From positions 1 to 54,401 of the IMG/VR virus record IMGVR_UViG_3300025327_001907: a DNA stretch of 54,401 nt. One strand, 5' to 3'. The notes under the pieces were generated by a model. It was not told where the DNA came from, made no database searches, and worked only from the letters and a program-made list of their open reading frames with translations. This DNA comes from a virus. Positions 1 through 54,401 of the stretch are shown here, piece by piece (position 1 is the stretch's first letter; the number at the start of each line of letters is the position of its first letter). The position numbers and the translations under genes were made by a program.

Positions 1-204
1 TCACCTAGCTACAGGAAGGCGTCCCTTCTGGCGCCGCTGGACGACCGAAATCATGTCTTCGGGGCTCATCGTGTGTCCACACTGAATACAGGTGAACTCC
101 TCCCAGCGGTGGCCGTTCCAGCGATCGACATCGAAGATCATGTCGCCGCCGCACCGGGGACAGGACTTCGAGACAGTGGCGCCGGACTTGAACTGGGATT
201 TCAT
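1..204 (-). CDS. small zinc-ribbon protein
   Basis: A 67-aa protein with two CxxC knuckles (CPRCGG at residues 15-20 and CIQCGH at 39-44) about 20 residues apart, the spacing of a zinc ribbon. The C-terminus is basic. The ATG at 204 overlaps the TGA of the upstream metallophosphoesterase gene (ATGA), so the two are translationally coupled. The stop codon is the very first triplet of the window. No enzymatic motif is visible; a DNA/RNA-binding or protein-binding accessory role in the replication operon is inference. Confidence 0.75.
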   Translation of the reverse strand: MKSQFKSGATVSKSCPRCGGDMIFDVDRWNGHRWEEFTCIQCGHTMSPEDMISVVQRRQKGRLPVAR

Positions 205-2312
205 CGGCGCCCGACCCATTCGTGGAACTGGCGCATCTCCTTGACTGTGGCAAGGTGTAAGACTTCGTGATGGACTTTCCCATGCTTGGGATGCATGAAG
301 AACAGCTCTTGACTGGGCAAGTTCGCCTGTGGGCGAGAACCCGAGATGCTCAAGAGAGAGGGGCCGACGAAACAGCCGCCCTGGATGATGGCGCCACCGA
401 TCTCGTGCTCGGCCTGCTGAGACTCGTGTAGGTGCGCCTTCACGAGGTAGTTGATCGTCTCGCCGATGATCGAGTTGTAGCGGAGTTTGGTGTCGATTGC
501 CCCGGTGTTGTGTTGTCCATACCCGGCACCGATGTAAGTACCAGTGCTGGACGAGATGGTGGCGACTTCTTGCTGACCGACGTATTCCACGGAGTCGATG
601 GGAACTGCCTCTTCCGCAATGAGGTGCATCGCGTCGATGTCCCATTTGTCCCAGAGTTCAAGTAAACGCGCAGGACGAATCTGGCCGAGAAAGCGAAGCT
701 GCTCCGAGCGCCCGCCCTGCACCTGCACCTGCCAGATGTTCCCACCACGCGGAGCCTGACTGAGCGTCTTCTTGTACTGAAAGCCCTTCTCGGTCAGCGC
801 CTCTTCGACAGCGACGAGCAGGCCATTGTCTTGTTGTGTGAACCGAAGACAGGGCCAGCGGTTCTTGCGACCGAATGTAGCCGACCCATCGGCGTCAAAC
901 GCTCCCGCCAGCAGCCCCTCAACACGGTCATTCTTAGGTGCTTCCCACGGGCGCACATAGAGAGAAACCTTCACGCGACTGTCACCGTGTTTGCCGGGGT
1001 ATGTGGTCTGCGCGTAACGCGCGGCAAGCATGTCGGCGCGCGCCCACATTGTCTTACCGGCCCCCTCATTGTGGCCGGGGAACTTCACCAGCAGCCGATG
1101 TTCGTCTGTGACGCGCATCATGTCACCATTGGCGAGCCGCAGGGCGTAGACTGGGGCCACGGTCTTGCCGGTGGCCGTCACGGTGGCGCGACGAAAATGA
1201 CGCTCTTCAGCCTCGTCATCGAATCCGATGATGGGCTGTCCAACGGACAGTTCACCGGCTGGCATCCACCGTAGGTCTTGCGTGAGCACAGGCGTCTCAG
1301 GCGTCATGCAGTACGTCGAGGCAAGACCCTTGACGCCGTGGCCGTGCATGATCAGGAACTTGAAGGCGAGGATCTCCAGCAGCATCACCGGCGACGACGC
1401 GATGTAGAAGTCAATCATGCCGCCCTTCAAAACGCGCACACCGGCCGGAGTCATGGGAAGCCAATCGCCACCCGTGTGAACGCGCACACGATCGGCGATG
1501 TTGCCCCAAGCGGTCAGTTCGAGGTTGTCGGGCGGATATGAGTCACGCGCCTTGGCGGTGATTCGTCCGTGGTTGCCATGCACCTTGTAGACCGTGATGT
1601 GCTTGTAGCGTTCGAGGTAGGACAGGAGGACGTTGCTCATGTCATCCACGAAACCGAGCACCTGGAAACCGACCGGCTCGGCCATCCCGAGCTTCTGTGT
1701 GCCAAACATCTCGCCGTGACCCTCGATGTCATCGCCGAGCGCCAGCAAATGGGCGTTCTCCAGTGTTGTCGTGAGCTGCTCCCGTTGCGTGAAGCGCAGG
1801 ACGAGGTTGCGCCAGCGCACAAGACGCTCGCGCGCCACATCGGGGTCGTAGTAGGCGAAGCCCGCACTCACCCGCGGGTCGATGAAGCTCCCGAAGTGAA
1901 GGTCGTGGAATGGGATGATCGCCTCGATGGGGGAGTCAAACCCCATCTCTTCCAGACGAGTAGCACGAAGCTGGGCTGGCACCGGAGCGAGAGGCCGATA
2001 GTCCGCGAGGAAGGCCGCCGCGTTTTCTTGTAGCTCGCTGCGAAGTTGATCGAGGCTTTCTTCGCGGCGCTTGACCTGCGCCTTCGAACCATCGATGTAG
2101 GCGTACTCCATTCGGATACCAGAGCGTTTGAGAACGCTGTACACCGATTCGCGAGACAGGGCAACAGCGAACTCCTCGTTCACGGCTGCCGCAATCTCGG
2201 TGACGGACAGCTCACCGGCCGATCCCAGCGCGACCATCCGCTCCTTGATCTTCTTGGCACGCGCCTTGGATATCTCCCTCAGGGTGGTGGGTGTCGTTCG
2301 ACCGCGTGCCAT
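201..2312 (-). CDS. metallophosphoesterase interrupted by an intein, with N-terminal HTH
   Basis: A 703-aa precursor. Residues 1-75 include a helix-turn-helix-like segment (LSVTEIAAAVNEEF..SRESVYSVLKRSGI). A calcineurin-type phosphoesterase follows, with DLHFGS (137-142), GDDIEGHGE (193-201), GNHGR (246-250), MHGHG (322-326) and, after the intein, KAHLHES (625-631). Residues 335-602 are an intein (separate entry). Splicing would join TY334 to T603 and leave about 435 aa of extein. The phosphoesterase probably acts on nucleic acid or nucleotides in the replication operon; the exact substrate is not visible. The intein interrupts the protein between two metal-binding histidine motifs, so activity should require splicing. 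Confidence 0.85.
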   Translation of the reverse strand: MARGRTTPTTLREISKARAKKIKERMVALGSAGELSVTEIAAAVNEEFAVALSRESVYSVLKRSGIRMEYAYIDGSKAQVKRREESLDQLRSELQENAAAFLADYRPLAPVPAQLRATRLEEMGFDSPIEAIIPFHDLHFGSFIDPRVSAGFAYYDPDVARERLVRWRNLVLRFTQREQLTTTLENAHLLALGDDIEGHGEMFGTQKLGMAEPVGFQVLGFVDDMSNVLLSYLERYKHITVYKVHGNHGRITAKARDSYPPDNLELTAWGNIADRVRVHTGGDWLPMTPAGVRVLKGGMIDFYIASSPVMLLEILAFKFLIMHGHGVKGLASTYCMTPETPVLTQDLRWMPAGELSVGQPIIGFDDEAEERHFRRATVTATGKTVAPVYALRLANGDMMRVTDEHRLLVKFPGHNEGAGKTMWARADMLAARYAQTTYPGKHGDSRVKVSLYVRPWEAPKNDRVEGLLAGAFDADGSATFGRKNRWPCLRFTQQDNGLLVAVEEALTEKGFQYKKTLSQAPRGGNIWQVQVQGGRSEQLRFLGQIRPARLLELWDKWDIDAMHLIAEEAVPIDSVEYVGQQEVATISSSTGTYIGAGYGQHNTGAIDTKLRYNSIIGETINYLVKAHLHESQQAEHEIGGAIIQGGCFVGPSLLSISGSRPQANLPSQELFFMHPKHGKVHHEVLHLATVKEMRQFHEWVGRR
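507..1310 (-). mobile_element. intein with one LAGLIDADG motif, inside the metallophosphoesterase gene
   Basis: Encodes residues 335-602 (268 aa) of the precursor. Block A starts with the splice-site Cys335 (CMTPETPVLTQDL). Block B is NGDMMRVTDEHRLLV with the TxxH signature (T402, H405). A LAGLIDADG block C is LLAGAFDADGS (467-477). Blocks F and G are VATISSSTGTYIGAG and GYGQHN, ending in His601-Asn602, followed by Thr603 as the C-extein nucleophile. The boundary codons are TGC at 1308-1310 and AAC at 507-509. Only one clear LAGLIDADG motif is seen and the intein is short for a two-motif homing intein, so the endonuclease part may be reduced or inactive. Confidence 0.9.
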
Positions 2313-2327
2313 TCTCTGCTCCGTTTC

Positions 2328-2813
2328 CTAGTGCCCTTGCAAGACCAGCCGGCCGTAGGCAGCAATGGCCGTTGCATCGTAGAGATCCTGCGGTTCGTCG
2401 GTGGGAAGATCCGGGAAGGCTGTCAGTACCCACGCCTTGATGTCGTCTTTGTTCGCCTTCCCGGTACCGAGCAATGTTCTCTTCCAGACCATGTTGTCCA
2501 CGATCGAGTGTTTGATCCCGAACCGGACGAAGGCACTCAGGTAGACACCAAGGACGATGACCTGGAGATCGTGGGAAGTGACGTTTGCCTTCCCGCCGAA
2601 GCGCTGGAGAGTTGGCTTTTCGATGTAGACCCAATCGACATCCGCGTTGTCCGCGCACCACTTTTCGACTGCCTCTACAAGCAGTGGTAGGCGGGCCTCG
2701 GCCGTCTTGCCCTTGGCCCGTATCTGCAACGTGCCAGGACGTTCCGCGGCCGACGTATCGATCAGTGCGACGTTCAGCGCCTTGGTATCCGGGTCGCATC
2801 CAACTACGCGCAT
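2328..2813 (-). CDS. RuvC-like Holliday junction resolvase
   Basis: A 161-aa protein with an RNase H/RuvC-type layout: first acidic strand VVGCDPDTKALNVALID (Asp7), YIEKP with a conserved Glu near residue 69, and the C-terminal DLYDATAIAAYG with the paired acidic residues near 140-145. Length matches phage RuvC-like resolvases. It would resolve recombination or replication junctions before packaging, in keeping with the neighbouring SbcCD and RecA-like genes. The start is preceded by a G-rich ribosome site (GGGGGCGAGG) just downstream of a small hairpin. Confidence 0.75.
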   Translation of the reverse strand: MRVVGCDPDTKALNVALIDTSAAERPGTLQIRAKGKTAEARLPLLVEAVEKWCADNADVDWVYIEKPTLQRFGGKANVTSHDLQVIVLGVYLSAFVRFGIKHSIVDNMVWKRTLLGTGKANKDDIKAWVLTAFPDLPTDEPQDLYDATAIAAYGRLVLQGH

Positions 2814-2826
2814 CGGCCTCGCCCCC

Positions 2827-2874
2827 TTCGGCTGCTTCAGCCGAAATTATAGCGAGGGCACGAAAATTATTGTG
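2827..2874 (-). promoter_or_regulatory. promoter-like elements plus leader hairpin upstream of the RuvC-like gene
   Basis: On the minus strand a CACAAT hexamer is followed after 17 bases by a perfect TATAAT (plus-strand attata at 2846-2851). A perfect 8-bp hairpin comes next (TTCGGCTG/CAGCCGAA, 2827-2834 and 2838-2845, 3-base loop), sitting just before the ribosome site of the resolvase. The -35 is a poor match to TTGACA, so promoter activity is an inference. The hairpin could also modulate translation. Confidence 0.4.
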
Positions 2875-3547
2875 AGGGCGCCCGAAGCGTGCGCACGCGT
2901 GTCGTGGAGACCTTGGCTCCCTCCACCAGCTCAAACTGGTAGGCGGCATCCGCAACCTCCACGAATTCGCGTTCATGTGTAATCAGAATCAACTGGAACT
3001 TGAGACGAGTGGTTAAGACCCCAACCAGCTCCGCAACCGGGCGCCGGAACTCGGGGCTGACCTGCGCAAAGGGCTCATCAAGGACAAGGAGCCGGCGGAG
3101 GGCCGGCCGGGCGGCCATAATGAGCAGTACCCGCACGAGGAAGGCCGTGACGACGGCGTACCCACCTCCCTGGGCACCTTCGATGCCGGTCTCCAACTCT
3201 CCCCGGCGCATGCGGAATTCCAGTGCCGTAAGGTCACCCTTAGTCTTGGACTCAAGCCGGATCTCGATACGTTCCCCGAATACGGTGGATAAGCCGTCGG
3301 AAACAACGGTCTCCAATGCCTCCTCAAACGTCCGCTGCCAGGCCCGTTCCATGCCCTGGAGGATCTGGAGCACCTCCTCCAGTATCTCGGCATCGGTTGA
3401 GGCCGCGGCTGCACGTTCGGCAGCGGCGCGAAGGTTCTCGGCCACGGTTGAACGTGCCCCTTCAACACGCGCGATGTCGTTCGCGAGAAGGTTTGAATGA
3501 CGTGCCAGTCCAGCGGCGGTGCTCTCGATCTCGGCGAGTTTGCTCAC
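2867..3547 (-). CDS. SbcC/Rad50-like ATPase, C-terminal half (split gene)
   Basis: A 226-aa protein. It begins with about 100 residues of coiled coil, then shows the C-terminal half of an SMC/Rad50 ATPase: a signature-like GAQGGGYAVVTAFLVRVLL, then Walker B and D-loop LLVLDEPFAQVSPE, then the H-loop region LILITHERE. There is no Walker A; that lies in the separate gene at 4783-5724. GTG start, overlapping the TGA of the upstream coiled-coil gene (GTGA). It should pair with the N-half and the SbcD-like nuclease to process DNA ends. Reading it as a T4 gp46-type subunit is family knowledge; the split is read from the sequence. Confidence 0.8.
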   Translation of the reverse strand: MSKLAEIESTAAGLARHSNLLANDIARVEGARSTVAENLRAAAERAAAASTDAEILEEVLQILQGMERAWQRTFEEALETVVSDGLSTVFGERIEIRLESKTKGDLTALEFRMRRGELETGIEGAQGGGYAVVTAFLVRVLLIMAARPALRRLLVLDEPFAQVSPEFRRPVAELVGVLTTRLKFQLILITHEREFVEVADAAYQFELVEGAKVSTTRVRTLRAPSQ

Positions 3548-3819
3548 GACGCGGCTCCCCGGAGTACGTGACTCACCCGGTCGAGACTGGTCTGAATCTT
3601 CGTTAGCTTCTTGCGCGCTTCGTCCACAAGAGCGTCGATCTGGGCGTCGAGATCCTTGTCCGAGTCAATGCCGGCGTCTCGCAGTTCTTGTTCAACCTGG
3701 GCCATTGTCTTCTGAGCATCACTGACACGTGCATCCGCAGCGGCGGCAGCCTGTCGAGCGGAATCGAGGTCGGCGCGCAGCTCCAGCGCACGCTCAACGG
3801 CGGACTGTTGTTTCGGCAT
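3544..3819 (-). CDS. small coiled-coil protein between SbcD and the SbcC C-half
   Basis: A 91-aa, Ala/Asp/Gln-rich, almost entirely helical protein with heptad-like hydrophobic spacing. It has a good ribosome site (AGGAG, 7 bases before the ATG), overlaps the end of the SbcD-like gene by 26 bases, and is coupled to the downstream ATPase half by a GTGA overlap. Its position suggests it supplies part of the Rad50 coiled-coil arm or a bridging subunit of the split complex. That is inference; the protein itself has no catalytic motif. Confidence 0.65.
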   Translation of the reverse strand: MPKQQSAVERALELRADLDSARQAAAAADARVSDAQKTMAQVEQELRDAGIDSDKDLDAQIDALVDEARKKLTKIQTSLDRVSHVLRGAAS

Positions 3820-4783
3820 GGTCGTTCTCCTGCAAATAGCGTCGAAGGCGCTGGACGACTTCCGGTGATTTGCCCTTCGTCAGTGTGCTGATCAAATCGT
3901 CGAGCGGAGTCTCGTCAACTTCAAGTGGCAACATGAGGGCATCGGCGAAACCTTCAATTCCCAAGCCCTCTATTTCTTCGGGGCTCTCCTGAAAGACCTC
4001 GGATGGGGGGAGAGCCGTTGTAAGCCGCCGGATCTCGAAATCGATCTGTCCCTTCTCCAGAGAAACCAACAACACGGCCGGTCGTCTGTTGAGACTGCTC
4101 GGACTCGCGTCCACGCGTGCAAGAGAGCCCACATTGGCGAACCAGCAGCCACTCGGAAGTTCATGCACTCCCAGCTCGTCGTGAATATGCGCGCCGTGCA
4201 ATACGTCTATGCAGTCTGTCTGCAAGTTCGAGACTTTGTGATGTGCGTAGATCGGATCGTGGCCTTTCGGAAAAATGGCGGCATGCGCAATCATAATTGT
4301 GTACGTGGCGAGCCGCGTCATCTCGCGCTCTTTCGGTGTGAGATCGAGCGCTGTGGGGACGTGATCGATGTACGGTTCCCAGTTTCGCGGCACAAGTAGA
4401 GCCGACTCACCGGCGAACGGCCCCACGACCAACGGCTCCGAGAGCCAGTGGAACGCGCCCGCTTCCGCCAGCACTCCAAAGGGCATGCGGCCAATCGAGC
4501 CGACGCCTTCGTAGGACAGATCGTGGTTACCGGCGATGGCGTAGACCGGACACGGAGCCTCTTTGAATAAGCCAAGAAGCTGAATCAATGTCCGATAGGC
4601 AACAATCCAGCCCCGAAACTTGTGAAAAAGATCGCCGCTGATCAAGATGAAATCGCACTGCGACGCGCGCGCGATGTCCCAGCATTCGTAGAGTTTCGCC
4701 ATGATCTGCTGACCATACTCAGGTGTTCGGCTGGCCGGTGGCGTATCCGAAACATGACAGTCGTTTACGACGAGATATCTCAT
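3794..4783 (-). CDS. SbcD/Mre11-like nuclease
   Basis: A 329-aa calcineurin-type phosphoesterase. Motifs in order: VNDCHVSD (DxH type), SGDLFHK, GNHDLS, IAHAAI and GAHIHDE, the five metal-binding motifs of the Mre11/SbcD/T4 gp47 family. The start chosen is ATG at 4783 because it overlaps the TGA of the upstream SbcC N-half gene (ATGA) and places the first conserved strand (MRYLVVND) at the N-terminus; an in-frame start 33 bases upstream adds residues unlike the family. It should act with the split SbcC on DNA ends and hairpins. Confidence 0.85.
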   Translation of the reverse strand: MRYLVVNDCHVSDTPPASRTPEYGQQIMAKLYECWDIARASQCDFILISGDLFHKFRGWIVAYRTLIQLLGLFKEAPCPVYAIAGNHDLSYEGVGSIGRMPFGVLAEAGAFHWLSEPLVVGPFAGESALLVPRNWEPYIDHVPTALDLTPKEREMTRLATYTIMIAHAAIFPKGHDPIYAHHKVSNLQTDCIDVLHGAHIHDELGVHELPSGCWFANVGSLARVDASPSSLNRRPAVLLVSLEKGQIDFEIRRLTTALPPSEVFQESPEEIEGLGIEGFADALMLPLEVDETPLDDLISTLTKGKSPEVVQRLRRYLQENDHAETTVRR

Positions 4784-5724
4784 CACGCCCGCTCCAGCTT
4801 GCCGCTGCCGCCGCACATGGGACAGGCACCGATGGACTCTACGAACGTGTCGTAGGCATTGGTCGCGGCCGAAACAGCCTCACGCGCCGCCTCGGATTCT
4901 GCCTGTGCTACGTCTAGCAGAGCCGATGCGCGGCGATAGTTCCTGATCTTGGCGGTCACCGCTTCCGCGCGTTCAACAGCCGCGGCGGCCGCGTTCAACG
5001 CCTTTTCCGATGGCACCTCAAGCTCGGCGAGGCGTTTCGCCACGGTCAACTTGTCAGTCAACGCGTCGATCGTCTGCACTTGGTCGATGAGGGCGTTCAC
5101 CGTGGTCATCGCCGGCGCCACTCCCGCCATTGCGTCTGCGAGTTCATCCGGGTCTGGAAACGTCTCAAGTTGTTCCTTGAGTCGATCTCCCTCTTCCTGA
5201 TCCGCCTGCGCCCGACGTTCGGCGCGCGTGCGGTCGCGGCGACATTCAACCTGGGCCTCGACGATGAGCTGGAGCTTCGTCAAACGGCCCAGTGCGCGAG
5301 CGACCATCGTTTGGGATTCCATGAGTAGGAGCGGCAGGTCGTGTTGATCCTGAAACTGAGGGCGAAGAGTGAGGTCTTTGTCAATGTCGATACGACGGAC
5401 AGCCAACGCCTCCGCCACCTCATCGGGTACGGCGCGTCCGGTGCGTGTGAACAGCTTTCCATCGAGTGTGTAGGTGGCACCCTTGTCGCGATGCTTTTCC
5501 CAGACCAGCTCGCGTCCGCCGTCAAACGCGAGAGTCACAGTCGCCTTCTGTTTCCCGAACCGGATGAAGTCTTCACCGACCTGGCCGAACAACGCTGCGG
5601 CAAGCGCCCGGCGCAAGGCGGATTTTCCGCGCCCTGACGGCCCTACGATGACAGTCAGGCGGCCGAAGGCGAGATGGGCCTCCTCGATGGACTGGTAGTT
5701 CGTGATCTCAACAGACTCAAGCAT
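4783..5724 (-). CDS. SbcC/Rad50-like ATPase, N-terminal half ending at a zinc-hook CxxC (split gene)
   Basis: A 313-aa protein that starts MLESVEITNYQSI and has Walker A VGPSGRGKSAL near residue 30, a Q-loop-like segment (PQFQDQHDLPLLL), then a long coiled coil. It ends with CPMCGGSGKLERA, a CxxC like the Rad50 zinc hook, and stops there. The ascending half of the ATPase is thus complete up to the hook, while the returning half is encoded at 2867-3547. The ATG at 5724 is used rather than the upstream in-frame start because it matches the family N-terminus and overlaps the end of the previous gene by 8 bases. Confidence 0.82.
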   Translation of the reverse strand: MLESVEITNYQSIEEAHLAFGRLTVIVGPSGRGKSALRRALAAALFGQVGEDFIRFGKQKATVTLAFDGGRELVWEKHRDKGATYTLDGKLFTRTGRAVPDEVAEALAVRRIDIDKDLTLRPQFQDQHDLPLLLMESQTMVARALGRLTKLQLIVEAQVECRRDRTRAERRAQADQEEGDRLKEQLETFPDPDELADAMAGVAPAMTTVNALIDQVQTIDALTDKLTVAKRLAELEVPSEKALNAAAAAVERAEAVTAKIRNYRRASALLDVAQAESEAAREAVSAATNAYDTFVESIGACPMCGGSGKLERA

Positions 5725-6295
5725 GGACAGGCATCCTGAGATATTCGGCCAGCGAGTCCATATCGCGGAGATCACCGAACCGAATCGCGATGTTGAGCGT
5801 GGTCGCCAATGCCGGCCCGTTTCCGAGACGGTCACCGGGCATTACGGTGTAGGAGCGAGCAAGCCACTCGTCACGCGCGAGCCATCCAACAAGCCAGGCG
5901 CGGTGGAGGCGTCCCGAGACACAGACGAAAAGGATCAAGTCGCGAGTTGGGGGCGGAAGACGGTCGTACGATGTGTTGAACGTGTCTCGAAGTGTGGGTT
6001 CGGAAAAGATACGACGGGAGCGAACTTCGATGCGGCGTCCTTCAAGACGAAGGTCTCCATCATCGTCGCGGCGCCGCGGGTCACGTGTTGCGTTTTTCAT
6101 CCATTCGTCAAGCGGGACTTCAGGATGTGCCCAGTGAAACGCGGCCCATTCACCGAGGAACCCGATCAGGATCGATGAAATGCGGTTCTCTCGGTTGTAC
6201 GTCAGCGGGGGCACGCGGAGGTTCAGCTTGGGGATAGCCTGGCGGATTGCCTCGACTTCGCCCGTTGATAGATGAACCTCCAGCGGCCCCCGCAT
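5717..6295 (-). CDS. possible PD-(D/E)XK nuclease-like protein
   Basis: A 192-aa protein. A helix with FLGEWAAFHWA is followed by DDDGDLRLEGRRIEVRSRR, an arrangement resembling the E / D-x(n)-ExK core of restriction-type nuclease folds, although the usual Lys is Arg here (EVR). The next segment is a hydrophobic strand (LILFVCVSG). The ATG at 6295 has a GGGAG ribosome site; the longer frame upstream is Ala-rich and lacks one. The neighbours (SbcCD, RecA-like) fit a DNA-processing role, but the assignment rests on short motifs. Confidence 0.45.
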   Translation of the reverse strand: MRGPLEVHLSTGEVEAIRQAIPKLNLRVPPLTYNRENRISSILIGFLGEWAAFHWAHPEVPLDEWMKNATRDPRRRDDDGDLRLEGRRIEVRSRRIFSEPTLRDTFNTSYDRLPPPTRDLILFVCVSGRLHRAWLVGWLARDEWLARSYTVMPGDRLGNGPALATTLNIAIRFGDLRDMDSLAEYLRMPVHA

Positions 6296-6314
6296 AACGA
6301 CTTCTCCCTTGGTC

Positions 6315-7166
6315 TCAGCCGCGGCGGCCGCGGCTGAGCGCGCCGGCCGCGAGGGCAAGAGCAGAGACGACAAACAAGAAGCCGACGATCGACAACAGGA
6401 ACACAACGTCCCGGCCCACGGATCGCGGGTTCGGCCCGTCACCCGTATCCGGCAGATCGATCACCACTGCCGGTGGCTGGTCTTCAGTCGGCTCCGGCGC
6501 CGGTGTATCCGTTGGCTCCTGCGTCACACATGCCAGCACGTCGGTGCAAGGGATATCGGTCGGCGTCGCCGTGTTGGTCGGAGTCCGGGTCGGCCGAGGT
6601 GTGTCCGTTGCCGTCGGAGTCGGAGTCGGAGTCGAAGTCGAAGTCGAAGTCGAAGTCGAAGTCGAGGTCGCCGTGTTGGTCGCGGTTGGCGTATCCGTCG
6701 GCGTGAAGGTCGGAGTCGGCGTATCCGTGGGTGTCTCAGTCGGCGTTTCCGTCGGAGTGAACGTGAAAGTCGGAGTCGGCGTATTCGTAGCCGTGGGTGT
6801 CGCGCACAGGTTGCCGTTCGCAGCCGCCGATCCCTTCGCCCCGTTATCGTCGTCGAACCGGATGCGCCAGATATCGCCGGTCACATGACCACTTCTCGGG
6901 ACGACCACGATGGACGTGCCGGGCTCCAACAAGGTGATGTTCGTGTTGGGGACGAAGATGCTACTCCACGACCACTCCATGTCACCGTTGGGCTCATTGC
7001 CAAGCGTGACCTGGAAGCGGAACGTGTTAGCGTCCGTCGCACACAGCGCGGTGACCTGCGGGTTTGACCACGCGAAGGCCGGCGTTGCCGGCCGAGAGAC
7101 GGTCGCAAACAGCGCCGCTGCCGCGACTGCCAAGGCAATCACTGATCCGTAAATCCACTTCTTCAT
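6315..7166 (-). CDS. LPXTG cell-wall-anchored surface protein with Thr/Pro stalk
   Basis: A 283-aa protein with full Gram-positive wall-protein architecture. It has a signal peptide ([20 protein letters not shown], cleavage probably near AFA at 30-32), a small globular domain (33-120) with Cys42 and Cys121, a Thr/Pro/Ser-rich stalk (122-204), and a sorting signal LPDTG (238-242). A membrane segment (254-276) and a basic tail (SRGRRG) follow. A sortase would link it to the host wall or envelope during infection. Such a gene inside a phage DNA-metabolism operon, next to the RecA-like gene, is unusual. GGAGG lies 13 bases before the ATG, which overlaps the RecA-like stop. Superinfection exclusion, adhesion or host surface remodelling are possible roles; none is shown. 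Confidence 0.85.
6555..6803 (-). repeat. Thr/Pro and Ser/Thr coding repeat region
   Basis: Encodes the stalk of the LPXTG protein (residues 122-204), built of PTxTPT-type units and a run of Ser-Thr pairs. At the DNA level it contains a hexamer microsatellite (gtcgaa/gtcgga, about 6614-6670 on the plus strand) that keeps the reading frame when units are gained or lost, so stalk length could vary between isolates. Confidence 0.9.
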
Positions 7167-8320
7167 TCTGGTTCTTCTTCCTCCTGCTCTTCGTGGGTGG
7201 GTGATTCCTGCGCGGGGTCACTCACCCCGTTCAGATACTTTTCCTTGGCCGCGAGCGGCCAGAGCGTCTCACGGGCTGCGTCGAGAATCTTCTCGCGCAG
7301 GCCCAGCGTCTCATCGAGCACGGCGCCGAAGGTAGCCTCGGTGAACGACTTCTCCGAGTCGGGAAGGCGGTAGTACGACCCGCGCTTGATCAACATGCCG
7401 AGCTTGAGAGCGGTCTCGAAGTACGCGTAGTCGTTGTCGAATCCCGTGTCGAACAGACAGTGCGCCTCGAATGTCCCGAAGGGATGGGAGCACTTGTTCT
7501 TGACCACCTTGCCCTTGACCTTGACGCCATAGGTGATCACCTTGTCACCGGAGCCGCGCTTCAGCTCGCCGGCCTTGTACATATTGATGATCACGCTGGC
7601 GTAGAACTGGAGCGGGCGCTTGGCCACCATCGAGTCCTTCTCGTCGGTGTTGCCCATGCCGGCCCACGGCCCCATGTTCACGGCCTCGCTGTTCTGGTTG
7701 ATGATCACCAGACACACCTGGCTCTGTGCGATCTTCTTGCTGATGCGCCGGAGTGCTTGGCGCATCAGCGAAGCGTGGGCACCAGCACGCTGCGACTCAC
7801 CGAACTCGTTCTCCAGCGATGCCGCGGTGTCCGTGGCGGCCACGCTGTCCCAGACGATCGTGAGGAGTGTGTCGGGAGACTCCTCACGGGTCGCTTCGAT
7901 GATTTCTTCGATGAGCTTGATCGTGTCTTCAATGGTCTGCGGCTGTCTAACGATGAGACCGTCTGGGTCGTTCTCGTTAGTGTTGATACCCATCTTCTGG
8001 GAGCGGTATTCGTCGTAGGCGAACTCCGTGTCGAGGAGGACGGCCACCCCGCCGCGTTGCAGCGTCTCCTGACAGAGGTGCAGGCCGAGCGTGGACTTCG
8101 CTGCCTGCTCCCAGCCGCGGATGACTGTCAGACGACCAACGGGGGCACCGGGCATGCGCAGCGCGAGATCGATCGCGAGACAGCGCGTCGAGATGAAATC
8201 GTGTGGAGCGCCAAGGATATCCGCCGGCACAGCTCCTTCAATCTTCGCGATGATCGAGTCTCGAAGAGAAGACGCTTGCGTTGGTGTTTTTGTGGTCGTC
8301 GTCTTGCGAGTGCGGGGCAC
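7163..8320 (-). CDS. RecA/UvsX-like recombinase with atypical Walker A
   Basis: A 385-aa protein aligning by eye with the RecA core: [16 protein letters not shown] (62-77), LLDTEFAYD with the catalytic Glu at 99, Walker [13 protein letters not shown] (Asp158), and a loop region ending in [11 protein letters not shown]. The P-loop Gly before the Lys is Ala (GWEQAAKS instead of GxxxxGKT), which is unusual. The C-terminal tail is strongly acidic, as in many RecA proteins. It would catalyse strand exchange with the ssDNA-binding and UvsY-like proteins encoded just upstream. The stop overlaps the ATG of the LPXTG gene. Confidence 0.88.
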
Positions 8321-8323
8321 GGG

Positions 8324-9283
8324 TTAGTCCAGACTCCTCACACGGCCGCGGAGCCGGCTGTTGCCGGAAGTCGCGGGCGCCTGATGCTCGGTGGTTTCCG
8401 CCGCACGACGGCGCGGCGTCGGTGCGGGATCGGGGGCATCCACCGGATCTGGTGGGGCCGCCCGGCGCCCCCGGGCGGGTGGCGGAGAAGCTGTGGGCTC
8501 CTCGCTGTTCCCTGGGTCTTCCGGGTCATCCTCGGATTCCTGCGTGGGCTGTCGCGGCGCCGGTTCGCGCCGCTCGGTCGTCTGCCGTGCGGCCGGGGCG
8601 GATGTGCCGTTGTAGATGGCCTCCATCTCGGCGTCGGACTTGAACTCCTGAACCCTCGATAGATCGGGCAGCTCGAAGGTCTCGTTGGCGATTTCCTGGT
8701 AAAGGGCGGCCACGCTGTCGCTCGGGTGGTTGAGCAACTTGGACGACGGGAACTTGCTGTTCTGGCGTGCGGGTTGCACGTCGTATTTCGTCGTCTGTCC
8801 CTGCCCTTCCTTGATCACGATGAGGTCGTAGCCGTCGTTCAGACTGCTCATGTCGCCGTATTCGTCCTCGTTCAAGTAAAGGCGCTTGATCACCTTGAAG
8901 CACTGCGTCGGCGGGCAGCGCCAGACCTGAACGCCATCCTCGGGGTGGTTGACATCGACGATGTTGATCAGGTAGCCGACACGAACGGAGATGGTGTCGC
9001 CTTCCTCCGCGTCCTCCGGCGCCTGGCTCTTCTTGAGGCGCTTCGCCAGACGGCAGAGGAAGCAGGAGTCGCGGACGCCGGATTCTTCGGGACAGGCCAC
9101 GGGCGCCTCGTCAGGGCCGACGCCGAAGTGCGTGCCCGTGCGGTACCAGAATCTGTCCGCTTCGGGTGAGTACGGTGGCATCACGCGGAGGCGGTTCTCG
9201 CCGTCGGCTGCCTTCCAGAAATCGCTGCCGGAGCCGACCTTCTCCTGCTGCATGGTGTCGCGATTGGTCTTCCCGTAAGGCAT
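8324..9283 (-). CDS. gp32-like single-stranded DNA-binding protein
   Basis: A 319-aa protein. The N-terminal core contains the phage SSB features FWKAADGENRLRVMPP, a Cys-rich zinc segment (CPEES..DSCFLCRLAKRLKK), then strands typical of T4 gp32-like proteins. The C-terminal third is disordered: acidic and Pro-rich with a short basic end (RLRGRVRSLD), where gp32 proteins bind partners. The ATG at 9283 has a strong GAGGAGGGG ribosome site; the 13-residue upstream extension is rejected. It lies between the RecA-like and UvsY-like genes, the expected order of a recombination-dependent replication set. Confidence 0.75.
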   Translation of the reverse strand: MPYGKTNRDTMQQEKVGSGSDFWKAADGENRLRVMPPYSPEADRFWYRTGTHFGVGPDEAPVACPEESGVRDSCFLCRLAKRLKKSQAPEDAEEGDTISVRVGYLINIVDVNHPEDGVQVWRCPPTQCFKVIKRLYLNEDEYGDMSSLNDGYDLIVIKEGQGQTTKYDVQPARQNSKFPSSKLLNHPSDSVAALYQEIANETFELPDLSRVQEFKSDAEMEAIYNGTSAPAARQTTERREPAPRQPTQESEDDPEDPGNSEEPTASPPPARGRRAAPPDPVDAPDPAPTPRRRAAETTEHQAPATSGNSRLRGRVRSLD

Positions 9284-9296
9284 CGAACCCCTCCTC

Positions 9297-9313
9297 GCGG
9301 GACGATCGCCCGC
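9297..9313 (-). promoter_or_regulatory. 17-bp near-palindrome in the SSB gene leader
   Basis: GCGGG and CCCGC arms surround CGATCG immediately upstream of the ribosome site of the ssDNA-binding protein gene. It could form a hairpin or bind a protein. Autoregulation of the SSB by leader binding is known for T4 gp32; applying it here is speculation. Confidence 0.3.
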
Positions 9314-9357
9314 GCTTCTCACTCAAAATCTAGGGAGGTGCGAGAAATAAAACAAGC

Positions 9358-9822
9358 CTATTCGGAGCGGCCGGCTGACCACTCCATGCGATCCCTGTTA
9401 TTGATGGCGATCAGGGCGCTGAGGCGTTGTTCGAGGGCACGCCGGACGACACCGAGGATGGCGGCGTCACGCCGGGCCTGGATGAGAATGTCGAGTCTGT
9501 CCTGATACTTGTCATCCCGAGTAATCTGCTTTTCGATCTGCTTCTCGGTAATCTTTTCGCGGGTCTGGCGGGCGTCGGCCCGGATCGCCTCGTCCAGCTC
9601 GGCCTCAACGTAATCCAGACGCCGACGTTCGACTTCAGCGGTGACGGCCGCTTCTTCGGCGAGCGTGCTCCAGAATGCGTACAGAGACGCCTGTTCGGCA
9701 AGCTGGTCGGGAACGTGAGTCTCGTCGATGCGTAGCGCCTCGTAGACCTCGTTCAAGTCGTAGATGGCGGCGTCGAGCGTAATCTTGGAATCGACCGGGA
9801 GTCCCTTGATGCGGTCAGGCAT
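9358..9822 (-). CDS. UvsY-like recombination mediator candidate
   Basis: A 154-aa helical protein. It has an early IDETHVPDQLAEQASLYAFW segment, a long charged helix in the middle, and a C-terminus RRALEQRLSALIAINNRDRMEW. This order (an IDE-N-type helix, charged helix, INNR..EW end) resembles phage UvsY-like/recombination mediator proteins, and the gene sits beside the SSB and RecA-like genes. ATG 9822 is chosen because GGAGG lies 5 bases upstream; it overlaps the dNMP kinase end by 8 bases. There are no catalytic motifs, so the assignment is mainly by shape and context. Confidence 0.45.
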   Translation of the reverse strand: MPDRIKGLPVDSKITLDAAIYDLNEVYEALRIDETHVPDQLAEQASLYAFWSTLAEEAAVTAEVERRRLDYVEAELDEAIRADARQTREKITEKQIEKQITRDDKYQDRLDILIQARRDAAILGVVRRALEQRLSALIAINNRDRMEWSAGRSE

Positions 9823-10513
9823 TGGAGCCTCCATGTCGGTACTGTCCCGCGTTGCAGTACAGATCGGGATAGAGGTTGGCATAGAACTCGTGGATGTCGG
9901 GCATCTCGTCTGCGGTAACCGGCTCGCCGCTGAGGAATCCGATGACCTCCGCGGTCAGCTCCGGCAGGTTGCCGAACTTTGAGACGAACGACGCATCCTT
10001 GGGGTATGCCTGCCACTCCTGTTCACTGGGGTGACTGAGCAGCAGGTCAATCTTCTGGGGTGAAGTCCCGTGGTCATGGAGGTACTCCATGAGTTCTACG
10101 CGAGACATCGATAGCTCGACGATGCGAAACCCTTGCGCGCGAAGCATGTCCAGTTCGTTCGTGAAACGGGCGTCGGTGGCGACGAATCGGCTGGCCTTCT
10201 GCCCCGAGATCAGCGCAGCGGTCTGGCGAACCCAGTAGTCCGGGTCTTGACTTCGGCGGTATTCGGTTCCCCACCACTGCAAAATGGGGCGTACGAGTGG
10301 TTTGTACTGGTTGAGCCGTTCTGGCGTCCAGAAAGCCTCGGGCTCGCCCGGAATACCGGGTTGGACGCTGTTGAGAGCCTGGCAGACTTCAGACTTGAGT
10401 GCGTCCGCAAACGAGACGCGACGAAATCCGTAGGTCTCCGTGAGGTAAGCAGCGACGGAATCCTTCCCACTTCGCATCCAGCCCACGAGGGCCACGTTGG
10501 GGAGGGTTTTCAT
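9815..10513 (-). CDS. deoxynucleoside monophosphate kinase
   Basis: A 232-aa P-loop kinase. VALVGWMRSGKDSVAAYL near residues 8-25 is the GxxxSGKD loop of phage dNMP kinases (T4 gp1 type). It is followed by YGFRRVSFADALK, the substrate segment, and RFVATDARFTNELDMLR, the typical VxDxRFxxE motif. It phosphorylates dNMPs to supply dNTP precursors. The true start is the ATG at 10513, overlapping the TGA of the nucleotidase (ATGA); the 126-residue upstream extension is antisense-like sequence. Adjacent to a nucleotidase, it forms a small nucleotide-metabolism pair. Confidence 0.88.
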   Translation of the reverse strand: MKTLPNVALVGWMRSGKDSVAAYLTETYGFRRVSFADALKSEVCQALNSVQPGIPGEPEAFWTPERLNQYKPLVRPILQWWGTEYRRSQDPDYWVRQTAALISGQKASRFVATDARFTNELDMLRAQGFRIVELSMSRVELMEYLHDHGTSPQKIDLLLSHPSEQEWQAYPKDASFVSKFGNLPELTAEVIGFLSGEPVTADEMPDIHEFYANLYPDLYCNAGQYRHGGSNA

Positions 10514-11040
10514 TGATTCACTGCCTCCAAGAACTGCGCCACGGAATCGACGACCTGGAAATGCTCCTCGGACTGTGAGAGCCAAAGTTCCTGTGTATTC
10601 CACGGCCGACGAAGAATCACGGCCGTTCGTCCTCCAAGCGCGATCTGCATCGCGTGTGGAATGCGATCGGTCAGGTGGTTCGTGATTTCGTTCTCCCGCA
10701 TGGCGCGGGCCTTGTCCATTGTCAGGATGACGTGGCGGGCATCGCTGGAGGGGAGGCGCTGCTTTGCGAGCCATTCCCGCGTGAGCACATGCATCCGGTT
10801 CGTTATAGGCCGACTCGCGAGCCAGAAGATGGCATGGCCGCGGCCGTGGAAGCCACGTAGGGCTTTCCTGTCGGCCGGGGTCAACACGCACGTCAGACCA
10901 CTCCAGAACTCCGCCTCGTGATCATCGATCCAAGCGTCGAGCAGCTCGTAGCTGGTGGTAACGTTGAGTTGCTTGGCAAGCGCGGCGACAGCCTGGTTGA
11001 AGCCAGCCGTCACGCCGTCTACGTCGAGGGAAACTCGCAC
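10510..11040 (-). CDS. HAD-family nucleotidase, copy 1
   Basis: A 176-aa protein. Motif I is SLDVDGVTAGFN (DxDG), motif II WLASRP, and a later DRIPHAMQIA helix precedes the last strand. The layout fits 5'(3')-deoxyribonucleotidases of the HAD superfamily, which remove phosphate from (d)NMPs. The stop codon overlaps the dNMP kinase start, so the two antagonistic nucleotide enzymes are made from one message. A second HAD protein is encoded at 49534-50136. Confidence 0.75.
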   Translation of the reverse strand: MRVSLDVDGVTAGFNQAVAALAKQLNVTTSYELLDAWIDDHEAEFWSGLTCVLTPADRKALRGFHGRGHAIFWLASRPITNRMHVLTREWLAKQRLPSSDARHVILTMDKARAMRENEITNHLTDRIPHAMQIALGGRTAVILRRPWNTQELWLSQSEEHFQVVDSVAQFLEAVNQ

Positions 11041-11270
11041 TGCTCTTCCTCGCCACCGGGCCTTGGCGCCTCAAGGTGATATCGCCAAGATTTCACGCGC
11101 AGGCCGGTCTTACCCTGCAACGATAAAAAGTGCGTCGCTTTTTCGCAAGCGGCCGCGGAATCCTCGGCAGGAATACTGTTGACCCAGCACTGAAGCCGGA
11201 AGCCAGTGCGTTCACCGGGATGCGTTCCCGGCGGAAGGTGCCCCACGAGCACGTCGAATAGCTTGAGCAT
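11019..11270 (-). CDS. small hypothetical protein
   Basis: An 83-aa protein with an AGGAGG ribosome site 7 bases before the ATG. It overlaps the nucleotidase start by 22 bases and follows the primase-helicase gene by 9 bases. A single domain is suggested by WVNSIPAEDSAAACEKATHF and a basic strand TGLRVKSWRYHLE. No family recognised. Confidence 0.6.
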   Translation of the reverse strand: MLKLFDVLVGHLPPGTHPGERTGFRLQCWVNSIPAEDSAAACEKATHFLSLQGKTGLRVKSWRYHLEAPRPGGEEEQCEFPST

Positions 11271-11279
11271 GATGTCCTC

Positions 11280-13571
11280 CTACCCGCGAGTTCTGAGTTC
11301 CTCCACGAAGTCTTCGGCGGTGTTCTTTCGAATAACCTCGGCGCGTTCGAGTGAGTCCATGAGGCGGTTAAATGTGGTGCTTCCCCAGCGCGAGAACCGC
11401 TTCTGTAGGTTCCGACGGCTGGCGGAGCCGTGTTCGCGGATGAACGCGAGAATCTCGCCCTCCATCTGGGCGTCATGAGACGCCAGCAAGGAATCCACGA
11501 GGCGCAGGCTGACGTTGGCGGTGAAGCGGGCGAGACAGAAACCAATCTCGACATCTTCCACGTCGATCGTGGTCTCCTCCTGGTTGGCGGATGTGACGGC
11601 GCAGGCGGCAAGGATGAGCGCGAATTTGCAGGCGTACTCAGTCGTGCGCTCCGTGGCGGCCAATTGGCTGACCGAGAATGTCGCCGACTTCGCTTCCCAT
11701 TCGTTGAACAGTTCCACCCAGCGCTGTTCCGCATCCTTCGTGAACGTGAAGTTGATCGGCTTCAGCGACCTCTCCGCGCCCTCGAAACGTTTGAACACGC
11801 GTTGCAGGAAGTCGATGAGTTTGTCAATCGCATCCTGATCCGGGACTTGGGGAAGGGCGATCGCCTCGCGCAGGGGGCCTTCTACGAATAGAAGACGGTT
11901 TCCGAACCCGCTGTGCCAGTCCTCTTCAGAGAAGTGTCGCCCGAGGAATTCGGGCGTACTGCCACTCAAGATGCTGACGTAGGGGTGAACGATGACGAGG
12001 GGTTTGTTCCTTGTTGGAAGGCGGAGCTGTTCCGGTGTGTTGAAGACGTTGAGCAGTGTGGGGATCATGGTGGAGCCGCCGGGGCCGCCACCCTTCGCCT
12101 TCGCCAGCAGCGTTGTGAATTCATCTTGAAGAATCAGCGCGCGGCGATGGAGCTTATCGTAGAGACGTTCCTCCCCGATGATCTCGTTGTTCTTGTCGCG
12201 CTTCCTGCTGGTTTGTCCCATCGCAGCGCGGATGACATCAAGCTCTTCAGGGTCAGCATCGGCGAACGCCAAATCCTGAAGCAGACCCTCGGCGCTTCCT
12301 CCTGCGGACGAGATCCGCAGGCTGCCGTCGATGTAGTGTGCAACCCCCTCAACCGCCCACGACATCGCCGTGGACTTCTTGGCGCGCCCGGTGGGGCCGA
12401 TCAGGCACGTGTACTGGTTCGGGAAAATCTGGCGCCCGTAGAAGGCAGCAATCCGGCGGCCGAGTACGGCCCCGATGACGTTCATGAGGGAGAAGTAGTG
12501 AAACTCGGCCGGCGCAGAAGTCGTGTGCTTCAGGGCCTCCGCGTATGTCAGAAAGGGGTCAACCCAACCATCTTCGGAGAGAGCGGACACCTCAGGAGCG
12601 GCAGGCCGCTCGCGCTCTGATTCCACACGCACATTGACGGTGTAGCTACGGCTCTCGCAAGTCGAGAGGATGGACTCAAACGCGTCTTTGTCGCCCCGAA
12701 CATGCACCCAGAGGTCACTCAAGTCGAAGCCCTTCTTCGACTTCGCCAACTCATCCGGGAGGTCGAGTATCGTGGCACCAATCCCTTCACGAGACAGAAA
12801 ATTCGCCAGCTTCGACGATCCTTCGCGGCCCGCAGCGTCCACGTCGTAGATGATGATGGCGTCCTTCACGCCCTTGTCGAGAAGGCGACTGACTGCGCGG
12901 GTACTCGGCAAACTGCCCTCGCCGGCCACGAAACTGATAGCTGGAAACCCGTTGAAGTGCATCACCCACGCGTCAGGCGGCCCGGCGCAGACGTAGACGG
13001 TCGGACTGTTCACCCGCCAGAGGTTGTAGACGAGATCCTTAGCAGCGAACTTCTCGCCCTTGAACGTCGGCTGCCATGCATACTTGGGGCGGTTGGTCTG
13101 ATCGGGTTGGAGCCAGCGTCCACGCTTGAAGATGCGGTGATCAGTGTGAAAGAGGCTGGTTTCATCCTCGATAGCCGGATCGACCCAGGGATCGCACCCG
13201 GCGATGGAATAGCCGCCAGGGCTCTTGCCCACGTCGAACTCATCAATGAGCCAGTCCCGCGGAAGTAACCGGCTCTCGGCGAGGTCACCAACCACGTCCT
13301 TTGGCTTGGTGCCGTGACGACGTGCGGCCGAGTCAAGCGCCAGTTCCAGCAACTCGTTCAAGTTGGAACCGACCTCGCATCCTGCCATGCACCGGATACC
13401 CCCATCCGTGACATTGATGCGCAAGGAGGGAGAACTGTCGGAGTGAAGAGGACAGTGAACGCTCAACCATCCTTCTTCGTTGGAGTCGAGATCGCAGTCG
13501 GACGTGTCGAGCCAGCGGAGATCGAGAATCTCTTGCCAGACTTCCGGCCAAGGTTTGAACTTCGGTGCCAC
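11280..13571 (-). CDS. primase-helicase (CHC2 zinc finger, TOPRIM, DUF3987-type ATPase)
   Basis: A 763-aa protein. A CHC2 zinc finger occupies residues 40-65 (C40, H43, C61, C65). A TOPRIM-like domain follows (191-265) with VYVCAGPPDAW and IYDVDAAG. A long ATPase domain from about 340 carries the P-loop IGPTGRAKKST (391-401) and a Walker B-like LILQDEFTTLL. The C-terminal 70 residues look like a winged helix. It would prime and unwind at the fork. Two deviations stand out. The catalytic Glu expected in the first TOPRIM motif (EGxxDA) is Ala196, and the P-loop has Ala-Lys-Lys-Ser where Gly-Lys-Ser/Thr is usual; RK/KK variants may exist in this ATPase family. Confidence 0.82.
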   Translation of the reverse strand: MAPKFKPWPEVWQEILDLRWLDTSDCDLDSNEEGWLSVHCPLHSDSSPSLRINVTDGGIRCMAGCEVGSNLNELLELALDSAARRHGTKPKDVVGDLAESRLLPRDWLIDEFDVGKSPGGYSIAGCDPWVDPAIEDETSLFHTDHRIFKRGRWLQPDQTNRPKYAWQPTFKGEKFAAKDLVYNLWRVNSPTVYVCAGPPDAWVMHFNGFPAISFVAGEGSLPSTRAVSRLLDKGVKDAIIIYDVDAAGREGSSKLANFLSREGIGATILDLPDELAKSKKGFDLSDLWVHVRGDKDAFESILSTCESRSYTVNVRVESERERPAAPEVSALSEDGWVDPFLTYAEALKHTTSAPAEFHYFSLMNVIGAVLGRRIAAFYGRQIFPNQYTCLIGPTGRAKKSTAMSWAVEGVAHYIDGSLRISSAGGSAEGLLQDLAFADADPEELDVIRAAMGQTSRKRDKNNEIIGEERLYDKLHRRALILQDEFTTLLAKAKGGGPGGSTMIPTLLNVFNTPEQLRLPTRNKPLVIVHPYVSILSGSTPEFLGRHFSEEDWHSGFGNRLLFVEGPLREAIALPQVPDQDAIDKLIDFLQRVFKRFEGAERSLKPINFTFTKDAEQRWVELFNEWEAKSATFSVSQLAATERTTEYACKFALILAACAVTSANQEETTIDVEDVEIGFCLARFTANVSLRLVDSLLASHDAQMEGEILAFIREHGSASRRNLQKRFSRWGSTTFNRLMDSLERAEVIRKNTAEDFVEELRTRG

Positions 13572-13579
13572 AGAGAGTC

Positions 13580-13840
13580 CTACTCAGTCAGGTCGAGGTC
13601 TTCGGCGTACACATCGAAGGAAGCGCCGCAGGGTTGGAGGCGCTCCGGCGCGATAAGAGCGAGGCGTACGGCGTCCTGTTCAGACTTTGCGTTCACAAGA
13701 TAATGTCGGGTCTCCGTCACGACCACCACGTAATTCGGTTCTAGGCGAGGCTCGACGGGCGACAACGCAGGATCGGGTGGTGGGGCCGTGTCGTCTACTT
13801 TCACCGCCGTTGTGGGTTCAGACAGTGCAACTGCTACCAT
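13580..13840 (-). CDS. small hypothetical protein
   Basis: An 86-aa protein with a GGGAGG ribosome site. A Pro/Thr-rich N-terminal 35 residues is followed by a compact domain, PNYVVVVTETRHYLVNAKSEQ, in a beta-strand/helix pattern (VVVTETRHYLV..SEQDAVRLAL). It lies between the winged-helix gene and the primase-helicase gene. Function not recognised. Confidence 0.6.
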   Translation of the reverse strand: MVAVALSEPTTAVKVDDTAPPPDPALSPVEPRLEPNYVVVVTETRHYLVNAKSEQDAVRLALIAPERLQPCGASFDVYAEDLDLTE

Positions 13841-13841
13841 C

Positions 13842-14477
13842 TCAGCCTCCCGATGGGTGAGCCTTGGGCAAGACAGTGCCGCCCTTGTTCTGAAACTCCG
13901 AGGCCAGCCGTGTCAGGTGATACTCAAAGTATTTGATCTCGACGGGCTCCCCCGCGCCCCGGTGCTGGAACCACCAGGCCGCGATCTGTTTCAAGCTCTC
14001 CAGTGTGTACGCACGTAACATTCGATCCACGAAGAACGTATCGCGCGTCTTTCCGCGGCTGGGGCGCGGGTAGGTGATGTCGGTGTAGCGGTCGCAGAGT
14101 TCACACCAGTGATTGACGAACTCCCAGACCGACTTCCACGGACTCACGGGGATAGCCTTGCGGGCCGGTGCCGGCGTACCCTCAACCACCTCGGGGACAA
14201 CACCCAGCGAGAGATGCGGAGGATCGTCCTCAACATCGAATGTCGCGAAGCCCCGATCCACAAGTTCAAGGATGCTCTTGCGGAACCGGGCCTTGGACAT
14301 ACCGAAGAAGTGGATGAGAGATTCGGCATCGACGTGGACGCCGGAGAAGTCATTACCCGTCAGCCCTTCGTAAAGGGCGCCCGCCTCAGGAGATAGGGCC
14401 AGCTTCCAATAGGACTCCCACTGCGGCGGCAGGGGCACGAGCGGCTGGTCATGCGTAACTAAGAACGATGCCCCCAC
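13842..14477 (-). CDS. winged-helix replication-module protein
   Basis: A 211-aa protein. Residues 28-80 (LSPEAGALYEGLTGNDF..VDAESLIHFFGMSKARFRKSILELVDRGF) form a winged-helix DNA-binding pattern. A second helical domain follows a basic stretch (YPRPSRGKTRDTFF). GTG start at 14477 with GAGGG just upstream; it overlaps the helicase gene end by 19 bases. Lying between two helicase genes, it could be a replication initiator or helicase loader, but no loader motif is seen. Confidence 0.55.
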   Translation of the reverse strand: MGASFLVTHDQPLVPLPPQWESYWKLALSPEAGALYEGLTGNDFSGVHVDAESLIHFFGMSKARFRKSILELVDRGFATFDVEDDPPHLSLGVVPEVVEGTPAPARKAIPVSPWKSVWEFVNHWCELCDRYTDITYPRPSRGKTRDTFFVDRMLRAYTLESLKQIAAWWFQHRGAGEPVEIKYFEYHLTRLASEFQNKGGTVLPKAHPSGG

Positions 14478-16144
14478 GTTTCCCTCGCTTGCGGCGTGCG
14501 CAAATCTCCCGCGGCCAGTCTAGCTCGCAATTCCGAAACGGGCAAAATATTGCAGGAATACCCGGCTTTCCGAACAGCCTCCCGGCGTTCCTCACTGTGG
14601 TCGAGGAGCTTGAGTGAATGGCTGTCATTGAAGTCGAACGTCGGGAGATAGTCCTTCCCCTCGGAGAGCCGGAGGCCCCGTCCGATCCGCTGAATCTGCT
14701 TGTGGTGGGCGCGCATGCCACCCGCGAGGATGAGCGCGCCGATCTCCGGCACATCCACGCCCTCGTCAAGCCAGGTCGTGCCGATCAACACATCAATCTT
14801 GCCGCGGGCCAGCGCTCGAAGCAGAGTCTTGCGTTCATCCGTGCCTGTGCCGCTGCCAGGCACGAATTCAGCTTCCAGCCCCGCCTGACGTAGGTTCCGT
14901 TCCAACCATCGGCCCTGCTCGATACGTTGAAGCAGGATGAGTGTCGGCGCCTTCCATTTGCCCGCCACGGTTGCGGCAATCTCAACGATCAGCCGGTTCC
15001 GGCCCTCGTGCCGGACGATGCCCTCATCGTAGGCCCACTTGAACGAGAAATCCTCAGAGAACGGGGGGAACTCCGCATCGATAAAGACCACGTACGGGCG
15101 AGTTAGGTAACCCTCTTCAATGGCGGCGGTGGCGGAAAATGAGAAGATGATCTCACCCGTCGCCCCGACCACTTTCAGCTCTGTAGCCTTGTCCGACTTG
15201 AAGGCTGTGGCGGAATAGCCGTAACGTCTCGGGGCCGGGCAGGCGTTCACGACGGGCCACCACGTTTCGGCGGCGACTCGGTGGGTCTCATCAAGATGGA
15301 TGGCTTCGATCGTCGCGAGCCACGCCTCGACCGACTCCACGTCCGAGTAGTCCAGCAGGCCGTGACACTTGCGGGGCCGTGCCTGACTGTCGGCATAGGT
15401 TCGCCGGCAGTAGCGTTTGTCACGCTCTCCGGCCTCCCCGCAGGAAGAACAGGTGGGAGTCAATCGGCGGGCGAGCGTCTGGTAGAGCGCGGCCGTGATA
15501 AGTCCGCGCTGGTCAATATTGTCGCCCACGATGCCATAGAGAGGTTCTCTCGAATGTGGAAACGCGAGAGAGTCCTGGAACCGCTCAATAGTCTGATGGG
15601 CGAGATCGCGGGACGCCACCATGATGAGAGAACGAGCCGCGTCGCGGCGGATGACTTCTCCTAAAATGACTGTCTTGCCAGTACCAGTAGCGCTCTCAAA
15701 TACGCCGCGGCCGTGCTCGATGGCCCGGTTGACCGCTTCGACCTGGTAAGGACGTAGGTCTAGATCGGATGTGCCGCCAGCAAGTTGGGGCTCACCCTCA
15801 AGAGGAAGCGTTCGATCCTCATACTCCACCACGACCCCTTGACCGCGAAGATGGGCCACGGCCCGGTCGGCCAGCCCCCCAGGGAATGTGCCGTCGCGTT
15901 TGAGAAGACGGATGTAACCATCCCACTTCCCGGCCTTGTACAAGGGCATGAAATAGTAGCCCTCGACGCGATAGCGGAGGAGGCGGTTGACGGCCTCCCG
16001 AACGGGCTCCCAGCGGGTATGGAGCTTCGCATCCAGCTCGTTGCGGACAATGCGGGCTGTAGCGCCTTCGGGGATGATGACCGGAGCCTCGGCCTTGTGC
16101 TTCTTGCCGGGCCGCCAATAACGGTTTGGTGATTTTTTCGCCAT
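14459..16144 (-). CDS. SF2 DNA helicase, UvsW-like
   Basis: A 561-aa superfamily 2 helicase. The N-terminal domain (1-125) is like UvsW. Q-motif region LRPYQVEAVNRA, Walker A SATGTGKT (151-158), motif II LDETH (284-288), motif III YSATAF (310-315) and motif VI QRIGRGLRLSEG are all present. An insertion at 232-260 carries four Cys (CSSC, C246, C260) that could bind zinc. It would remodel recombination intermediates and forks with the RecA/SSB/UvsY set. A TAGAAT lies 9 bases before the ATG and no ribosome site is visible, so the mRNA may be leaderless or nearly so. Confidence 0.88.
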   Translation of the reverse strand: MAKKSPNRYWRPGKKHKAEAPVIIPEGATARIVRNELDAKLHTRWEPVREAVNRLLRYRVEGYYFMPLYKAGKWDGYIRLLKRDGTFPGGLADRAVAHLRGQGVVVEYEDRTLPLEGEPQLAGGTSDLDLRPYQVEAVNRAIEHGRGVFESATGTGKTVILGEVIRRDAARSLIMVASRDLAHQTIERFQDSLAFPHSREPLYGIVGDNIDQRGLITAALYQTLARRLTPTCSSCGEAGERDKRYCRRTYADSQARPRKCHGLLDYSDVESVEAWLATIEAIHLDETHRVAAETWWPVVNACPAPRRYGYSATAFKSDKATELKVVGATGEIIFSFSATAAIEEGYLTRPYVVFIDAEFPPFSEDFSFKWAYDEGIVRHEGRNRLIVEIAATVAGKWKAPTLILLQRIEQGRWLERNLRQAGLEAEFVPGSGTGTDERKTLLRALARGKIDVLIGTTWLDEGVDVPEIGALILAGGMRAHHKQIQRIGRGLRLSEGKDYLPTFDFNDSHSLKLLDHSEERREAVRKAGYSCNILPVSELRARLAAGDLRTPQARETWGHRS

Positions 16145-16189
16145 GTCCGTACAATTCTACGCACGCTTGAGAAATCTCGGGAGGGACTC
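16145..16189. promoter_or_regulatory. divergent intergenic region, probable promoter of the replication operon
   Basis: This 45-bp gap separates the leftward helicase operon from the rightward pair. On the minus strand TAGAAT lies 9 bases before the helicase ATG; a convincing -35 is not seen. The rightward gene has a clear GGGAGG ribosome site. It is the only place from which the whole leftward replication block could be started. Confidence 0.4.
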
Positions 16190-16489
16190 ATGACAGGAAA
16201 CAACCAGAGACCGGAGGCGGCAGAGGACATCCGCCGCTTCGTCGATCCAACCGGGTACCGGAACACGCTCAATCAGGCGAAGAGCCACCTGATCGATCAG
16301 GTGAACGCCATCTTCGTCGATATCGATCTGATAACCGAGAACCCCCACATGACTGCGACGGAGCGTCTCGACTCCATCGCGGCGCTCGAACGCCGGTGCC
16401 GCGATCTCAACTGGCGCATTGAGGAGGTCGCGCGTCGAATTAAGCGGTTCGACGGGGTACAGGCGGAAGCTGCGGGCAAAACATCGTGA
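16190..16489 (+). CDS. small helical hypothetical protein
   Basis: A 99-aa protein, helical throughout, with heptad-like spacing in residues 45-90 (ERLDSIAALERRCRDLNWRI). GGGAGG ribosome site 5 bases before the ATG. The first of two rightward genes interrupting the leftward genome; its TGA overlaps the GTG of the next gene. Function not recognised. Confidence 0.65.
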   Translation: MTGNNQRPEAAEDIRRFVDPTGYRNTLNQAKSHLIDQVNAIFVDIDLITENPHMTATERLDSIAALERRCRDLNWRIEEVARRIKRFDGVQAEAAGKTS

Positions 16490-16824
16490 GCCAAGAGCGG
16501 TACCGGGACTGGGGGCCGCTAGAACTTCCACCATCCGACGCAGATCGAGAAACACTCCGCCGGCACTTCCTTTTGGTGGCCGACCGTTTTGCCTGTTGTC
16601 CACATGATGTCGCACTTGGCACCTGTCAGGGATGCGGAAACACCGCACCCGAGGGTGGCCTAACGCATGGACGCCACGACAAGGCGGGACGCAATCGATA
16701 CTGTTCCGCCATCTGTGAAGCCACCGCGGAACGGTATCGGGCGCTCCTGCATAGGAATCGACCTGCCACGCCTTCTGCGCCATCAGAGGTTCACATTCCC
16801 GAGGCACCACCACTCACTTGTTGA
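16486..16824 (+). CDS. small Cys-rich hypothetical protein
   Basis: A 112-aa protein with CCPHDVALGTCQGCG (residues 37-51) and YCSAIC (72-77), probably zinc-binding. GTG start overlapping the preceding stop (GTGA). The end overlaps the end of the leftward tail-fibre gene by 42 bases, so the two transcripts are antisense at their 3' ends. Confidence 0.6.
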   Translation: MSQERYRDWGPLELPPSDADRETLRRHFLLVADRFACCPHDVALGTCQGCGNTAPEGGLTHGRHDKAGRNRYCSAICEATAERYRALLHRNRPATPSAPSEVHIPEAPPLTC

Positions 16825-18984
16825 TGCTTTCCAGCGGTACGTCGCCGAGTCCCGCGGCCCCAGCGTCAGGTTGGCCGCGCCAGGCAACCGCAGCGTAGAC
16901 CCGGCCAACACCGTCTCGTCTTGCAGCACGATGTTGTCGGCGCTGTCAACGTTCGTGATCGTCAAGAGCTGCCCGTCCGCCACGCCCGCCGCGATCGTCG
17001 GCGTCGAGGTCAGCGTCAGACTCGCGCCCGTCGAGTTGTCTACGTCTTGCAGCCGCGACGAGCTGCCGATCGTATTCCCCGCCGCGGCGAGCGTCTGCGC
17101 CGTTGGTGTGTACGCCATCTTCCCCGCGCTGCGGAACTCGATGTTCACGCTCGCCGCCGTGTACTTGGCAATGTCGATGCCGAGACACGTAGTAACGCCC
17201 GTCGCGTTGGTAGGCGCGGCGAGATAGATATCTCGCGCTATATTAACCGTGTAGGCCGAATGCCAACGCAGCGCACGGAAGTAGAGTCCGAAGTAGTTTG
17301 TAACAGCAACCACACTCGAACCCGAAGGGCGGCTGCCGCCTTCGATCTGAACGCCAACAACGTCGGTCACGGTTCCAACTGTGGCGGGCGACGAAACGTC
17401 TATCACCATCGGGGAGACCTGGATGCCGCGCAGGAGCGCTATCGCACCGTCCTGCCGGTCACGATTCTCGAAGAACCCGCCACTTATCGTGGCAAGAGTG
17501 ACGCCTGTAGGAGAAGCAAGCACCGCCTGGAAGTACAGTGAGCGGAACTCCGCCAACGAGTTTGAGGTGGGAGCGATTACTGGGGTGAAGAAGAACGGAA
17601 CCGTCGCGCCGGATGCCGTATTCGTGAACGTACCCGCCACGTTGAGGATAAGTCCCGTGAACTGTCCGAAAGTCGTATTACCGACAGACAGGCGCGTCGA
17701 TGTAAGATCGCCAGCCGCGATGTTGGCCGGTACCGAGAGGCTGCCGATCCAAGCGTAGCCCACCGTCCTCAACCACGTCGGGCCAAGGTGGGCGTACTCT
17801 GTGCCTAGAATGTCCATGAAGCGGAACTGGTTGCCGTAAGCATCGAGACGCTTGTGCTCGTCGGCCACATCGTTCGCTTCGAGAATCAGGATGCCGGGGT
17901 CGGTCTGGTCGCCGCAGGCGTAGAGCACACCGCGCTTCACTGTGGAGTCGGGGACGCCCGCGTACCAGTAGGCCGCGTTACCTACAGCCTCAATCGCGCC
18001 GTACTGCACGCTCCCAATCTGGAACTGGAAACGGTCAGCCACCTGGTTGTAGATCAGCGCGTCCCCGGTGTCGAAAGCGATGGAGGCAAGACTGGCCCCC
18101 TGCGTCAGCACAAAGCCGGAGCTGTTTACGACATAGAGAGCACCTACCGTGAGGTCGCCGGCCGCCACAGCCGCGGGTGCGGTAACCCCTCCGACCCGCA
18201 GATAGCCACCGACCCGCAAGCTGTCTGGAGTAGCGAACACGTCAGCCGCGGCTCTGTAGAGCTGTGCGTCCCCTCCAACCAGCAATCCCCCACCACTCCC
18301 CTGCGTTGGAAGGTTCAAACGTCCCGATGTTTCTTCAAAAACGAATAGGCTGGCCGATCCAAGAACCACGTTACCATCGAGTGCGGCACCGTTTCCACGA
18401 ATCGTAATTCCGTCACCCGAGACCGTACCGCCACGCAAGGTTTGTCCGCCGGCGCGGCCGGCCAGCAGAGCGTACTGGGCGTGGTCATCGTCGCTGAGAC
18501 CGCCGAGAGAGCCGTGGTCGTTTGACCAAGCATTGGCGGTTAGATAAGCACGGCGATCGCTGACAGACGTGATCGCACCGCTGGACGTAACGACGATTGC
18601 CAAAGGAACACCAGTAGCCGGGAATCCGACCGTACCGTCAACAACCGTGCCCGTATTGTCCACATAGACGTAGTTGGTCGAGTTGTCTGTCAGAGTAAGA
18701 GAGCCGGCGGCGATGTCGTAGAAAACACCCAGTACCCAGACTTGGACTTGTTCGAAGTCCACGTCCAGACCCGTATCGGCGGTGACGCGCCCCGATCTCG
18801 TGTGCTTCGATCCATACAGGACGTGGGCGCCTGCCTCGAAGACCGGGCTCGTGCCGCCACTTCCTGGGATGGCGACGATCTCCCGGCCGTCGAAGTTGCG
18901 GACGACAAGGCTCTTCAGCCGCTCGATCTCATCGAGAGCGTAGGCGACGAGGTTCTCGTGTCGCTGGGCCGGTTGCCGTCGCAT
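16783..18984 (-). CDS. tail fibre / receptor-binding protein candidate
   Basis: A 733-aa protein at the end of the tail module. Near residue 155 it has NDHGSLGGLSDDDHAQYALL followed by GRAGGQTLRGG, a motif I recognise from many phage tail fibre and appendage proteins. The rest is low in charge and rich in Gly/Thr/Ala/Val with repeated short beta-strand units (SLRVGGYLRVGG, AAGDLTV, AAGDLTS), as in trimeric beta-structured fibres. No enzymatic motif is seen. The start has only a weak ribosome site after the preceding TAG. Confidence 0.75.
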   Translation of the reverse strand: MRRQPAQRHENLVAYALDEIERLKSLVVRNFDGREIVAIPGSGGTSPVFEAGAHVLYGSKHTRSGRVTADTGLDVDFEQVQVWVLGVFYDIAAGSLTLTDNSTNYVYVDNTGTVVDGTVGFPATGVPLAIVVTSSGAITSVSDRRAYLTANAWSNDHGSLGGLSDDDHAQYALLAGRAGGQTLRGGTVSGDGITIRGNGAALDGNVVLGSASLFVFEETSGRLNLPTQGSGGGLLVGGDAQLYRAAADVFATPDSLRVGGYLRVGGVTAPAAVAAGDLTVGALYVVNSSGFVLTQGASLASIAFDTGDALIYNQVADRFQFQIGSVQYGAIEAVGNAAYWYAGVPDSTVKRGVLYACGDQTDPGILILEANDVADEHKRLDAYGNQFRFMDILGTEYAHLGPTWLRTVGYAWIGSLSVPANIAAGDLTSTRLSVGNTTFGQFTGLILNVAGTFTNTASGATVPFFFTPVIAPTSNSLAEFRSLYFQAVLASPTGVTLATISGGFFENRDRQDGAIALLRGIQVSPMVIDVSSPATVGTVTDVVGVQIEGGSRPSGSSVVAVTNYFGLYFRALRWHSAYTVNIARDIYLAAPTNATGVTTCLGIDIAKYTAASVNIEFRSAGKMAYTPTAQTLAAAGNTIGSSSRLQDVDNSTGASLTLTSTPTIAAGVADGQLLTITNVDSADNIVLQDETVLAGSTLRLPGAANLTLGPRDSATYRWKASTSEWWCLGNVNL

Positions 18985-18987
18985 GTC

Positions 18988-21900
18988 CTAGTCCATTCCG
19001 ATGAAGGCCAATCCTTCAAAGGTCACTTCATTCCGGCTGTATCCCGTCACAGTCGCAAGGTTCTCGGTCAGGTCTTGCCAGACTCCAGTGGGAGAGGGCG
19101 CGCGCATGAAGTAGATGACGTTCACGTTGTTGCCAATCTCTCCCTCTCCGCCGTACAGGATGTCCACCCGCGGATCGTAAGCAAGGGCAGTGATGATGTT
19201 GACGTTGGGGGGTGCGGCGACCGATTCGAATGTCAGCCCGTTGTCACGTGTACGATTCACGACGTTCGAGCCGATGCGCTTATAGAAATACTGATGGAAT
19301 CCAGCATTCATTGGATTCTGCGCAGGCTCATTTGAGGATGTACTGTACTGAACGAAGAGTGTCCAAGTTGCCCCCATATCGTCACTGCGATAGACAAACA
19401 CGTCATTCCCGGCGACATTCTCAAACGCCAGCAGGAAGCGCCCATTCTGGGCCGCCCAAAGACACATGACGGTGACTTCTGCGCTCGCGCCGGGCTCGCT
19501 CCGCGTCCAGTTGCTCCCACCATCTGTCGATCGCAGAACGACGATGTTACTCGCGGCACCGCGCCAACCGAGAACCATGATGCGATTCGCGTTCGTCAAA
19601 TCGACCCGGATGCGGTTGTACCGCGTGAACTGGCCCCCGCTGACGGTCGTGTCGTTGTAGACCTCCGTCCAGTTGTCCCCCCCGTCCGTGGACTTGTAGA
19701 TACGGTGCGGTTGGGCATCTCCGCCTCCCCCAACAGCCCAGAGAGTCCCGTCGGGGCTCTGGGTGATGTCAGCGCAGAGATCGACTGTGTTATCGAGCCA
19801 GGTGATGCCAAGGTTGGTCGAACGCTGAAGTGTGCGCCAAGTATTGACACCGCCCGACTGCCGAACCCGAAAGACCGTGTTTCCCATGCCGGGAAAACGG
19901 AAGAGCTTCTGGCGACCATCGGACACGCCGGCGGTATCTGACTGCTTAATCCAACCGCTCCCCTTCTGTCGCACGACCGTGGCGGTTTGGTTCCCGGACG
20001 TATCGCGGACGAGCGCCATGATGTCGTGTTCCTCGGGTCGCATGTAGTCAATCGCGACTTCCCACCCCACGGCTCCGACTGGCCAGGTCGTGTTCCACGG
20101 CGCGCCCTTGGGGCGTAGGAACTCCCACGTCAGACCGTAGTCGATGGACTTGGCCAGACCCTCGTCTGTCGGACAGAGGAACAGATCGCGCCAGGCGCCC
20201 ACCTGGATGAGGCTGTGGGGCCGGTTTCCAGCCGTGCCGGGCAACACGTCAGTCAACGTCTCCCAGTTCCGTCCGTCCTGGCTGCGGTAGAAGTTCTTGT
20301 CGTTGGCCACGAAGCCGAACAACTGGAGCTGGTTGGCATTGGTTGCGACACCACGACCGTCTACGGCCGGCAACCCGATGGCATCCACCCAGCCGGTGGG
20401 CACCTCGTAGAAGTTGGGGTCGGCGTAGATGAATGGCGGATTGCGGCCCGCAAACACAAGTCCGAGGTCGCCGGCCGTCCTGTGGGAGACGACCGCATCG
20501 ATGACGGTGTGGGCAGGGTTTCCTGTGGAAGCCGCGGCGCCGTCTCCCGGCACGATGTCGGATGTCCAGACGCCGGGGCCGTCCGGGATGTAGTGTGTGA
20601 TGAACCAGGTGGCGGGATCGGTGCCCTTGCCTCCCATCACCCAGAGCCGGTTGACCGTCGGTTCCGAGACCAACATCTTCGAGCAAGGCGTCGGGTCGAT
20701 CGCCTCGGTGCGCCCGACGAGCTGTTCCAGTGAGTGGCGCTTCACACCCGGCAGGAACGTCTTGAGGTTCACGTACAACGCCCAGGTGGCCCCGAAGTCC
20801 TGCGAGCGATAGATCAGCCCGGTTGAGGTCAAGACCCACACCACGGCCGGTACGAGAGGCGTCTTGACGATATCGACGACGGGGTTGGCGCTACCCGCGT
20901 CCAACACAAGCGTGAGGCTTGCGTTGTGATCAGCGGAGCGATAGATTCGGCCGGTCGTGGTGCCAAACAACAGGATGGGTGGATCGACCAAGGTCGTATT
21001 GAAGATCAACTCGACCACACGGGCCTCGCCACTCGGGGTTGATCGGTCAACCCATGTCTGGGCGCCGTCCCGGCTATACATACAGGTGTTTCCGGCTGCA
21101 ACGGCGATCAGGGGGACATACATCGGCTCGCCAGTAGCAGCGCTCAAACTGATCGTCTTCGAGATGGCGCGTGTAAGACCGGAATCGTCCGTAACGGTGT
21201 GCGTGACGGTGATGCTGCTGTCTACAGCGGGGTCGTATGCTTTGGTGATGACCTGCTTGTTCGGCCCGCTGATGTTCATCGCGCCGCCGGAGTAGTCATC
21301 CTGCCACTGATAGTTCACGATGGAACCATCGAAGTCGTAGGACTGGTCAGTGAAGGTCACGACCGTCTGGAGTGCGTTTCCGATCAGCTCGCGCTCGATG
21401 ACGTAGGTGAAGTCCGGCTGCGGCGCAACGAGTCCACCCGTACCGGACTGGTCTCCACCGAACAGGCTGAGGCTGGTCTCTGCATTCCCCGGTGCCAGAG
21501 AGTGACGGTAGCCCTGAACCCACCAGTTTCCCGTCTTTCCCGTCACCTCGGTGTCGTTGAGAGTGATGGTCGTGCCAAGAGACATCCGAGGGTCGAACGG
21601 AACCGTCATCTCTACTGTGTCGAGGATGCGGTGGTAACGGTCGAGAAGACGCAATGCAACCGTGGACGCCTTCTCGTTCGTATCGATCAGGTCGTTCTGA
21701 TAGGTCATGGCGTACAGCTCGGGATCGCCGACCGCGAGTGAATCGTCGTAGGTCAGGGCCTCCGCGCTAATCTGTGTCTCGGTTGCATTTCCCTCGGCGT
21801 CAGCGCCAATGATGACGGCGCCCTTGACGTAGACCTTCTTCTTCACCTGGTCTTCGTCCTCGTCATCGCCAATGTCGAGGATGCGGAGCTGAGGATACGT

Positions 21901-23040
21901 ACGTACGACCGCCTCGAACGCGGTGTCGCCGGCCACAGCCGACCAGGTGGTGCCATTGAATACGGAGGCCGCCCCATCGGCGTATCCCGGCGAAGAAGTG
22001 TCGAGACCAATCTCATAGTGGTTAGCACCATTGATGGCGCCTGTTCGAGAGATCACGAGCTGATAGCCGTTTCCCGTGCGAACGGTCGAATGCGTCAGGA
22101 AGATGAATGTCACCTTCTGGTATGCGCCCGTAAGGATGGAGCCGGGGAAGTCGAGAGCACCTCCAAGCACCTGCGCGGTCGGAAGGCCGCTGGAGGTTCC
22201 GCGAAGTTCGAAGTGGATGTAATCTGTGGGCGTCCCGACCTTGCGGAGCCAGACAGAGACCGCGACAAGACGCCCATTGGCCGAAACCTGGAAGCGTTGA
22301 CCGCGGGCCGTGTCGTTCGTCACGTCACCGATCTTGCCGGCCGCATCGATGTTCGAGTCACTGTACGAGACGGTGCTATCCGTCGTCTCGTCTCCGCCGG
22401 CGGTGTTCGTTCCATAGGCACGGAAGCCATTTGGCGCCGGTGCCTCCAGAAGGGGGCGAATGATGAGTGCCCCCGAGGGTGTCTCGTAGACACGGTGTCC
22501 GTCGATGTCCGCGACCTTGCGGATCATGTCTGATGGCGGCATTGAATCCATGACGGCCGTCTTCGCGGAGCCGAGAATGAGAGAGCTGAGAGACGCGTCC
22601 AGCGAATAGTTGGTGAACGGCGGGTTCAGGTCGTTTAGGATGTCCTCGATCACATCATCGGCGGCCGTATTCGTCCACGACTTCGCGGCGACTCGGTACG
22701 GGCGGGTGAGGACGGCCGTGGATCCCACGCAGTCGATCACATCCCCATCCGGGGTATGGCGCCGCTTCTTCACAGCCCCCGTGAACTGCCGGGGTGTCGA
22801 TCCGCTATAGCCGGCATCGATCCAAACGTCCATGTCGCGTTCAATCCAGGACGGGATGGAGACGAGGTTAATCGTAGCCGTCGAGGGCAACTGGTCGATC
22901 TGGAAGTCGATGTCACAGCCCTTGATGTTGCCCGCATCAGTGCTAAGACCGCTCGCGACCTGGATGCCGTTGATGTAAACGACAACCTCCGCCTTGCGGT
23001 CGATTGCGAAGATACCGTCATCAATGAAGGGGTTGGGCAC
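18988..23040 (-). CDS. tail hub protein with PKD-like and Asp-box beta-propeller domains
   Basis: A 1350-aa protein. Residues 1-210 and 390-540 look like a siphovirus baseplate/hub protein. A beta-sandwich insertion lies at about 215-385 (RGQRFQVSANGRLVAVSVWL..). A PKD-like domain follows at 545-635 (VTFTDQSYDFDGSIVNYQWQ). From about 655 there are at least nine Asp-box units of the type S-x-D-x-G-x-x-W: SRDGAQTW, SQDFGATW, SQDGRNW, SIDYGLTW, STNLGITW, STDGGDNW, STDGGSNW, SDDMGATW and a degenerate last one. These mark a sialidase-type beta-propeller. Glycan recognition at the tail tip is the likely use. Catalytic sialidase residues are not evident. Confidence 0.8.
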   Translation of the reverse strand: MPNPFIDDGIFAIDRKAEVVVYINGIQVASGLSTDAGNIKGCDIDFQIDQLPSTATINLVSIPSWIERDMDVWIDAGYSGSTPRQFTGAVKKRRHTPDGDVIDCVGSTAVLTRPYRVAAKSWTNTAADDVIEDILNDLNPPFTNYSLDASLSSLILGSAKTAVMDSMPPSDMIRKVADIDGHRVYETPSGALIIRPLLEAPAPNGFRAYGTNTAGGDETTDSTVSYSDSNIDAAGKIGDVTNDTARGQRFQVSANGRLVAVSVWLRKVGTPTDYIHFELRGTSSGLPTAQVLGGALDFPGSILTGAYQKVTFIFLTHSTVRTGNGYQLVISRTGAINGANHYEIGLDTSSPGYADGAASVFNGTTWSAVAGDTAFEAVVRTYPQLRILDIGDDEDEDQVKKKVYVKGAVIIGADAEGNATETQISAEALTYDDSLAVGDPELYAMTYQNDLIDTNEKASTVALRLLDRYHRILDTVEMTVPFDPRMSLGTTITLNDTEVTGKTGNWWVQGYRHSLAPGNAETSLSLFGGDQSGTGGLVAPQPDFTYVIERELIGNALQTVVTFTDQSYDFDGSIVNYQWQDDYSGGAMNISGPNKQVITKAYDPAVDSSITVTHTVTDDSGLTRAISKTISLSAATGEPMYVPLIAVAAGNTCMYSRDGAQTWVDRSTPSGEARVVELIFNTTLVDPPILLFGTTTGRIYRSADHNASLTLVLDAGSANPVVDIVKTPLVPAVVWVLTSTGLIYRSQDFGATWALYVNLKTFLPGVKRHSLEQLVGRTEAIDPTPCSKMLVSEPTVNRLWVMGGKGTDPATWFITHYIPDGPGVWTSDIVPGDGAAASTGNPAHTVIDAVVSHRTAGDLGLVFAGRNPPFIYADPNFYEVPTGWVDAIGLPAVDGRGVATNANQLQLFGFVANDKNFYRSQDGRNWETLTDVLPGTAGNRPHSLIQVGAWRDLFLCPTDEGLAKSIDYGLTWEFLRPKGAPWNTTWPVGAVGWEVAIDYMRPEEHDIMALVRDTSGNQTATVVRQKGSGWIKQSDTAGVSDGRQKLFRFPGMGNTVFRVRQSGGVNTWRTLQRSTNLGITWLDNTVDLCADITQSPDGTLWAVGGGGDAQPHRIYKSTDGGDNWTEVYNDTTVSGGQFTRYNRIRVDLTNANRIMVLGWRGAASNIVVLRSTDGGSNWTRSEPGASAEVTVMCLWAAQNGRFLLAFENVAGNDVFVYRSDDMGATWTLFVQYSTSSNEPAQNPMNAGFHQYFYKRIGSNVVNRTRDNGLTFESVAAPPNVNIITALAYDPRVDILYGGEGEIGNNVNVIYFMRAPSPTGVWQDLTENLATVTGYSRNEVTFEGLAFIGMD

Positions 23041-23041
23041 G

Positions 23042-23407
23042 TCAGCGCTCCAGGAATTCCCAAGAATAAGAATATCGCGCGCCCGGATTCACGGGCAGAA
23101 GCGTCGTGAAATCAGCGCGTATGATACGAGCGGAAATCGACCGGCCTTCACCATCCGTGAGAGTGGCTGTCACGCGGTTGCGCCCTTTGGTGAGCATGGT
23201 GTCGCGCGTAAGCTGGCCGCAGGTTCCCTGTACCGAACGGCGTCGGCTCTTAAAGCCCCAGGACGTGAGGATGGTGAGGTTTGCGTTGAGCGGGTCGTGC
23301 TCAATCAACTTCTCCTCCTCATTCCAATCGCCACTGGAGCCTCGAACGGGCGAGTCCGCGTAGGGGATGTCGTATCCGTCGAATGACCACTGGTTGGGGC
23401 CTGCCAT
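23042..23407 (-). CDS. tail-module hypothetical protein
   Basis: A 121-aa beta-rich protein between the tape measure and hub genes, a position often held by distal-tail or baseplate components. It starts MAGPNQWSFDGYDIPYADSP and ends ARYSYSWEFLER. ATG 23407 is preferred over the GTG one codon upstream because GAGG lies 7 bases before it. Its stop is directly followed by the hub gene. Confidence 0.6.
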   Translation of the reverse strand: MAGPNQWSFDGYDIPYADSPVRGSSGDWNEEEKLIEHDPLNANLTILTSWGFKSRRRSVQGTCGQLTRDTMLTKGRNRVTATLTDGEGRSISARIIRADFTTLLPVNPGARYSYSWEFLER

Positions 23408-23419
23408 CACCGCACCTCG

Positions 23420-26302
23420 CTAAACTCGCGGAATACCGACACCGAGCGTTCCGAAGCGGGGTCGGACGAGCTTCGCGCGCGCCGCGGCTTCGTCCATCTT
23501 CGCGTCGATGATCTTGTGGACGGCGGCCTTGATGGCGCCGAAGTCCATCCCCATGCCGTCGATGTTCACGTCGATGTCGATGTTAGGCAGGCCGCGACCC
23601 CCGCCGCCGGCGGTGCGCATGGCCTGACCAACGTCTGGGTTGCGAATCACGTCAGAACCGCGTGGCAAGCGGATCAGCTCTGGCCCTTTTTCGCCGGCCA
23701 ATGCGAGACCGCCGGCGAAATTAGAGACACCGCGGGCGAATCCCACCAGACCCTTTCCAGCCTTGATCCCCCCACCAATGGCGCCCGTGATCTTCCCGGC
23801 ACCGGGGATCTTCTCGATCCAGCCCACGAGTTCTTTGATCTTGTCGATGATCTCCTGCACCGGCCCGACAATGGATTCCTTGATCGAAGTCCAGATGGTG
23901 CCCGCCACATCCTTCAGCGCGTTCCATTGTTCGGAAGCCACAGCTTTGATGAACGCCCACGCGTACCCGAGCGCGTCTCGGATCAGTCCGACCTTGAGGA
24001 GAACGTCCGTTTTGATGAACTCCCAGATGTCGGAGGCGAGCTGCTTGATCCCCTCCCACGCCTCGCCCCAGTCCCCGCGGATCGCGGCCATGACGATCTT
24101 GATGATGTCCCGGATCGCGTTGATCGCAAACGTGATCTGGTTCTTGATCATCTCGAACTGGAATTTGAAGAGCGTGACGAGCCACGGCAGCTTCTCGTTG
24201 AAGAAGTTGAGAATCGAATTCCAGACTTCGAGGGTCTTGGCCTTGATCTCGTCCCAGTGGCGTGACAGCCAACCGATCGCGATGATGATCGCGATGATGG
24301 CGGCCGGGATCGGGTTCAGATAGATGAGCAAGATGCCCAGCGCGATGATGATTGCGAAGAGGAGCAGTTTATGATCGGCCAGCCACTTCGCGAAGTCCGC
24401 GAGCGCCGGGATGACGTACATGACGAGCACGCCACCGATGACGCGAAGGCCCTCGACGAACGACTTCCAAAGCTCCTGGAAGGCGTCTGACCGGATGATG
24501 GCCATGAGTGCCTGGAAGGCAAAGACGACCTGATCCTTGATGGCGGCGCCGAACTCGAAGAGCCACTGGACGATAGCGGCGATGCGGTCTCCGGCACCCT
24601 CACCAAATACGGCCTTGAGGGCTGTTTCCAGCTCCCAGAAAAAGGCGTTCAGGTCGCCACGGAGCAGGGCCTTACCGGCTCGTTCGAAGAAGATCAGGGA
24701 GATGCGAAGCTCTTCGAGCTTCTGACGGATGTCCTTGAGCGGGATCTCCAACCCAAGGAAGTTGTGGAGAAGCTGCTTGAGCCCAGCCGCCACTGCCGAG
24801 AGATCCCCTGCGCGGAAGCCCTTGATGATAAAGTCGATGTCCTGGAAGCCGAGCCGGATGTTATCGAGAATTCCCAGCTTGTCGGCGATCATTACAAAGA
24901 AGTCGCCGATCTTACGCCCGAGATCACCCCACGTCATGTTCAGCTTGTCCATGACAAACAGCAGCGTCCCGAAGGTCACGGCGAAGATGAGGAAGGCAGG
25001 ATTGAGCGCAGACAATGCAAAACTGAGGGCGCCCATCGTCACCACGAGACCGATGAGACCCCCGACCGCGTTCCGCATCATGCGCACGAGAGGGTTATCG
25101 GATGCGATGAACTTGCTGATGCCGTCCAGTAACTTTCCGAGGATGCTGGATGCCCCACCACCGGCATCAGTCAGTGCGAGGAACTGCGACCCGAGGCGTT
25201 GGATCTTGAAGCGCAGCGCCTCCGACCGGATGGCGAATGCCTGGGCCAGCGCGCCGCCGTTTTCGCTGGCCATGTTCATCTGGCCGAGGATGTTCACCAG
25301 CTCCTTACCGTCGTCGGTCAGCAGAACAGTGGCGCCGCGGAACCCGCGCACCTCGTCGAAAATCTTGCCCATCGCCTCGGCGCCGCCGTTCGTCTTCTGC
25401 TGAATCTCCAACATGGCGCCGACGAGGCCCTTCGACGCGAGGGTCTCGGCACTCAGCTCGATACCCAAGGCTGCCGCAGACTTTCGCGCCTTATCGCTAG
25501 GCTTGATGAACTGGAGCATGATGCGGTTCAGCGACGTGGCCGCCTCAGCCGCGGGAATACCGCGCTTCGTAAGAACGGCCATGACCGTGCCCAGCTCTTC
25601 CAACGAGACATTGGCGATGGCCGCCGTACCGATGAAATCACCGATGTTCTGGGCGAGGTCTTCGAAGGAGAGGACACCGACATCAACCGTCTTGAAGAGG
25701 ATGTCTGCGACGTGCCGAGCCTGCTCCGCCGGCAACTGGAAGGCGTTTAGAACAGACACAATGGCCTTACCGGCCGTGGCGGCGTCCGTGAAGCCCGTGG
25801 TGGCTGCCTCGGCTGCCACGCGGGCGATATCGAGGGCCTGCTGGACGTTGAAGCCCGACTGAACGATGTCGAACATCGCGTCCGCGATATTGGCCGCACT
25901 CTTACCGGCCAGATCCCCCTTGCGCGCCAGATCGAGGAGCTGGGAGCGCAGTTCCGAAATGGTCTCGTTGGAGTCCTTGGTGATCGACTGAACCTTGCGT
26001 AGAGCTTCATCGAAATCGAGGGCGTGACCGATCACGCCGGTCATGATGTTGTTGATGGCGATCAGGGCGTTGAAGTACCCGGCGAAGAACACCGTCTGCT
26101 TCAACACGCCTCCACCAAGGATGTTGAAGGCGCCGGTGAGCTTGCCGGCCTTCGACGCGACGTTCGTCAGGCCGTTCCCGACGTTCTTCGCAGCGTTGCC
26201 GATGCGCTTGAAAGTGGAGTCCGCGGTGCGCGCGGCACGGTTGAGCCCGGTATCCCAGCTCTTGAGATCAACGAGGAGTTGAAGGACGACGCTCCGGGCC
26301 AT
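23420..26302 (-). CDS. tail tape measure protein
   Basis: A 960-aa protein, the longest helical protein of the tail block. The N-terminal 350 residues contain a TP901-type tape measure domain (LQLLVDLKSWDTGLNRAART; later SAANIADAMFDIVQSGFNV, LGTVMAVLTKRGIPAAEAAT). There are two hydrophobic membrane-like clusters (around residues 410-450 and 640-680), then a long amphipathic region and a Gly-rich C-terminus. It sets tail length and enters the tube; at about 1.5 A per residue it predicts a tail near 140 nm. AGGAAG ribosome site; it overlaps the upstream chaperone extension by 35 bases. Confidence 0.9.
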   Translation of the reverse strand: MARSVVLQLLVDLKSWDTGLNRAARTADSTFKRIGNAAKNVGNGLTNVASKAGKLTGAFNILGGGVLKQTVFFAGYFNALIAINNIMTGVIGHALDFDEALRKVQSITKDSNETISELRSQLLDLARKGDLAGKSAANIADAMFDIVQSGFNVQQALDIARVAAEAATTGFTDAATAGKAIVSVLNAFQLPAEQARHVADILFKTVDVGVLSFEDLAQNIGDFIGTAAIANVSLEELGTVMAVLTKRGIPAAEAATSLNRIMLQFIKPSDKARKSAAALGIELSAETLASKGLVGAMLEIQQKTNGGAEAMGKIFDEVRGFRGATVLLTDDGKELVNILGQMNMASENGGALAQAFAIRSEALRFKIQRLGSQFLALTDAGGGASSILGKLLDGISKFIASDNPLVRMMRNAVGGLIGLVVTMGALSFALSALNPAFLIFAVTFGTLLFVMDKLNMTWGDLGRKIGDFFVMIADKLGILDNIRLGFQDIDFIIKGFRAGDLSAVAAGLKQLLHNFLGLEIPLKDIRQKLEELRISLIFFERAGKALLRGDLNAFFWELETALKAVFGEGAGDRIAAIVQWLFEFGAAIKDQVVFAFQALMAIIRSDAFQELWKSFVEGLRVIGGVLVMYVIPALADFAKWLADHKLLLFAIIIALGILLIYLNPIPAAIIAIIIAIGWLSRHWDEIKAKTLEVWNSILNFFNEKLPWLVTLFKFQFEMIKNQITFAINAIRDIIKIVMAAIRGDWGEAWEGIKQLASDIWEFIKTDVLLKVGLIRDALGYAWAFIKAVASEQWNALKDVAGTIWTSIKESIVGPVQEIIDKIKELVGWIEKIPGAGKITGAIGGGIKAGKGLVGFARGVSNFAGGLALAGEKGPELIRLPRGSDVIRNPDVGQAMRTAGGGGRGLPNIDIDVNIDGMGMDFGAIKAAVHKIIDAKMDEAAARAKLVRPRFGTLGVGIPRV

Positions 26303-26795
26303 TTTCTTCCTGCTTGATCTCGTCCACCGGGTTCCCGTCTCCGTCCACCAAGCGGACGACGATCGGGAACGGCAGTAGACGCATCTGCGTCTCCGTCATC
26401 TGATCCAGCCGCGGCGTACCCCGCGGTGCGATGACGTTTCCTTGAGAGTCAGCAGGAAGACTCCGGGAGGAACTTCCGCGTCCTGCGGAAGGGGAGCCCG
26501 ACGAACTGCCGGAATGGGCGATCGGTTCGCCACCAAGGCTCTCCCAGAGGTCGTCGAAGGCTTCCTCCGACATCATCGGTGCGTGGAGGGTGAGTTGCCA
26601 ACGACGTTCTTCCCGGACTCGTTCTTCCAACCACCGGCTCACGCGCCGGAGCTGCGGATACGTCCACCTCACGACCTGGGGAATATCCAGGCCGTAAGCC
26701 GCCATGATGACCTCGACGCCGGTGCCTATGCCCCCGGCTGGTGCAGGCCGTTCGTCGGCGCCGTCGGGGGCGTCTGAAACTCCTGCACGATGGCT
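26268..26795 (-). CDS. tail assembly chaperone, -1 frameshift extension (GT-type product)
   Basis: This is the downstream frame of the chaperone pair. It is open without a stop from the slippery site at 26795-26801 through the internal ATG at 26705 to the stop at 26268. A -1 shift would join 128 residues of the first frame to 175 residues of this frame, giving about 303 aa. The region around MAAYGLDIPQVVRWTYPQL and WLEERVREERRW resembles the T portion of such chaperones. Independent start at 26705 lacks an obvious ribosome site. It immediately precedes the tape measure gene, as expected. Confidence 0.8.
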   Translation of the reverse strand, partial: SHRAGVSDAPDGADERPAPAGGIGTGVEVIMAAYGLDIPQVVRWTYPQLRRVSRWLEERVREERRWQLTLHAPMMSEEAFDDLWESLGGEPIAHSGSSSGSPSAGRGSSSRSLPADSQGNVIAPRGTPRLDQMTETQMRLLPFPIVVRLVDGDGNPVDEIKQEENGPERRPSTPR

Positions 26796-27178
26796 AAAAA
26801 ATCCTGCACGAGGTCGCTCACGTCGTTCTGAGCGACGAACGCACGGACGATTCCCAACGCCTGGCGTGCGCTGAGGTGTTTGCGGATGTGATCCTCGTCA
26901 GCCTCCGCGTTGAGAACCACCGCAGCCACCTTCGGCAGAGCCTTGGGCAGCTTGGTCACCATCTTCAACCCGATCTTGAGCGTGTCGCCGGGCGCCGAGT
27001 TCTCCGCCGCGCCGGTGAGAAGATCGAGGCTGTCTGTTGCAATCAGCTCGTCCACCACCACTTCAAGAACCCTCCCGAGGTTCTCCAGCGCGAGGGGCTT
27101 CTGGGTGAAGGTCTTGTCGCCGATATTCCATATCACGGGAGTCGGCGTCAGAACCTCAAGGTCACTCTGCGTGTTCAT
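26726..27178 (-). CDS. tail assembly chaperone (G-type product)
   Basis: A 150-aa helical protein (MNTQSDLEVLTPTPVIWNIG..) encoded just upstream of the tape measure gene. The C-terminal part contains the slippery heptamer. Reading straight through ends at 26726; a fraction of ribosomes would shift to the -1 frame. The short product binds the tape measure during tail assembly and is not part of the virion in known systems. Confidence 0.8.
   Translation of the reverse strand: MNTQSDLEVLTPTPVIWNIGDKTFTQKPLALENLGRVLEVVVDELIATDSLDLLTGAAENSAPGDTLKIGLKMVTKLPKALPKVAAVVLNAEADEDHIRKHLSARQALGIVRAFVAQNDVSDLVQDFLAIVQEFQTPPTAPTNGLHQPGA
26795..26801 (-). promoter_or_regulatory. programmed -1 ribosomal frameshift site, T TTT TTA
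   Basis: On the minus strand the zero frame reads GAT TTT TTA GCC, so T TTT TTA fits the X XXY YYZ heptamer in phase. The -1 frame is open for 175 codons after it. Leu128 (TTA) is the last zero-frame residue. Position and direction match the conserved G/GT frameshift of long-tailed phages. Confidence 0.85.
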
Positions 27179-27197
27179 CGTTTTCTCCTATCCCTCC

Positions 27198-27680
27198 CTA
27201 GACGGTCAACTTGACCGCCATCTTCTCCATCTCATCGGCGAGCGCGTCCTCCGCCTCGTCAACAGCGTCTTCCACGAACAGCGTGGGAGTCGGCTGGTTC
27301 ACGCCCTCGTGAACGAAATCCGCGTAGTCAACCCAGGAACCGACTTCAGAGACAATGTTGTCACCGTCCCAGCCAGCGGCCCGACTGGGGGCGCGGGCCG
27401 CGAGGTCGTTGTTCAATGCGCGATCGTGGTCATCGTCATGACTCGCGTCGGGCGGAGAGGCGTGAACGGAATTCATCAAACGGTGGGTTCGGATGTACCC
27501 GGAGGCGGCGGGTGGGGAACTGTAGACCCCCCGATCGAGGTTCTCCCGGACGATCTCCTGGACGCGGATGCCGGCCCGGCCCACCGCGGTCACGACGCTC
27601 TGGCGTTGGCGGATGCTCGCTCCGCGTAACGCGTCAGCGAAGGCCCTATCGCCCTTCCAGACGACCTGAAACGTCGCCAT
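27198..27680 (-). CDS. HK97 gp10-like head-tail/minor tail protein
   Basis: A 160-aa protein. The N-terminal MATFQVVWKGDRAFADALRG and the helix VVTAVGRAGIRVQEIVREN followed by SSPPAASGYIRTHRLMNSV are typical of gp10-like proteins (YIRTGRLRNS-type). The C-terminal part YADFVHEG..PTLFVEDAVDEAED also fits. Such proteins join the neck and tail tube. AAGGA ribosome site. It lies between the major tail protein side and the chaperones. Confidence 0.65.
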   Translation of the reverse strand: MATFQVVWKGDRAFADALRGASIRQRQSVVTAVGRAGIRVQEIVRENLDRGVYSSPPAASGYIRTHRLMNSVHASPPDASHDDDHDRALNNDLAARAPSRAAGWDGDNIVSEVGSWVDYADFVHEGVNQPTPTLFVEDAVDEAEDALADEMEKMAVKLTV

Positions 27681-27752
27681 TCCGAGTCCTTTGGAGAGGG
27701 GCGTACAGGCACCGACACGCAGTCCCGTACGCCCCGAGTTGCCGTGTTCGGC

Positions 27753-28106
27753 TTAGTGGATCGGGCCGAGGTTGGTCGCCAGGTGCGCCGCCTCGTCACC
27801 GAGCCCGCCGGCCAGCTCGGCCTGCGTCAGCGAGCCGATGGTCGCGATGATCTCGCGCTCCACGTGGGGCGCCATCGTCGCGATCTGCATCATGAGCTGG
27901 GCCGTGTGAGGGCCGCAGCGCTCACCCAGCCGGTCGCGGGCGTTCGCGGTGTTCTGTGCGATGTTGGCGAAGCGCACGACGGTGGCGACCGCCGCGAAGA
28001 ACACGCACTCAGCGTCGCTGAGAGTCGCGTCGTCGGCCTCGAAACGATCGGCAACCGCATCGAGGTCGTCGTTGTCCGTCATCACCACTGCTGCTGCCAA
28101 AGCCAT
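27753..28106 (-). CDS. hypothetical protein of the tail module
   Basis: A 117-aa, Ala-rich helical protein with a good GGAGG ribosome site, directly downstream of the major tail protein gene. Helices such as AECVFFAAVATVVRFANIAQ and ERCGPHTAQLMMQIATMAP are evident. No family recognised. Confidence 0.6.
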   Translation of the reverse strand: MALAAAVVMTDNDDLDAVADRFEADDATLSDAECVFFAAVATVVRFANIAQNTANARDRLGERCGPHTAQLMMQIATMAPHVEREIIATIGSLTQAELAGGLGDEAAHLATNLGPIH

Positions 28107-28141
28107 GACTGTGCCTCCTTCGGGCTATGCCCGGTTGTTCC

Positions 28142-28759
28142 CTATGCGTATCGCTCCACTCCGACCTGGAAGAGCGTCGAGGTATCAGCGCGCGTCAGGT
28201 CAGCGATGGCCTTGTACGTACACTTCATGAGCTGGTCGCCCGACTTCGTGAAGCGGAGCGCCGCAGCCTCGCTCTGGTACGCGCGGAAGAGCATCACGTA
28301 CTGGTAACGGATGGTTCCGACTCCGTTGCTCGGAGCGGGGCCGTAGGCCGGGGTCACCAGCGTGACTGACTGCAAAGTGACCTCGCCGCTGCCGCGGCCA
28401 CCCTCGAAGATGTCCTTGCTTTGCGATCCTTCGCTCGGAGCCGCGTTCGTTGTCACCGCCACGAGGGTGTGCAAGAAGTCCTGGATGTTTGCATTCACCA
28501 GCTCCTTCATGGTGAATTCGAGCTGCGCCGACTCTTCGGTGGCGAAGACCGCCACGGGAGCGAGCGACTGTTCGGCCGGCACCTCGAAGTACGTGACCTC
28601 GTAGGTGAAGACAGCCTCGCCCTCAGTCAGTCCGACTTCCACGCCGGTCGGCGGAACGCCCGAACCATCGAGGTTGAGGGCCTGACCCGCCGTGGGCGGC
28701 GTGGTTCCCATGTAGATCCTGGCTGCTCCGACCCTGATGTTGGCCGCATTCAACGCCAT
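28142..28759 (-). CDS. major tail (tube) protein
   Basis: A 205-aa beta-rich protein, MALNAANIRVGAARIYMGTT.., with the N-terminal arm and strand pattern of siphovirus tail tube proteins (GVEVGLTEGEAVFTYEVTYF; QLEFTMKELVNANIQDFL). The ATG at 28759 has AGGAG 9 bases upstream; an ATG two codons earlier (28765) would leave only 3 bases and is less likely. It sits upstream of the chaperone pair and tape measure, as in most siphoviruses, and should be the most abundant tail protein. Confidence 0.75.
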   Translation of the reverse strand: MALNAANIRVGAARIYMGTTPPTAGQALNLDGSGVPPTGVEVGLTEGEAVFTYEVTYFEVPAEQSLAPVAVFATEESAQLEFTMKELVNANIQDFLHTLVAVTTNAAPSEGSQSKDIFEGGRGSGEVTLQSVTLVTPAYGPAPSNGVGTIRYQYVMLFRAYQSEAAALRFTKSGDQLMKCTYKAIADLTRADTSTLFQVGVERYA

Positions 28760-28771
28760 GATCATTCACTC

Positions 28772-29206
28772 CTAGCTCGCCCGGAGATGATCCAGGCACA
28801 ACCTGTAACCAAGCCGGAGAGCGTACTCCTCGTCACTGACCCGGCCGCGACTTTCATTAGGGTCGCGTTGTGCCCAGAACTCCATCGCCATCTGGGCCTG
28901 GCACCGCTTACTCCCGCGGAGAAACGGCTCGATTATGGCTAGGAGGTTGATGGCTTCTTGCCCATACACCCTCCAGTTCCATTGCCGACGCCACCCGCGA
29001 ACGATCCGCGAAACGGCGTTGTTGCTCTGTATAGAACCACCGAACGTGGCACAGAAATCAAGCAGTGCCATATCCGTATTCGTCACGGAGATTTCCAATC
29101 GGAAAGTTCGCTCCGTCGTTCTTCCGGTACCTCCCTGCCGAACCTGAATGCAGCCTTCACCGTCAAACAAACCGGCGAGGTAGGCCACACGTTCACGAAG
29201 GGCCAT
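28772..29206 (-). CDS. LAGLIDADG-type homing endonuclease (free-standing)
   Basis: A 144-aa protein with YLAGLFDGEGCIQV near residue 9, a LAGLIDADG helix with the catalytic acidic pair, followed by beta strands (FRLEISVTNTDMALLDF) and a typical helix LLAIIEPFLRG. A single motif means it would act as a dimer. It is inserted between the gene at 29219 and the major tail protein gene. GGAGG ribosome site overlapping the previous stop. It is a selfish mobile gene with no structural role. Confidence 0.85.
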   Translation of the reverse strand: MALRERVAYLAGLFDGEGCIQVRQGGTGRTTERTFRLEISVTNTDMALLDFCATFGGSIQSNNAVSRIVRGWRRQWNWRVYGQEAINLLAIIEPFLRGSKRCQAQMAMEFWAQRDPNESRGRVSDEEYALRLGYRLCLDHLRAS

Positions 29207-29218
29207 CTCATTTGCCTC

Positions 29219-29575
29219 CTAGTCCGAGCCCGTCTCGCGCGCGCTAGGCGCGTCAGAGGCGGAGACTCGACTGGTTCGCCGGCGCCCGTCACTCGCCCTG
29301 TTGGACGGCGTAGACGCTTCCAACGGCGCCGGTTCCGCGGAAGGAACTTCCAGATCCAGTGCCGGCGCTCGCTTAACGGGCGGCGGGGGCGGCGTCCAGA
29401 CCGACAGGTGCGGGCCGTGAACCCACCGCTCGAAGAACCACTCGCGATCGGATTCATCGATCTCGAATGGCTCCCTGTAAGGCACGAAATATGCCGTGCC
29501 GTCAGGGGTGGTGACGTTATGCCTCTGGATGCCGTCCGGCGGACTGTAGACCACCGTCAGCTTGCCCCGAGCCAT
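29219..29575 (-). CDS. small hypothetical protein of the neck/tail module
   Basis: A 118-aa protein. A beta-rich N-terminal domain (MARGKLTVVYSPPDGIQRHN..GTAYFVPYREPFEIDESDREWF) is followed by a disordered Pro/Ala/Ser/Thr-rich tail. It starts with GGGAGGTG upstream, and one copy of the AGGGGGCACAA-like late motif lies 57 bases before the ATG. Confidence 0.55.
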   Translation of the reverse strand: MARGKLTVVYSPPDGIQRHNVTTPDGTAYFVPYREPFEIDESDREWFFERWVHGPHLSVWTPPPPPVKRAPALDLEVPSAEPAPLEASTPSNRASDGRRRTSRVSASDAPSARETGSD

Positions 29576-29631
29576 GAATTCACCTCCCAGTCGGATTCAG
29601 ATTATGATCCGGCGGTGCCGTCCGCAAATTA

Positions 29632-29642
29632 TTGTGCCCCCC
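29632..29642 (-). promoter_or_regulatory. late-module motif copy 1 (variant)
   Basis: Coding-strand GGGGGGCACAA, continued by TAATTTGCGG, just after the stop of the tail-terminator-like gene and 57 bases before the ATG at 29575. One mismatch to the consensus AGGGGGCACAA shared by four other sites. Confidence 0.5.
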
Positions 29643-29643
29643 G

Positions 29644-30105
29644 CTAAGAGGGCAATTCCTGGCGATCCGCCACCTTGCAGTGATAGAGCGCCCGGCCATG
29701 CCAGACCTTCTGGTCGATGTCGTAGCTTCGCGTCGCGGGGCCGTCCTGGAGACAGAACCAGGCCATCAAGCCCGTTCCATCGCCCGGATTGGTGGAAAGG
29801 TCGAAATTGTCAAGGAGGGCGCGGACGCGATCTTCGATCTGGTCAACCACGTCGGAGGTGGCGTCCCGGCCCCAGACGTGGACTTCGCACCGAATGTCGC
29901 GAATGACGTTCGTCTGTTGAGAACCGTCCCCTACGTCCTGGGTCTTGTTGAAGCTCACCCAGTATTGGTTTCTGAGGGCCGCCTCGCTGTGAAACTGCAC
30001 CTGTGTCTGGTAGACGTGAGGGTCGGTCTCGTCGGCGCCGAGCAGATCGCGGAGCTGCGTGTCTCCCGTGAGGCGCGTGAAGATCGATCTATACAACGGC
30101 AGCAT
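29644..30105 (-). CDS. tail terminator / completion protein candidate
   Basis: A 153-aa protein, MLPLYRSIFTRLTGDTQLRDLLG.., with DPHVYQTQVQ and the C-terminal SYDIDQKVWHGRALYHCKVAD. The order (an initial helix containing a G-D/L-loop, central strands RDIRCEVHVWG, and an RVRALLDN helix) fits DUF3168/gpU-type tail terminators that cap the tube. Its place between the connector genes and the major tail gene agrees. Confidence 0.6.
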   Translation of the reverse strand: MLPLYRSIFTRLTGDTQLRDLLGADETDPHVYQTQVQFHSEAALRNQYWVSFNKTQDVGDGSQQTNVIRDIRCEVHVWGRDATSDVVDQIEDRVRALLDNFDLSTNPGDGTGLMAWFCLQDGPATRSYDIDQKVWHGRALYHCKVADRQELPS

Positions 30106-30116
30106 CGTTCACCCCT

Positions 30117-30329
30117 CTACTGCGGCCGCCAGGCGAAGCTGTCGGTGAAACAGACCTCAAACGTGCCGGTGGCGGTGGTCAAGAGAAGCCGGTACATATG
30201 CAGCCCCTCGTACGCACTGTGATCGATACAGATCGACTGCACCTTCCCGAGCCCCTGTCCGGCGAACGAGGCGTTCTTGCCGACCACGAACTGGCCGCCG
30301 ACGAATTCCACTGACTGGGCATGGATCAC
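30117..30329 (-). CDS. small hypothetical protein
   Basis: A 70-aa, mostly beta-strand protein (MIHAQSVEFVGGQFVVGKNA; LLLTTATGTFEVCFTD). It lies 11 bases upstream of the tail-terminator candidate and has GGGAGGTTGCC before the ATG. Function not recognised. Confidence 0.55.
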   Translation of the reverse strand: MIHAQSVEFVGGQFVVGKNASFAGQGLGKVQSICIDHSAYEGLHMYRLLLTTATGTFEVCFTDSFAWRPQ

Positions 30330-30355
30330 TAGGCAACCTCCCTGCTGGGAGTTAC

Positions 30356-30745
30356 CTATCCACCCGGAACGTGGATAGCCGCGACCCGCGCGTTGGCACT
30401 TACCGCGTCGTAGTTGACGAACACGAACCCGGCCGGGTTGGACTGATTGAAGAGCAAAGGCGGGAACGGCCCCAGCACTCCGACGGTATCGACTGCGACG
30501 GTCAAAGTCAGGTCGCCCGTGCGGCTGTACGGGTCGGCAACAGACACAACCGTGACGACCGTCTCCTGTACAGATGCGCCGCCAAACCCGTTGATGAACA
30601 ACAGGATCGTGCGGCCGAAGGCGTTGCTGAATTGTCCGTCGTTAGCCGCCACGGGGGCGGCGATAGTTGCGGTGACGCCGCCGGAGCCCGCACCTCCGAC
30701 AAGATTGATCGCAGCGTTCGTGATGGCGATGGTATCGCGAGCCAT
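30356..30745 (-). CDS. virion-associated hypothetical protein
   Basis: A 129-aa Gly/Ala/Val/Thr-rich protein with beta-strand repeats (VVTVVSVADPYSRTGDLTLT) and an N-terminal region MARDTIAITNAAINLVGGAG. Composition and position suggest a small structural or decoration protein. No family recognised. Confidence 0.5.
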   Translation of the reverse strand: MARDTIAITNAAINLVGGAGSGGVTATIAAPVAANDGQFSNAFGRTILLFINGFGGASVQETVVTVVSVADPYSRTGDLTLTVAVDTVGVLGPFPPLLFNQSNPAGFVFVNYDAVSANARVAAIHVPGG

Positions 30746-30766
30746 AGCAGTCGCTCCTGAGATCGC

Positions 30767-30898
30767 CTAGCGAAATGCCGGGCACTTCATCGGACGTGGT
30801 TCGGGTTGACGCACCTGTCGCGCCACGCCGTTCCGCATCTCGACACGCTTCGAGTCGGGCTTCCCCTTAACGCTTGGAGCCGCAAGGCGCCTAGCCAT
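30767..30898 (-). CDS. very small basic protein
   Basis: A 43-aa protein (MARRLAAPSVKGKPDSKRVE..) with a clear GGGAGGTG ribosome site 8 bases before the ATG. It fills the gap between the connector gene and the 129-aa gene. It is Arg/Lys-rich with one Cys near the end. A late-motif copy lies 52 bases before its start. Small size limits the confidence. Confidence 0.55.
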   Translation of the reverse strand: MARRLAAPSVKGKPDSKRVEMRNGVARQVRQPEPRPMKCPAFR

Positions 30899-30949
30899 CG
30901 GTTTCCACCTCCCTGAAATATTAGAGCATCACGGGCCGTTCAGTAGCAG

Positions 30950-30960
30950 TTGTGCCCCCT
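30950..30960 (-). promoter_or_regulatory. late-module motif copy 2
   Basis: Coding-strand AGGGGGCACAA overlapping the TAG stop of the head-tail adaptor gene; it lies 52 bases before the 43-aa gene. Exact match to the four-copy 11-mer. Confidence 0.55.
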
Positions 30961-31366
30961 AGGGTTTGTCCCCCTTCTGGGCAAACTGGGAGCTTTCCTG
31001 GCTGTACGCCTCGACGCGGAGGAGTTGGTGGTGCCCCCGGCCGGCTTCATCCAGCACCGCAAACACGCGGTAGACCCGCAAAGGACTCGTGCCTTCTTCT
31101 TCGATCAGGTCGTCGAGCTGTGCGTCCACCGCGTTCGTCGTGTCCCCGAGCCACAGGCGGAACTCGTCCTGCCGAAACAGACCGCCACGGACGGGCCGTT
31201 CGCCGGGGGGCGGGAGATTGGACAGCACGTGCGCCTGGATTGCCCCAGGAACACCAGACGCGATCGTGACAGACGTGGCCTCACTGGCGGAGCCACTGGG
31301 AGAGACCACGCGTTGCCGGCGCTTGATGGTGAACGTGCGGTTCATCCCGAGGAGTCGGCGCACCAT
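30959..31366 (-). CDS. head-tail adaptor (head closure) protein candidate
   Basis: A 135-aa protein with an N-terminal basic strand FTIKRRQRVVSPSGSASEATSV and a C-terminal RVYRVFAVLDEAGRGHHQLLRVEAYSQ, the beta-barrel pattern of phage head-tail joining proteins (gp16/SPP1-like family). The position directly after the connector gene supports it. Confidence 0.55.
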   Translation of the reverse strand: MVRRLLGMNRTFTIKRRQRVVSPSGSASEATSVTIASGVPGAIQAHVLSNLPPPGERPVRGGLFRQDEFRLWLGDTTNAVDAQLDDLIEEEGTSPLRVYRVFAVLDEAGRGHHQLLRVEAYSQESSQFAQKGDKP

Positions 31367-31378
31367 TGGACAAGCCCC

Positions 31379-32269
31379 CTAGCGCAAGGAGATGTGCTTG
31401 TAGCCGTAGAGAATGTCGGCCGCGACTGTTGGAACGAACGGGAACCCTCCAAGGCCACGTCCATCATCCGCAGAGCCGTAGGTGACGCTATAGCTGCCGA
31501 TTACGAAGCTCCGCACACCCGTGGCCCCTTCCTCACTCTGCTGGCGGGCCGCGATGATGCTGCCCACGATCATCGCCACGGCAAGCTGGACTTCGTAGGG
31601 GATGGCGAGCGTCAGCTTCGACAGTACGGCGCCGGCGGTGTGCTGGGCGGCGTGGATGCCGTTCGTGGCCACGTCTCGGATGACGGTGACAGTGTTACCG
31701 TCCACGATCGCAATAACCCACATCGACTCATCACCGAAACGGATCACGTCGTCCACGGCCAGGCCCGCCGTCGTACTCACGTCGAACGTAGTGTCATCAG
31801 CGTCGATGGTGTTGGTTAGCGTGATGGCTTGAGCTGCGAAGGCGCCGTAGCCCGTCTTGTAGGTGATGTCGGCCACGACCTCGATAAGGCCGAGTGAAAT
31901 CAGCTCCGCGGTCAGGGGGATGGCCGTGGCAAGAGAGACCACCTCGACATAGCCGAGACGGCTGTTAACGAACAGATCGGAGAGCCGGATGTCCGCGCGC
32001 TGCCCGGAACCGATGTGAATCGTGAAAGATTTCACGGCGTTGATCGGGATCGGCGTGTTGTCGGGGTAGAGACGGCGGGTATCCGTCCACATATGGCGCT
32101 CGGTCAGCGCGGCGAGATCGAATGTGATACCAGCGTAGTTGTCCGCGATCCGGCTCGCCTGTCGGATGTAGTCCTCAAGCTGCGGGTCAGTGATGCCGGT
32201 CAAATCCATCCCGGTCAAGTAATCCCGGAAATTCTGGGCCGTAATGTACGGTGTGCCTACAAGTGCCAT
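31379..32269 (-). CDS. head-tail connector protein with an inserted beta domain
   Basis: A 296-aa protein. The N-terminal part (ITAQNFRDYL..ITDPQLEDYIRQASRIADNYAG) is the helical bundle of gp6/gp15-type connectors, and the C-terminal helices (IPYEVQLAVAMIVGSIIAARQ) complete it. Between them (about 165-225) is an extra beta domain, TFDVSTTAGLAVDDVIRFGD..ESMWVIAIVDGN, closely resembling a segment in the virion protein at 37746-38453. The start has no obvious ribosome site because the HNH gene ends right before it. Confidence 0.65.
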   Translation of the reverse strand: MALVGTPYITAQNFRDYLTGMDLTGITDPQLEDYIRQASRIADNYAGITFDLAALTERHMWTDTRRLYPDNTPIPINAVKSFTIHIGSGQRADIRLSDLFVNSRLGYVEVVSLATAIPLTAELISLGLIEVVADITYKTGYGAFAAQAITLTNTIDADDTTFDVSTTAGLAVDDVIRFGDESMWVIAIVDGNTVTVIRDVATNGIHAAQHTAGAVLSKLTLAIPYEVQLAVAMIVGSIIAARQQSEEGATGVRSFVIGSYSVTYGSADDGRGLGGFPFVPTVAADILYGYKHISLR

Positions 32270-32275
32270 GTTGGT

Positions 32276-32689
32276 TTATGCGACCGCGCGTACGCGGCGC
32301 CTCCGTTCCCGAGTTCGTGCGTAGTGACACGTCTTGCATCGCCGGTGGCCGTCGCGTTCGACGATGGTGTTTTGCTTTGTGTAAAGGTGATCCGAAGGGC
32401 ACTTTGTCTTTCGTTTTTGCCAGGCCGCACCGCCAGCAAGTGTGTTGCAGCGTAGGTGTGAGAAGGCGATGTTCTCTAGGTTGAAGAAGTTTGCCTTCGG
32501 ATCGGGAGCGGATTGCCAGGGAGCCTTGTGCTCGATGGACAGGTCGTCCACGCCCTCGATTCGCTGGCCGCAGCGGAAGCAGTTTCCCCGACCCGATTCT
32601 TGGGCGAATTGTAGTAGCAACATCCGTTGTAGTCGATAATTCGCCGACGTGTACCGTGCGCCTAAAAGACGAGACTTTTTATCGCTCAT
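32276..32689 (-). CDS. HNH homing endonuclease (free-standing)
   Basis: A 137-aa protein. CFRCGQRIEG near residue 37, SIEHKAPWQ (the His-containing motif) and NIAFSHLRCN give the ordered Cys2-His-Asn core of HNH nucleases. A C-terminal Cys-pair finger (CPSDH..CKTCHYARTRERR) is DNA-binding. It sits between the capsid gene and the connector gene, and is a probable mobile insertion. AGGGG ribosome site. Confidence 0.85.
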   Translation of the reverse strand: MSDKKSRLLGARYTSANYRLQRMLLLQFAQESGRGNCFRCGQRIEGVDDLSIEHKAPWQSAPDPKANFFNLENIAFSHLRCNTLAGGAAWQKRKTKCPSDHLYTKQNTIVERDGHRRCKTCHYARTRERRRRVRAVA

Positions 32690-32710
32690 CGTTGACCCCT
32701 GAGACGAACA

Positions 32711-32742
32711 GAGCGGGTCACCGTCCGGGTGGTGACCCGCTC
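32711..32742 (-). terminator. hairpin downstream of the major capsid protein gene
   Basis: Perfect 12-bp stem (GAGCGGGTCACC/GGTGACCCGCTC) with an 8-base loop, 30 bases after the capsid stop codon. It lacks a clear U-run (TGTTCGTC follows), so it may act as a partial terminator, an mRNA stabiliser or both. It separates high-level capsid expression from the HNH and connector genes. Confidence 0.6.
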
Positions 32743-32771
32743 ATACACTCCGGTTCAGGTTCCACTCACGC

Positions 32772-34052
32772 TTAGAGCGTGGTCGGGACGCGGAGCTTCG
32801 CGATGAAGTTCGGCACGCGAACGGCCAGACCGTTCATGTACACGAGCAGGTACAGCTTCGTGAGCGCGCCCGTGACACCGAACGGCAGCTCGATGACGGT
32901 CGGGGAGTCAGAGCCCAGGTAGGGCACCGCGACCACGGACTCGTCGAGCACGAAGGAGTCGCGCACCGAGATGGCGTTCGCCGTGTAAGCCGCCCAGTCG
33001 GCGCCCGGCACCGGCACCAGCGGCACCTCGCCCGAACCCGGCATGTAGGTCGCGATCACCCGCGGCAGACCGGGCACGACCTCGACGCGCTCGCTGTCCA
33101 CGAATCGGCGGAACGGCTGGAGCTGGTTGGCCAGCACCACGTTGTCGGAAGCGTGGATCAGGACGACCGAGGCGCGGCCGCCGTTGTTGACGATCAGGTT
33201 GTCGGTGCGACCGAGGGCCTCCAAGATGGTGTCCGTACCCAGCTCGCGAATGTTCGCGGCCGGGACGGTGCGCCGGAGACCGTCGTGGGCGTTCGCGTCG
33301 AACGGGCCGTCGTTGTCCGCGCCACCGGCGGGGGCGCTGGCGTTGCCCTGAAGGAGCGTCTGCTGACATCGAGCCGCGAGCGACTCGACGCCGAAGTTGA
33401 TCTCCATCTGCTCCGCGTTCCAGCCCATGCCGCCGGCCCGCACCGCGAGCTGCTCCTTCATCGAGGTGCCCACGCGCACTGCCAGCACAGCGATGTTCGT
33501 GGTTGCCCGCGTGTACACGCCGGTGCTGTCCGGCACGGTGGCCGTCTCAGCGATGTACGCCGGCGTGGGCCGCGCGTCAACGCGCTGGAAGGTGTGAACG
33601 AGACCGTTCGCCGGCACCTTGTCCAGCCTCGCGAACACCGGGAAGCGGCGCACAAACGAGGCGTAGATGAGGGGCTCCAGATCCTGTCGGATCAGGGCCG
33701 CGCCACCGGCGGCGTCGAGGAACTTGCTCGTGAAGTCGTCCTGCGCGAGCTTCTGTCGAGCCTCCGAAGTCCACTCGGAGATCGGGATGCCGGCGCCCTG
33801 CGCCGATCCGAACTCCGCCTGGTCGGCGATGGCCGCCTTCAGTTCAGCCGGAGGCAGCAGGAGCGCCTTCGCGCGGGTCTCCATGATCTGGCGACGCCGC
33901 GAGTGGACGACGATCGCGTCCTGTCCGCCCTCCGCGTGAAGCGTGGGCGGTGGCGCGTTTTCATCCGGCGCAGGGGGCTGTGCCAGCTTCTCGATGTCGT
34001 TCAGCACCTCGCGCAGGCGGTCGGCGTACTGAGAAAGATCCGGTGTCGCCAT
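32772..34052 (-). CDS. major capsid protein, HK97 fold
   Basis: A 426-aa protein. The N-terminal 100 residues form a helical delta-like region (DLSQYADRLREVLNDIEKLA). The HK97 core follows: FLDAAGGAALIRQDLEPLIYASFVRRFPVFARL, an A-domain VGTSMKEQLAVRAGG.., NGGRASVVLIHASDNVVL, and the C-terminal strand SDSPTVIELPFGVTGALTKL. It is encoded next to the prohead protease, which probably removes the N-terminal region. A late-motif copy lies 108 bases upstream and a stable hairpin follows the gene, consistent with high expression. Confidence 0.88.
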   Translation of the reverse strand: MATPDLSQYADRLREVLNDIEKLAQPPAPDENAPPPTLHAEGGQDAIVVHSRRRQIMETRAKALLLPPAELKAAIADQAEFGSAQGAGIPISEWTSEARQKLAQDDFTSKFLDAAGGAALIRQDLEPLIYASFVRRFPVFARLDKVPANGLVHTFQRVDARPTPAYIAETATVPDSTGVYTRATTNIAVLAVRVGTSMKEQLAVRAGGMGWNAEQMEINFGVESLAARCQQTLLQGNASAPAGGADNDGPFDANAHDGLRRTVPAANIRELGTDTILEALGRTDNLIVNNGGRASVVLIHASDNVVLANQLQPFRRFVDSERVEVVPGLPRVIATYMPGSGEVPLVPVPGADWAAYTANAISVRDSFVLDESVVAVPYLGSDSPTVIELPFGVTGALTKLYLLVYMNGLAVRVPNFIAKLRVPTTL

Positions 34053-34078
34053 GATCGTACTCCTTCTGGGTTTCGACC

Positions 34079-36043
34079 CTAAGCCGTCCGGCGAGCCGAG
34101 ACCTGCTCAAGTCGTGCCACGATGTCAGGATGCATCTTGGAAGATCGCGTCGCAAGTGTTTGTGCCCCCTGCGCGATCTCCCGAGTGGTGATGGTGCCGA
34201 GCGGCAGCTCAAACACGGCGTCGAGCAACTTGACCGATGTCTCGATGGTGTCCTGGAGATCCTTGATCTCCAACTGGGCCACAGCGAGCGCGGCGAGCGC
34301 CTGGTCGCGTTCGTCCGCGACGGCGGAAGCGCGCTTCGCGATATCCGCCACGAGAGCGGCGCCAGCGCGAACCGGCGTGTCCCACTGGGAGACGCGCTCC
34401 TGGAATCGTGCGAGCGCGGTTGCCGCCTCGCTGAGTTCCTTGGATTCGTCCTCATCCGACTCCGCCAACGCGGCTTCGAGCGTGTCGATCGTGTCGTTCC
34501 ACGTCTGGGCGAGGAAGTCATCGAAGGCCGCTTCCTTGACCGCCTCAATGCCAGCGGAGCGTCGGTCGCTCGTGGACATCTCAGTGCTCATGAGGATGCT
34601 GTAGAGCTTGTCCAGCGTGAAGAAGAAGCCGTCGAAGAGGGTACCGACCATCTGGTCGCACACCTCGTACGTCGCGGCGCCTTCGGCCGCGGATTCCTGG
34701 CGCACAGCTCCCTCTTCGCCGCCAGCGGGCGGAGGCGTGGATGACTTGTCGTCGTCCTCGTCCATATCGCCGACGATCTCCTCAGAGGCAGACATGATGA
34801 GATCCATGAGGCGCTGCTGAGATTCGGCCGTCGCCGTGGACGGGTCGTCCATGTGTGCCTGGTGAAGCGTGATAGCCTCTTCGAGAATGTGAGAAGCCTC
34901 GCCGGCGGATTCCATGACGGACTTCCGTTCGACTGGTTCCTCGGCCGCGAATGTTTCTGCGAAGGGCCGAAGTTCGTTCAGCAGGCCCACTGCGATCAGC
35001 TCGTCGGTGACCTCGCGTTCGAACGGCGTCCAATCGCTGTCCTTCTCGCGCTCCCAAGGTGGCGTCTCACCAAACTGGTCATAGTGACCACCGAGGTGAC
35101 TCTTCACCCCATCCATGTCTCCTTCAGGGATGCTTACGCCGCCGCGGCCGCCCTGGACAACCACGGCCGCAGCCACGACGCCCTTCCAAACAGTCTTGAA
35201 AGCGTCGTCCACGATATCGTGGTGGGGCATCTTGTATGAGCCGAACGACTCGGCGGACTCCTCGTTAAACCAGGCGAAGCCCTTCCGGTACTTCGTCCAG
35301 CTCATGTTCTCCTTCTCGGGGCCGCCGGCCCACGTGCGCAGGTGCTTGACCGCCTCGGAAGCACTCCACGTCATGTCGGGATCGGCCTTCGCGGGTTTGT
35401 GGCCGGCGACGGCTGCCTTGAGCCAAGGACGGGATTCGACATCCGCCTCGTCCAGCTCCAGCTCACCGCGAGTCACGAGAGACTTGACGGCCTGCTGTGT
35501 CCAACACGTCTGGTTTGCCGGGATACCGACGATGCTCGCTTCAAGCGCGATGACACTCGTCAGTTCGACGATCTTCCGGCCGTTGTCGTCTTCATCCTCA
35601 GTGCGATTCCATTCGAGGACAATCACGCCGACGGAGACACCCAGCCGGGTGCCGTTGGCGATCATGCCATAGACCTGCATCGCGCGAGGGTTGCCCGTCT
35701 CAACGGCGATGATGATGTCGAGGTCGAGACGACTATTTTCCCGCTCGACAATCGTGCAGTCCTCCATCACGCCGAACACGTCCTCGGGGACGGCGTAGCG
35801 GTGGTTCAGGAACGCCAGCTTACCCTTGAAGCCAGACTTCATCTGCTTCAGGGCAGCCTTGGTGAAACGATCGCCTTCGAGGTCGATGGCATCCGAGGAG
35901 GCCGTAGCCAACAGGCGTGGGCGCCCGTCTTCGGACTCGTCCGCGGCCTTGAAAATCTTCAGCGCGCTCGTCTGAACGTAGAAGTCAGGGTGGCGCCCGT
36001 CTGATTCAACGGGCGGCCGAGGCGCATCGAGCTTGGTGGTCAT
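34079..36043 (-). CDS. prohead protease fused to a scaffold-like region
   Basis: A 654-aa protein. Residues 25-190 are an HK97-type protease: SSDAIDLEGDRFTKAALKQM, LNHRY (His81) and RLGVSVGVIVLEW (Ser137), then ALEASIVGIPAN. A middle domain (about 225-340) carries GSYKMPHHDIVDDAFKTVWKG and SIPEGDMDGVKSHLGGHYDQFG, a module I recognise from phage protease/capsid polyproteins. The remaining 300 residues are acidic and helical, as in scaffolds. It is unusually long for a protease gene, which explains the absence of a separate scaffold gene. GGGAGG ribosome site. Confidence 0.82.
   Translation of the reverse strand: MTTKLDAPRPPVESDGRHPDFYVQTSALKIFKAADESEDGRPRLLATASSDAIDLEGDRFTKAALKQMKSGFKGKLAFLNHRYAVPEDVFGVMEDCTIVERENSRLDLDIIIAVETGNPRAMQVYGMIANGTRLGVSVGVIVLEWNRTEDEDDNGRKIVELTSVIALEASIVGIPANQTCWTQQAVKSLVTRGELELDEADVESRPWLKAAVAGHKPAKADPDMTWSASEAVKHLRTWAGGPEKENMSWTKYRKGFAWFNEESAESFGSYKMPHHDIVDDAFKTVWKGVVAAAVVVQGGRGGVSIPEGDMDGVKSHLGGHYDQFGETPPWEREKDSDWTPFEREVTDELIAVGLLNELRPFAETFAAEEPVERKSVMESAGEASHILEEAITLHQAHMDDPSTATAESQQRLMDLIMSASEEIVGDMDEDDDKSSTPPPAGGEEGAVRQESAAEGAATYEVCDQMVGTLFDGFFFTLDKLYSILMSTEMSTSDRRSAGIEAVKEAAFDDFLAQTWNDTIDTLEAALAESDEDESKELSEAATALARFQERVSQWDTPVRAGAALVADIAKRASAVADERDQALAALAVAQLEIKDLQDTIETSVKLLDAVFELPLGTITTREIAQGAQTLATRSSKMHPDIVARLEQVSARRTA
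34160..34170 (-). promoter_or_regulatory. late-module motif copy 3, inside the protease gene
   Basis: Exact coding-strand AGGGGGCACAA, 108 bases before the capsid protein ATG. Here it is read as codons near the end of the protease gene, so coding chance cannot be excluded for this copy. Confidence 0.4.
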
Positions 36044-36100
36044 GGGAACACCTCCCGGTCAGATATCAAAATAACCGCCGATTCCAAGGCACCGCAATTA

Positions 36101-36111
36101 TTGTGCCCCCT
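36101..36111 (-). promoter_or_regulatory. late-module motif copy 4
   Basis: Coding-strand AGGGGGCACAA followed by TAATTGCGG, right after the portal stop and 58 bases before the protease ATG. Shares the TAATT extension with copy 1. Confidence 0.55.
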
Positions 36112-37735
36112 AGTCGTCTATCTCGTCACCGTATTCGTCCACTTCGACTTCGTGGACGATCACCTGTGGCGCCAGCCGGGCAGGTTCAGGCGTGGTCAAC
36201 GTTGAACTGATGATCACGGGCGGAGTCGAGAACAACGACTCAACGTAATGCCGGCGCGCTGCGCGCTGGCCGGCGCGCAACGTGCGGGTCACAGATTCGT
36301 TGGTGCGCGCCGCTTCCTCGTCGGCTTCAGATTCCGGCGTCTCTTCCTCGTTGTCGTCACCATCGACCGGCATCTCACCAGTGATCATGTCGAGCGGCAT
36401 CGGGCCGACCGGCGTGGGGACGATGATCGTGTCACCGTTTTCCACCGGATCGCGGCCGTCCTCCGCACGCCACTCATTGATGGTTATCCAGGGGAGGCCG
36501 CCGAGCGCGGTTTTGCCCAGCTCCGCCTGGTCGCGAGACGACTTGCTGGTGCGAAAACGGAAGCGGAATGCGAGGTTCAGCACGTTCGCGTCCGGGAGAT
36601 TACGGAACACATCGCTGTGTTCCCGAGATTCAACATGCGTCAGGCCGATCGCAAGTCGGAAACGGGGCAGGTCGATTTGGCCGGAATAGTAGAGGGCCTT
36701 CGCTTTCTGCTGTGCGAACTGCGCAATGACCTGCGTGTTAAAGCTCCCTTCAACAAGCCGAAGGAGCGGCCGCAAGCCGCGGTCTTCTGAGATTTCCTGT
36801 TGCGTCTGGGCGTTGGCACGGTTTACGTCGAACGTGATGCCCAAATCCTGTGGTGCAATCCCGAAGACAGCCGCGATCTTGCGCAACAGGTAAACCTGCC
36901 ACTGCATGTACTGCATCTCACGGGCGCTCAGTCCCATATTGATGAACTGAGGGTTCTTGGCACCACCAACAATGGCCGTGTTGCGGCGTCCGGCGACTTC
37001 ACTGTCCCAATACACCTTGAACGCATCCACCTGTGCGGGGCCGATGTTCTCGCCAAGGTTGAAGATACCGTGGGGATTTGTCTGGCGGACGTTTCGCGTG
37101 TTGAAGTCACGCGCCTCCAAATCAGCGTCGATGGTCGCCTTGAGCGCTTCCAGCGCCGAAAATCCTAGGACACTGTGCGATCGTGGGTTCGCCATGAGGT
37201 AAATGATCTGTGCATCCAACAGGTTCGCTGCGAACTGGCCCCGCGGCCACCATTCATATCGTGGCTCTTGTGGATCTCCGTTCCAGAGAGGCTTGATCCG
37301 AATAGTGGCACCATCGACGAGGTACAAAGCGATTGGCAGGCCCTTGAGATTGGACTCCTTTTCCGCAACGCCGGCATCGAGGACGAGCAGGTCTTCCACC
37401 ATCGGCTCGACGAGCGCCCGGAAGTTCTTCTGCTTGGGGTTTGGATGGAGGAACAGCATCTCCATAAGCGCCTGTTCCTGTGGGTCGAAGTCCTGGGCGG
37501 GGTCGATCGGTTCGATGCTCCACTGGGCGCTAGAGACCTGGACGCGCCGGTGGTTGATCGCGGCACGAACCCATTCTGAGGTATCCGCCCAGCGGCGGAG
37601 CTGCTGCGGTGAAATTCGTGTGAGGGGCCGTGAGAGAGGCGCGTTGACACCGGGGTTCACACGAGCCGGGTCGGTGACCTGTTCCTTTTGAACGGCCGTC
37701 GCACCCCGCGCGCGCCCCAATCCGAACAGTGCCAT
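36110..37735 (-). CDS. portal protein
   Basis: A 541-aa protein. Portal features include SEWVRAAINHRRVQVSSAQW near residue 55, ALMEMLFLHPNP, a long wing and stem (AQVDAFKVYWDSEVAGRRNT; YMQWQVYLLRKIAAVFGIAPQDLG), and an acidic disordered C-terminus. Reading starts at ATG 37735 (MALFGLGRARGAT), just after the stop of the upstream gene; the 32-residue extension upstream is Arg-rich antisense-type sequence. It forms the DNA channel and packaging-motor dock. Confidence 0.85.
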   Translation of the reverse strand: MALFGLGRARGATAVQKEQVTDPARVNPGVNAPLSRPLTRISPQQLRRWADTSEWVRAAINHRRVQVSSAQWSIEPIDPAQDFDPQEQALMEMLFLHPNPKQKNFRALVEPMVEDLLVLDAGVAEKESNLKGLPIALYLVDGATIRIKPLWNGDPQEPRYEWWPRGQFAANLLDAQIIYLMANPRSHSVLGFSALEALKATIDADLEARDFNTRNVRQTNPHGIFNLGENIGPAQVDAFKVYWDSEVAGRRNTAIVGGAKNPQFINMGLSAREMQYMQWQVYLLRKIAAVFGIAPQDLGITFDVNRANAQTQQEISEDRGLRPLLRLVEGSFNTQVIAQFAQQKAKALYYSGQIDLPRFRLAIGLTHVESREHSDVFRNLPDANVLNLAFRFRFRTSKSSRDQAELGKTALGGLPWITINEWRAEDGRDPVENGDTIIVPTPVGPMPLDMITGEMPVDGDDNEEETPESEADEEAARTNESVTRTLRAGQRAARRHYVESLFSTPPVIISSTLTTPEPARLAPQVIVHEVEVDEYGDEIDD

Positions 37736-37745
37736 GATGTTCCGC

Positions 37746-38453
37746 CTAGTTGTCGAAGTCCGCGGTGGCCTCGTAGCGATAGGTGGGAGCCGTCGCACCA
37801 GCGACCTGCGTCCGAAGTCGCAGGCGTTCACCGAGAGGGAGCGCGCGAACCGCGATCGAGTTGTCTGCCGGGGCCGTAATGTCGCCCTGAACGCCGGTCA
37901 CACCGCCCGGCACGATGGCCGTACCGCCAACCACGATGACGGCGGCCGGCGCCGATCCGTTCTGGCCGGTGCCGTACCGCAGGTAGGCGACGTTCACCCA
38001 GTCCACGGCGTTGCGGAATACGTCATCGTTGACGGCGTGTGCTTCCAGCGCGGTGCCCTTGATCGCGCGTTCGACAGTGAGCGTCGTGCCAGAGATCGCC
38101 TCGACGAACATCTGCTCGTTGCCGACGCGGATCTCGTCTCCGAGCAGAACTGGAGCCGGCCCGCCACTGAGTTCGAGTGTCTTGTCGCCGCGATCCGCGG
38201 TCATCGCCACAGCCACGTTGAGGGTCGTATCGACGTACTGCTGACGCGGGCCGTCGTATGCCGTGTCGATCAAGAAGTCCACCTTGTCGTCGGCATCCGG
38301 CGTCGCGAGGTTCGCAAGGTTTTGAATGTGAACCGTGGCCCGGCGATAGCCATCGAGCCCAAGACGGGGGACGGCGGTTTCGCCGGCCGTAAGGGCACCG
38401 CTGTCACTCCGAAGGACGATGCCGCGAGCGGACTTCAGCAGTGCGTCAGACAT
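37746..38453 (-). CDS. virion structural protein candidate
   Basis: A 235-aa beta-rich protein. The central segment LLGDEIRVGNEQMFVEAISG..LTVERAIKGTALEAH resembles the extra domain of the connector at 31379-32269 (DDVIRFGDESMWVIAIVDG). AGGAG ribosome site 9 bases before the ATG. Its place between terminase and portal suggests a virion component; exact role unknown. Confidence 0.5.
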   Translation of the reverse strand: MSDALLKSARGIVLRSDSGALTAGETAVPRLGLDGYRRATVHIQNLANLATPDADDKVDFLIDTAYDGPRQQYVDTTLNVAVAMTADRGDKTLELSGGPAPVLLGDEIRVGNEQMFVEAISGTTLTVERAIKGTALEAHAVNDDVFRNAVDWVNVAYLRYGTGQNGSAPAAVIVVGGTAIVPGGVTGVQGDITAPADNSIAVRALPLGERLRLRTQVAGATAPTYRYEATADFDN

Positions 38454-38459
38454 CGCGGG

Positions 38460-38801
38460 CTACTCCTGGTTTGGTGCCTCTGGCGTCTCGGGGAGACCGA
38501 GGAACCGTTCGTACAGCGGAAGCAACTCAATCCTGAGCTGCTTCCGCTCGCTCGTCTCACGCAGACGGTTGATGACAACATCGATCGCCGGTTTGGTCAG
38601 AGCGATGTCTGTCTCCTGTCCGTCCGCCTTCTCGTCCCAGTAAACGCGATCCTCATCGCGCGTGAACTTCAGACGTTCGACCTCCTCCGCCGTGAATCCA
38701 AGCACTTCCTGCGCGTCGCGAACCACGAGAAGAGTGGTCACGTCCCCCACCGAGGGAAGGATGTCCAGCAGATGCAACCGATCCGAAATCGAGAGTTGCA
38801 T
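38460..38801 (-). CDS. small hypothetical protein
   Basis: A 113-aa, mainly helical, acidic protein (MQLSISDRLHLLDILPSVGD..; ALTKPAIDVVINRLRE). No convincing ribosome site; the start lies 2 bases past the previous stop, so coupling to the upstream gene is likely. Function not recognised. Confidence 0.55.
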   Translation of the reverse strand: MQLSISDRLHLLDILPSVGDVTTLLVVRDAQEVLGFTAEEVERLKFTRDEDRVYWDEKADGQETDIALTKPAIDVVINRLRETSERKQLRIELLPLYERFLGLPETPEAPNQE

Positions 38802-38803
38802 CG

Positions 38804-39493
38804 TTACGCGTAGTCCGCGACGGACAGCACGGTTGCGGAATCGGGATCGTAAACGATCATCTTGTCCGATCCGGCGGCATCTCGGAAAGCACCCACACGA
38901 ACTTGGTTCGTGTTGATGACTTCGAGGCCGGCACCGCGGGTGTCAAAGATCGATTTGAACAGCGGGGCCTCTCCCGTCGTCTTGGCGCCGAACGCGGCAG
39001 TCAGCGCCACACCGCCGTTGACCGCCTCGTTCTCAACGAGACAACCGTAGCCCTCGGTGATCGCACCTTCCGTCTGGAATTTCCCGTACAGGGCCGCAGC
39101 CAGTGCGAGTGTACCGCTGTAGCCGGAAAACACCGACACCTGTCCGTGGAGACCGCGGGCGACATCGACGTTGGCGGAACCGCGCACCTGGCCCTGCGCA
39201 TGGAGACCCGTCGCCTCAGAGAGCGCCACGCCGGAGCCCTGGCGGCCGACGAACTCAGCACCGCGGACGGTGCCGGCAGCTCCCTGACCCTCCACCTGGA
39301 CGAAGAGACCCTGGAACTGGCCCGTCTTCTGGGAGGAATAGCGCAGCTCGATGGCCTCACCGGGTGCGTGGGTAGAGGGAATCGTGACGGAGGCGCCGTC
39401 CCGGTTGCCGGTCGTGATGCGACCCAGTGCGCCGAGGTAGAAGCCGGCGTCGATGCCAGGCAGATACTTGTTCAGGGGAACGGTTGCAGGCAT
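38804..39493 (-). CDS. virion structural / decoration-like protein
   Basis: A 229-aa Gly/Ala/Val-rich protein of alternating short strands (GLHAQGQVRGSANVDVARGL; GYSGTLALAAALYGKF), low in charge, with no enzymatic motif. The composition resembles beta-helical or decoration proteins. AAGGAG ribosome site. It lies in the head block between terminase and portal. Confidence 0.5.
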   Translation of the reverse strand: MPATVPLNKYLPGIDAGFYLGALGRITTGNRDGASVTIPSTHAPGEAIELRYSSQKTGQFQGLFVQVEGQGAAGTVRGAEFVGRQGSGVALSEATGLHAQGQVRGSANVDVARGLHGQVSVFSGYSGTLALAAALYGKFQTEGAITEGYGCLVENEAVNGGVALTAAFGAKTTGEAPLFKSIFDTRGAGLEVINTNQVRVGAFRDAAGSDKMIVYDPDSATVLSVADYA

Positions 39494-39505
39494 GGCCGTG
39501 ACTCC

Positions 39506-39733
39506 TTACCCGACAGACGAACTCCGCACGGAGGAGATTGCTGCCGCGGTGAACTGTTGGGTGTTCTGCGAGTTGACCATGCGGGACACCCACTCCTGGT
39601 AGGTCACCGGATAGGACTCCTGCAAAGCAAATGCAGCGAGGTGATCCGGTACCAACTGCGGGCCGTCACGAAAAGTCACGACGCGGGCTTCCGCGTTGCT
39701 TCCCGATTCCGGGTGAATTCGCGACGGTCTCAC
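39506..39733 (-). CDS. small hypothetical protein
   Basis: A 75-aa protein with a GTG start and AGGATCGG upstream. The central segment QLVPDHLAAFALQESYPVTY could be an amphipathic helix. A late-motif copy lies 40 bases before the start. Function not recognised. Confidence 0.5.
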   Translation of the reverse strand: MRPSRIHPESGSNAEARVVTFRDGPQLVPDHLAAFALQESYPVTYQEWVSRMVNSQNTQQFTAAAISSVRSSSVG

Positions 39734-39764
39734 GTCCCGATCCTACCGCCACGCGAAATTTCCA

Positions 39765-39935
39765 TCAACGCGTTGTGCCCCCTGCCTCCTCCCGTTCCAG
39801 ACGTGCGCGCTTGGCCCGCTGACGTTTGGTGAGTTGGCGGATGACCGGCGCGAACACGCGTCGCAAGTGTCTACGGCGGGCGCGGGTCGATGTGTCCGAG
39901 TGTGGGGTGCCTCCGGGTACGCGTCTTGGTTTCAT
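39765..39935 (-). CDS. very small highly basic protein
   Basis: A 56-aa protein with about one third Arg/Lys (MKPRRVPGGTPHSD.. RARRRHLRRV.. KRQRAKRARLERE). Its ATG overlaps the TGA of the terminase large subunit gene (ATGA), good evidence for translation. It could bind nucleic acid or the acidic scaffold during packaging; this is inference. Its last codons contain a late-motif copy. Confidence 0.6.
   Translation of the reverse strand: MKPRRVPGGTPHSDTSTRARRRHLRRVFAPVIRQLTKRQRAKRARLEREEAGGTTR
39773..39783 (-). promoter_or_regulatory. late-module motif copy 5
   Basis: Exact coding-strand AGGGGGCACAA at the 3' end of the 56-aa gene, 40 bases before the GTG at 39733. Confidence 0.5.
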
Positions 39936-41455
39936 GATAGACCTCTCCAAGCAACGCTGAACTGCGCGAGGTCGCGCGCCTCCTTCGATTGGCGGACGCC
40001 GTATCGCATCCCATCCATCAAGTGGTTGTCGAAGTCCACTGGCACGTCGCTGGTGGTTGTGCCGTATTCGTCCGTCGGGTAGGTGTAGTGTGACCGCTCC
40101 CACTCCCAGTAGGGTAGATTGTTGAACACCACCAAACCGCCATTGCCGCCGGAACGTAGAGCGGCGCCCGTCTCCAGCAAGCCCACCGCCTTCCCTTTAT
40201 CCGGCTTGAACACAAGAGAGTTCGGAAACCGCTGCTCCAGCCAGTCATGAAGCCATGCACCCGCCGGGTCGTAGAAGATCCGGTCGATGCGCTCCGGCTC
40301 ACCACGGGTTGTCCAGTGACCGGCGGAGATCAATGCACCGTCGGGGCCAAAGATGTCCGGCGCCCACTCTTCAAAGACGCTGGCGTCCACGATTTCCTGC
40401 GCCAGCTCTTCCGGTGACCTCGTGACAACCTTCACCTTCTGCCATTGGGAAATCTTCGGTCGGCAGTGCTGGTAATACTCCCGGTACAAGTACCAGGTGT
40501 GCGGCGGCACCGGGTCAATGGCGATCCAGACCGCGGCGAAAGCGGACGGGCCACCGGAAGATGGGTCGATGGACAGGATGCGCATCCAGTGCTTGGGAAT
40601 CGTGAAGGGATCGCAGAACGTGACCTGTGGGTACACGAGTCCAACCGGACGCTCAAACATCGCGTTGAACCGTGTGTTGATGTACTCAGGTGGCAGGACG
40701 CGTTTCTGATCTTCCAGCAACTTCGGGGCGAAGTACGGATTGACCAAAGACGGATAACGCACGACGAGCATGTGTTCGTTGGTCGGATCTTTCGCTTGGT
40801 CGAGATACTCCTTCAACCACTTCCCCTCGATATACGGCGTCGTGGTCATGAGTGATTGGGCACCTTCAGCCATGCGGGAGATTGCCTCAAAGTACGGCCC
40901 CTCCGTCCTGAAGAGTCCACCCTCGTCGATCCAGATGGCGTGCATGTGCGCACCCTGAAGGCGATGCTTATGTGTGGCCGAGCCCGTGTAGATGTAGGCT
41001 GGAATACCGACGCGCGTGAGATCGATGGTCAGCAGGCGGGCGTTGAAGATTTCGTCACTCCATCCGAACACGTCTTCAAAGAACTGCATCATGCGGCCGA
41101 CCCCGACCTCGCGACGCTGGATGTCACCGAGCGTCGGGCCGACAATGCCAAACGAGTTCGTGGCGTTCGGATACCGCTTGACCGCGCGTTGAATGTGCCG
41201 CCACATCCAGAGCGGCCCCATGTAAGATTTTCCGCCTTGCGTCCCAGCGATCATGAAGAGATGGCGCTGTCGGGCATACCAAATCGGGAGTTGGCCGGCG
41301 TGGAGGCGCTTCGGGCTCTCGTTGTCGTACGGGACTGGGTATAGCTCGTCGCCGATCTTCCGTTTCCTCGCGCGTACGGTGATGAAGTTGCCTTCGCGCT
41401 TGTAGATGGGCGGATAGGCAGCGGTCAGTTCATCGACCGTGCGTGGGGTTGTCAT
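39932..41455 (-). CDS. terL: terminase large subunit
   Basis: A 507-aa packaging ATPase-nuclease. Walker A is GTQGGKS (71-77), Walker B AIWIDEGG (Asp177, Glu178), the coupling motif is near SLMTTTP (201-207), and the RNase H-like nuclease starts at LSIDPSSGG (Asp297), with FYDPAG and the C-terminal VDFDNHLMDGMRYG supplying further acidic residues. It drives DNA into the prohead with the portal. Its ATG overlaps the stop of the 68-aa gene and its stop overlaps the 56-aa gene, so all three are coupled. Confidence 0.9.
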   Translation of the reverse strand: MTTPRTVDELTAAYPPIYKREGNFITVRARKRKIGDELYPVPYDNESPKRLHAGQLPIWYARQRHLFMIAGTQGGKSYMGPLWMWRHIQRAVKRYPNATNSFGIVGPTLGDIQRREVGVGRMMQFFEDVFGWSDEIFNARLLTIDLTRVGIPAYIYTGSATHKHRLQGAHMHAIWIDEGGLFRTEGPYFEAISRMAEGAQSLMTTTPYIEGKWLKEYLDQAKDPTNEHMLVVRYPSLVNPYFAPKLLEDQKRVLPPEYINTRFNAMFERPVGLVYPQVTFCDPFTIPKHWMRILSIDPSSGGPSAFAAVWIAIDPVPPHTWYLYREYYQHCRPKISQWQKVKVVTRSPEELAQEIVDASVFEEWAPDIFGPDGALISAGHWTTRGEPERIDRIFYDPAGAWLHDWLEQRFPNSLVFKPDKGKAVGLLETGAALRSGGNGGLVVFNNLPYWEWERSHYTYPTDEYGTTTSDVPVDFDNHLMDGMRYGVRQSKEARDLAQFSVAWRGLS

Positions 41456-41658
41456 GACATGCGTCGAATCGTGATGCCTTCAGCAAGAAGAACAATCTCT
41501 TCGCCGTCCCGGAGAATGAGGTGAAGACTCGCTCCGGGAGTGAGCTGGTCGGTTGGCGCTGTCGGGCTGGCTCCGCGGACAGTGAAGTTTCGATCGGTGA
41601 TCCTGATCGTTACTGAATCGCGGCGCTCGTTCTTGATCACAGTTTCAAGATGGGGCAT
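41452..41658 (-). CDS. small hypothetical protein between the terminase subunits
   Basis: A 68-aa all-beta protein (SVTIRITDRNFTVRG; LHLILRDGEEIVLLAEGITI). GAGG ribosome site; overlaps the small terminase gene by 14 bases and couples to the large subunit by ATGA. The position suggests a packaging accessory role, unproven. Confidence 0.6.
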   Translation of the reverse strand: MPHLETVIKNERRDSVTIRITDRNFTVRGASPTAPTDQLTPGASLHLILRDGEEIVLLAEGITIRRMS

Positions 41659-42295
41659 CGTCGTCCACCTCGTAATCAGCGAGCATCCCTAACGGATCGT
41701 CATCTCCGATCGGCGCCGGGTCGCCGGTCGGAGTTGCAGCGCCTGGAACGGGCGGTTTTCCGCGAGGGTGGACGGGTTGCGGCGCGCGGCCGGGGGAGTC
41801 ATGAATCACCCCGTCCAACCGGCCGATGTCGCGCGCGAGGCTGACCGCCAGATCCAAAAGCGGCCGCTTGCCGGCAGGCGTCACGTGGTCAAGTTGCGAC
41901 TCCACTTTGCGTAGCTGTCGGAGGATGATCCGGCGGAAGTCCTGACGCTTTGGTTCAAGACCTCCTGTCTCTCGGCGCTTGCGTTCGGAGCGGATCTCCG
42001 CCGCAAGCGTGTCCGTCGTCTTCTTTGTGCCCTGGAACGTCTGAAGGTAAACGCGCAACTCCGGGTCAAGGAGAAATTCGAGTTTGATCTCGTCGTCCGT
42101 GAGACCGAAGTAGACGAGTTCGGCAATCCGTTCTCGTCGCAGTGCGGCGAGCGCCTGCGGCCGAAGAGCCACACGTGCAACGGTGGCCTCAATATCGGAC
42201 AGTGCTCCCTCCGCCAGCTTTTTGTAAAGCTCCGCAATAGTGAGCGGCCCGAGCGGCCTGGACTCCTGGCTGTCTGAATCACCCGTCACGCTCAT
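41645..42295 (-). CDS. terminase small subunit candidate
   Basis: A 216-aa protein. ERIAELVYFGLTDDEIKLEF and PELRVYLQTFQGTKKTTD form an HTH-like, small-terminase pattern. A basic helical segment (RSERKRRETGG..QDFRRIILRQL) and a Pro-rich acidic tail follow. It lies two genes upstream of the large subunit and opens the late operon, opposite a divergent regulator gene. It would recognise the packaging site. Confidence 0.6.
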   Translation of the reverse strand: MSVTGDSDSQESRPLGPLTIAELYKKLAEGALSDIEATVARVALRPQALAALRRERIAELVYFGLTDDEIKLEFLLDPELRVYLQTFQGTKKTTDTLAAEIRSERKRRETGGLEPKRQDFRRIILRQLRKVESQLDHVTPAGKRPLLDLAVSLARDIGRLDGVIHDSPGRAPQPVHPRGKPPVPGAATPTGDPAPIGDDDPLGMLADYEVDDDAPS

Positions 42296-42319
42296 AGTAT
42301 TTCACTTCTGGCCTAGACG

Positions 42320-42357
42320 GTCAAATTATTGACGACTTCCAGCCGTGAGTCTAAGAT
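42320..42357 (+). promoter_or_regulatory. sigma70-like leaderless promoter with overlapping palindrome
   Basis: TTGACG (42329-42334), a 17-base spacer and TAAGAT (42352-42357) lie 6 bases before the ATG at 42364, so transcription should start at or near the ATG itself. The palindrome GTCAA-ATTA-TTGAC (42320-42333) covers the -35 box and also lies in the leader of the divergent small terminase gene. It is a plausible operator for the adjacent HTH protein. Confidence 0.65.
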
Positions 42358-42363
42358 TACGGC

Positions 42364-42939
42364 ATGGTGCGGGCCGTACGTGAATTCAGTGCGTTCGCAA
42401 GGTGGGAGATCCTGACCTACTCGCGCAGGCCGCGAAGGATGGTGCGCCATTACTGTCCGGTCTGCCAATGTGACCGCTGGTTCTTCGGACTCCACGCAAA
42501 CAAGGGCCGCCAGAACTGCGCCGGGCAGATCCGCGTCCGCGGCATTTGCACATTCCTGCCGGTACATGCCAACGACGAACATCTTCGCAAGAACTTCACC
42601 ATCGACCTTCGCGAATGGGGTGCGCCACGCGTCCGTCAGCTCTGTCAATGTGGATTACCAGCGTCACATGACGATCCCTGCAAACCATATGAACGTCGAA
42701 CCGTGCCACCAACCCCCACCATCTCCACGGAAGATGTTGAAGATGAAGAGCGCGTCACAGGTGCGTTGATGCGTGAGATCCGCCAGCTCGCCGGACTCTC
42801 GCACAAAGAGCTGGCGGAGCGGCTTAAACTCCCGGACGAGCACACACTCCGCAACATGGAATTCAAAGACGTGCCCCGCAGGCTATATGAACAGGCACGG
42901 AAGTTGGTGGGCGCGACTCCGACGCGAACGAAGCACTGA
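42364..42939 (+). CDS. zinc-finger plus HTH regulator candidate
   Basis: A 191-aa protein. The N-terminal half has Cys clusters (YCPVCQCD; later CAGQIR..C; QLCQCGLPASHDDPC), probably zinc-binding. The C-terminal 65 residues (LMREIRQLAGLSHKELAERL.. TLRNMEF.. ) fit a Cro/CI-type HTH. There is no ribosome site, but the promoter geometry supports a leaderless ATG at 42364. Divergent from the late operon, with a palindrome between them, it may autoregulate and control late transcription. Confidence 0.6.
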   Translation: MVRAVREFSAFARWEILTYSRRPRRMVRHYCPVCQCDRWFFGLHANKGRQNCAGQIRVRGICTFLPVHANDEHLRKNFTIDLREWGAPRVRQLCQCGLPASHDDPCKPYERRTVPPTPTISTEDVEDEERVTGALMREIRQLAGLSHKELAERLKLPDEHTLRNMEFKDVPRRLYEQARKLVGATPTRTKH

Positions 42940-42973
42940 AGCGGTCTGTGTATTCCACTTTTCTGCCGTTGGG

Positions 42974-43558
42974 CTACACGCCTTCGGTTGGTGAACGGCG
43001 CCGGGGAGATTTGGCGCGCCCGCGGCGGCGAAGTCTCTTAGGAACCTCACCAGTCGCGAAGTACGCACGGATCTCCGTCTCCGTCATCTCGTGTTGGTGC
43101 TCCGCGATCAGGAAGTTGAACCGGGGAAGTGGCGGTTCTCTGCCCTCGAAGTATTGGGGATCGCGTACTTCCATGCGACCGCGCTCCATCACTTCCTGAC
43201 CGCCGTTCTGATACCAGGTGGCGAATGCCTGGTTCTGAAGCGCATCCGCGAGCGTTGGGAAGTACGTTTCCTCCCAACTGAATCCAGCAGGTCGGGCCTC
43301 GCTGTGCGTACCTTCACCGTGTGCATCAACCTTGCAGTACGGGAACTCACAAGAAGCCGTGGCGTGTGCGTCGGGACTTCCCTGCCAGGTCACAACGCGA
43401 AAGTGGGGCTGATAGATCATCCGCGGTTTATTCGGGTCGATGCGAGGCGGCCGCCGCCCGCGCCACCGATCGAGCGCGCCCATGCCGGGAAACGCGAAGC
43501 GACCCGGTGTCGAGGCTTCGCTTCGTTCTTCTTCGTCTTCGCGTTCGTCGTCAATCAT
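42974..43558 (-). CDS. hypothetical protein with basic C-terminus
   Basis: A 194-aa protein. An acidic start (MIDDEREDEEERSEAS), a central domain with CEFPYCKVDAHGEGTHSEA that may bind a metal, then TYFPTLADALQNQAFATWYQ, and a strongly basic end (RLRRRGRAKSPRRRSP). ATG 43558 is chosen because it overlaps the TGA of the 26-aa gene (TGATG); the longer frame starts with TTG. Function not recognised. Confidence 0.6.
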   Translation of the reverse strand: MIDDEREDEEERSEASTPGRFAFPGMGALDRWRGRRPPRIDPNKPRMIYQPHFRVVTWQGSPDAHATASCEFPYCKVDAHGEGTHSEARPAGFSWEETYFPTLADALQNQAFATWYQNGGQEVMERGRMEVRDPQYFEGREPPLPRFNFLIAEHQHEMTETEIRAYFATGEVPKRLRRRGRAKSPRRRSPTEGV

Positions 43559-43638
43559 CACCAAACCCCGAAGATGTCCAGCACCCAGACGAGGATGAAT
43601 CCCACGAGGACGAGATAGAGAATCTCCCCAGTGCTCAT
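43558..43638 (-). CDS. 26-aa single-pass membrane microprotein
   Basis: Short hydrophobic protein (MSTGEILYLVLVGFILVWVL then DIFGVW), a single membrane helix. Its ATG overlaps the TGA of the upstream gene (ATGA) and its TGA overlaps the ATG of the downstream gene (TGATG). Coupling at both ends makes chance occurrence unlikely. It might be a lysis or envelope factor, or a regulator of a membrane protein; no family known to me. Confidence 0.65.
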   Translation of the reverse strand: MSTGEILYLVLVGFILVWVLDIFGVW

Positions 43639-44318
43639 CGTTTCCGTCGTTGTAGGCGCCTGCGTTCAGCTCTGGAGACTGGCTGAAGTTCCGTTATCGG
43701 CACGAACTGATAGGTGCAGACACGTTCCAACCCCTCCACGTCAAACGGATGCATCGGGTAGGTAGCGCACATCTGCGGGCGCTGTGATTGTCCATAGATC
43801 CCGCACGTGCGTTGCGCGGTCAGCTCCGTACACTTCAGCGGCACGTGCGCCAGCACAGCGCCCTGCTTCTGAATAAGAGACACGCCGCGTGTGGACAACC
43901 ATGCTTCAAAGTCGGCGAATGGTGCCGGTGCGGACGGGGCGGGTGTCTCTCCACCAACAGGGAGACCAGCCCAGAGCCGACCGTCCTCCTCAAACAAGAA
44001 CACGTCATGGAGATTGAGCCAACGCTCCCAGTCGTCGAACCCTTCGCGTTTCTTCACATAGCCGGCGACCGGAAGGCCGATCGAGATCGCGTCGCCGGCA
44101 AAACCATCGATCATCTCCGGGACGGCGGGCGCTATTGGTAAGACCATCGCCTCACAACAGGCGCCGCACCCCTCTGTACACCCACCTTGGCGAAGCCAGA
44201 ACAAGGCACCATCTCCGCCGGGTGCGGTGCCGGTACCCGGAAAGACGAGCGGCGGATCTTCGCGTGCGTGTCCGCCGGTTTTGAGGCCGACATACTCGGG
44301 GTAGCGATCGCGCACCAT
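43635..44318 (-). CDS. YkgJ/FliB-like Fe-S or zinc-cluster protein
   Basis: A 227-aa protein. CTEGCGACCEAM (near residues 47-58) and the later TCGIYGQSQRPQMCATYP are the paired Cys motifs of the YkgJ-type putative zinc/iron-chelating family (CxxxCxxCC plus C..Y..RP..C..YP). A Cys near the C-terminus (RVCTYQFVP) may be a further ligand. ATG 44318 is taken rather than the GTG one codon earlier; it overlaps the upstream stop (TGATG) and has GGAG 7 bases upstream. The biochemical role is unknown for most members; a phage copy is uncommon. Confidence 0.7.
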   Translation of the reverse strand: MVRDRYPEYVGLKTGGHAREDPPLVFPGTGTAPGGDGALFWLRQGGCTEGCGACCEAMVLPIAPAVPEMIDGFAGDAISIGLPVAGYVKKREGFDDWERWLNLHDVFLFEEDGRLWAGLPVGGETPAPSAPAPFADFEAWLSTRGVSLIQKQGAVLAHVPLKCTELTAQRTCGIYGQSQRPQMCATYPMHPFDVEGLERVCTYQFVPITELQPVSRAERRRLQRRKR

Positions 44319-44686
44319 CACGGTGCTCCGCGATCGTGTGTGAGAGGTGGCAACCCACGTTCTATACGAGCCTCGTTGATGGTGCGGAAGGACACGTCGG
44401 GTAAGTGTGGGCCATGCTGCCAGGCATACAGCCAGCGCTGATAGGCGACGATTACCCAGAGCGTGGTTGTGGCGACATTAGCCGCGAGCGCAAACCACCA
44501 GTGAAACGCGAGAGAAATGGTCAGCACGGGAAGGAGCAAGAGGGCGGTGGTCACCGACGTTCCGAGTGGGACGGTGGAAGCCTTGTGCCGGTACTGGTGG
44601 ACAATGGTCGGTGCGAGCGACGCGGCAAAGCCAATACCGGACACGAGCAGCAGTGGATCGGCCCACTCGCGAATGATCGAGAGCAT
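44318..44686 (-). CDS. three-helix membrane protein, SemiSWEET/PQ-loop-like
   Basis: A 122-aa protein with three predicted membrane segments (about 11-30, 42-62, 65-86). The first contains SGIGFAASLAPTIVHQYRHK, which recalls the PQ-loop region of SemiSWEET transporters; the third contains AANVATTTLWVIVAYQRW, with an Asn at a comparable place. The cytoplasmic tail is short and charged. AGGAGG ribosome site. If real, it would be a phage-borne sugar-transporter-like protein; a holin-type role is an alternative. Confidence 0.5.
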   Translation of the reverse strand: MLSIIREWADPLLLVSGIGFAASLAPTIVHQYRHKASTVPLGTSVTTALLLLPVLTISLAFHWWFALAANVATTTLWVIVAYQRWLYAWQHGPHLPDVSFRTINEARIERGLPPLTHDRGAP

Positions 44687-44694
44687 GGAACCTC

Positions 44695-44829
44695 CTAGCG
44701 AGACATACGACAGAACCGCAGGTAGTGGTGTCGGCAGACTGGCGTGGGAACACCGTTCTTGTCGATGACGTGCTCAATGATGCGGAGGCAGGTCGAGCGT
44801 AATCCGTGGAAGTAGCGACAGGTGTCCAT
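44695..44829 (-). CDS. very small Cys/His-rich protein
   Basis: A 44-aa protein, MDTCRYFHGLRSTCLRIIEH.. VCRHHYLRFC, with four Cys and several His spaced like a small zinc finger. Its ATG overlaps the TGA of the upstream membrane protein gene (TGATG). Function not recognised. Confidence 0.55.
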   Translation of the reverse strand: MDTCRYFHGLRSTCLRIIEHVIDKNGVPTPVCRHHYLRFCRMSR

Positions 44830-45197
44830 CAGTAGTCCGAGCCTTGAAGGGGTGGTACTAACCCCGGTCTGTCCGGGTAGCGTTCGCGAAGGCAGTCGCG
44901 ATCGACCTCGAATGACGCGGCGCCGAGCACAATGCCCCACGCGTGGTCGTTGTTCCAGACCATACCCGTGCCGTCCGCGGTCAGTGTTGGAGCGAACCAC
45001 GACTTGAACGTGTTACCGGCGCGGTCGTGAATCGTGTAGCACGCTTTGTCGAGTGGGTACGGATCGGCGGGTTCCGGTGCATCGTCCCAAGCGGTAACGA
45101 AGAGCCCGGCCGCGATGATGATCAGGGTCGTTGCCAAAATCAGCATGCCTGCCAGCCGCGTAGCCTGGTGTCGCAAAACAAACCGAAGAAAACTCAT
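44829..45197 (-). CDS. single-pass membrane protein
   Basis: A 122-aa protein. Basic N-terminus (MSFLRFVLRHQATRLAG), one membrane helix (MLILATTLIIIAAGLFVTAW), then an external domain of about 75 residues with two Cys (KACYTIHDRAGNTFKSWFAP; VDRDCLRERYPD) that could form a disulphide. ATG 45197 preferred over an upstream TTG. No ribosome site visible. Divergent from the gene at 45287. Confidence 0.6.
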   Translation of the reverse strand: MSFLRFVLRHQATRLAGMLILATTLIIIAAGLFVTAWDDAPEPADPYPLDKACYTIHDRAGNTFKSWFAPTLTADGTGMVWNNDHAWGIVLGAASFEVDRDCLRERYPDRPGLVPPLQGSDY

Positions 45198-45286
45198 GTA
45201 CTGAAGCGTAGGTGGGGGGCCAAAATATCGCAAGAGCCGGGATAGAATACATGCATCGGATCACACCGATCGCTTCGAGGTGCGTG

Positions 45287-45763
45287 ATGGCAGAAGATGC
45301 CCGGCCACAGGAACCTGAGAACAAGCCGATAGGGCAGCCACGCCAGGAAGCCGGCGATGTGTTCGGCGTCATCCTCGGCAGCCTCGAACGGCTGGAGGGC
45401 GCCGTCGGCCGCGTTGATCATAAGGTCGATCGCCAGACTGGACGCATGGACACGCTGGTAGATGCCACCAATCATCGGCTCGACGAGTTCCGAGAGTTTA
45501 TGTCGGAGGAGCAGGAGAAAGCGCAGGCATATCGCGCCGAGCTGTCCCAAGCCTTTTTCAGTCACCAGCAGGTCGTGGCTACCGCGATCAGCTCGAAGGC
45601 CGACCGGACGGAGCTGCTCACCTCACTGGGCGTCAAGCTCCTGAACCTCTCCCCCATCCGTTGGGCAATCGGCGTGATCGGGCTCACCCTACTGACGAGC
45701 CTCGCCGCCACCTACCAGCACTGGGGCCGCGCCGTCATCCACGGGTTCAGTCAGCTCTTCTAG
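45287..45763 (+). CDS. coiled-coil membrane protein, XhlA-like layout
   Basis: A 158-aa protein. A central coiled coil (LGSLERLEGAVGRVDHKVDR.. HRLDEFREFMSEEQEKAQAY) precedes one C-terminal membrane helix (IRWAIGVIGLTLLTSLAATY) and a short tail, the layout of XhlA/haemolysin-type lysis accessory proteins. ATG 45287 has GAGG 6 bases upstream. The 3' end overlaps that of the leftward DUF4326 gene by 75 bases. It may work with the holin candidate 1 kb away. Confidence 0.6.
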   Translation: MAEDARPQEPENKPIGQPRQEAGDVFGVILGSLERLEGAVGRVDHKVDRQTGRMDTLVDATNHRLDEFREFMSEEQEKAQAYRAELSQAFFSHQQVVATAISSKADRTELLTSLGVKLLNLSPIRWAIGVIGLTLLTSLAATYQHWGRAVIHGFSQLF

Positions 45764-46090
45764 CCGTAGCAACACGAGTTCGCGGATCACATCCGCGTGA
45801 CAGGCCGCCGGCGCGCACCAGCACTCCAGATCCACGGGCATGCCTTCAAACACAAAGTGGATGATGCGCGTCAGCTCCGCGCGGACAGCCGGGTCGTTTA
45901 CGGCAGCGCGCGCGAGCCAGGTGCGGTAGCGGTTGATGACCGTCGCACGATTTCCGTCCAACCCTATCCGGTAGGGATTTCCAAGCGGTGATGGGCGTCC
46001 AACATGGATGCGGACGTGATTTCCCGAGTGGACAGGCGCGTAGCGCCGGTTGGTGACCGTGATCCGGTCAGCGAATGGTGTGTCCGTCAC
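45689..46090 (-). CDS. DUF4326-family protein
   Basis: A 133-aa protein. RPSPLGNPYRIGLDGNRATV, YRTWLARA and LECWCAPAACHADVIRELV together are the signature of DUF4326 (GNP..R..V..Y..WL and CWC.P..CH.DV). The Cys/His cluster is likely metal-binding. The start is uncertain; a GTG at 46090 removes an Arg/Pro-rich, unlikely N-terminus and overlaps the upstream gene by 23 bases. Biochemical function of the family is unknown to me. Confidence 0.75.
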   Translation of the reverse strand: MTDTPFADRITVTNRRYAPVHSGNHVRIHVGRPSPLGNPYRIGLDGNRATVINRYRTWLARAAVNDPAVRAELTRIIHFVFEGMPVDLECWCAPAACHADVIRELVLLRLEELTEPVDDGAAPVLVGGGEARQ

Positions 46091-46454
46091 GACATGCCTG
46101 CGGCAGCGCGTCCGCTCCGATCCGCGTGTAGTCTGCGGCCTGGGCCGCGGAGAGACAGCGCGAGTGCTGTGAAAGGCTGAAGCCTCCCGTCCCCCACGGG
46201 GCGGTGCCCTGAACGCGCATCGTCGGTTCGCCGGCGGCATCCGGGCCGCCGCCGACAAGTGCGGGATCGGGCGCGGGCGGAGTTGACTCCGTTGAGGCAT
46301 CCTCCTCCGTGGCCTTCCGCACGGCGTCGGCGGCGTCCTCCACCGCGGCGTCAACCGTCTCCTGACCGCGGGCCAGGGCGTCGGCGACCGGGTTTGACTC
46401 CTCCGTGGGTACCTGTTCCTCGGCGTCCTGAACTTCAGGTGTGTCAGGCATCAT
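46068..46454 (-). CDS. acidic hypothetical protein
   Basis: A 128-aa protein. The first 80 residues are acidic, Ala/Pro-rich and probably disordered (EEQVPTEESNPVADALARGQ), with a helix-forming stretch (TVDAAVEDAADAVRKATEED). The C-terminus holds a small folded part (RVQGTAPWGTGGFSLSQHSR..). ATG 46454 overlaps the TGA of the 54-aa gene (ATGA). Function not recognised. Confidence 0.55.
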   Translation of the reverse strand: MMPDTPEVQDAEEQVPTEESNPVADALARGQETVDAAVEDAADAVRKATEEDASTESTPPAPDPALVGGGPDAAGEPTMRVQGTAPWGTGGFSLSQHSRCLSAAQAADYTRIGADALPQACRDGHTIR

Positions 46455-46615
46455 TCCCTCCCTCTAATCTCGACCTCTGTGATACGAACGACGAGAAATG
46501 AGTCCTCATCGTCCGCAGGGAGCTTCTCAGGTCTGGTTGGCTCCACCGGGCGCCGGGGCGATCCTGCTGGCTCTGGATGCCGACGCCATCCTGTTGGCTC
46601 TGGATGCGGCTTCAT
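46451..46615 (-). CDS. very small protein with an HPEP repeat
   Basis: A 54-aa protein, MKPHPEPTGWRRHPEPAGSP.., containing two copies of HPEPxGxxR encoded by an imperfect 24-base tandem repeat, then a short strand DSFLVVRITEVEIR. Stop/start overlap with the next gene (ATGA) supports translation. GAGG lies 10 bases before the ATG. Confidence 0.5.
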   Translation of the reverse strand: MKPHPEPTGWRRHPEPAGSPRRPVEPTRPEKLPADDEDSFLVVRITEVEIRGRE

Positions 46616-46645
46616 GATGGTGGCACCTCGTCCGGGTGGAAATAG

Positions 46646-46684
46646 CCCCGGCAGTTCACCCCACCAAAGGGGCGGACGCCGGGG
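46646..46684 (-). terminator. hairpin downstream of the holin candidate
   Basis: Outer stem CCCCGGC/GCCGGGG (46646-46652 and 46678-46684) enclosing a second stem CCCC/GGGG (46659-46662 and 46669-46672). It lies 9 bases past the holin stop. The sequence after it has only a short T-run (CTATTTCC), so termination may be partial. Confidence 0.5.
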
Positions 46685-46692
46685 AACGTCGT

Positions 46693-46968
46693 CTACTTAG
46701 TCGGCGCGACCTTCTCGACGACCGCCTTAACGCCGGCGCTGTAGAGGCCGCTTGCCATGAGGCCGGAGACCACGCTGATCGTCGCGAACTCCTGCCACCC
46801 GTTCACAGGCGACCAGTTCATCGTGATGGCCGTCCAGACGAAGCCGGCGGCGATGGAGATGACGGCGTTGAAGCGCGCCGGGATCTCGGGGACGGTGCGC
46901 TTGACGACCTCGGTCAGTGCGATGATGAACGGCATCGAGATGGCGGCTGCGGCAATCAGGGGTTCCAT
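46693..46968 (-). CDS. holin candidate
   Basis: A 91-aa hydrophobic protein with three membrane segments: EPLIAAAAISMPFIIALTEV, FNAVISIAAGFVWTAITMNW and ATISVVSGLMASGLYSAGVK. The ends are short and charged (C-terminus VVEKVAPTK). ATG 46968 has AAGGAGG 5 bases upstream; the 48-residue upstream extension lies in antisense-like sequence. Size and topology match class I/III holins that form pores at the end of infection. No endolysin gene is recognised next to it. Confidence 0.7.
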   Translation of the reverse strand: MEPLIAAAAISMPFIIALTEVVKRTVPEIPARFNAVISIAAGFVWTAITMNWSPVNGWQEFATISVVSGLMASGLYSAGVKAVVEKVAPTK

Positions 46969-47066
46969 GACATCCTCCTTGGCTCTCACCAGCGTAGGCC
47001 CACGAAAAATATCGCGCAAGGTGACGTGCCCCTGAGGATCGATCCGGGTTTTCACGAACGGCCGTT

Positions 47067-47609
47067 CTAACAGCGTTGGAATTTCCCGTCCCGGAAGACG
47101 ATCACACCCCACCCCTGGAGTTCATCTAATGCATCGTTGAAGACAGCTCTGCCGGATCGAGCGAGACGCCGTTGTAAGTCGCGCCGCGAAAGGGCGCCGT
47201 GCATAACAAGGGCGCGAAGAATGCTGTATGCCGTCGTCGCTTTGCCGCCGCGAGGAAGTCGCGCCGAGGAAACCGCGTCTTCAAGTACCTCTCGGGCCGT
47301 GTCCTGTTGACGCTGATAATTCGCCAGATCGGCATGGTCGAACCATTCCTCGATACCGCTGGCTTGGTGTAAATCCCGCAGCAGCTCAGGAGTCTCCTGA
47401 AGCCACTCGCCCATCATCCGGGAGTGTTTTGCAAGGAACTGGCGCTCCAATGCCCGTACGCGGTCGGTTGAACCCGGCACGGAGATGATGGGCTCCAGCG
47501 GGTAGGGGTTGCCCGTTTGGAGAGACTGGACGCGTGCGCGAAGGCCGGTATCGGTTGTAATGCCGACCTTCACGTGACCATGCCCATCCGAGAGCGTGTA
47601 GAAGAGCAT
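47067..47609 (-). CDS. GIY-YIG-like (T5orf172/Mug113) protein with winged helix
   Basis: A 180-aa protein. The N-terminal MLFYTLSDGHGHVKVGITTD, RVQSLQTGNPYPLEPIISVP and RALERQFLAKHSRMMGEWLQ give the order of the T5orf172/Mug113 branch of GIY-YIG nucleases (VKVGIT.., LQTGNP.., H..R..GEW). A C-terminal winged helix (ILRALVMHGALSRRDLQRRL..) may bind DNA. TATAGA lies 8 bases before the ATG and no ribosome site is seen. It may be a homing-type or host-directed nuclease. Confidence 0.7.
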   Translation of the reverse strand: MLFYTLSDGHGHVKVGITTDTGLRARVQSLQTGNPYPLEPIISVPGSTDRVRALERQFLAKHSRMMGEWLQETPELLRDLHQASGIEEWFDHADLANYQRQQDTAREVLEDAVSSARLPRGGKATTAYSILRALVMHGALSRRDLQRRLARSGRAVFNDALDELQGWGVIVFRDGKFQRC

Positions 47610-47874
47610 GGGGGCAGTCTATAGGGTGTTATGAAATTTCGCCATGTCGGCTGTTTGTTGGCGCACACAGCATACGTAGATCACGCGTAATTGTAAAGAG
47701 ATCCTATCATTTACCGGGTATGCACGTGAGAATCGGATCTGCTTTATAGGCCGACAAACAACAGACCCTTGAAGAATTCATAACAGGTTCCACTCGCCAA
47801 CCTGCCAACAACGCCGACATCTCAGAACTGCATAACACCCCGCGTGGAAACGACACTTAGCCCGAGGCTAAATA
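47610..47874. promoter_or_regulatory. 265-bp gene-free region with inverted repeats
   Basis: The longest gap in the window, less GC-rich than its surroundings. It contains a perfect 10-bp inverted pair, GGGTGTTATG at 47624-47633 and CATAACACCC at 47831-47840, about 200 bp apart, plus another CATAACA at 47779. The left arm abuts a TATAGA box (47618-47623, minus strand) in front of the GIY-YIG-like gene. It could be a regulator-binding region, an origin or a remnant of a gene. No convincing ORF is seen. Confidence 0.45.
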
Positions 47875-48417
47875 TCAGGGTACGAGCAAAATCGCGCTGC
47901 CTCGGCGCATCCCCATCCCCTCGAAGAAGGCGGCCCGGCCCGGATCGAGCGGGAACCGCGGGTCGTCGGCGAGGAACCGGCCGCAGGCTTCGGCGAAGTC
48001 CTCAAGCAGCCAGAGTGCCGTGTCCCGGCGTCCCCATGCCGGGAAGCCACCATCCGCGGCCGCCACCACGGGTAGGTAGGCCGCGGCCTCGGTGGTCGTG
48101 AGCCACTCGTGGAGATCGACGGCACTCGGGGGCGGGCCGCCCGGCTGGGGCTCGGCGCCGGTCTCGTTCAGGATGACCTGGTGCTGGTGGCCGTGGCAGG
48201 TTTCATGGGCCGCCACCTTGAGTGGCTGGCCCGGCACGAGCACGATCTCGCGCGTCGGCGCCCAGTAGAAGTTAGCCGGCCCTCCGAAGGGACATTGGCC
48301 GTCCGAGGTGCATCCGTTGGGGGATTTGTACACGTGCAGCCCGGTCGGGGTCACGAAGGGCGTGCAAGCGAGGGCGGCCGCGGCGGCCAGCAGGACGGCG
48401 AGGAGTAAGTGCTTCAT
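47875..48417 (-). CDS. secreted lipoprotein with HExxH metallopeptidase-like motif
   Basis: A 180-aa protein. A signal peptide, MKHLLLAVLLAAAAALAC, ends with a lipobox (ALAC, Cys18), so it should be lipid-anchored outside the host membrane. KVAAHETCHGHQHQ carries HExxH (HETCH), and a downstream EDFAEACGRFL could supply a third ligand. There are four further Cys in the mature part. No ribosome site is visible and a GATATT box lies 6 bases before the ATG. Lysis, host-surface change or exclusion of other phages are possible roles; none is shown. Confidence 0.7.
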   Translation of the reverse strand: MKHLLLAVLLAAAAALACTPFVTPTGLHVYKSPNGCTSDGQCPFGGPANFYWAPTREIVLVPGQPLKVAAHETCHGHQHQVILNETGAEPQPGGPPPSAVDLHEWLTTTEAAAYLPVVAAADGGFPAWGRRDTALWLLEDFAEACGRFLADDPRFPLDPGRAAFFEGMGMRRGSAILLVP

Positions 48418-48530
48418 ACTGACAATATCGGCCGAAATCCCGAAATATTGCTAGTCCGCGTGCAAAATTTTCGGAGACTCGCTAGGTTGGGGCGTGAAGC
48501 GACTCCGCCACGCGTGGAGGGCAAGAACGT

Positions 48531-48977
48531 GTGACACCAGAAGAGACGGCTTGGGTGGCAGGACTTCTTGAAGGGGAGGGCTGCTTTCGTATTGGCGCAC
48601 GCGGCTACCTCGTCGTTGTTTGCTCAATGACCGACGAGGATGTAGTGCGCCGACTCCATCATCTCACCGGCATCGGATCAGTTCATCGAAAGAAGCCAGG
48701 GCGACCCGGACACAAACCTTTATGGCGCTGGGAACTCGGCAATCGGCGCGAGGTCGTCTCACTAATCAACGCCTTGCGGCCGCTCATGGGAAAACGTCGA
48801 GGCGAGAAGATCGACGCGATGCTGAGGTTTCACTCAGAACACCCGTTGCGTGTGCGGGAGCGCGGGTTTCCTGAGCACGGCACACGCTCAATGTACGTCC
48901 GCTACGGCTGTCGGTGTGACCCGTGTAGCACTGCTAACCGAACCTATAAACAGTCTCTCAAGGAGTGCGCAGCATGA
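48531..48977 (+). CDS. LAGLIDADG-type homing endonuclease with C-terminal Cys motif
   Basis: A 148-aa protein. WVAGLLEGEGCFRI near residue 8 is a LAGLIDADG helix. The strands RGYLVVVCSMTDEDVV and helix VVSLINALRPLMG follow, as in small phage homing enzymes. The C-terminus HGTRSMYVRYGCRCDPCSTA is a Cys motif found in many actinophage proteins. GTG start with GGAGGG 10 bases upstream. The stop overlaps the ATG of the Ntn hydrolase gene. Confidence 0.8.
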   Translation: MTPEETAWVAGLLEGEGCFRIGARGYLVVVCSMTDEDVVRRLHHLTGIGSVHRKKPGRPGHKPLWRWELGNRREVVSLINALRPLMGKRRGEKIDAMLRFHSEHPLRVRERGFPEHGTRSMYVRYGCRCDPCSTANRTYKQSLKECAA

Positions 48978-49519
48978 CCGCCATCGTCGGATACATCGAC
49001 CAGCAAACCAAGAAGGTGTACATCGGCGGGGACTCCGCCGGCGTTAGCGGTTACGACCTTCACGTCCGCGCCGACCAGAAGGTGTTCGTGAACGACGGCT
49101 TTGCAATGGGGTTCACGACCTCGTTTCGCATGGGTCAACTCCTCCGCTACGCGTTCGAGCCGCCGCTTCACAAGGACGACGCCGACCTGATGGAGTACAT
49201 GGTCACGGACTTCGTGGACACGCTGCGCAAGTGCTTGAAAGAGGGAGGGTTCGCGGAGAAGAAGTCCGAGCGTGAGACGGGGGGTACGTTCCTCGTCGGC
49301 CACCGCGGGCGCCTGTTCTATATCGAGGACGATTACCAGGTCGGCGAGATGGTCGTGCCGTACTCGGCCGTCGGCTGTGGCGACTCCTACGCGCTCGGTG
49401 CGCTCCGCATCTTGCATGAGACCGCCTACACGCCCGAGGAGAAGGTGCGGCGCGCGCTCGAAGCAGCCGAAACATACTCCAACGGCGTGCGCGGGCCATT
49501 CCACATCGTTTCGGTCTAG
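48974..49519 (+). CDS. HslV/proteasome-beta-like Ntn hydrolase
   Basis: A 181-aa protein beginning MTAIVGYIDQQ..VYIGGDSAGVSG, very like HslV (MTTIV..VVIGGDGQ). Removal of Met1 would expose Thr as the nucleophile. The Asp of GGDSAG and the Lys of ADQKVFV lie where HslV/proteasome beta subunits have their catalytic Asp17 and Lys33. A later GCGDSYALGALR matches the GSG.YA.AA region of the fold. ATG 48974 is used (AAGGAG 8 bases upstream, overlap with the previous stop), not the start three codons earlier. No ATPase partner is seen; it may form its own peptidase or act on host proteins. Confidence 0.8.
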   Translation: MTAIVGYIDQQTKKVYIGGDSAGVSGYDLHVRADQKVFVNDGFAMGFTTSFRMGQLLRYAFEPPLHKDDADLMEYMVTDFVDTLRKCLKEGGFAEKKSERETGGTFLVGHRGRLFYIEDDYQVGEMVVPYSAVGCGDSYALGALRILHETAYTPEEKVRRALEAAETYSNGVRGPFHIVSV

Positions 49520-49533
49520 CACAGGAGCATCCC

Positions 49534-50136
49534 ATGCGTCCGCCCACTGTCATGTTCGACATCGACGCCGTGATCGGCAATTTCAACGCGCCGGCAACCA
49601 AGCTCGCGGAACGCCTCTTCCCGCAGATCCGCGGTCACTTGCCGCGCTCTCCGCATGAGGCGAAAACCTGGATCTGGCAGCACTCCGTTCCCACATGGAC
49701 TGACGAGATGGATCGTGAGCTGTGGAAGGCGATCCGGGCCGACGCCATGTTCTGGTTCGATCTACCGTGTCTTCTCACGCACGACGAGGTTTTCCGCATT
49801 CGCGCACTGGGGGACGTGTACTACGTCACCAACCGTTCGGGCGACGGCGTGAAAGACGTAACCACCGCGTGGCTTCGTCATCACGGTCTCGGGCATATGT
49901 CGCATCGCCTGATCTGTTCGCGCGAGCCCAAGGACGAGATCGCAGCGGAGATCCACGCCGAGTACGCGATTGAGGACAACGGCGACAACGCGCTGTTGCT
50001 CCTACGTGCCGGGGTGCATACCGCCGTCCTTCGGTATCCATACAATGATGGTCACCACCCAGCCATCCGCGACAACGGCGGCGCCGTTGTCCATTCGGTC
50101 TCGGAATTCCTCGACCTGATCCCGGAGACGCGATGA
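49534..50136 (+). CDS. HAD-family nucleotidase-like protein, copy 2
   Basis: A 200-aa protein. Motif I is MFDIDAVIGNFN (DxD), motif II VYYVTNRSGDG, and motif IV YAIEDNGDNALLL. The cap region (PTWTDEMDRELWKAIRADAM) resembles that of 5'-nucleotidases and of the copy at 10510-11040. AGGAG ribosome site. It lies after the Ntn hydrolase gene in a rightward operon and overlaps the 27-aa gene (ATGA). The Gly after the second Asp of motif I is Ala. Confidence 0.75.
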   Translation: MRPPTVMFDIDAVIGNFNAPATKLAERLFPQIRGHLPRSPHEAKTWIWQHSVPTWTDEMDRELWKAIRADAMFWFDLPCLLTHDEVFRIRALGDVYYVTNRSGDGVKDVTTAWLRHHGLGHMSHRLICSREPKDEIAAEIHAEYAIEDNGDNALLLLRAGVHTAVLRYPYNDGHHPAIRDNGGAVVHSVSEFLDLIPETR

Positions 50137-50216
50137 TCGACGGAGACGCAGCGGGCGCCGCGATAGTCGTGTTCCTCATCCTCTCCGTGGTAGCTGTATG
50201 GTTGGCAACGTCATGA
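50133..50216 (+). CDS. 27-aa single-pass membrane microprotein
   Basis: MIDGDAAGAAIVVFLILSVV then AVWLATS: a short polar N-terminus and one membrane helix. ATG overlaps the previous TGA, and its own TGA overlaps the next ATG (ATGA on both sides). The double coupling argues for real translation. Function unknown. Confidence 0.6.
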   Translation: MIDGDAAGAAIVVFLILSVVAVWLATS

Positions 50217-50464
50217 CGGAGGAAGAAGCCCGTGCTTGGATCGGCAAGGAAATCTGCCTCCATTGGGAGGAGCCAGGACTTCCACTTGACGACGCATTCG
50301 CCACGCACGTACGCGATGGCGGCATGATCGGTCTCGTTCATGAAGTCGCCGACTTCGGGAGCGGTCTCGAACTGACCGTCGATTACGGCTACGGCGCCCC
50401 GCTCTCGCTAATTACGCAGTTTCATCGACCAGACGAGTGTCCAAACATCAAGGAGAGTTCGTGA
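50213..50464 (+). CDS. small hypothetical protein
   Basis: An 83-aa protein (MTEEEARAWIGKEICLHWEE.., ..GLVHEVADFGSGLELTVDYG), a helix then beta strands. Start at 50213 by ATGA coupling rather than the GTG upstream. Function not recognised. Confidence 0.55.
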   Translation: MTEEEARAWIGKEICLHWEEPGLPLDDAFATHVRDGGMIGLVHEVADFGSGLELTVDYGYGAPLSLITQFHRPDECPNIKESS

Positions 50465-50673
50465 TGGCGTTCCCGTGTTATCGTCTGTGGAAAGTTGAGG
50501 ATGAGTGGCGTACGGTCTCTGGTGGCGCGCCGGCGGGCCTGCTCTACACGTGTCGGGAACGGAACTCCCTCACGCGCCCGGATGCGCATGTTCCGCTCTG
50601 TCCGGTCTGCCAGATCGCTGATACACCCGAAAACGCTTCCGTGGATGAGACCGGCCACGAGGCGCAGCGCTGA
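50464..50673 (+). CDS. small Cys-containing hypothetical protein
   Basis: A 69-aa protein, MAFPCYRLWKVEDEWRTVSG, with YTCRERN and PLCPVCQIAD, possibly a zinc ribbon. AAGGAG lies 8 bases before the ATG, which overlaps the previous stop (TGATG). Confidence 0.6.
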   Translation: MAFPCYRLWKVEDEWRTVSGGAPAGLLYTCRERNSLTRPDAHVPLCPVCQIADTPENASVDETGHEAQR

Positions 50674-50861
50674 CGCCGCGGGCCGATCTTCCCGAGGGAT
50701 TCCAGACACAGCAGCTCCGCGCCCAGAATGGCCCGGACTGCCTCTGTACGGTCTATGTTGACTGGGCACTCGACGGGCATTGGCGCGAGGTTTGCATCTA
50801 CGTCTGCGAGTCCTGTCGCGCGCGGGCCGCGCTACGCCTACTAGAATATTTCGAGGCGTGA
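50670..50861 (+). CDS. small Cys-rich protein with a probable CTG start
   Basis: A 63-aa frame, TPRADLPEGFQTQQLRAQNG.. DCLCTVYVDW.. VCIYVCESCRARAALRLLEY. It has coding-type composition and a CxC plus CxxxCxxC cluster, but no ATG, GTG or TTG. The only start candidate is CTG at 50670, which overlaps the previous TGA (CTGA) and has GAGG 7 bases upstream. The start is therefore unusual, or the frame is reached by reinitiation. Confidence 0.5.
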   Translation: MTPRADLPEGFQTQQLRAQNGPDCLCTVYVDWALDGHWREVCIYVCESCRARAALRLLEYFEA

Positions 50862-50963
50862 TAGTCTTTTTCTACGAGCCGGTCTCGCCAGGCGGGGGGC
50901 GAACCGGCGCGGAGAGGTGGCCGCCGGTCTTGCAGCCCACGGCGCGGGCCGGCGGCCCAACAC

Positions 50964-51449
50964 ATGAGCAACAGCGAATCCTCTCACGCCGAACGTTCCT
51001 TCCTGATCAGCGTCGGGGATCTCGTCGCGGAACGTGCCCAGGCGCAGCCAGCCCGCGTTCCCATCTCTGATCTCGATAACCCGCTCCTTCGCCGGTTGTT
51101 TAACGCGGGCTGGGAGGCAGGGCGCCGGTTTGAGCAGGCAACGCGAGCCGGCATCATCACCGCAGATCCCACCGACCTTCCCACCATCTCCGGTCAACAG
51201 ACATGCAAGGTGTGTGGTCGCCCCGACAAGTTCGATTTCCACGTCCCGGACGCCGTGTGGACGGAGATTGTCCCGGAGCAGTTTCGAAAACGCGTGGTCT
51301 GCCTATACTGCTTTGACGATTTTGCCCTCTGGCGCCGTGCGTCTTATGCCTCGGCGATCACAGAGTTGTATTTCGCCGGGCGCGCGGCAACGTTCGTGTT
51401 CAACGTCGATCGTCGCGTTGATCACCCCCGACTCGACCAACGACGTTGA
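50964..51449 (+). CDS. zinc-ribbon-type hypothetical protein
   Basis: A 161-aa protein. Helical first half; the second has CKVCGRPDKFDFHVPDAVW.. followed by VVCLYCFDDFA, i.e. two Cys pairs about 38 residues apart, a pattern seen in many small phage proteins. No ribosome site is visible. The last gene of the rightward block; its 3' end overlaps the leftward gene below by 50 bases. Confidence 0.6.
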   Translation: MSNSESSHAERSFLISVGDLVAERAQAQPARVPISDLDNPLLRRLFNAGWEAGRRFEQATRAGIITADPTDLPTISGQQTCKVCGRPDKFDFHVPDAVWTEIVPEQFRKRVVCLYCFDDFALWRRASYASAITELYFAGRAATFVFNVDRRVDHPRLDQRR

Positions 51450-51630
51450 TGTCACCAGGGCCATCCCCGTGTCCGCAGCAGGCGTGAACAGTAGCATAGC
51501 CGGCGGCCCATAGCAGTCCCACCGCCTCGACGAGACAGCGATCCACCTTGACTGTGGTGTTTCGGATGCGGTTGGGCGCGAGGCAGGGTGACGGCGGCCG
51601 AATCTCGACGACATCTCCCCATACGCACAT
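51400..51630 (-). CDS. small Cys/His hypothetical protein
   Basis: A 76-aa protein. VDRCLVEAVGLLWAAGYATV then HACCGHGDGPGDINVVG is a recurring small-phage-protein pattern (helix plus CCGHG loop), probably metal-binding. ATG 51630 overlaps the TGA of the upstream gene (TGATG); the longer frame upstream is antisense-like and overlaps a real gene. Confidence 0.6.
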   Translation of the reverse strand: MCVWGDVVEIRPPSPCLAPNRIRNTTVKVDRCLVEAVGLLWAAGYATVHACCGHGDGPGDINVVGRVGGDQRDDRR

Positions 51631-51845
51631 CAGTCGGTCACCAGCTTGAAACGCGCGCTCCCGGATAACAGGCGGTCGATACGCAGGCGACTGCGTTGCG
51701 CTTGCCGCGGGCAGGCACACGTGGACGATGTGTCCAGTTCCACGTAGACGTATGGCGGTTTGTGGCGGACGATCCGTACGCGACGGCCCCGCATGCGCGG
51801 GTCGCGATCCTCCCAGACCTGTCCGACGGCAACACGACCCGTCAT
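51630..51845 (-). CDS. small SH3-like hypothetical protein
   Basis: A 71-aa protein: VAVGQVWEDRDPRMRGRRVR, YVYVELDT and RSRLRIDRLLSGSARFKLV. The GQVW-D.DPR..GR.. / R..RI..L pattern is typical of a family of short actinophage proteins with an all-beta fold. Coupled at both ends by stop/start overlaps. Confidence 0.65.
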   Translation of the reverse strand: MTGRVAVGQVWEDRDPRMRGRRVRIVRHKPPYVYVELDTSSTCACPRQAQRSRLRIDRLLSGSARFKLVTD

Positions 51846-52036
51846 GCGAGGATGTTGATGACTTTGGCGCTGCCGCCGTGCCCCTGTGGTCTCGGTGCGC
51901 GTTGCTGTTGCAGCTCCTGCCAGAGGTCATTGGCTGCGGCCATGCCCTGTTTCTGAATGCGCTCGTCAGGATTGGTCATGTCCCGCACGGCGTACCCGAG
52001 CCGGTACTCGATGTCGCGAAGTGTCAGGTCGCTCAC
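51842..52036 (-). CDS. small helical hypothetical protein
   Basis: A 64-aa protein, MSDLTLRDIEYRLGYAVRDM.., helical, with a Gly/Pro-rich end. ATGA overlaps with both neighbours. Function not recognised. Confidence 0.55.
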   Translation of the reverse strand: MSDLTLRDIEYRLGYAVRDMTNPDERIQKQGMAAANDLWQELQQQRAPRPQGHGGSAKVINILA

Positions 52037-52311
52037 AGTTTTCCCTCCTCCCAGTCGTGGATCAGCTTGTCAGCCGTGGTTGCGTGGCCGATCCCAACAA
52101 GCGTCAGGTACGAATCGGCGATGGCGCGTGAGACCAGGCGATACGTTTCACACGCCGGCACCCAGCGTGGCCCTTCCTCGGGATGATCCCACGCGAGCCG
52201 CTGCGCGTACCGAGCGCAATGCGTGCGATGAAGTCGTGCCCGAATGAGCTGGTGTTCCAGCCGTCCGCGAAACTCGTTCAGGAGTCCCTGATCCGTTATC
52301 GATGTCGCCAT
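52033..52311 (-). CDS. small helical hypothetical protein
   Basis: A 92-aa helical protein (LLNEFRGRLEHQLIRARLHR; VSRAIADSYLTLVGIGHATT). ATG 52311 is proposed, with an alternative ATG five codons upstream; neither has a clear ribosome site. Its stop overlaps the next ATG (ATGA). Confidence 0.5.
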   Translation of the reverse strand: MATSITDQGLLNEFRGRLEHQLIRARLHRTHCARYAQRLAWDHPEEGPRWVPACETYRLVSRAIADSYLTLVGIGHATTADKLIHDWEEGKL

Positions 52312-52375
52312 CCTCGTCACTCGCATCCATGATGCAACAGCTCGGTGCGAAGAAGCCGTCCTTGAGACAGCACAT

Positions 52376-52522
52376 TCAGCGCGATCCCTTCGGCTTGTTA
52401 AGGACTTGCCCGTTCGAAAGAAACACTGTCCCGGCCGGCCCCTCAAACGCAAGCGGCATGCGGGGGGTTGGATCACCGGGCCGGCTCACTATCACGATCG
52501 TGGGCTTGCATCGCATTCTCAT
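52376..52522 (-). CDS. very small hypothetical protein
   Basis: A 48-aa protein, MRMRCKPTIVIVSRPGDPTP.., with two strand-like stretches (TIVIVSRPG, GTVFLSNGQVL). GAGG is 12 bases upstream of the first ATG. The frame is otherwise the only coding-like one between the two flanking genes. Confidence 0.45.
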   Translation of the reverse strand: MRMRCKPTIVIVSRPGDPTPRMPLAFEGPAGTVFLSNGQVLNKPKGSR

Positions 52523-52551
52523 GTTGTCAGTGTACCTCGCTCAAAATATTC

Positions 52552-52713
52552 CTAGCGCCGCCGCAGGAGTCGGCGCACTCGGCGCACTCGGCGGTAGCGG
52601 TCGGGGAAGAGTTCGGCGCGTGTTCGACCACACCGAACGCAACGTTGGCTACGCCGTTCCATGCCCCGGTTGAAGGGCAGGAACTTATGTCCGCGGAGCC
52701 AGCACCATGTCAA
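52552..52713 (-). CDS. very small zinc-finger-like basic protein
   Basis: A 53-aa protein with WCWLRGHKF, RCVRCGRTRAELF and an Arg-rich end (RYRRVRRVRRLLRRR). The Cys/His set (C, H, CxxC) could hold one zinc ion. The proposed TTG at 52713 overlaps the previous TGA (TTGA) with GAGGGGG 8 bases upstream; an upstream GTG is the alternative. Confidence 0.5.
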   Translation of the reverse strand: MTWCWLRGHKFLPFNRGMERRSQRCVRCGRTRAELFPDRYRRVRRVRRLLRRR

Positions 52714-53096
52714 TGCGTCAACCCCCCTCGCGTAGCCAACCACATCTGGAAGGCGATCACGTCAAGTTGCGCCAGCTCTTGCGGTTCCAGCCCCGGCTCC
52801 ACGTCCTGCGGGAGGCTCTCCGCAGCCAGCATCTCAATCTCACGCATGGTCTCGTCGCCGAGGTAGCAGCAGGCCGGCGCGATCTTCTTCAGCACCTCCT
52901 GTACCTTCTCGGGCCGGGTATCGGGGGCGATCATCTTCTTCGGTACACCACCCAACTCGCGCACAAACCGTTCGTCGTTGAACAGGCGCTCCTGGAGCAA
53001 CGCTGTGGCCGCAACGCCGTTACCGAGGCGTTGGAAGTAGGGCATCCAGTGTTGTTCACACCAGAGGCGAAGGGCGTGTTCTAGGTCGGAAGCCAT
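52710..53096 (-). CDS. hypothetical protein
   Basis: A 128-aa helical protein (MASDLEHALRLWCEQHWMPY.., ..PEKVQEVLKKIAPACCYLGD, ..LAQLDVIAFQMWLATRGG). GGAGACG lies before the ATG. Function not recognised. Confidence 0.6.
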   Translation of the reverse strand: MASDLEHALRLWCEQHWMPYFQRLGNGVAATALLQERLFNDERFVRELGGVPKKMIAPDTRPEKVQEVLKKIAPACCYLGDETMREIEMLAAESLPQDVEPGLEPQELAQLDVIAFQMWLATRGGLTH

Positions 53097-53105
53097 CTAC
53101 GTCTC

Positions 53106-53318
53106 CTAACGGAAGGCGGCCGCGTTCACGATCCGGCCGCACATCATGGCGACATCGTGCGCGGATTCTTTCACGATGTACGTACGGCCGATCTCGCCCT
53201 GTCCCACGACGACGGCCGTCTTTGTCCCCTCGGAGTAGGACGTTCGCGTCTCCACGACGATGATCGCCTCGGGCCGCAGATAGAGGTCGTTTCCGTCCGG
53301 TGTGTGTAGCGCGATCAT
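53106..53318 (-). CDS. small FlbD-like beta protein
   Basis: A 70-aa protein, MIALHTPDGNDLYLRPEAII and YIVKESAHDVAMMC. The order (MI-L-T..DG, ..PE.I..VE, ..V.ES...V) resembles the small FlbD-type fold; no flagellar role is implied. AGGAGGAATC before the ATG, coupled to the upstream gene. Confidence 0.5.
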   Translation of the reverse strand: MIALHTPDGNDLYLRPEAIIVVETRTSYSEGTKTAVVVGQGEIGRTYIVKESAHDVAMMCGRIVNAAAFR

Positions 53319-53545
53319 GATTCCTCCTCGGGTGGCGGGGGCAGCGGCATCCAGTGGGTGAGGAAGCCCGCTTCGTATTTGCGGCCGTCCCTGTCACGCC
53401 ATGTCTGCGCGCCGGAGCCGTAAAAACTGCCCCAGCGAACTGCTCTTGGGTGGGCGCCAAGATCCTGCCGCTTTCCGTAGTCTTGCCTGCACGCCAAGAT
53501 CGCGGTGCCGTCTTTCGGTGCTGTATTGATCGGTTGCCATCTCAT
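53315..53545 (-). CDS. DUF551-like small protein
   Basis: A 76-aa protein: WQPINTAPKDGTAILACRQD at the start and GFLTHWMPLPPPP at the end. W.PI.TAPKDGT...THWMPLP is the DUF551 signature, common in phages. Function unknown. ATGA overlaps on both sides. Confidence 0.8.
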   Translation of the reverse strand: MRWQPINTAPKDGTAILACRQDYGKRQDLGAHPRAVRWGSFYGSGAQTWRDRDGRKYEAGFLTHWMPLPPPPEEES

Positions 53546-53832
53546 GGTGCTGTGCGATTAGAACCAAGTCGCGCTGGAGGCGCATAGGCCGGACGCGCGA
53601 TTTCTTGTTCTTTCTCGATGACGTTGGGCTCGCGCCCCCATCTGGATGTCACCCACCAACAATGCCCACAATCCAAACAGGTGCGGTAGAGCGCGGAGAA
53701 TCCCTGCTGTAGGCCGTGACTCTTGTTCTTGCAATTCGCGTGCGTGCAGGGCCGCTCGACGATGTAGAACCACTCTTCCGTGTAGTGGACGCGGGCCAAG
53801 CCGTGCAGGCGTAGACGACAGCGGAGCTTCAT
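53542..53832 (-). CDS. small Cys-rich hypothetical protein
   Basis: A 96-aa protein: FYIVERPCTHANCKNKSH and RTCLDCGHCWWVTSRWG give two Cys groups about 25 residues apart, likely a zinc ribbon. The N-terminus is basic (MKLRCRLRLHGLARVHYTEE). ATG lies just after the stop of the 48-aa frame upstream. Confidence 0.6.
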   Translation of the reverse strand: MKLRCRLRLHGLARVHYTEEWFYIVERPCTHANCKNKSHGLQQGFSALYRTCLDCGHCWWVTSRWGREPNVIEKEQEIARPAYAPPARLGSNRTAP

Positions 53833-53833
53833 A

Positions 53834-53980
53834 TCACCAATCCTTTGAATCAGGCACGACGATCAACAGAAACTCTTTCCACGGCTGACACCAGATTACG
53901 TCACTCTCCGCGGGCGACTGTTCAAGGCGAACCCCAGCACATACGGCGCAGCCCATCCCGGCATAGGCACCTTCGACCAT
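53834..53980 (-). CDS. very small Cys-containing protein (overlapping frame)
   Basis: A 48-aa frame, MVEGAYAGMGCAVCAGVRLE.. VIWCQPWKEFLLIVVPDSKD. It has CxxC plus one more Cys and coding-type codon bias (G-rich first positions). No ribosome site at the ATG. It overlaps the 39-aa frame below by 85 bases in a different frame; one or both may be real. Confidence 0.45.
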   Translation of the reverse strand: MVEGAYAGMGCAVCAGVRLEQSPAESDVIWCQPWKEFLLIVVPDSKDW

Positions 53981-54015
53981 AACCAACGCAACGCGAGCCG
54001 GCGCAGCAACGTCAC
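53896..54015 (-). CDS. 39-aa basic frame coupled to the upstream membrane protein
   Basis: GTG start overlapping the TGA of the gene at 54012 (GTGA), with AAGGAG exactly 8 bases upstream: strong initiation signals. The product (MTLLRRLALRWLWSKVPMPG..) is basic with one hydrophobic stretch. Codon pattern is less coding-like than that of the overlapping 48-aa frame, so the call is tentative. Confidence 0.4.
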   Translation of the reverse strand: MTLLRRLALRWLWSKVPMPGWAAPYVLGFALNSRPRRVT

Positions 54016-54401
54016 CAGCCGTTCTCCTTCCAGTTCCGCAGGCGACGATGGAGCGTGTAGACGACGGCCCACAACGAGACGCTGATCAACGAATCCATCG
54101 TCCCATCGAAGTCCGCCTGCGCGATCTCGAAGGGCAAGTTGAGGATGGAGAGCACCGCGCCAACACCGAAGATCCACAGCACGAGTGTGCTCATGACGGC
54201 GCTCGATACCCACCGGACGATGGCGTCACGGAGGGCCTCGCGCTTGTAGTCGAGCATGGCTGTGCCGTCGCACTTCCAACCACAGATTATGCATGCGAAA
54301 TACAGGGGATCGGGTTCACCGGGGCCGCCGGTTGGAAGGCCCCATCGGTGGCCACGCCAGCGGCAGATCGTCTGTTCCTTGAGCCAGAGCCAGAGGTTCA
54401 T
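54012..54401 (-). CDS. membrane protein with N-terminal zinc ribbon
   Basis: A 129-aa protein. CRWRGHRWG and ACIICGWKC near residues 13-44 form a Cys/His cluster. Two membrane segments follow (VSSAVMSTLVLWIFGVGAVL and DSLISVSLWAVVYTL). The ATG is the last triplet of the window. If the ends are joined, it starts directly after the TGA of the zinc-ribbon gene at 1-204. It could extend upstream only if the window is not circular. Confidence 0.65.
   Translation of the reverse strand: MNLWLWLKEQTICRWRGHRWGLPTGGPGEPDPLYFACIICGWKCDGTAMLDYKREALRDAIVRWVSSAVMSTLVLWIFGVGAVLSILNLPFEIAQADFDGTMDSLISVSLWAVVYTLHRRLRNWKENGW

Follow-up and report, generated by a model that had tools for sequence, protein, structure and literature searches.

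To our knowledge, Rad50 in Mre11-Rad50 complexes has been treated as universally one-chain. A phage locus in which the two halves of SbcC/Rad50 are encoded by separate genes raises the question of whether this ATPase can exist as two chains cut at its zinc hook, and what kind of complex such chains would form. The window analysed here, a viral record of 54.4 kb, includes genes for portal and tape-measure proteins. On its minus strand, from position 5724 to 2867, it encodes in this order the SbcC/Rad50 N-half (N), an SbcD/Mre11-type nuclease (D), a small protein (S) and the SbcC/Rad50 C-half (C; Table 1). The earlier note placed the break in SbcC/Rad50 at the hook, with SbcD and a small coiled-coil gene separating the two parts. 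These four genes bear it out, and N carries both the Walker A motif and the terminal CPMC that the note assigned to this half. The coupling by overlaps that it described is likewise real, amounting to 1 nt between N and D (TGATG), 26 nt between D and S, and 4 nt between S and C (GTGA); N also overlaps the preceding gene by 8 nt.

Table 1. Features of the split SbcC/Rad50 locus and of neighbouring genes in the window
Feature	Position	Strand	Description or basis
RuvC	2328-2813		Window neighbour
SbcC/Rad50 C-half (C)	2867..3547	-	GTG start, 226 aa, without Walker A; phrog_15167; P. furiosus Rad50 C-lobe
H-loop His in C	2975..2977	-	99% in family
D-loop position in C	3056..3058	-	Ser for Asp (VSPE); alignment
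Walker B LLVLDE in C	3074..3091	-	D and E 100% in family
Degenerate ABC signature QGGG in C	3161..3172	-	LSGG in Rad50, Ser replaced by Gly; alignment
Small conserved two-helix protein (S)	3544..3819	-	91 aa; AlphaFold2 helices, conservation
SbcD/Mre11-type nuclease (D)	3794..4783	-	329 aa; Metallophos, Mre11 matches, motifs
SbcC/Rad50 N-half (N)	4783..5724	-	313 aa; N-lobe, three-helix stalk, zinc hook at free C-terminus; AAA_23, phrog_16465
Zinc-hook motif CPMC in N	4813..4824	-	Residues 301-304; 9 residues, then stop
Walker A GPSGRGKS in N	5620..5643	-	Residues 28-35
UvsX/RecA-like recombinase	7163-8320		Window neighbour
gp32-like ssDNA-binding protein (SSB)	8324-9322		Window neighbour
UvsW-like helicase	14459-16144		Window neighbour

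The assignment of the four proteins rests on matches to known families. N is matched by AAA_23 (1e-9) and phrog_16465 (2e-27), C by phrog_15167 (2e-16), and D by Metallophos (3e-11) and a solved Mre11 (1e-8); all four nuclease motifs of D (DCH, GDLFH, GNHD and GAHIH) are intact. In a search of NCBIfam, including its SbcC/Rad50 cut-offs, no model scored above threshold for any of the four window proteins. Profiles of the two families matched the N-lobe of M. jannaschii Rad50 (N-half, 3e-18) and the C-lobe of P. furiosus Rad50 (C-half, 2e-15). The AlphaFold2 model of N (pLDDT 87, pTM 0.52) displays an ABC N-lobe, followed by three stalk helices (residues 151-188, 192-234 and 240-298) and the hook residues, and its head resembles those of Rad50 and SMC proteins in a structure match. 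Gly28, Gly33 and Lys34 of the Walker A motif and both hook cysteines are invariant in the N-half alignment (A5). The motif sets of the two halves are complementary, with Walker A and Q-loop in N, and Walker B and H-loop in C.

The C-half departs from Rad50 at two positions. The signature Ser and the D-loop Asp are the residues that a C-lobe presents to the ATP site of its partner. The earlier note had credited the C-half with signature, Walker B and D-loop in addition to the lack of Walker A; the presence of Walker B and the absence of Walker A hold, but the signature is degenerate and the D-loop has lost its Asp. Throughout the family the signature reads RGGG (QGGG in the window) where it aligns with LSGG of P. 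furiosus Rad50, and its Ser position is occupied by Gly in ~96% and by Ser in 3% of 157 C-halves; the D-loop Asp position is Ser in 92%. The D-loop Asp has been described as universally conserved, and D-loop mutants of P. furiosus show decreased ATP-induced association and increased hydrolysis (PMC7049730). Since both residues are replaced, normal ATP-driven head closure is not to be assumed. The locus thus combines a Rad50-type N-lobe with Walker A, a C-lobe with Walker B and H-loop, a terminal CxxC and a linked SbcD with intact motifs, as in Mre11-Rad50, with the loss of the signature Ser and the D-loop Asp; the canonical SbcC layout, in which N-lobe, two-way coil, hook and C-lobe share one chain, is absent.

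The split genes sit within a recombination module, together with the neighbours listed in Table 1. This module also includes a gene (6315-7166, minus strand), located between the upstream neighbour of N and the UvsX-like gene, whose product is of low complexity, is rich in Thr and Pro, and has a signal-like start together with a membrane-like segment at the C-terminus. A metallophosphoesterase-like gene at 201-2312 on the minus strand contains an apparent intein with a LAGLIDADG domain (LAGLIDADG_3; CMTPETPVL to QHN/T).

Single-sequence scans of viral contigs with P0001 and P0004 yielded no relatives; a profile built from three C-halves retrieved 136 from IMG/VR, and 80 of these viral loci were studied. 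For bacteria, the best 80 matches in a species-genome collection were taken, and among these matches all records are of Bacillota type. The same split is present in all of these viral and bacterial loci, 80 of each: every C-half is an open reading frame of its own, and none of the 160 has a Walker A motif. A CxxC within the last 50 residues is carried by all 55 complete viral N-halves (mostly CPxC, followed by a median of 9 residues) and by 74 of the 79 complete bacterial ones (129/134 overall); frameshifting or truncation seems to account for at least four of the five exceptions. In comparison, such a terminal CxxC occurs in 30 of 922 other large frames of the same loci (3%). SbcD accompanies the complete N-halves in 55/55 viral and 78/79 bacterial cases.

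Gene order varies among phages. The N-D-S-C order of the window recurs in Microcystis phage Mvi-JY20; in Bacillus phage vB_BboS-125 an AP2-domain gene separates N from S and C; and in two huge phages the parts are dispersed. The AP2-domain gene of vB_BboS-125 (L002:6398-6970) is perhaps derived from a homing element. In the same phage (MH884509, 22426-23235) an SbcD is encoded adjoining the split SbcC, where no gene is annotated.

In Bacillota the split genes form a chromosomal operon. Its order is D-N-S-C (D-N-C in 78 of the 80 loci), and it usually lies between recA and rny; both neighbours were recognized by motif within the fetched stretch in 60/80 loci, and were confirmed by Pfam in A. 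pseudofirmus OF4. Among 299 Bacillota genomes sampled evenly across the phylum, a strong C-half match (E < 1e-40) was obtained in 48 (~16%). The matching frames of 47 are open, standalone and 155-282 aa long, the sole exception being a fused protein in one genome (G051). One-chain SbcC (TIGR00618, E < 1e-30) was found in 116 of the 299 genomes, and only one of the 48 (G104) has both forms; its split copy shows a different gene order and may belong to a prophage. The two forms almost exclude each other (Fisher p 1.5e-10, a value that overstates independence as the genomes are related), and the split operon apparently replaces one-chain SbcCD in Bacillota, next to recA. A quickly built tree places the split C-lobes to one side of canonical SbcC (SH-aLRT 87). 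A single origin of the split C-lobes is likely but unproven, because this support is only 87% and the outgroup branches are long.

Known systems share parts of this architecture. SbcCD and Mre11-Rad50 (E. coli SbcCD, P. furiosus MR) have in common with it the SbcD/Mre11 nuclease, the Rad50 N- and C-lobes, the CxxC hook and the operon linkage. The differences are that Rad50 is here divided into two chains directly behind the hook, that S is added, that the C-side coil is short, and that Gly and Ser replace the signature Ser and the D-loop Asp, respectively. T4 gp46/gp47 is also a phage MR complex encoded in a recombination-replication module, and the distance from Walker A to hook in gp46 (CPTC at residue 288 of 560) is near that of the window; unlike the window protein, however, gp46 is one chain, and T4 46.1 and 46.2 are unrelated to S. 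The PHROG clusters phrog_16465 and phrog_15167 hold relatives of the N-half and the C-half as separate entries labelled exonuclease and ATPase, linked neither to each other nor to S and with no split recognized. In the structures 1f2t, 1ii8 and 3qkr the Rad50 N- and C-lobes form one head from two chains, but these are laboratory truncations and not natural genes. The Mre11/Rad50 fusion proteins of Yoshida et al. (2011) are unusual MR architectures as well; that paper reports fusions and no split, and the words 'split' and 'hook' are absent from it (PMC3175470). In the fusions of Anaerostipes and Bacillus phage 0305phi8-36 it describes, one P-loop segment is missing (PMC3175470), a feature paralleled by a D-N fusion among our relatives. 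We found no description of a split SbcC/Rad50 in open-access full text; an earlier mention elsewhere is possible.

The split Rad50 is a conserved Mre11-Rad50 variant in which the ABC motifs are altered and a small, uncharacterised subunit is added. We consider it probable that its genes encode a DNA end-processing complex of the Mre11-Rad50 (SbcCD) type with four subunits and with Rad50 as separate chains, for which we infer assembly in trans, the stoichiometry, dimerisation through zinc, the place and role of S, and the nuclease function. In such a complex, the N chain would provide the Walker A/Q-loop lobe, the stalk and the CxxC at its free end, and the C chain the signature/Walker B/H-loop lobe with a short base coil. 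Both would fold in trans into one ABC head seated on the SbcD nuclease, while two N chains could be joined by their CxxC motifs binding one zinc ion. S would be a dedicated extra subunit, packed on the stalk or in place of the missing part of the ascending arm. The phage complex would be expected to feed the recombination pathway of its neighbours (UvsX-like recombinase, gp32-like SSB, RuvC), and the Bacillota complex apparently stands in for SbcCD next to recA. Evenly balanced, in our judgement, is the further proposal that phages and Bacillota share a distinct Mre11-Rad50 branch, in which the lobes are separate, the hook is at the free end of a chain, and S is a new third structural subunit that either completes the arm or controls it. 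The altered signature and D-loop would then make ATP-driven head closure and hook-linked tethering unlike those of every studied MR complex.

A Rad50 cut naturally at the hook offers a direct test of whether heads, arms and hook need covalent joining for DNA tethering and ATP signalling, and is ready-made material for structural work. The split occurs in about one-sixth of the sampled Bacillota and in many phages, as an apparent SbcCD replacement; its recognition names the uncharacterised subunit S, and explains loose annotations as 'exonuclease', 'ATPase' or 'hypothetical' beside recA and in phages.

S was found in 79 of 80 bacterial and 57 of 76 viral loci, and 11 of 12 held-out candidates were recovered (E 1e-5 to 9e-18). 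Its AlphaFold2 model consists of two helices, residues 7-48 and 54-90, and its length is nearly fixed (median 84 aa). Searched against the PDB, S matched generic coiled coils only, and a comparison with T4 46.1 and 46.2 gave no match. In roughly twelve phage S proteins a single Cys marks the helix turn (for example FGCESL, YGCSNI); it is not conserved in bacteria.

The lengths of N, S and C bear on the arm. Judged against Rad50 C-lobe constructs, the coil preceding the lobe in the C-half comprises ~60 residues, and the length of the C-half varies little. By contrast, the stalk of the N-half ranges from ~130 to >300 residues (Walker A-to-hook span 258-482 aa), and is not correlated with the length of S (rho 0.03, p 0.72); BLAST detected no self-similarity within the N stalks. 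Because the C coil is short and the N stalk length uncoupled, the ascending half of the arm appears to be mostly missing, shortened or replaced by S. The earlier note had expected the split to create a two-chain arm, and supposed that DNA bridging might change with it. Separate chains cut at the hook are indeed present, but with a C coil of only ~60 residues and an N stalk that varies by >220 residues against near-constant S and C, the arm itself does not follow: had an ordinary arm simply been cut, its halves would have to be equal, and the bacterial lengths are unequal.

Within the proposed complex, two arrangements of the arm were weighed. A self-contained N stalk may fold back on itself, the ascending arm having been lost, with S acting as an independent regulator (a chaperone, a clamp or a head-binding subunit). 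We regard this as plausible, if somewhat short of probable: S is of fixed length and uncoupled from the stalk, the N stalk model contains helix breaks, and joint loss of arm, hook and S is exemplified by the G051 protein, whereas the pTM of the N-half model is only 0.52 and the lengths add up in phages with short stalks. In the second arrangement, S would be the distal and the C-half coil the proximal ascending segment, so that N, S and C rebuild an antiparallel Rad50 arm cut twice. In the short-stalk window, an N coil of ~150 aa faces 91 residues of S plus ~60 of the C-half coil (also ~150 aa), and a three-chain arm is thus possible there. In the phage and bacterial loci whose layout was inspected, the N, S and C genes follow one another as the corresponding domains do in one-chain SbcC, and N and S both have helices joined by short breaks. 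Yet N stalks differ by >220 aa while S stays unchanged, and bacteria pair an N stalk of ~300 aa with ~150 aa of S and C coil, which makes this arrangement rather unlikely overall.

Natural fusions connect the subunits further. In one relative (L083:4051-6174) SbcD is fused to the N-half in a protein of 707 aa with the hook 14 residues from its end, and S and C are separate genes downstream. The exceptional Bacillota genome (G051/L222:4652-6754) encodes a 700-aa D-N-C fusion without CxxC and with almost no coil, hence both armless and hookless. Nuclease and ATPase share one chain only in these two relatives (L083 and L222), and not in the window. As the G051 protein lies inside the split clade of the tree, its position suggests that it may have arisen by re-fusion. 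The D-N and D-N-C fusions support physical partnership of the subunits. The widely separated N and C genes of Tunturi_5 and Magritte might speak for N and C being two ATPases that work independently; given the complementary motif sets, the close operon linkage seen at most loci and the natural fusion carrying both lobes, we consider this very improbable.

An origin of the locus from faulty assembly or sequencing, or from decay of a one-chain SbcC into a pseudogene, can safely be dismissed, as the earlier note had anticipated for a frameshift: the only sign of it is that a handful of draft relatives (L106, L152 and L156) carry frameshifts, another gene lies between the halves, gene order varies, and the split recurs in 160 loci, among them the complete A. 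pseudofirmus OF4 chromosome, so that it is neither a frameshift nor an oddity of one phage.

Several phage loci show further peculiarities. Microbacterium phage Magritte (L003:4001-5053, L004:284-934) has split SbcC genes far apart and a hookless N-half that lacks the CxxC, an exception that counts against the proposed complex. In the 485-kb phage LR745208 (L013:1810-4893), genes that by eye resemble a PD-(D/E)XK nuclease and a sliding clamp lie interspersed among those for S, SbcD and the C-half. The long N stalks of two huge phages (L006:4980-6353 and L005:4977-6434) display, again by eye, L-x-VP helix breaks every ~44 residues, a pattern like that of repeated helical units, which BLAST self-comparison did not detect.
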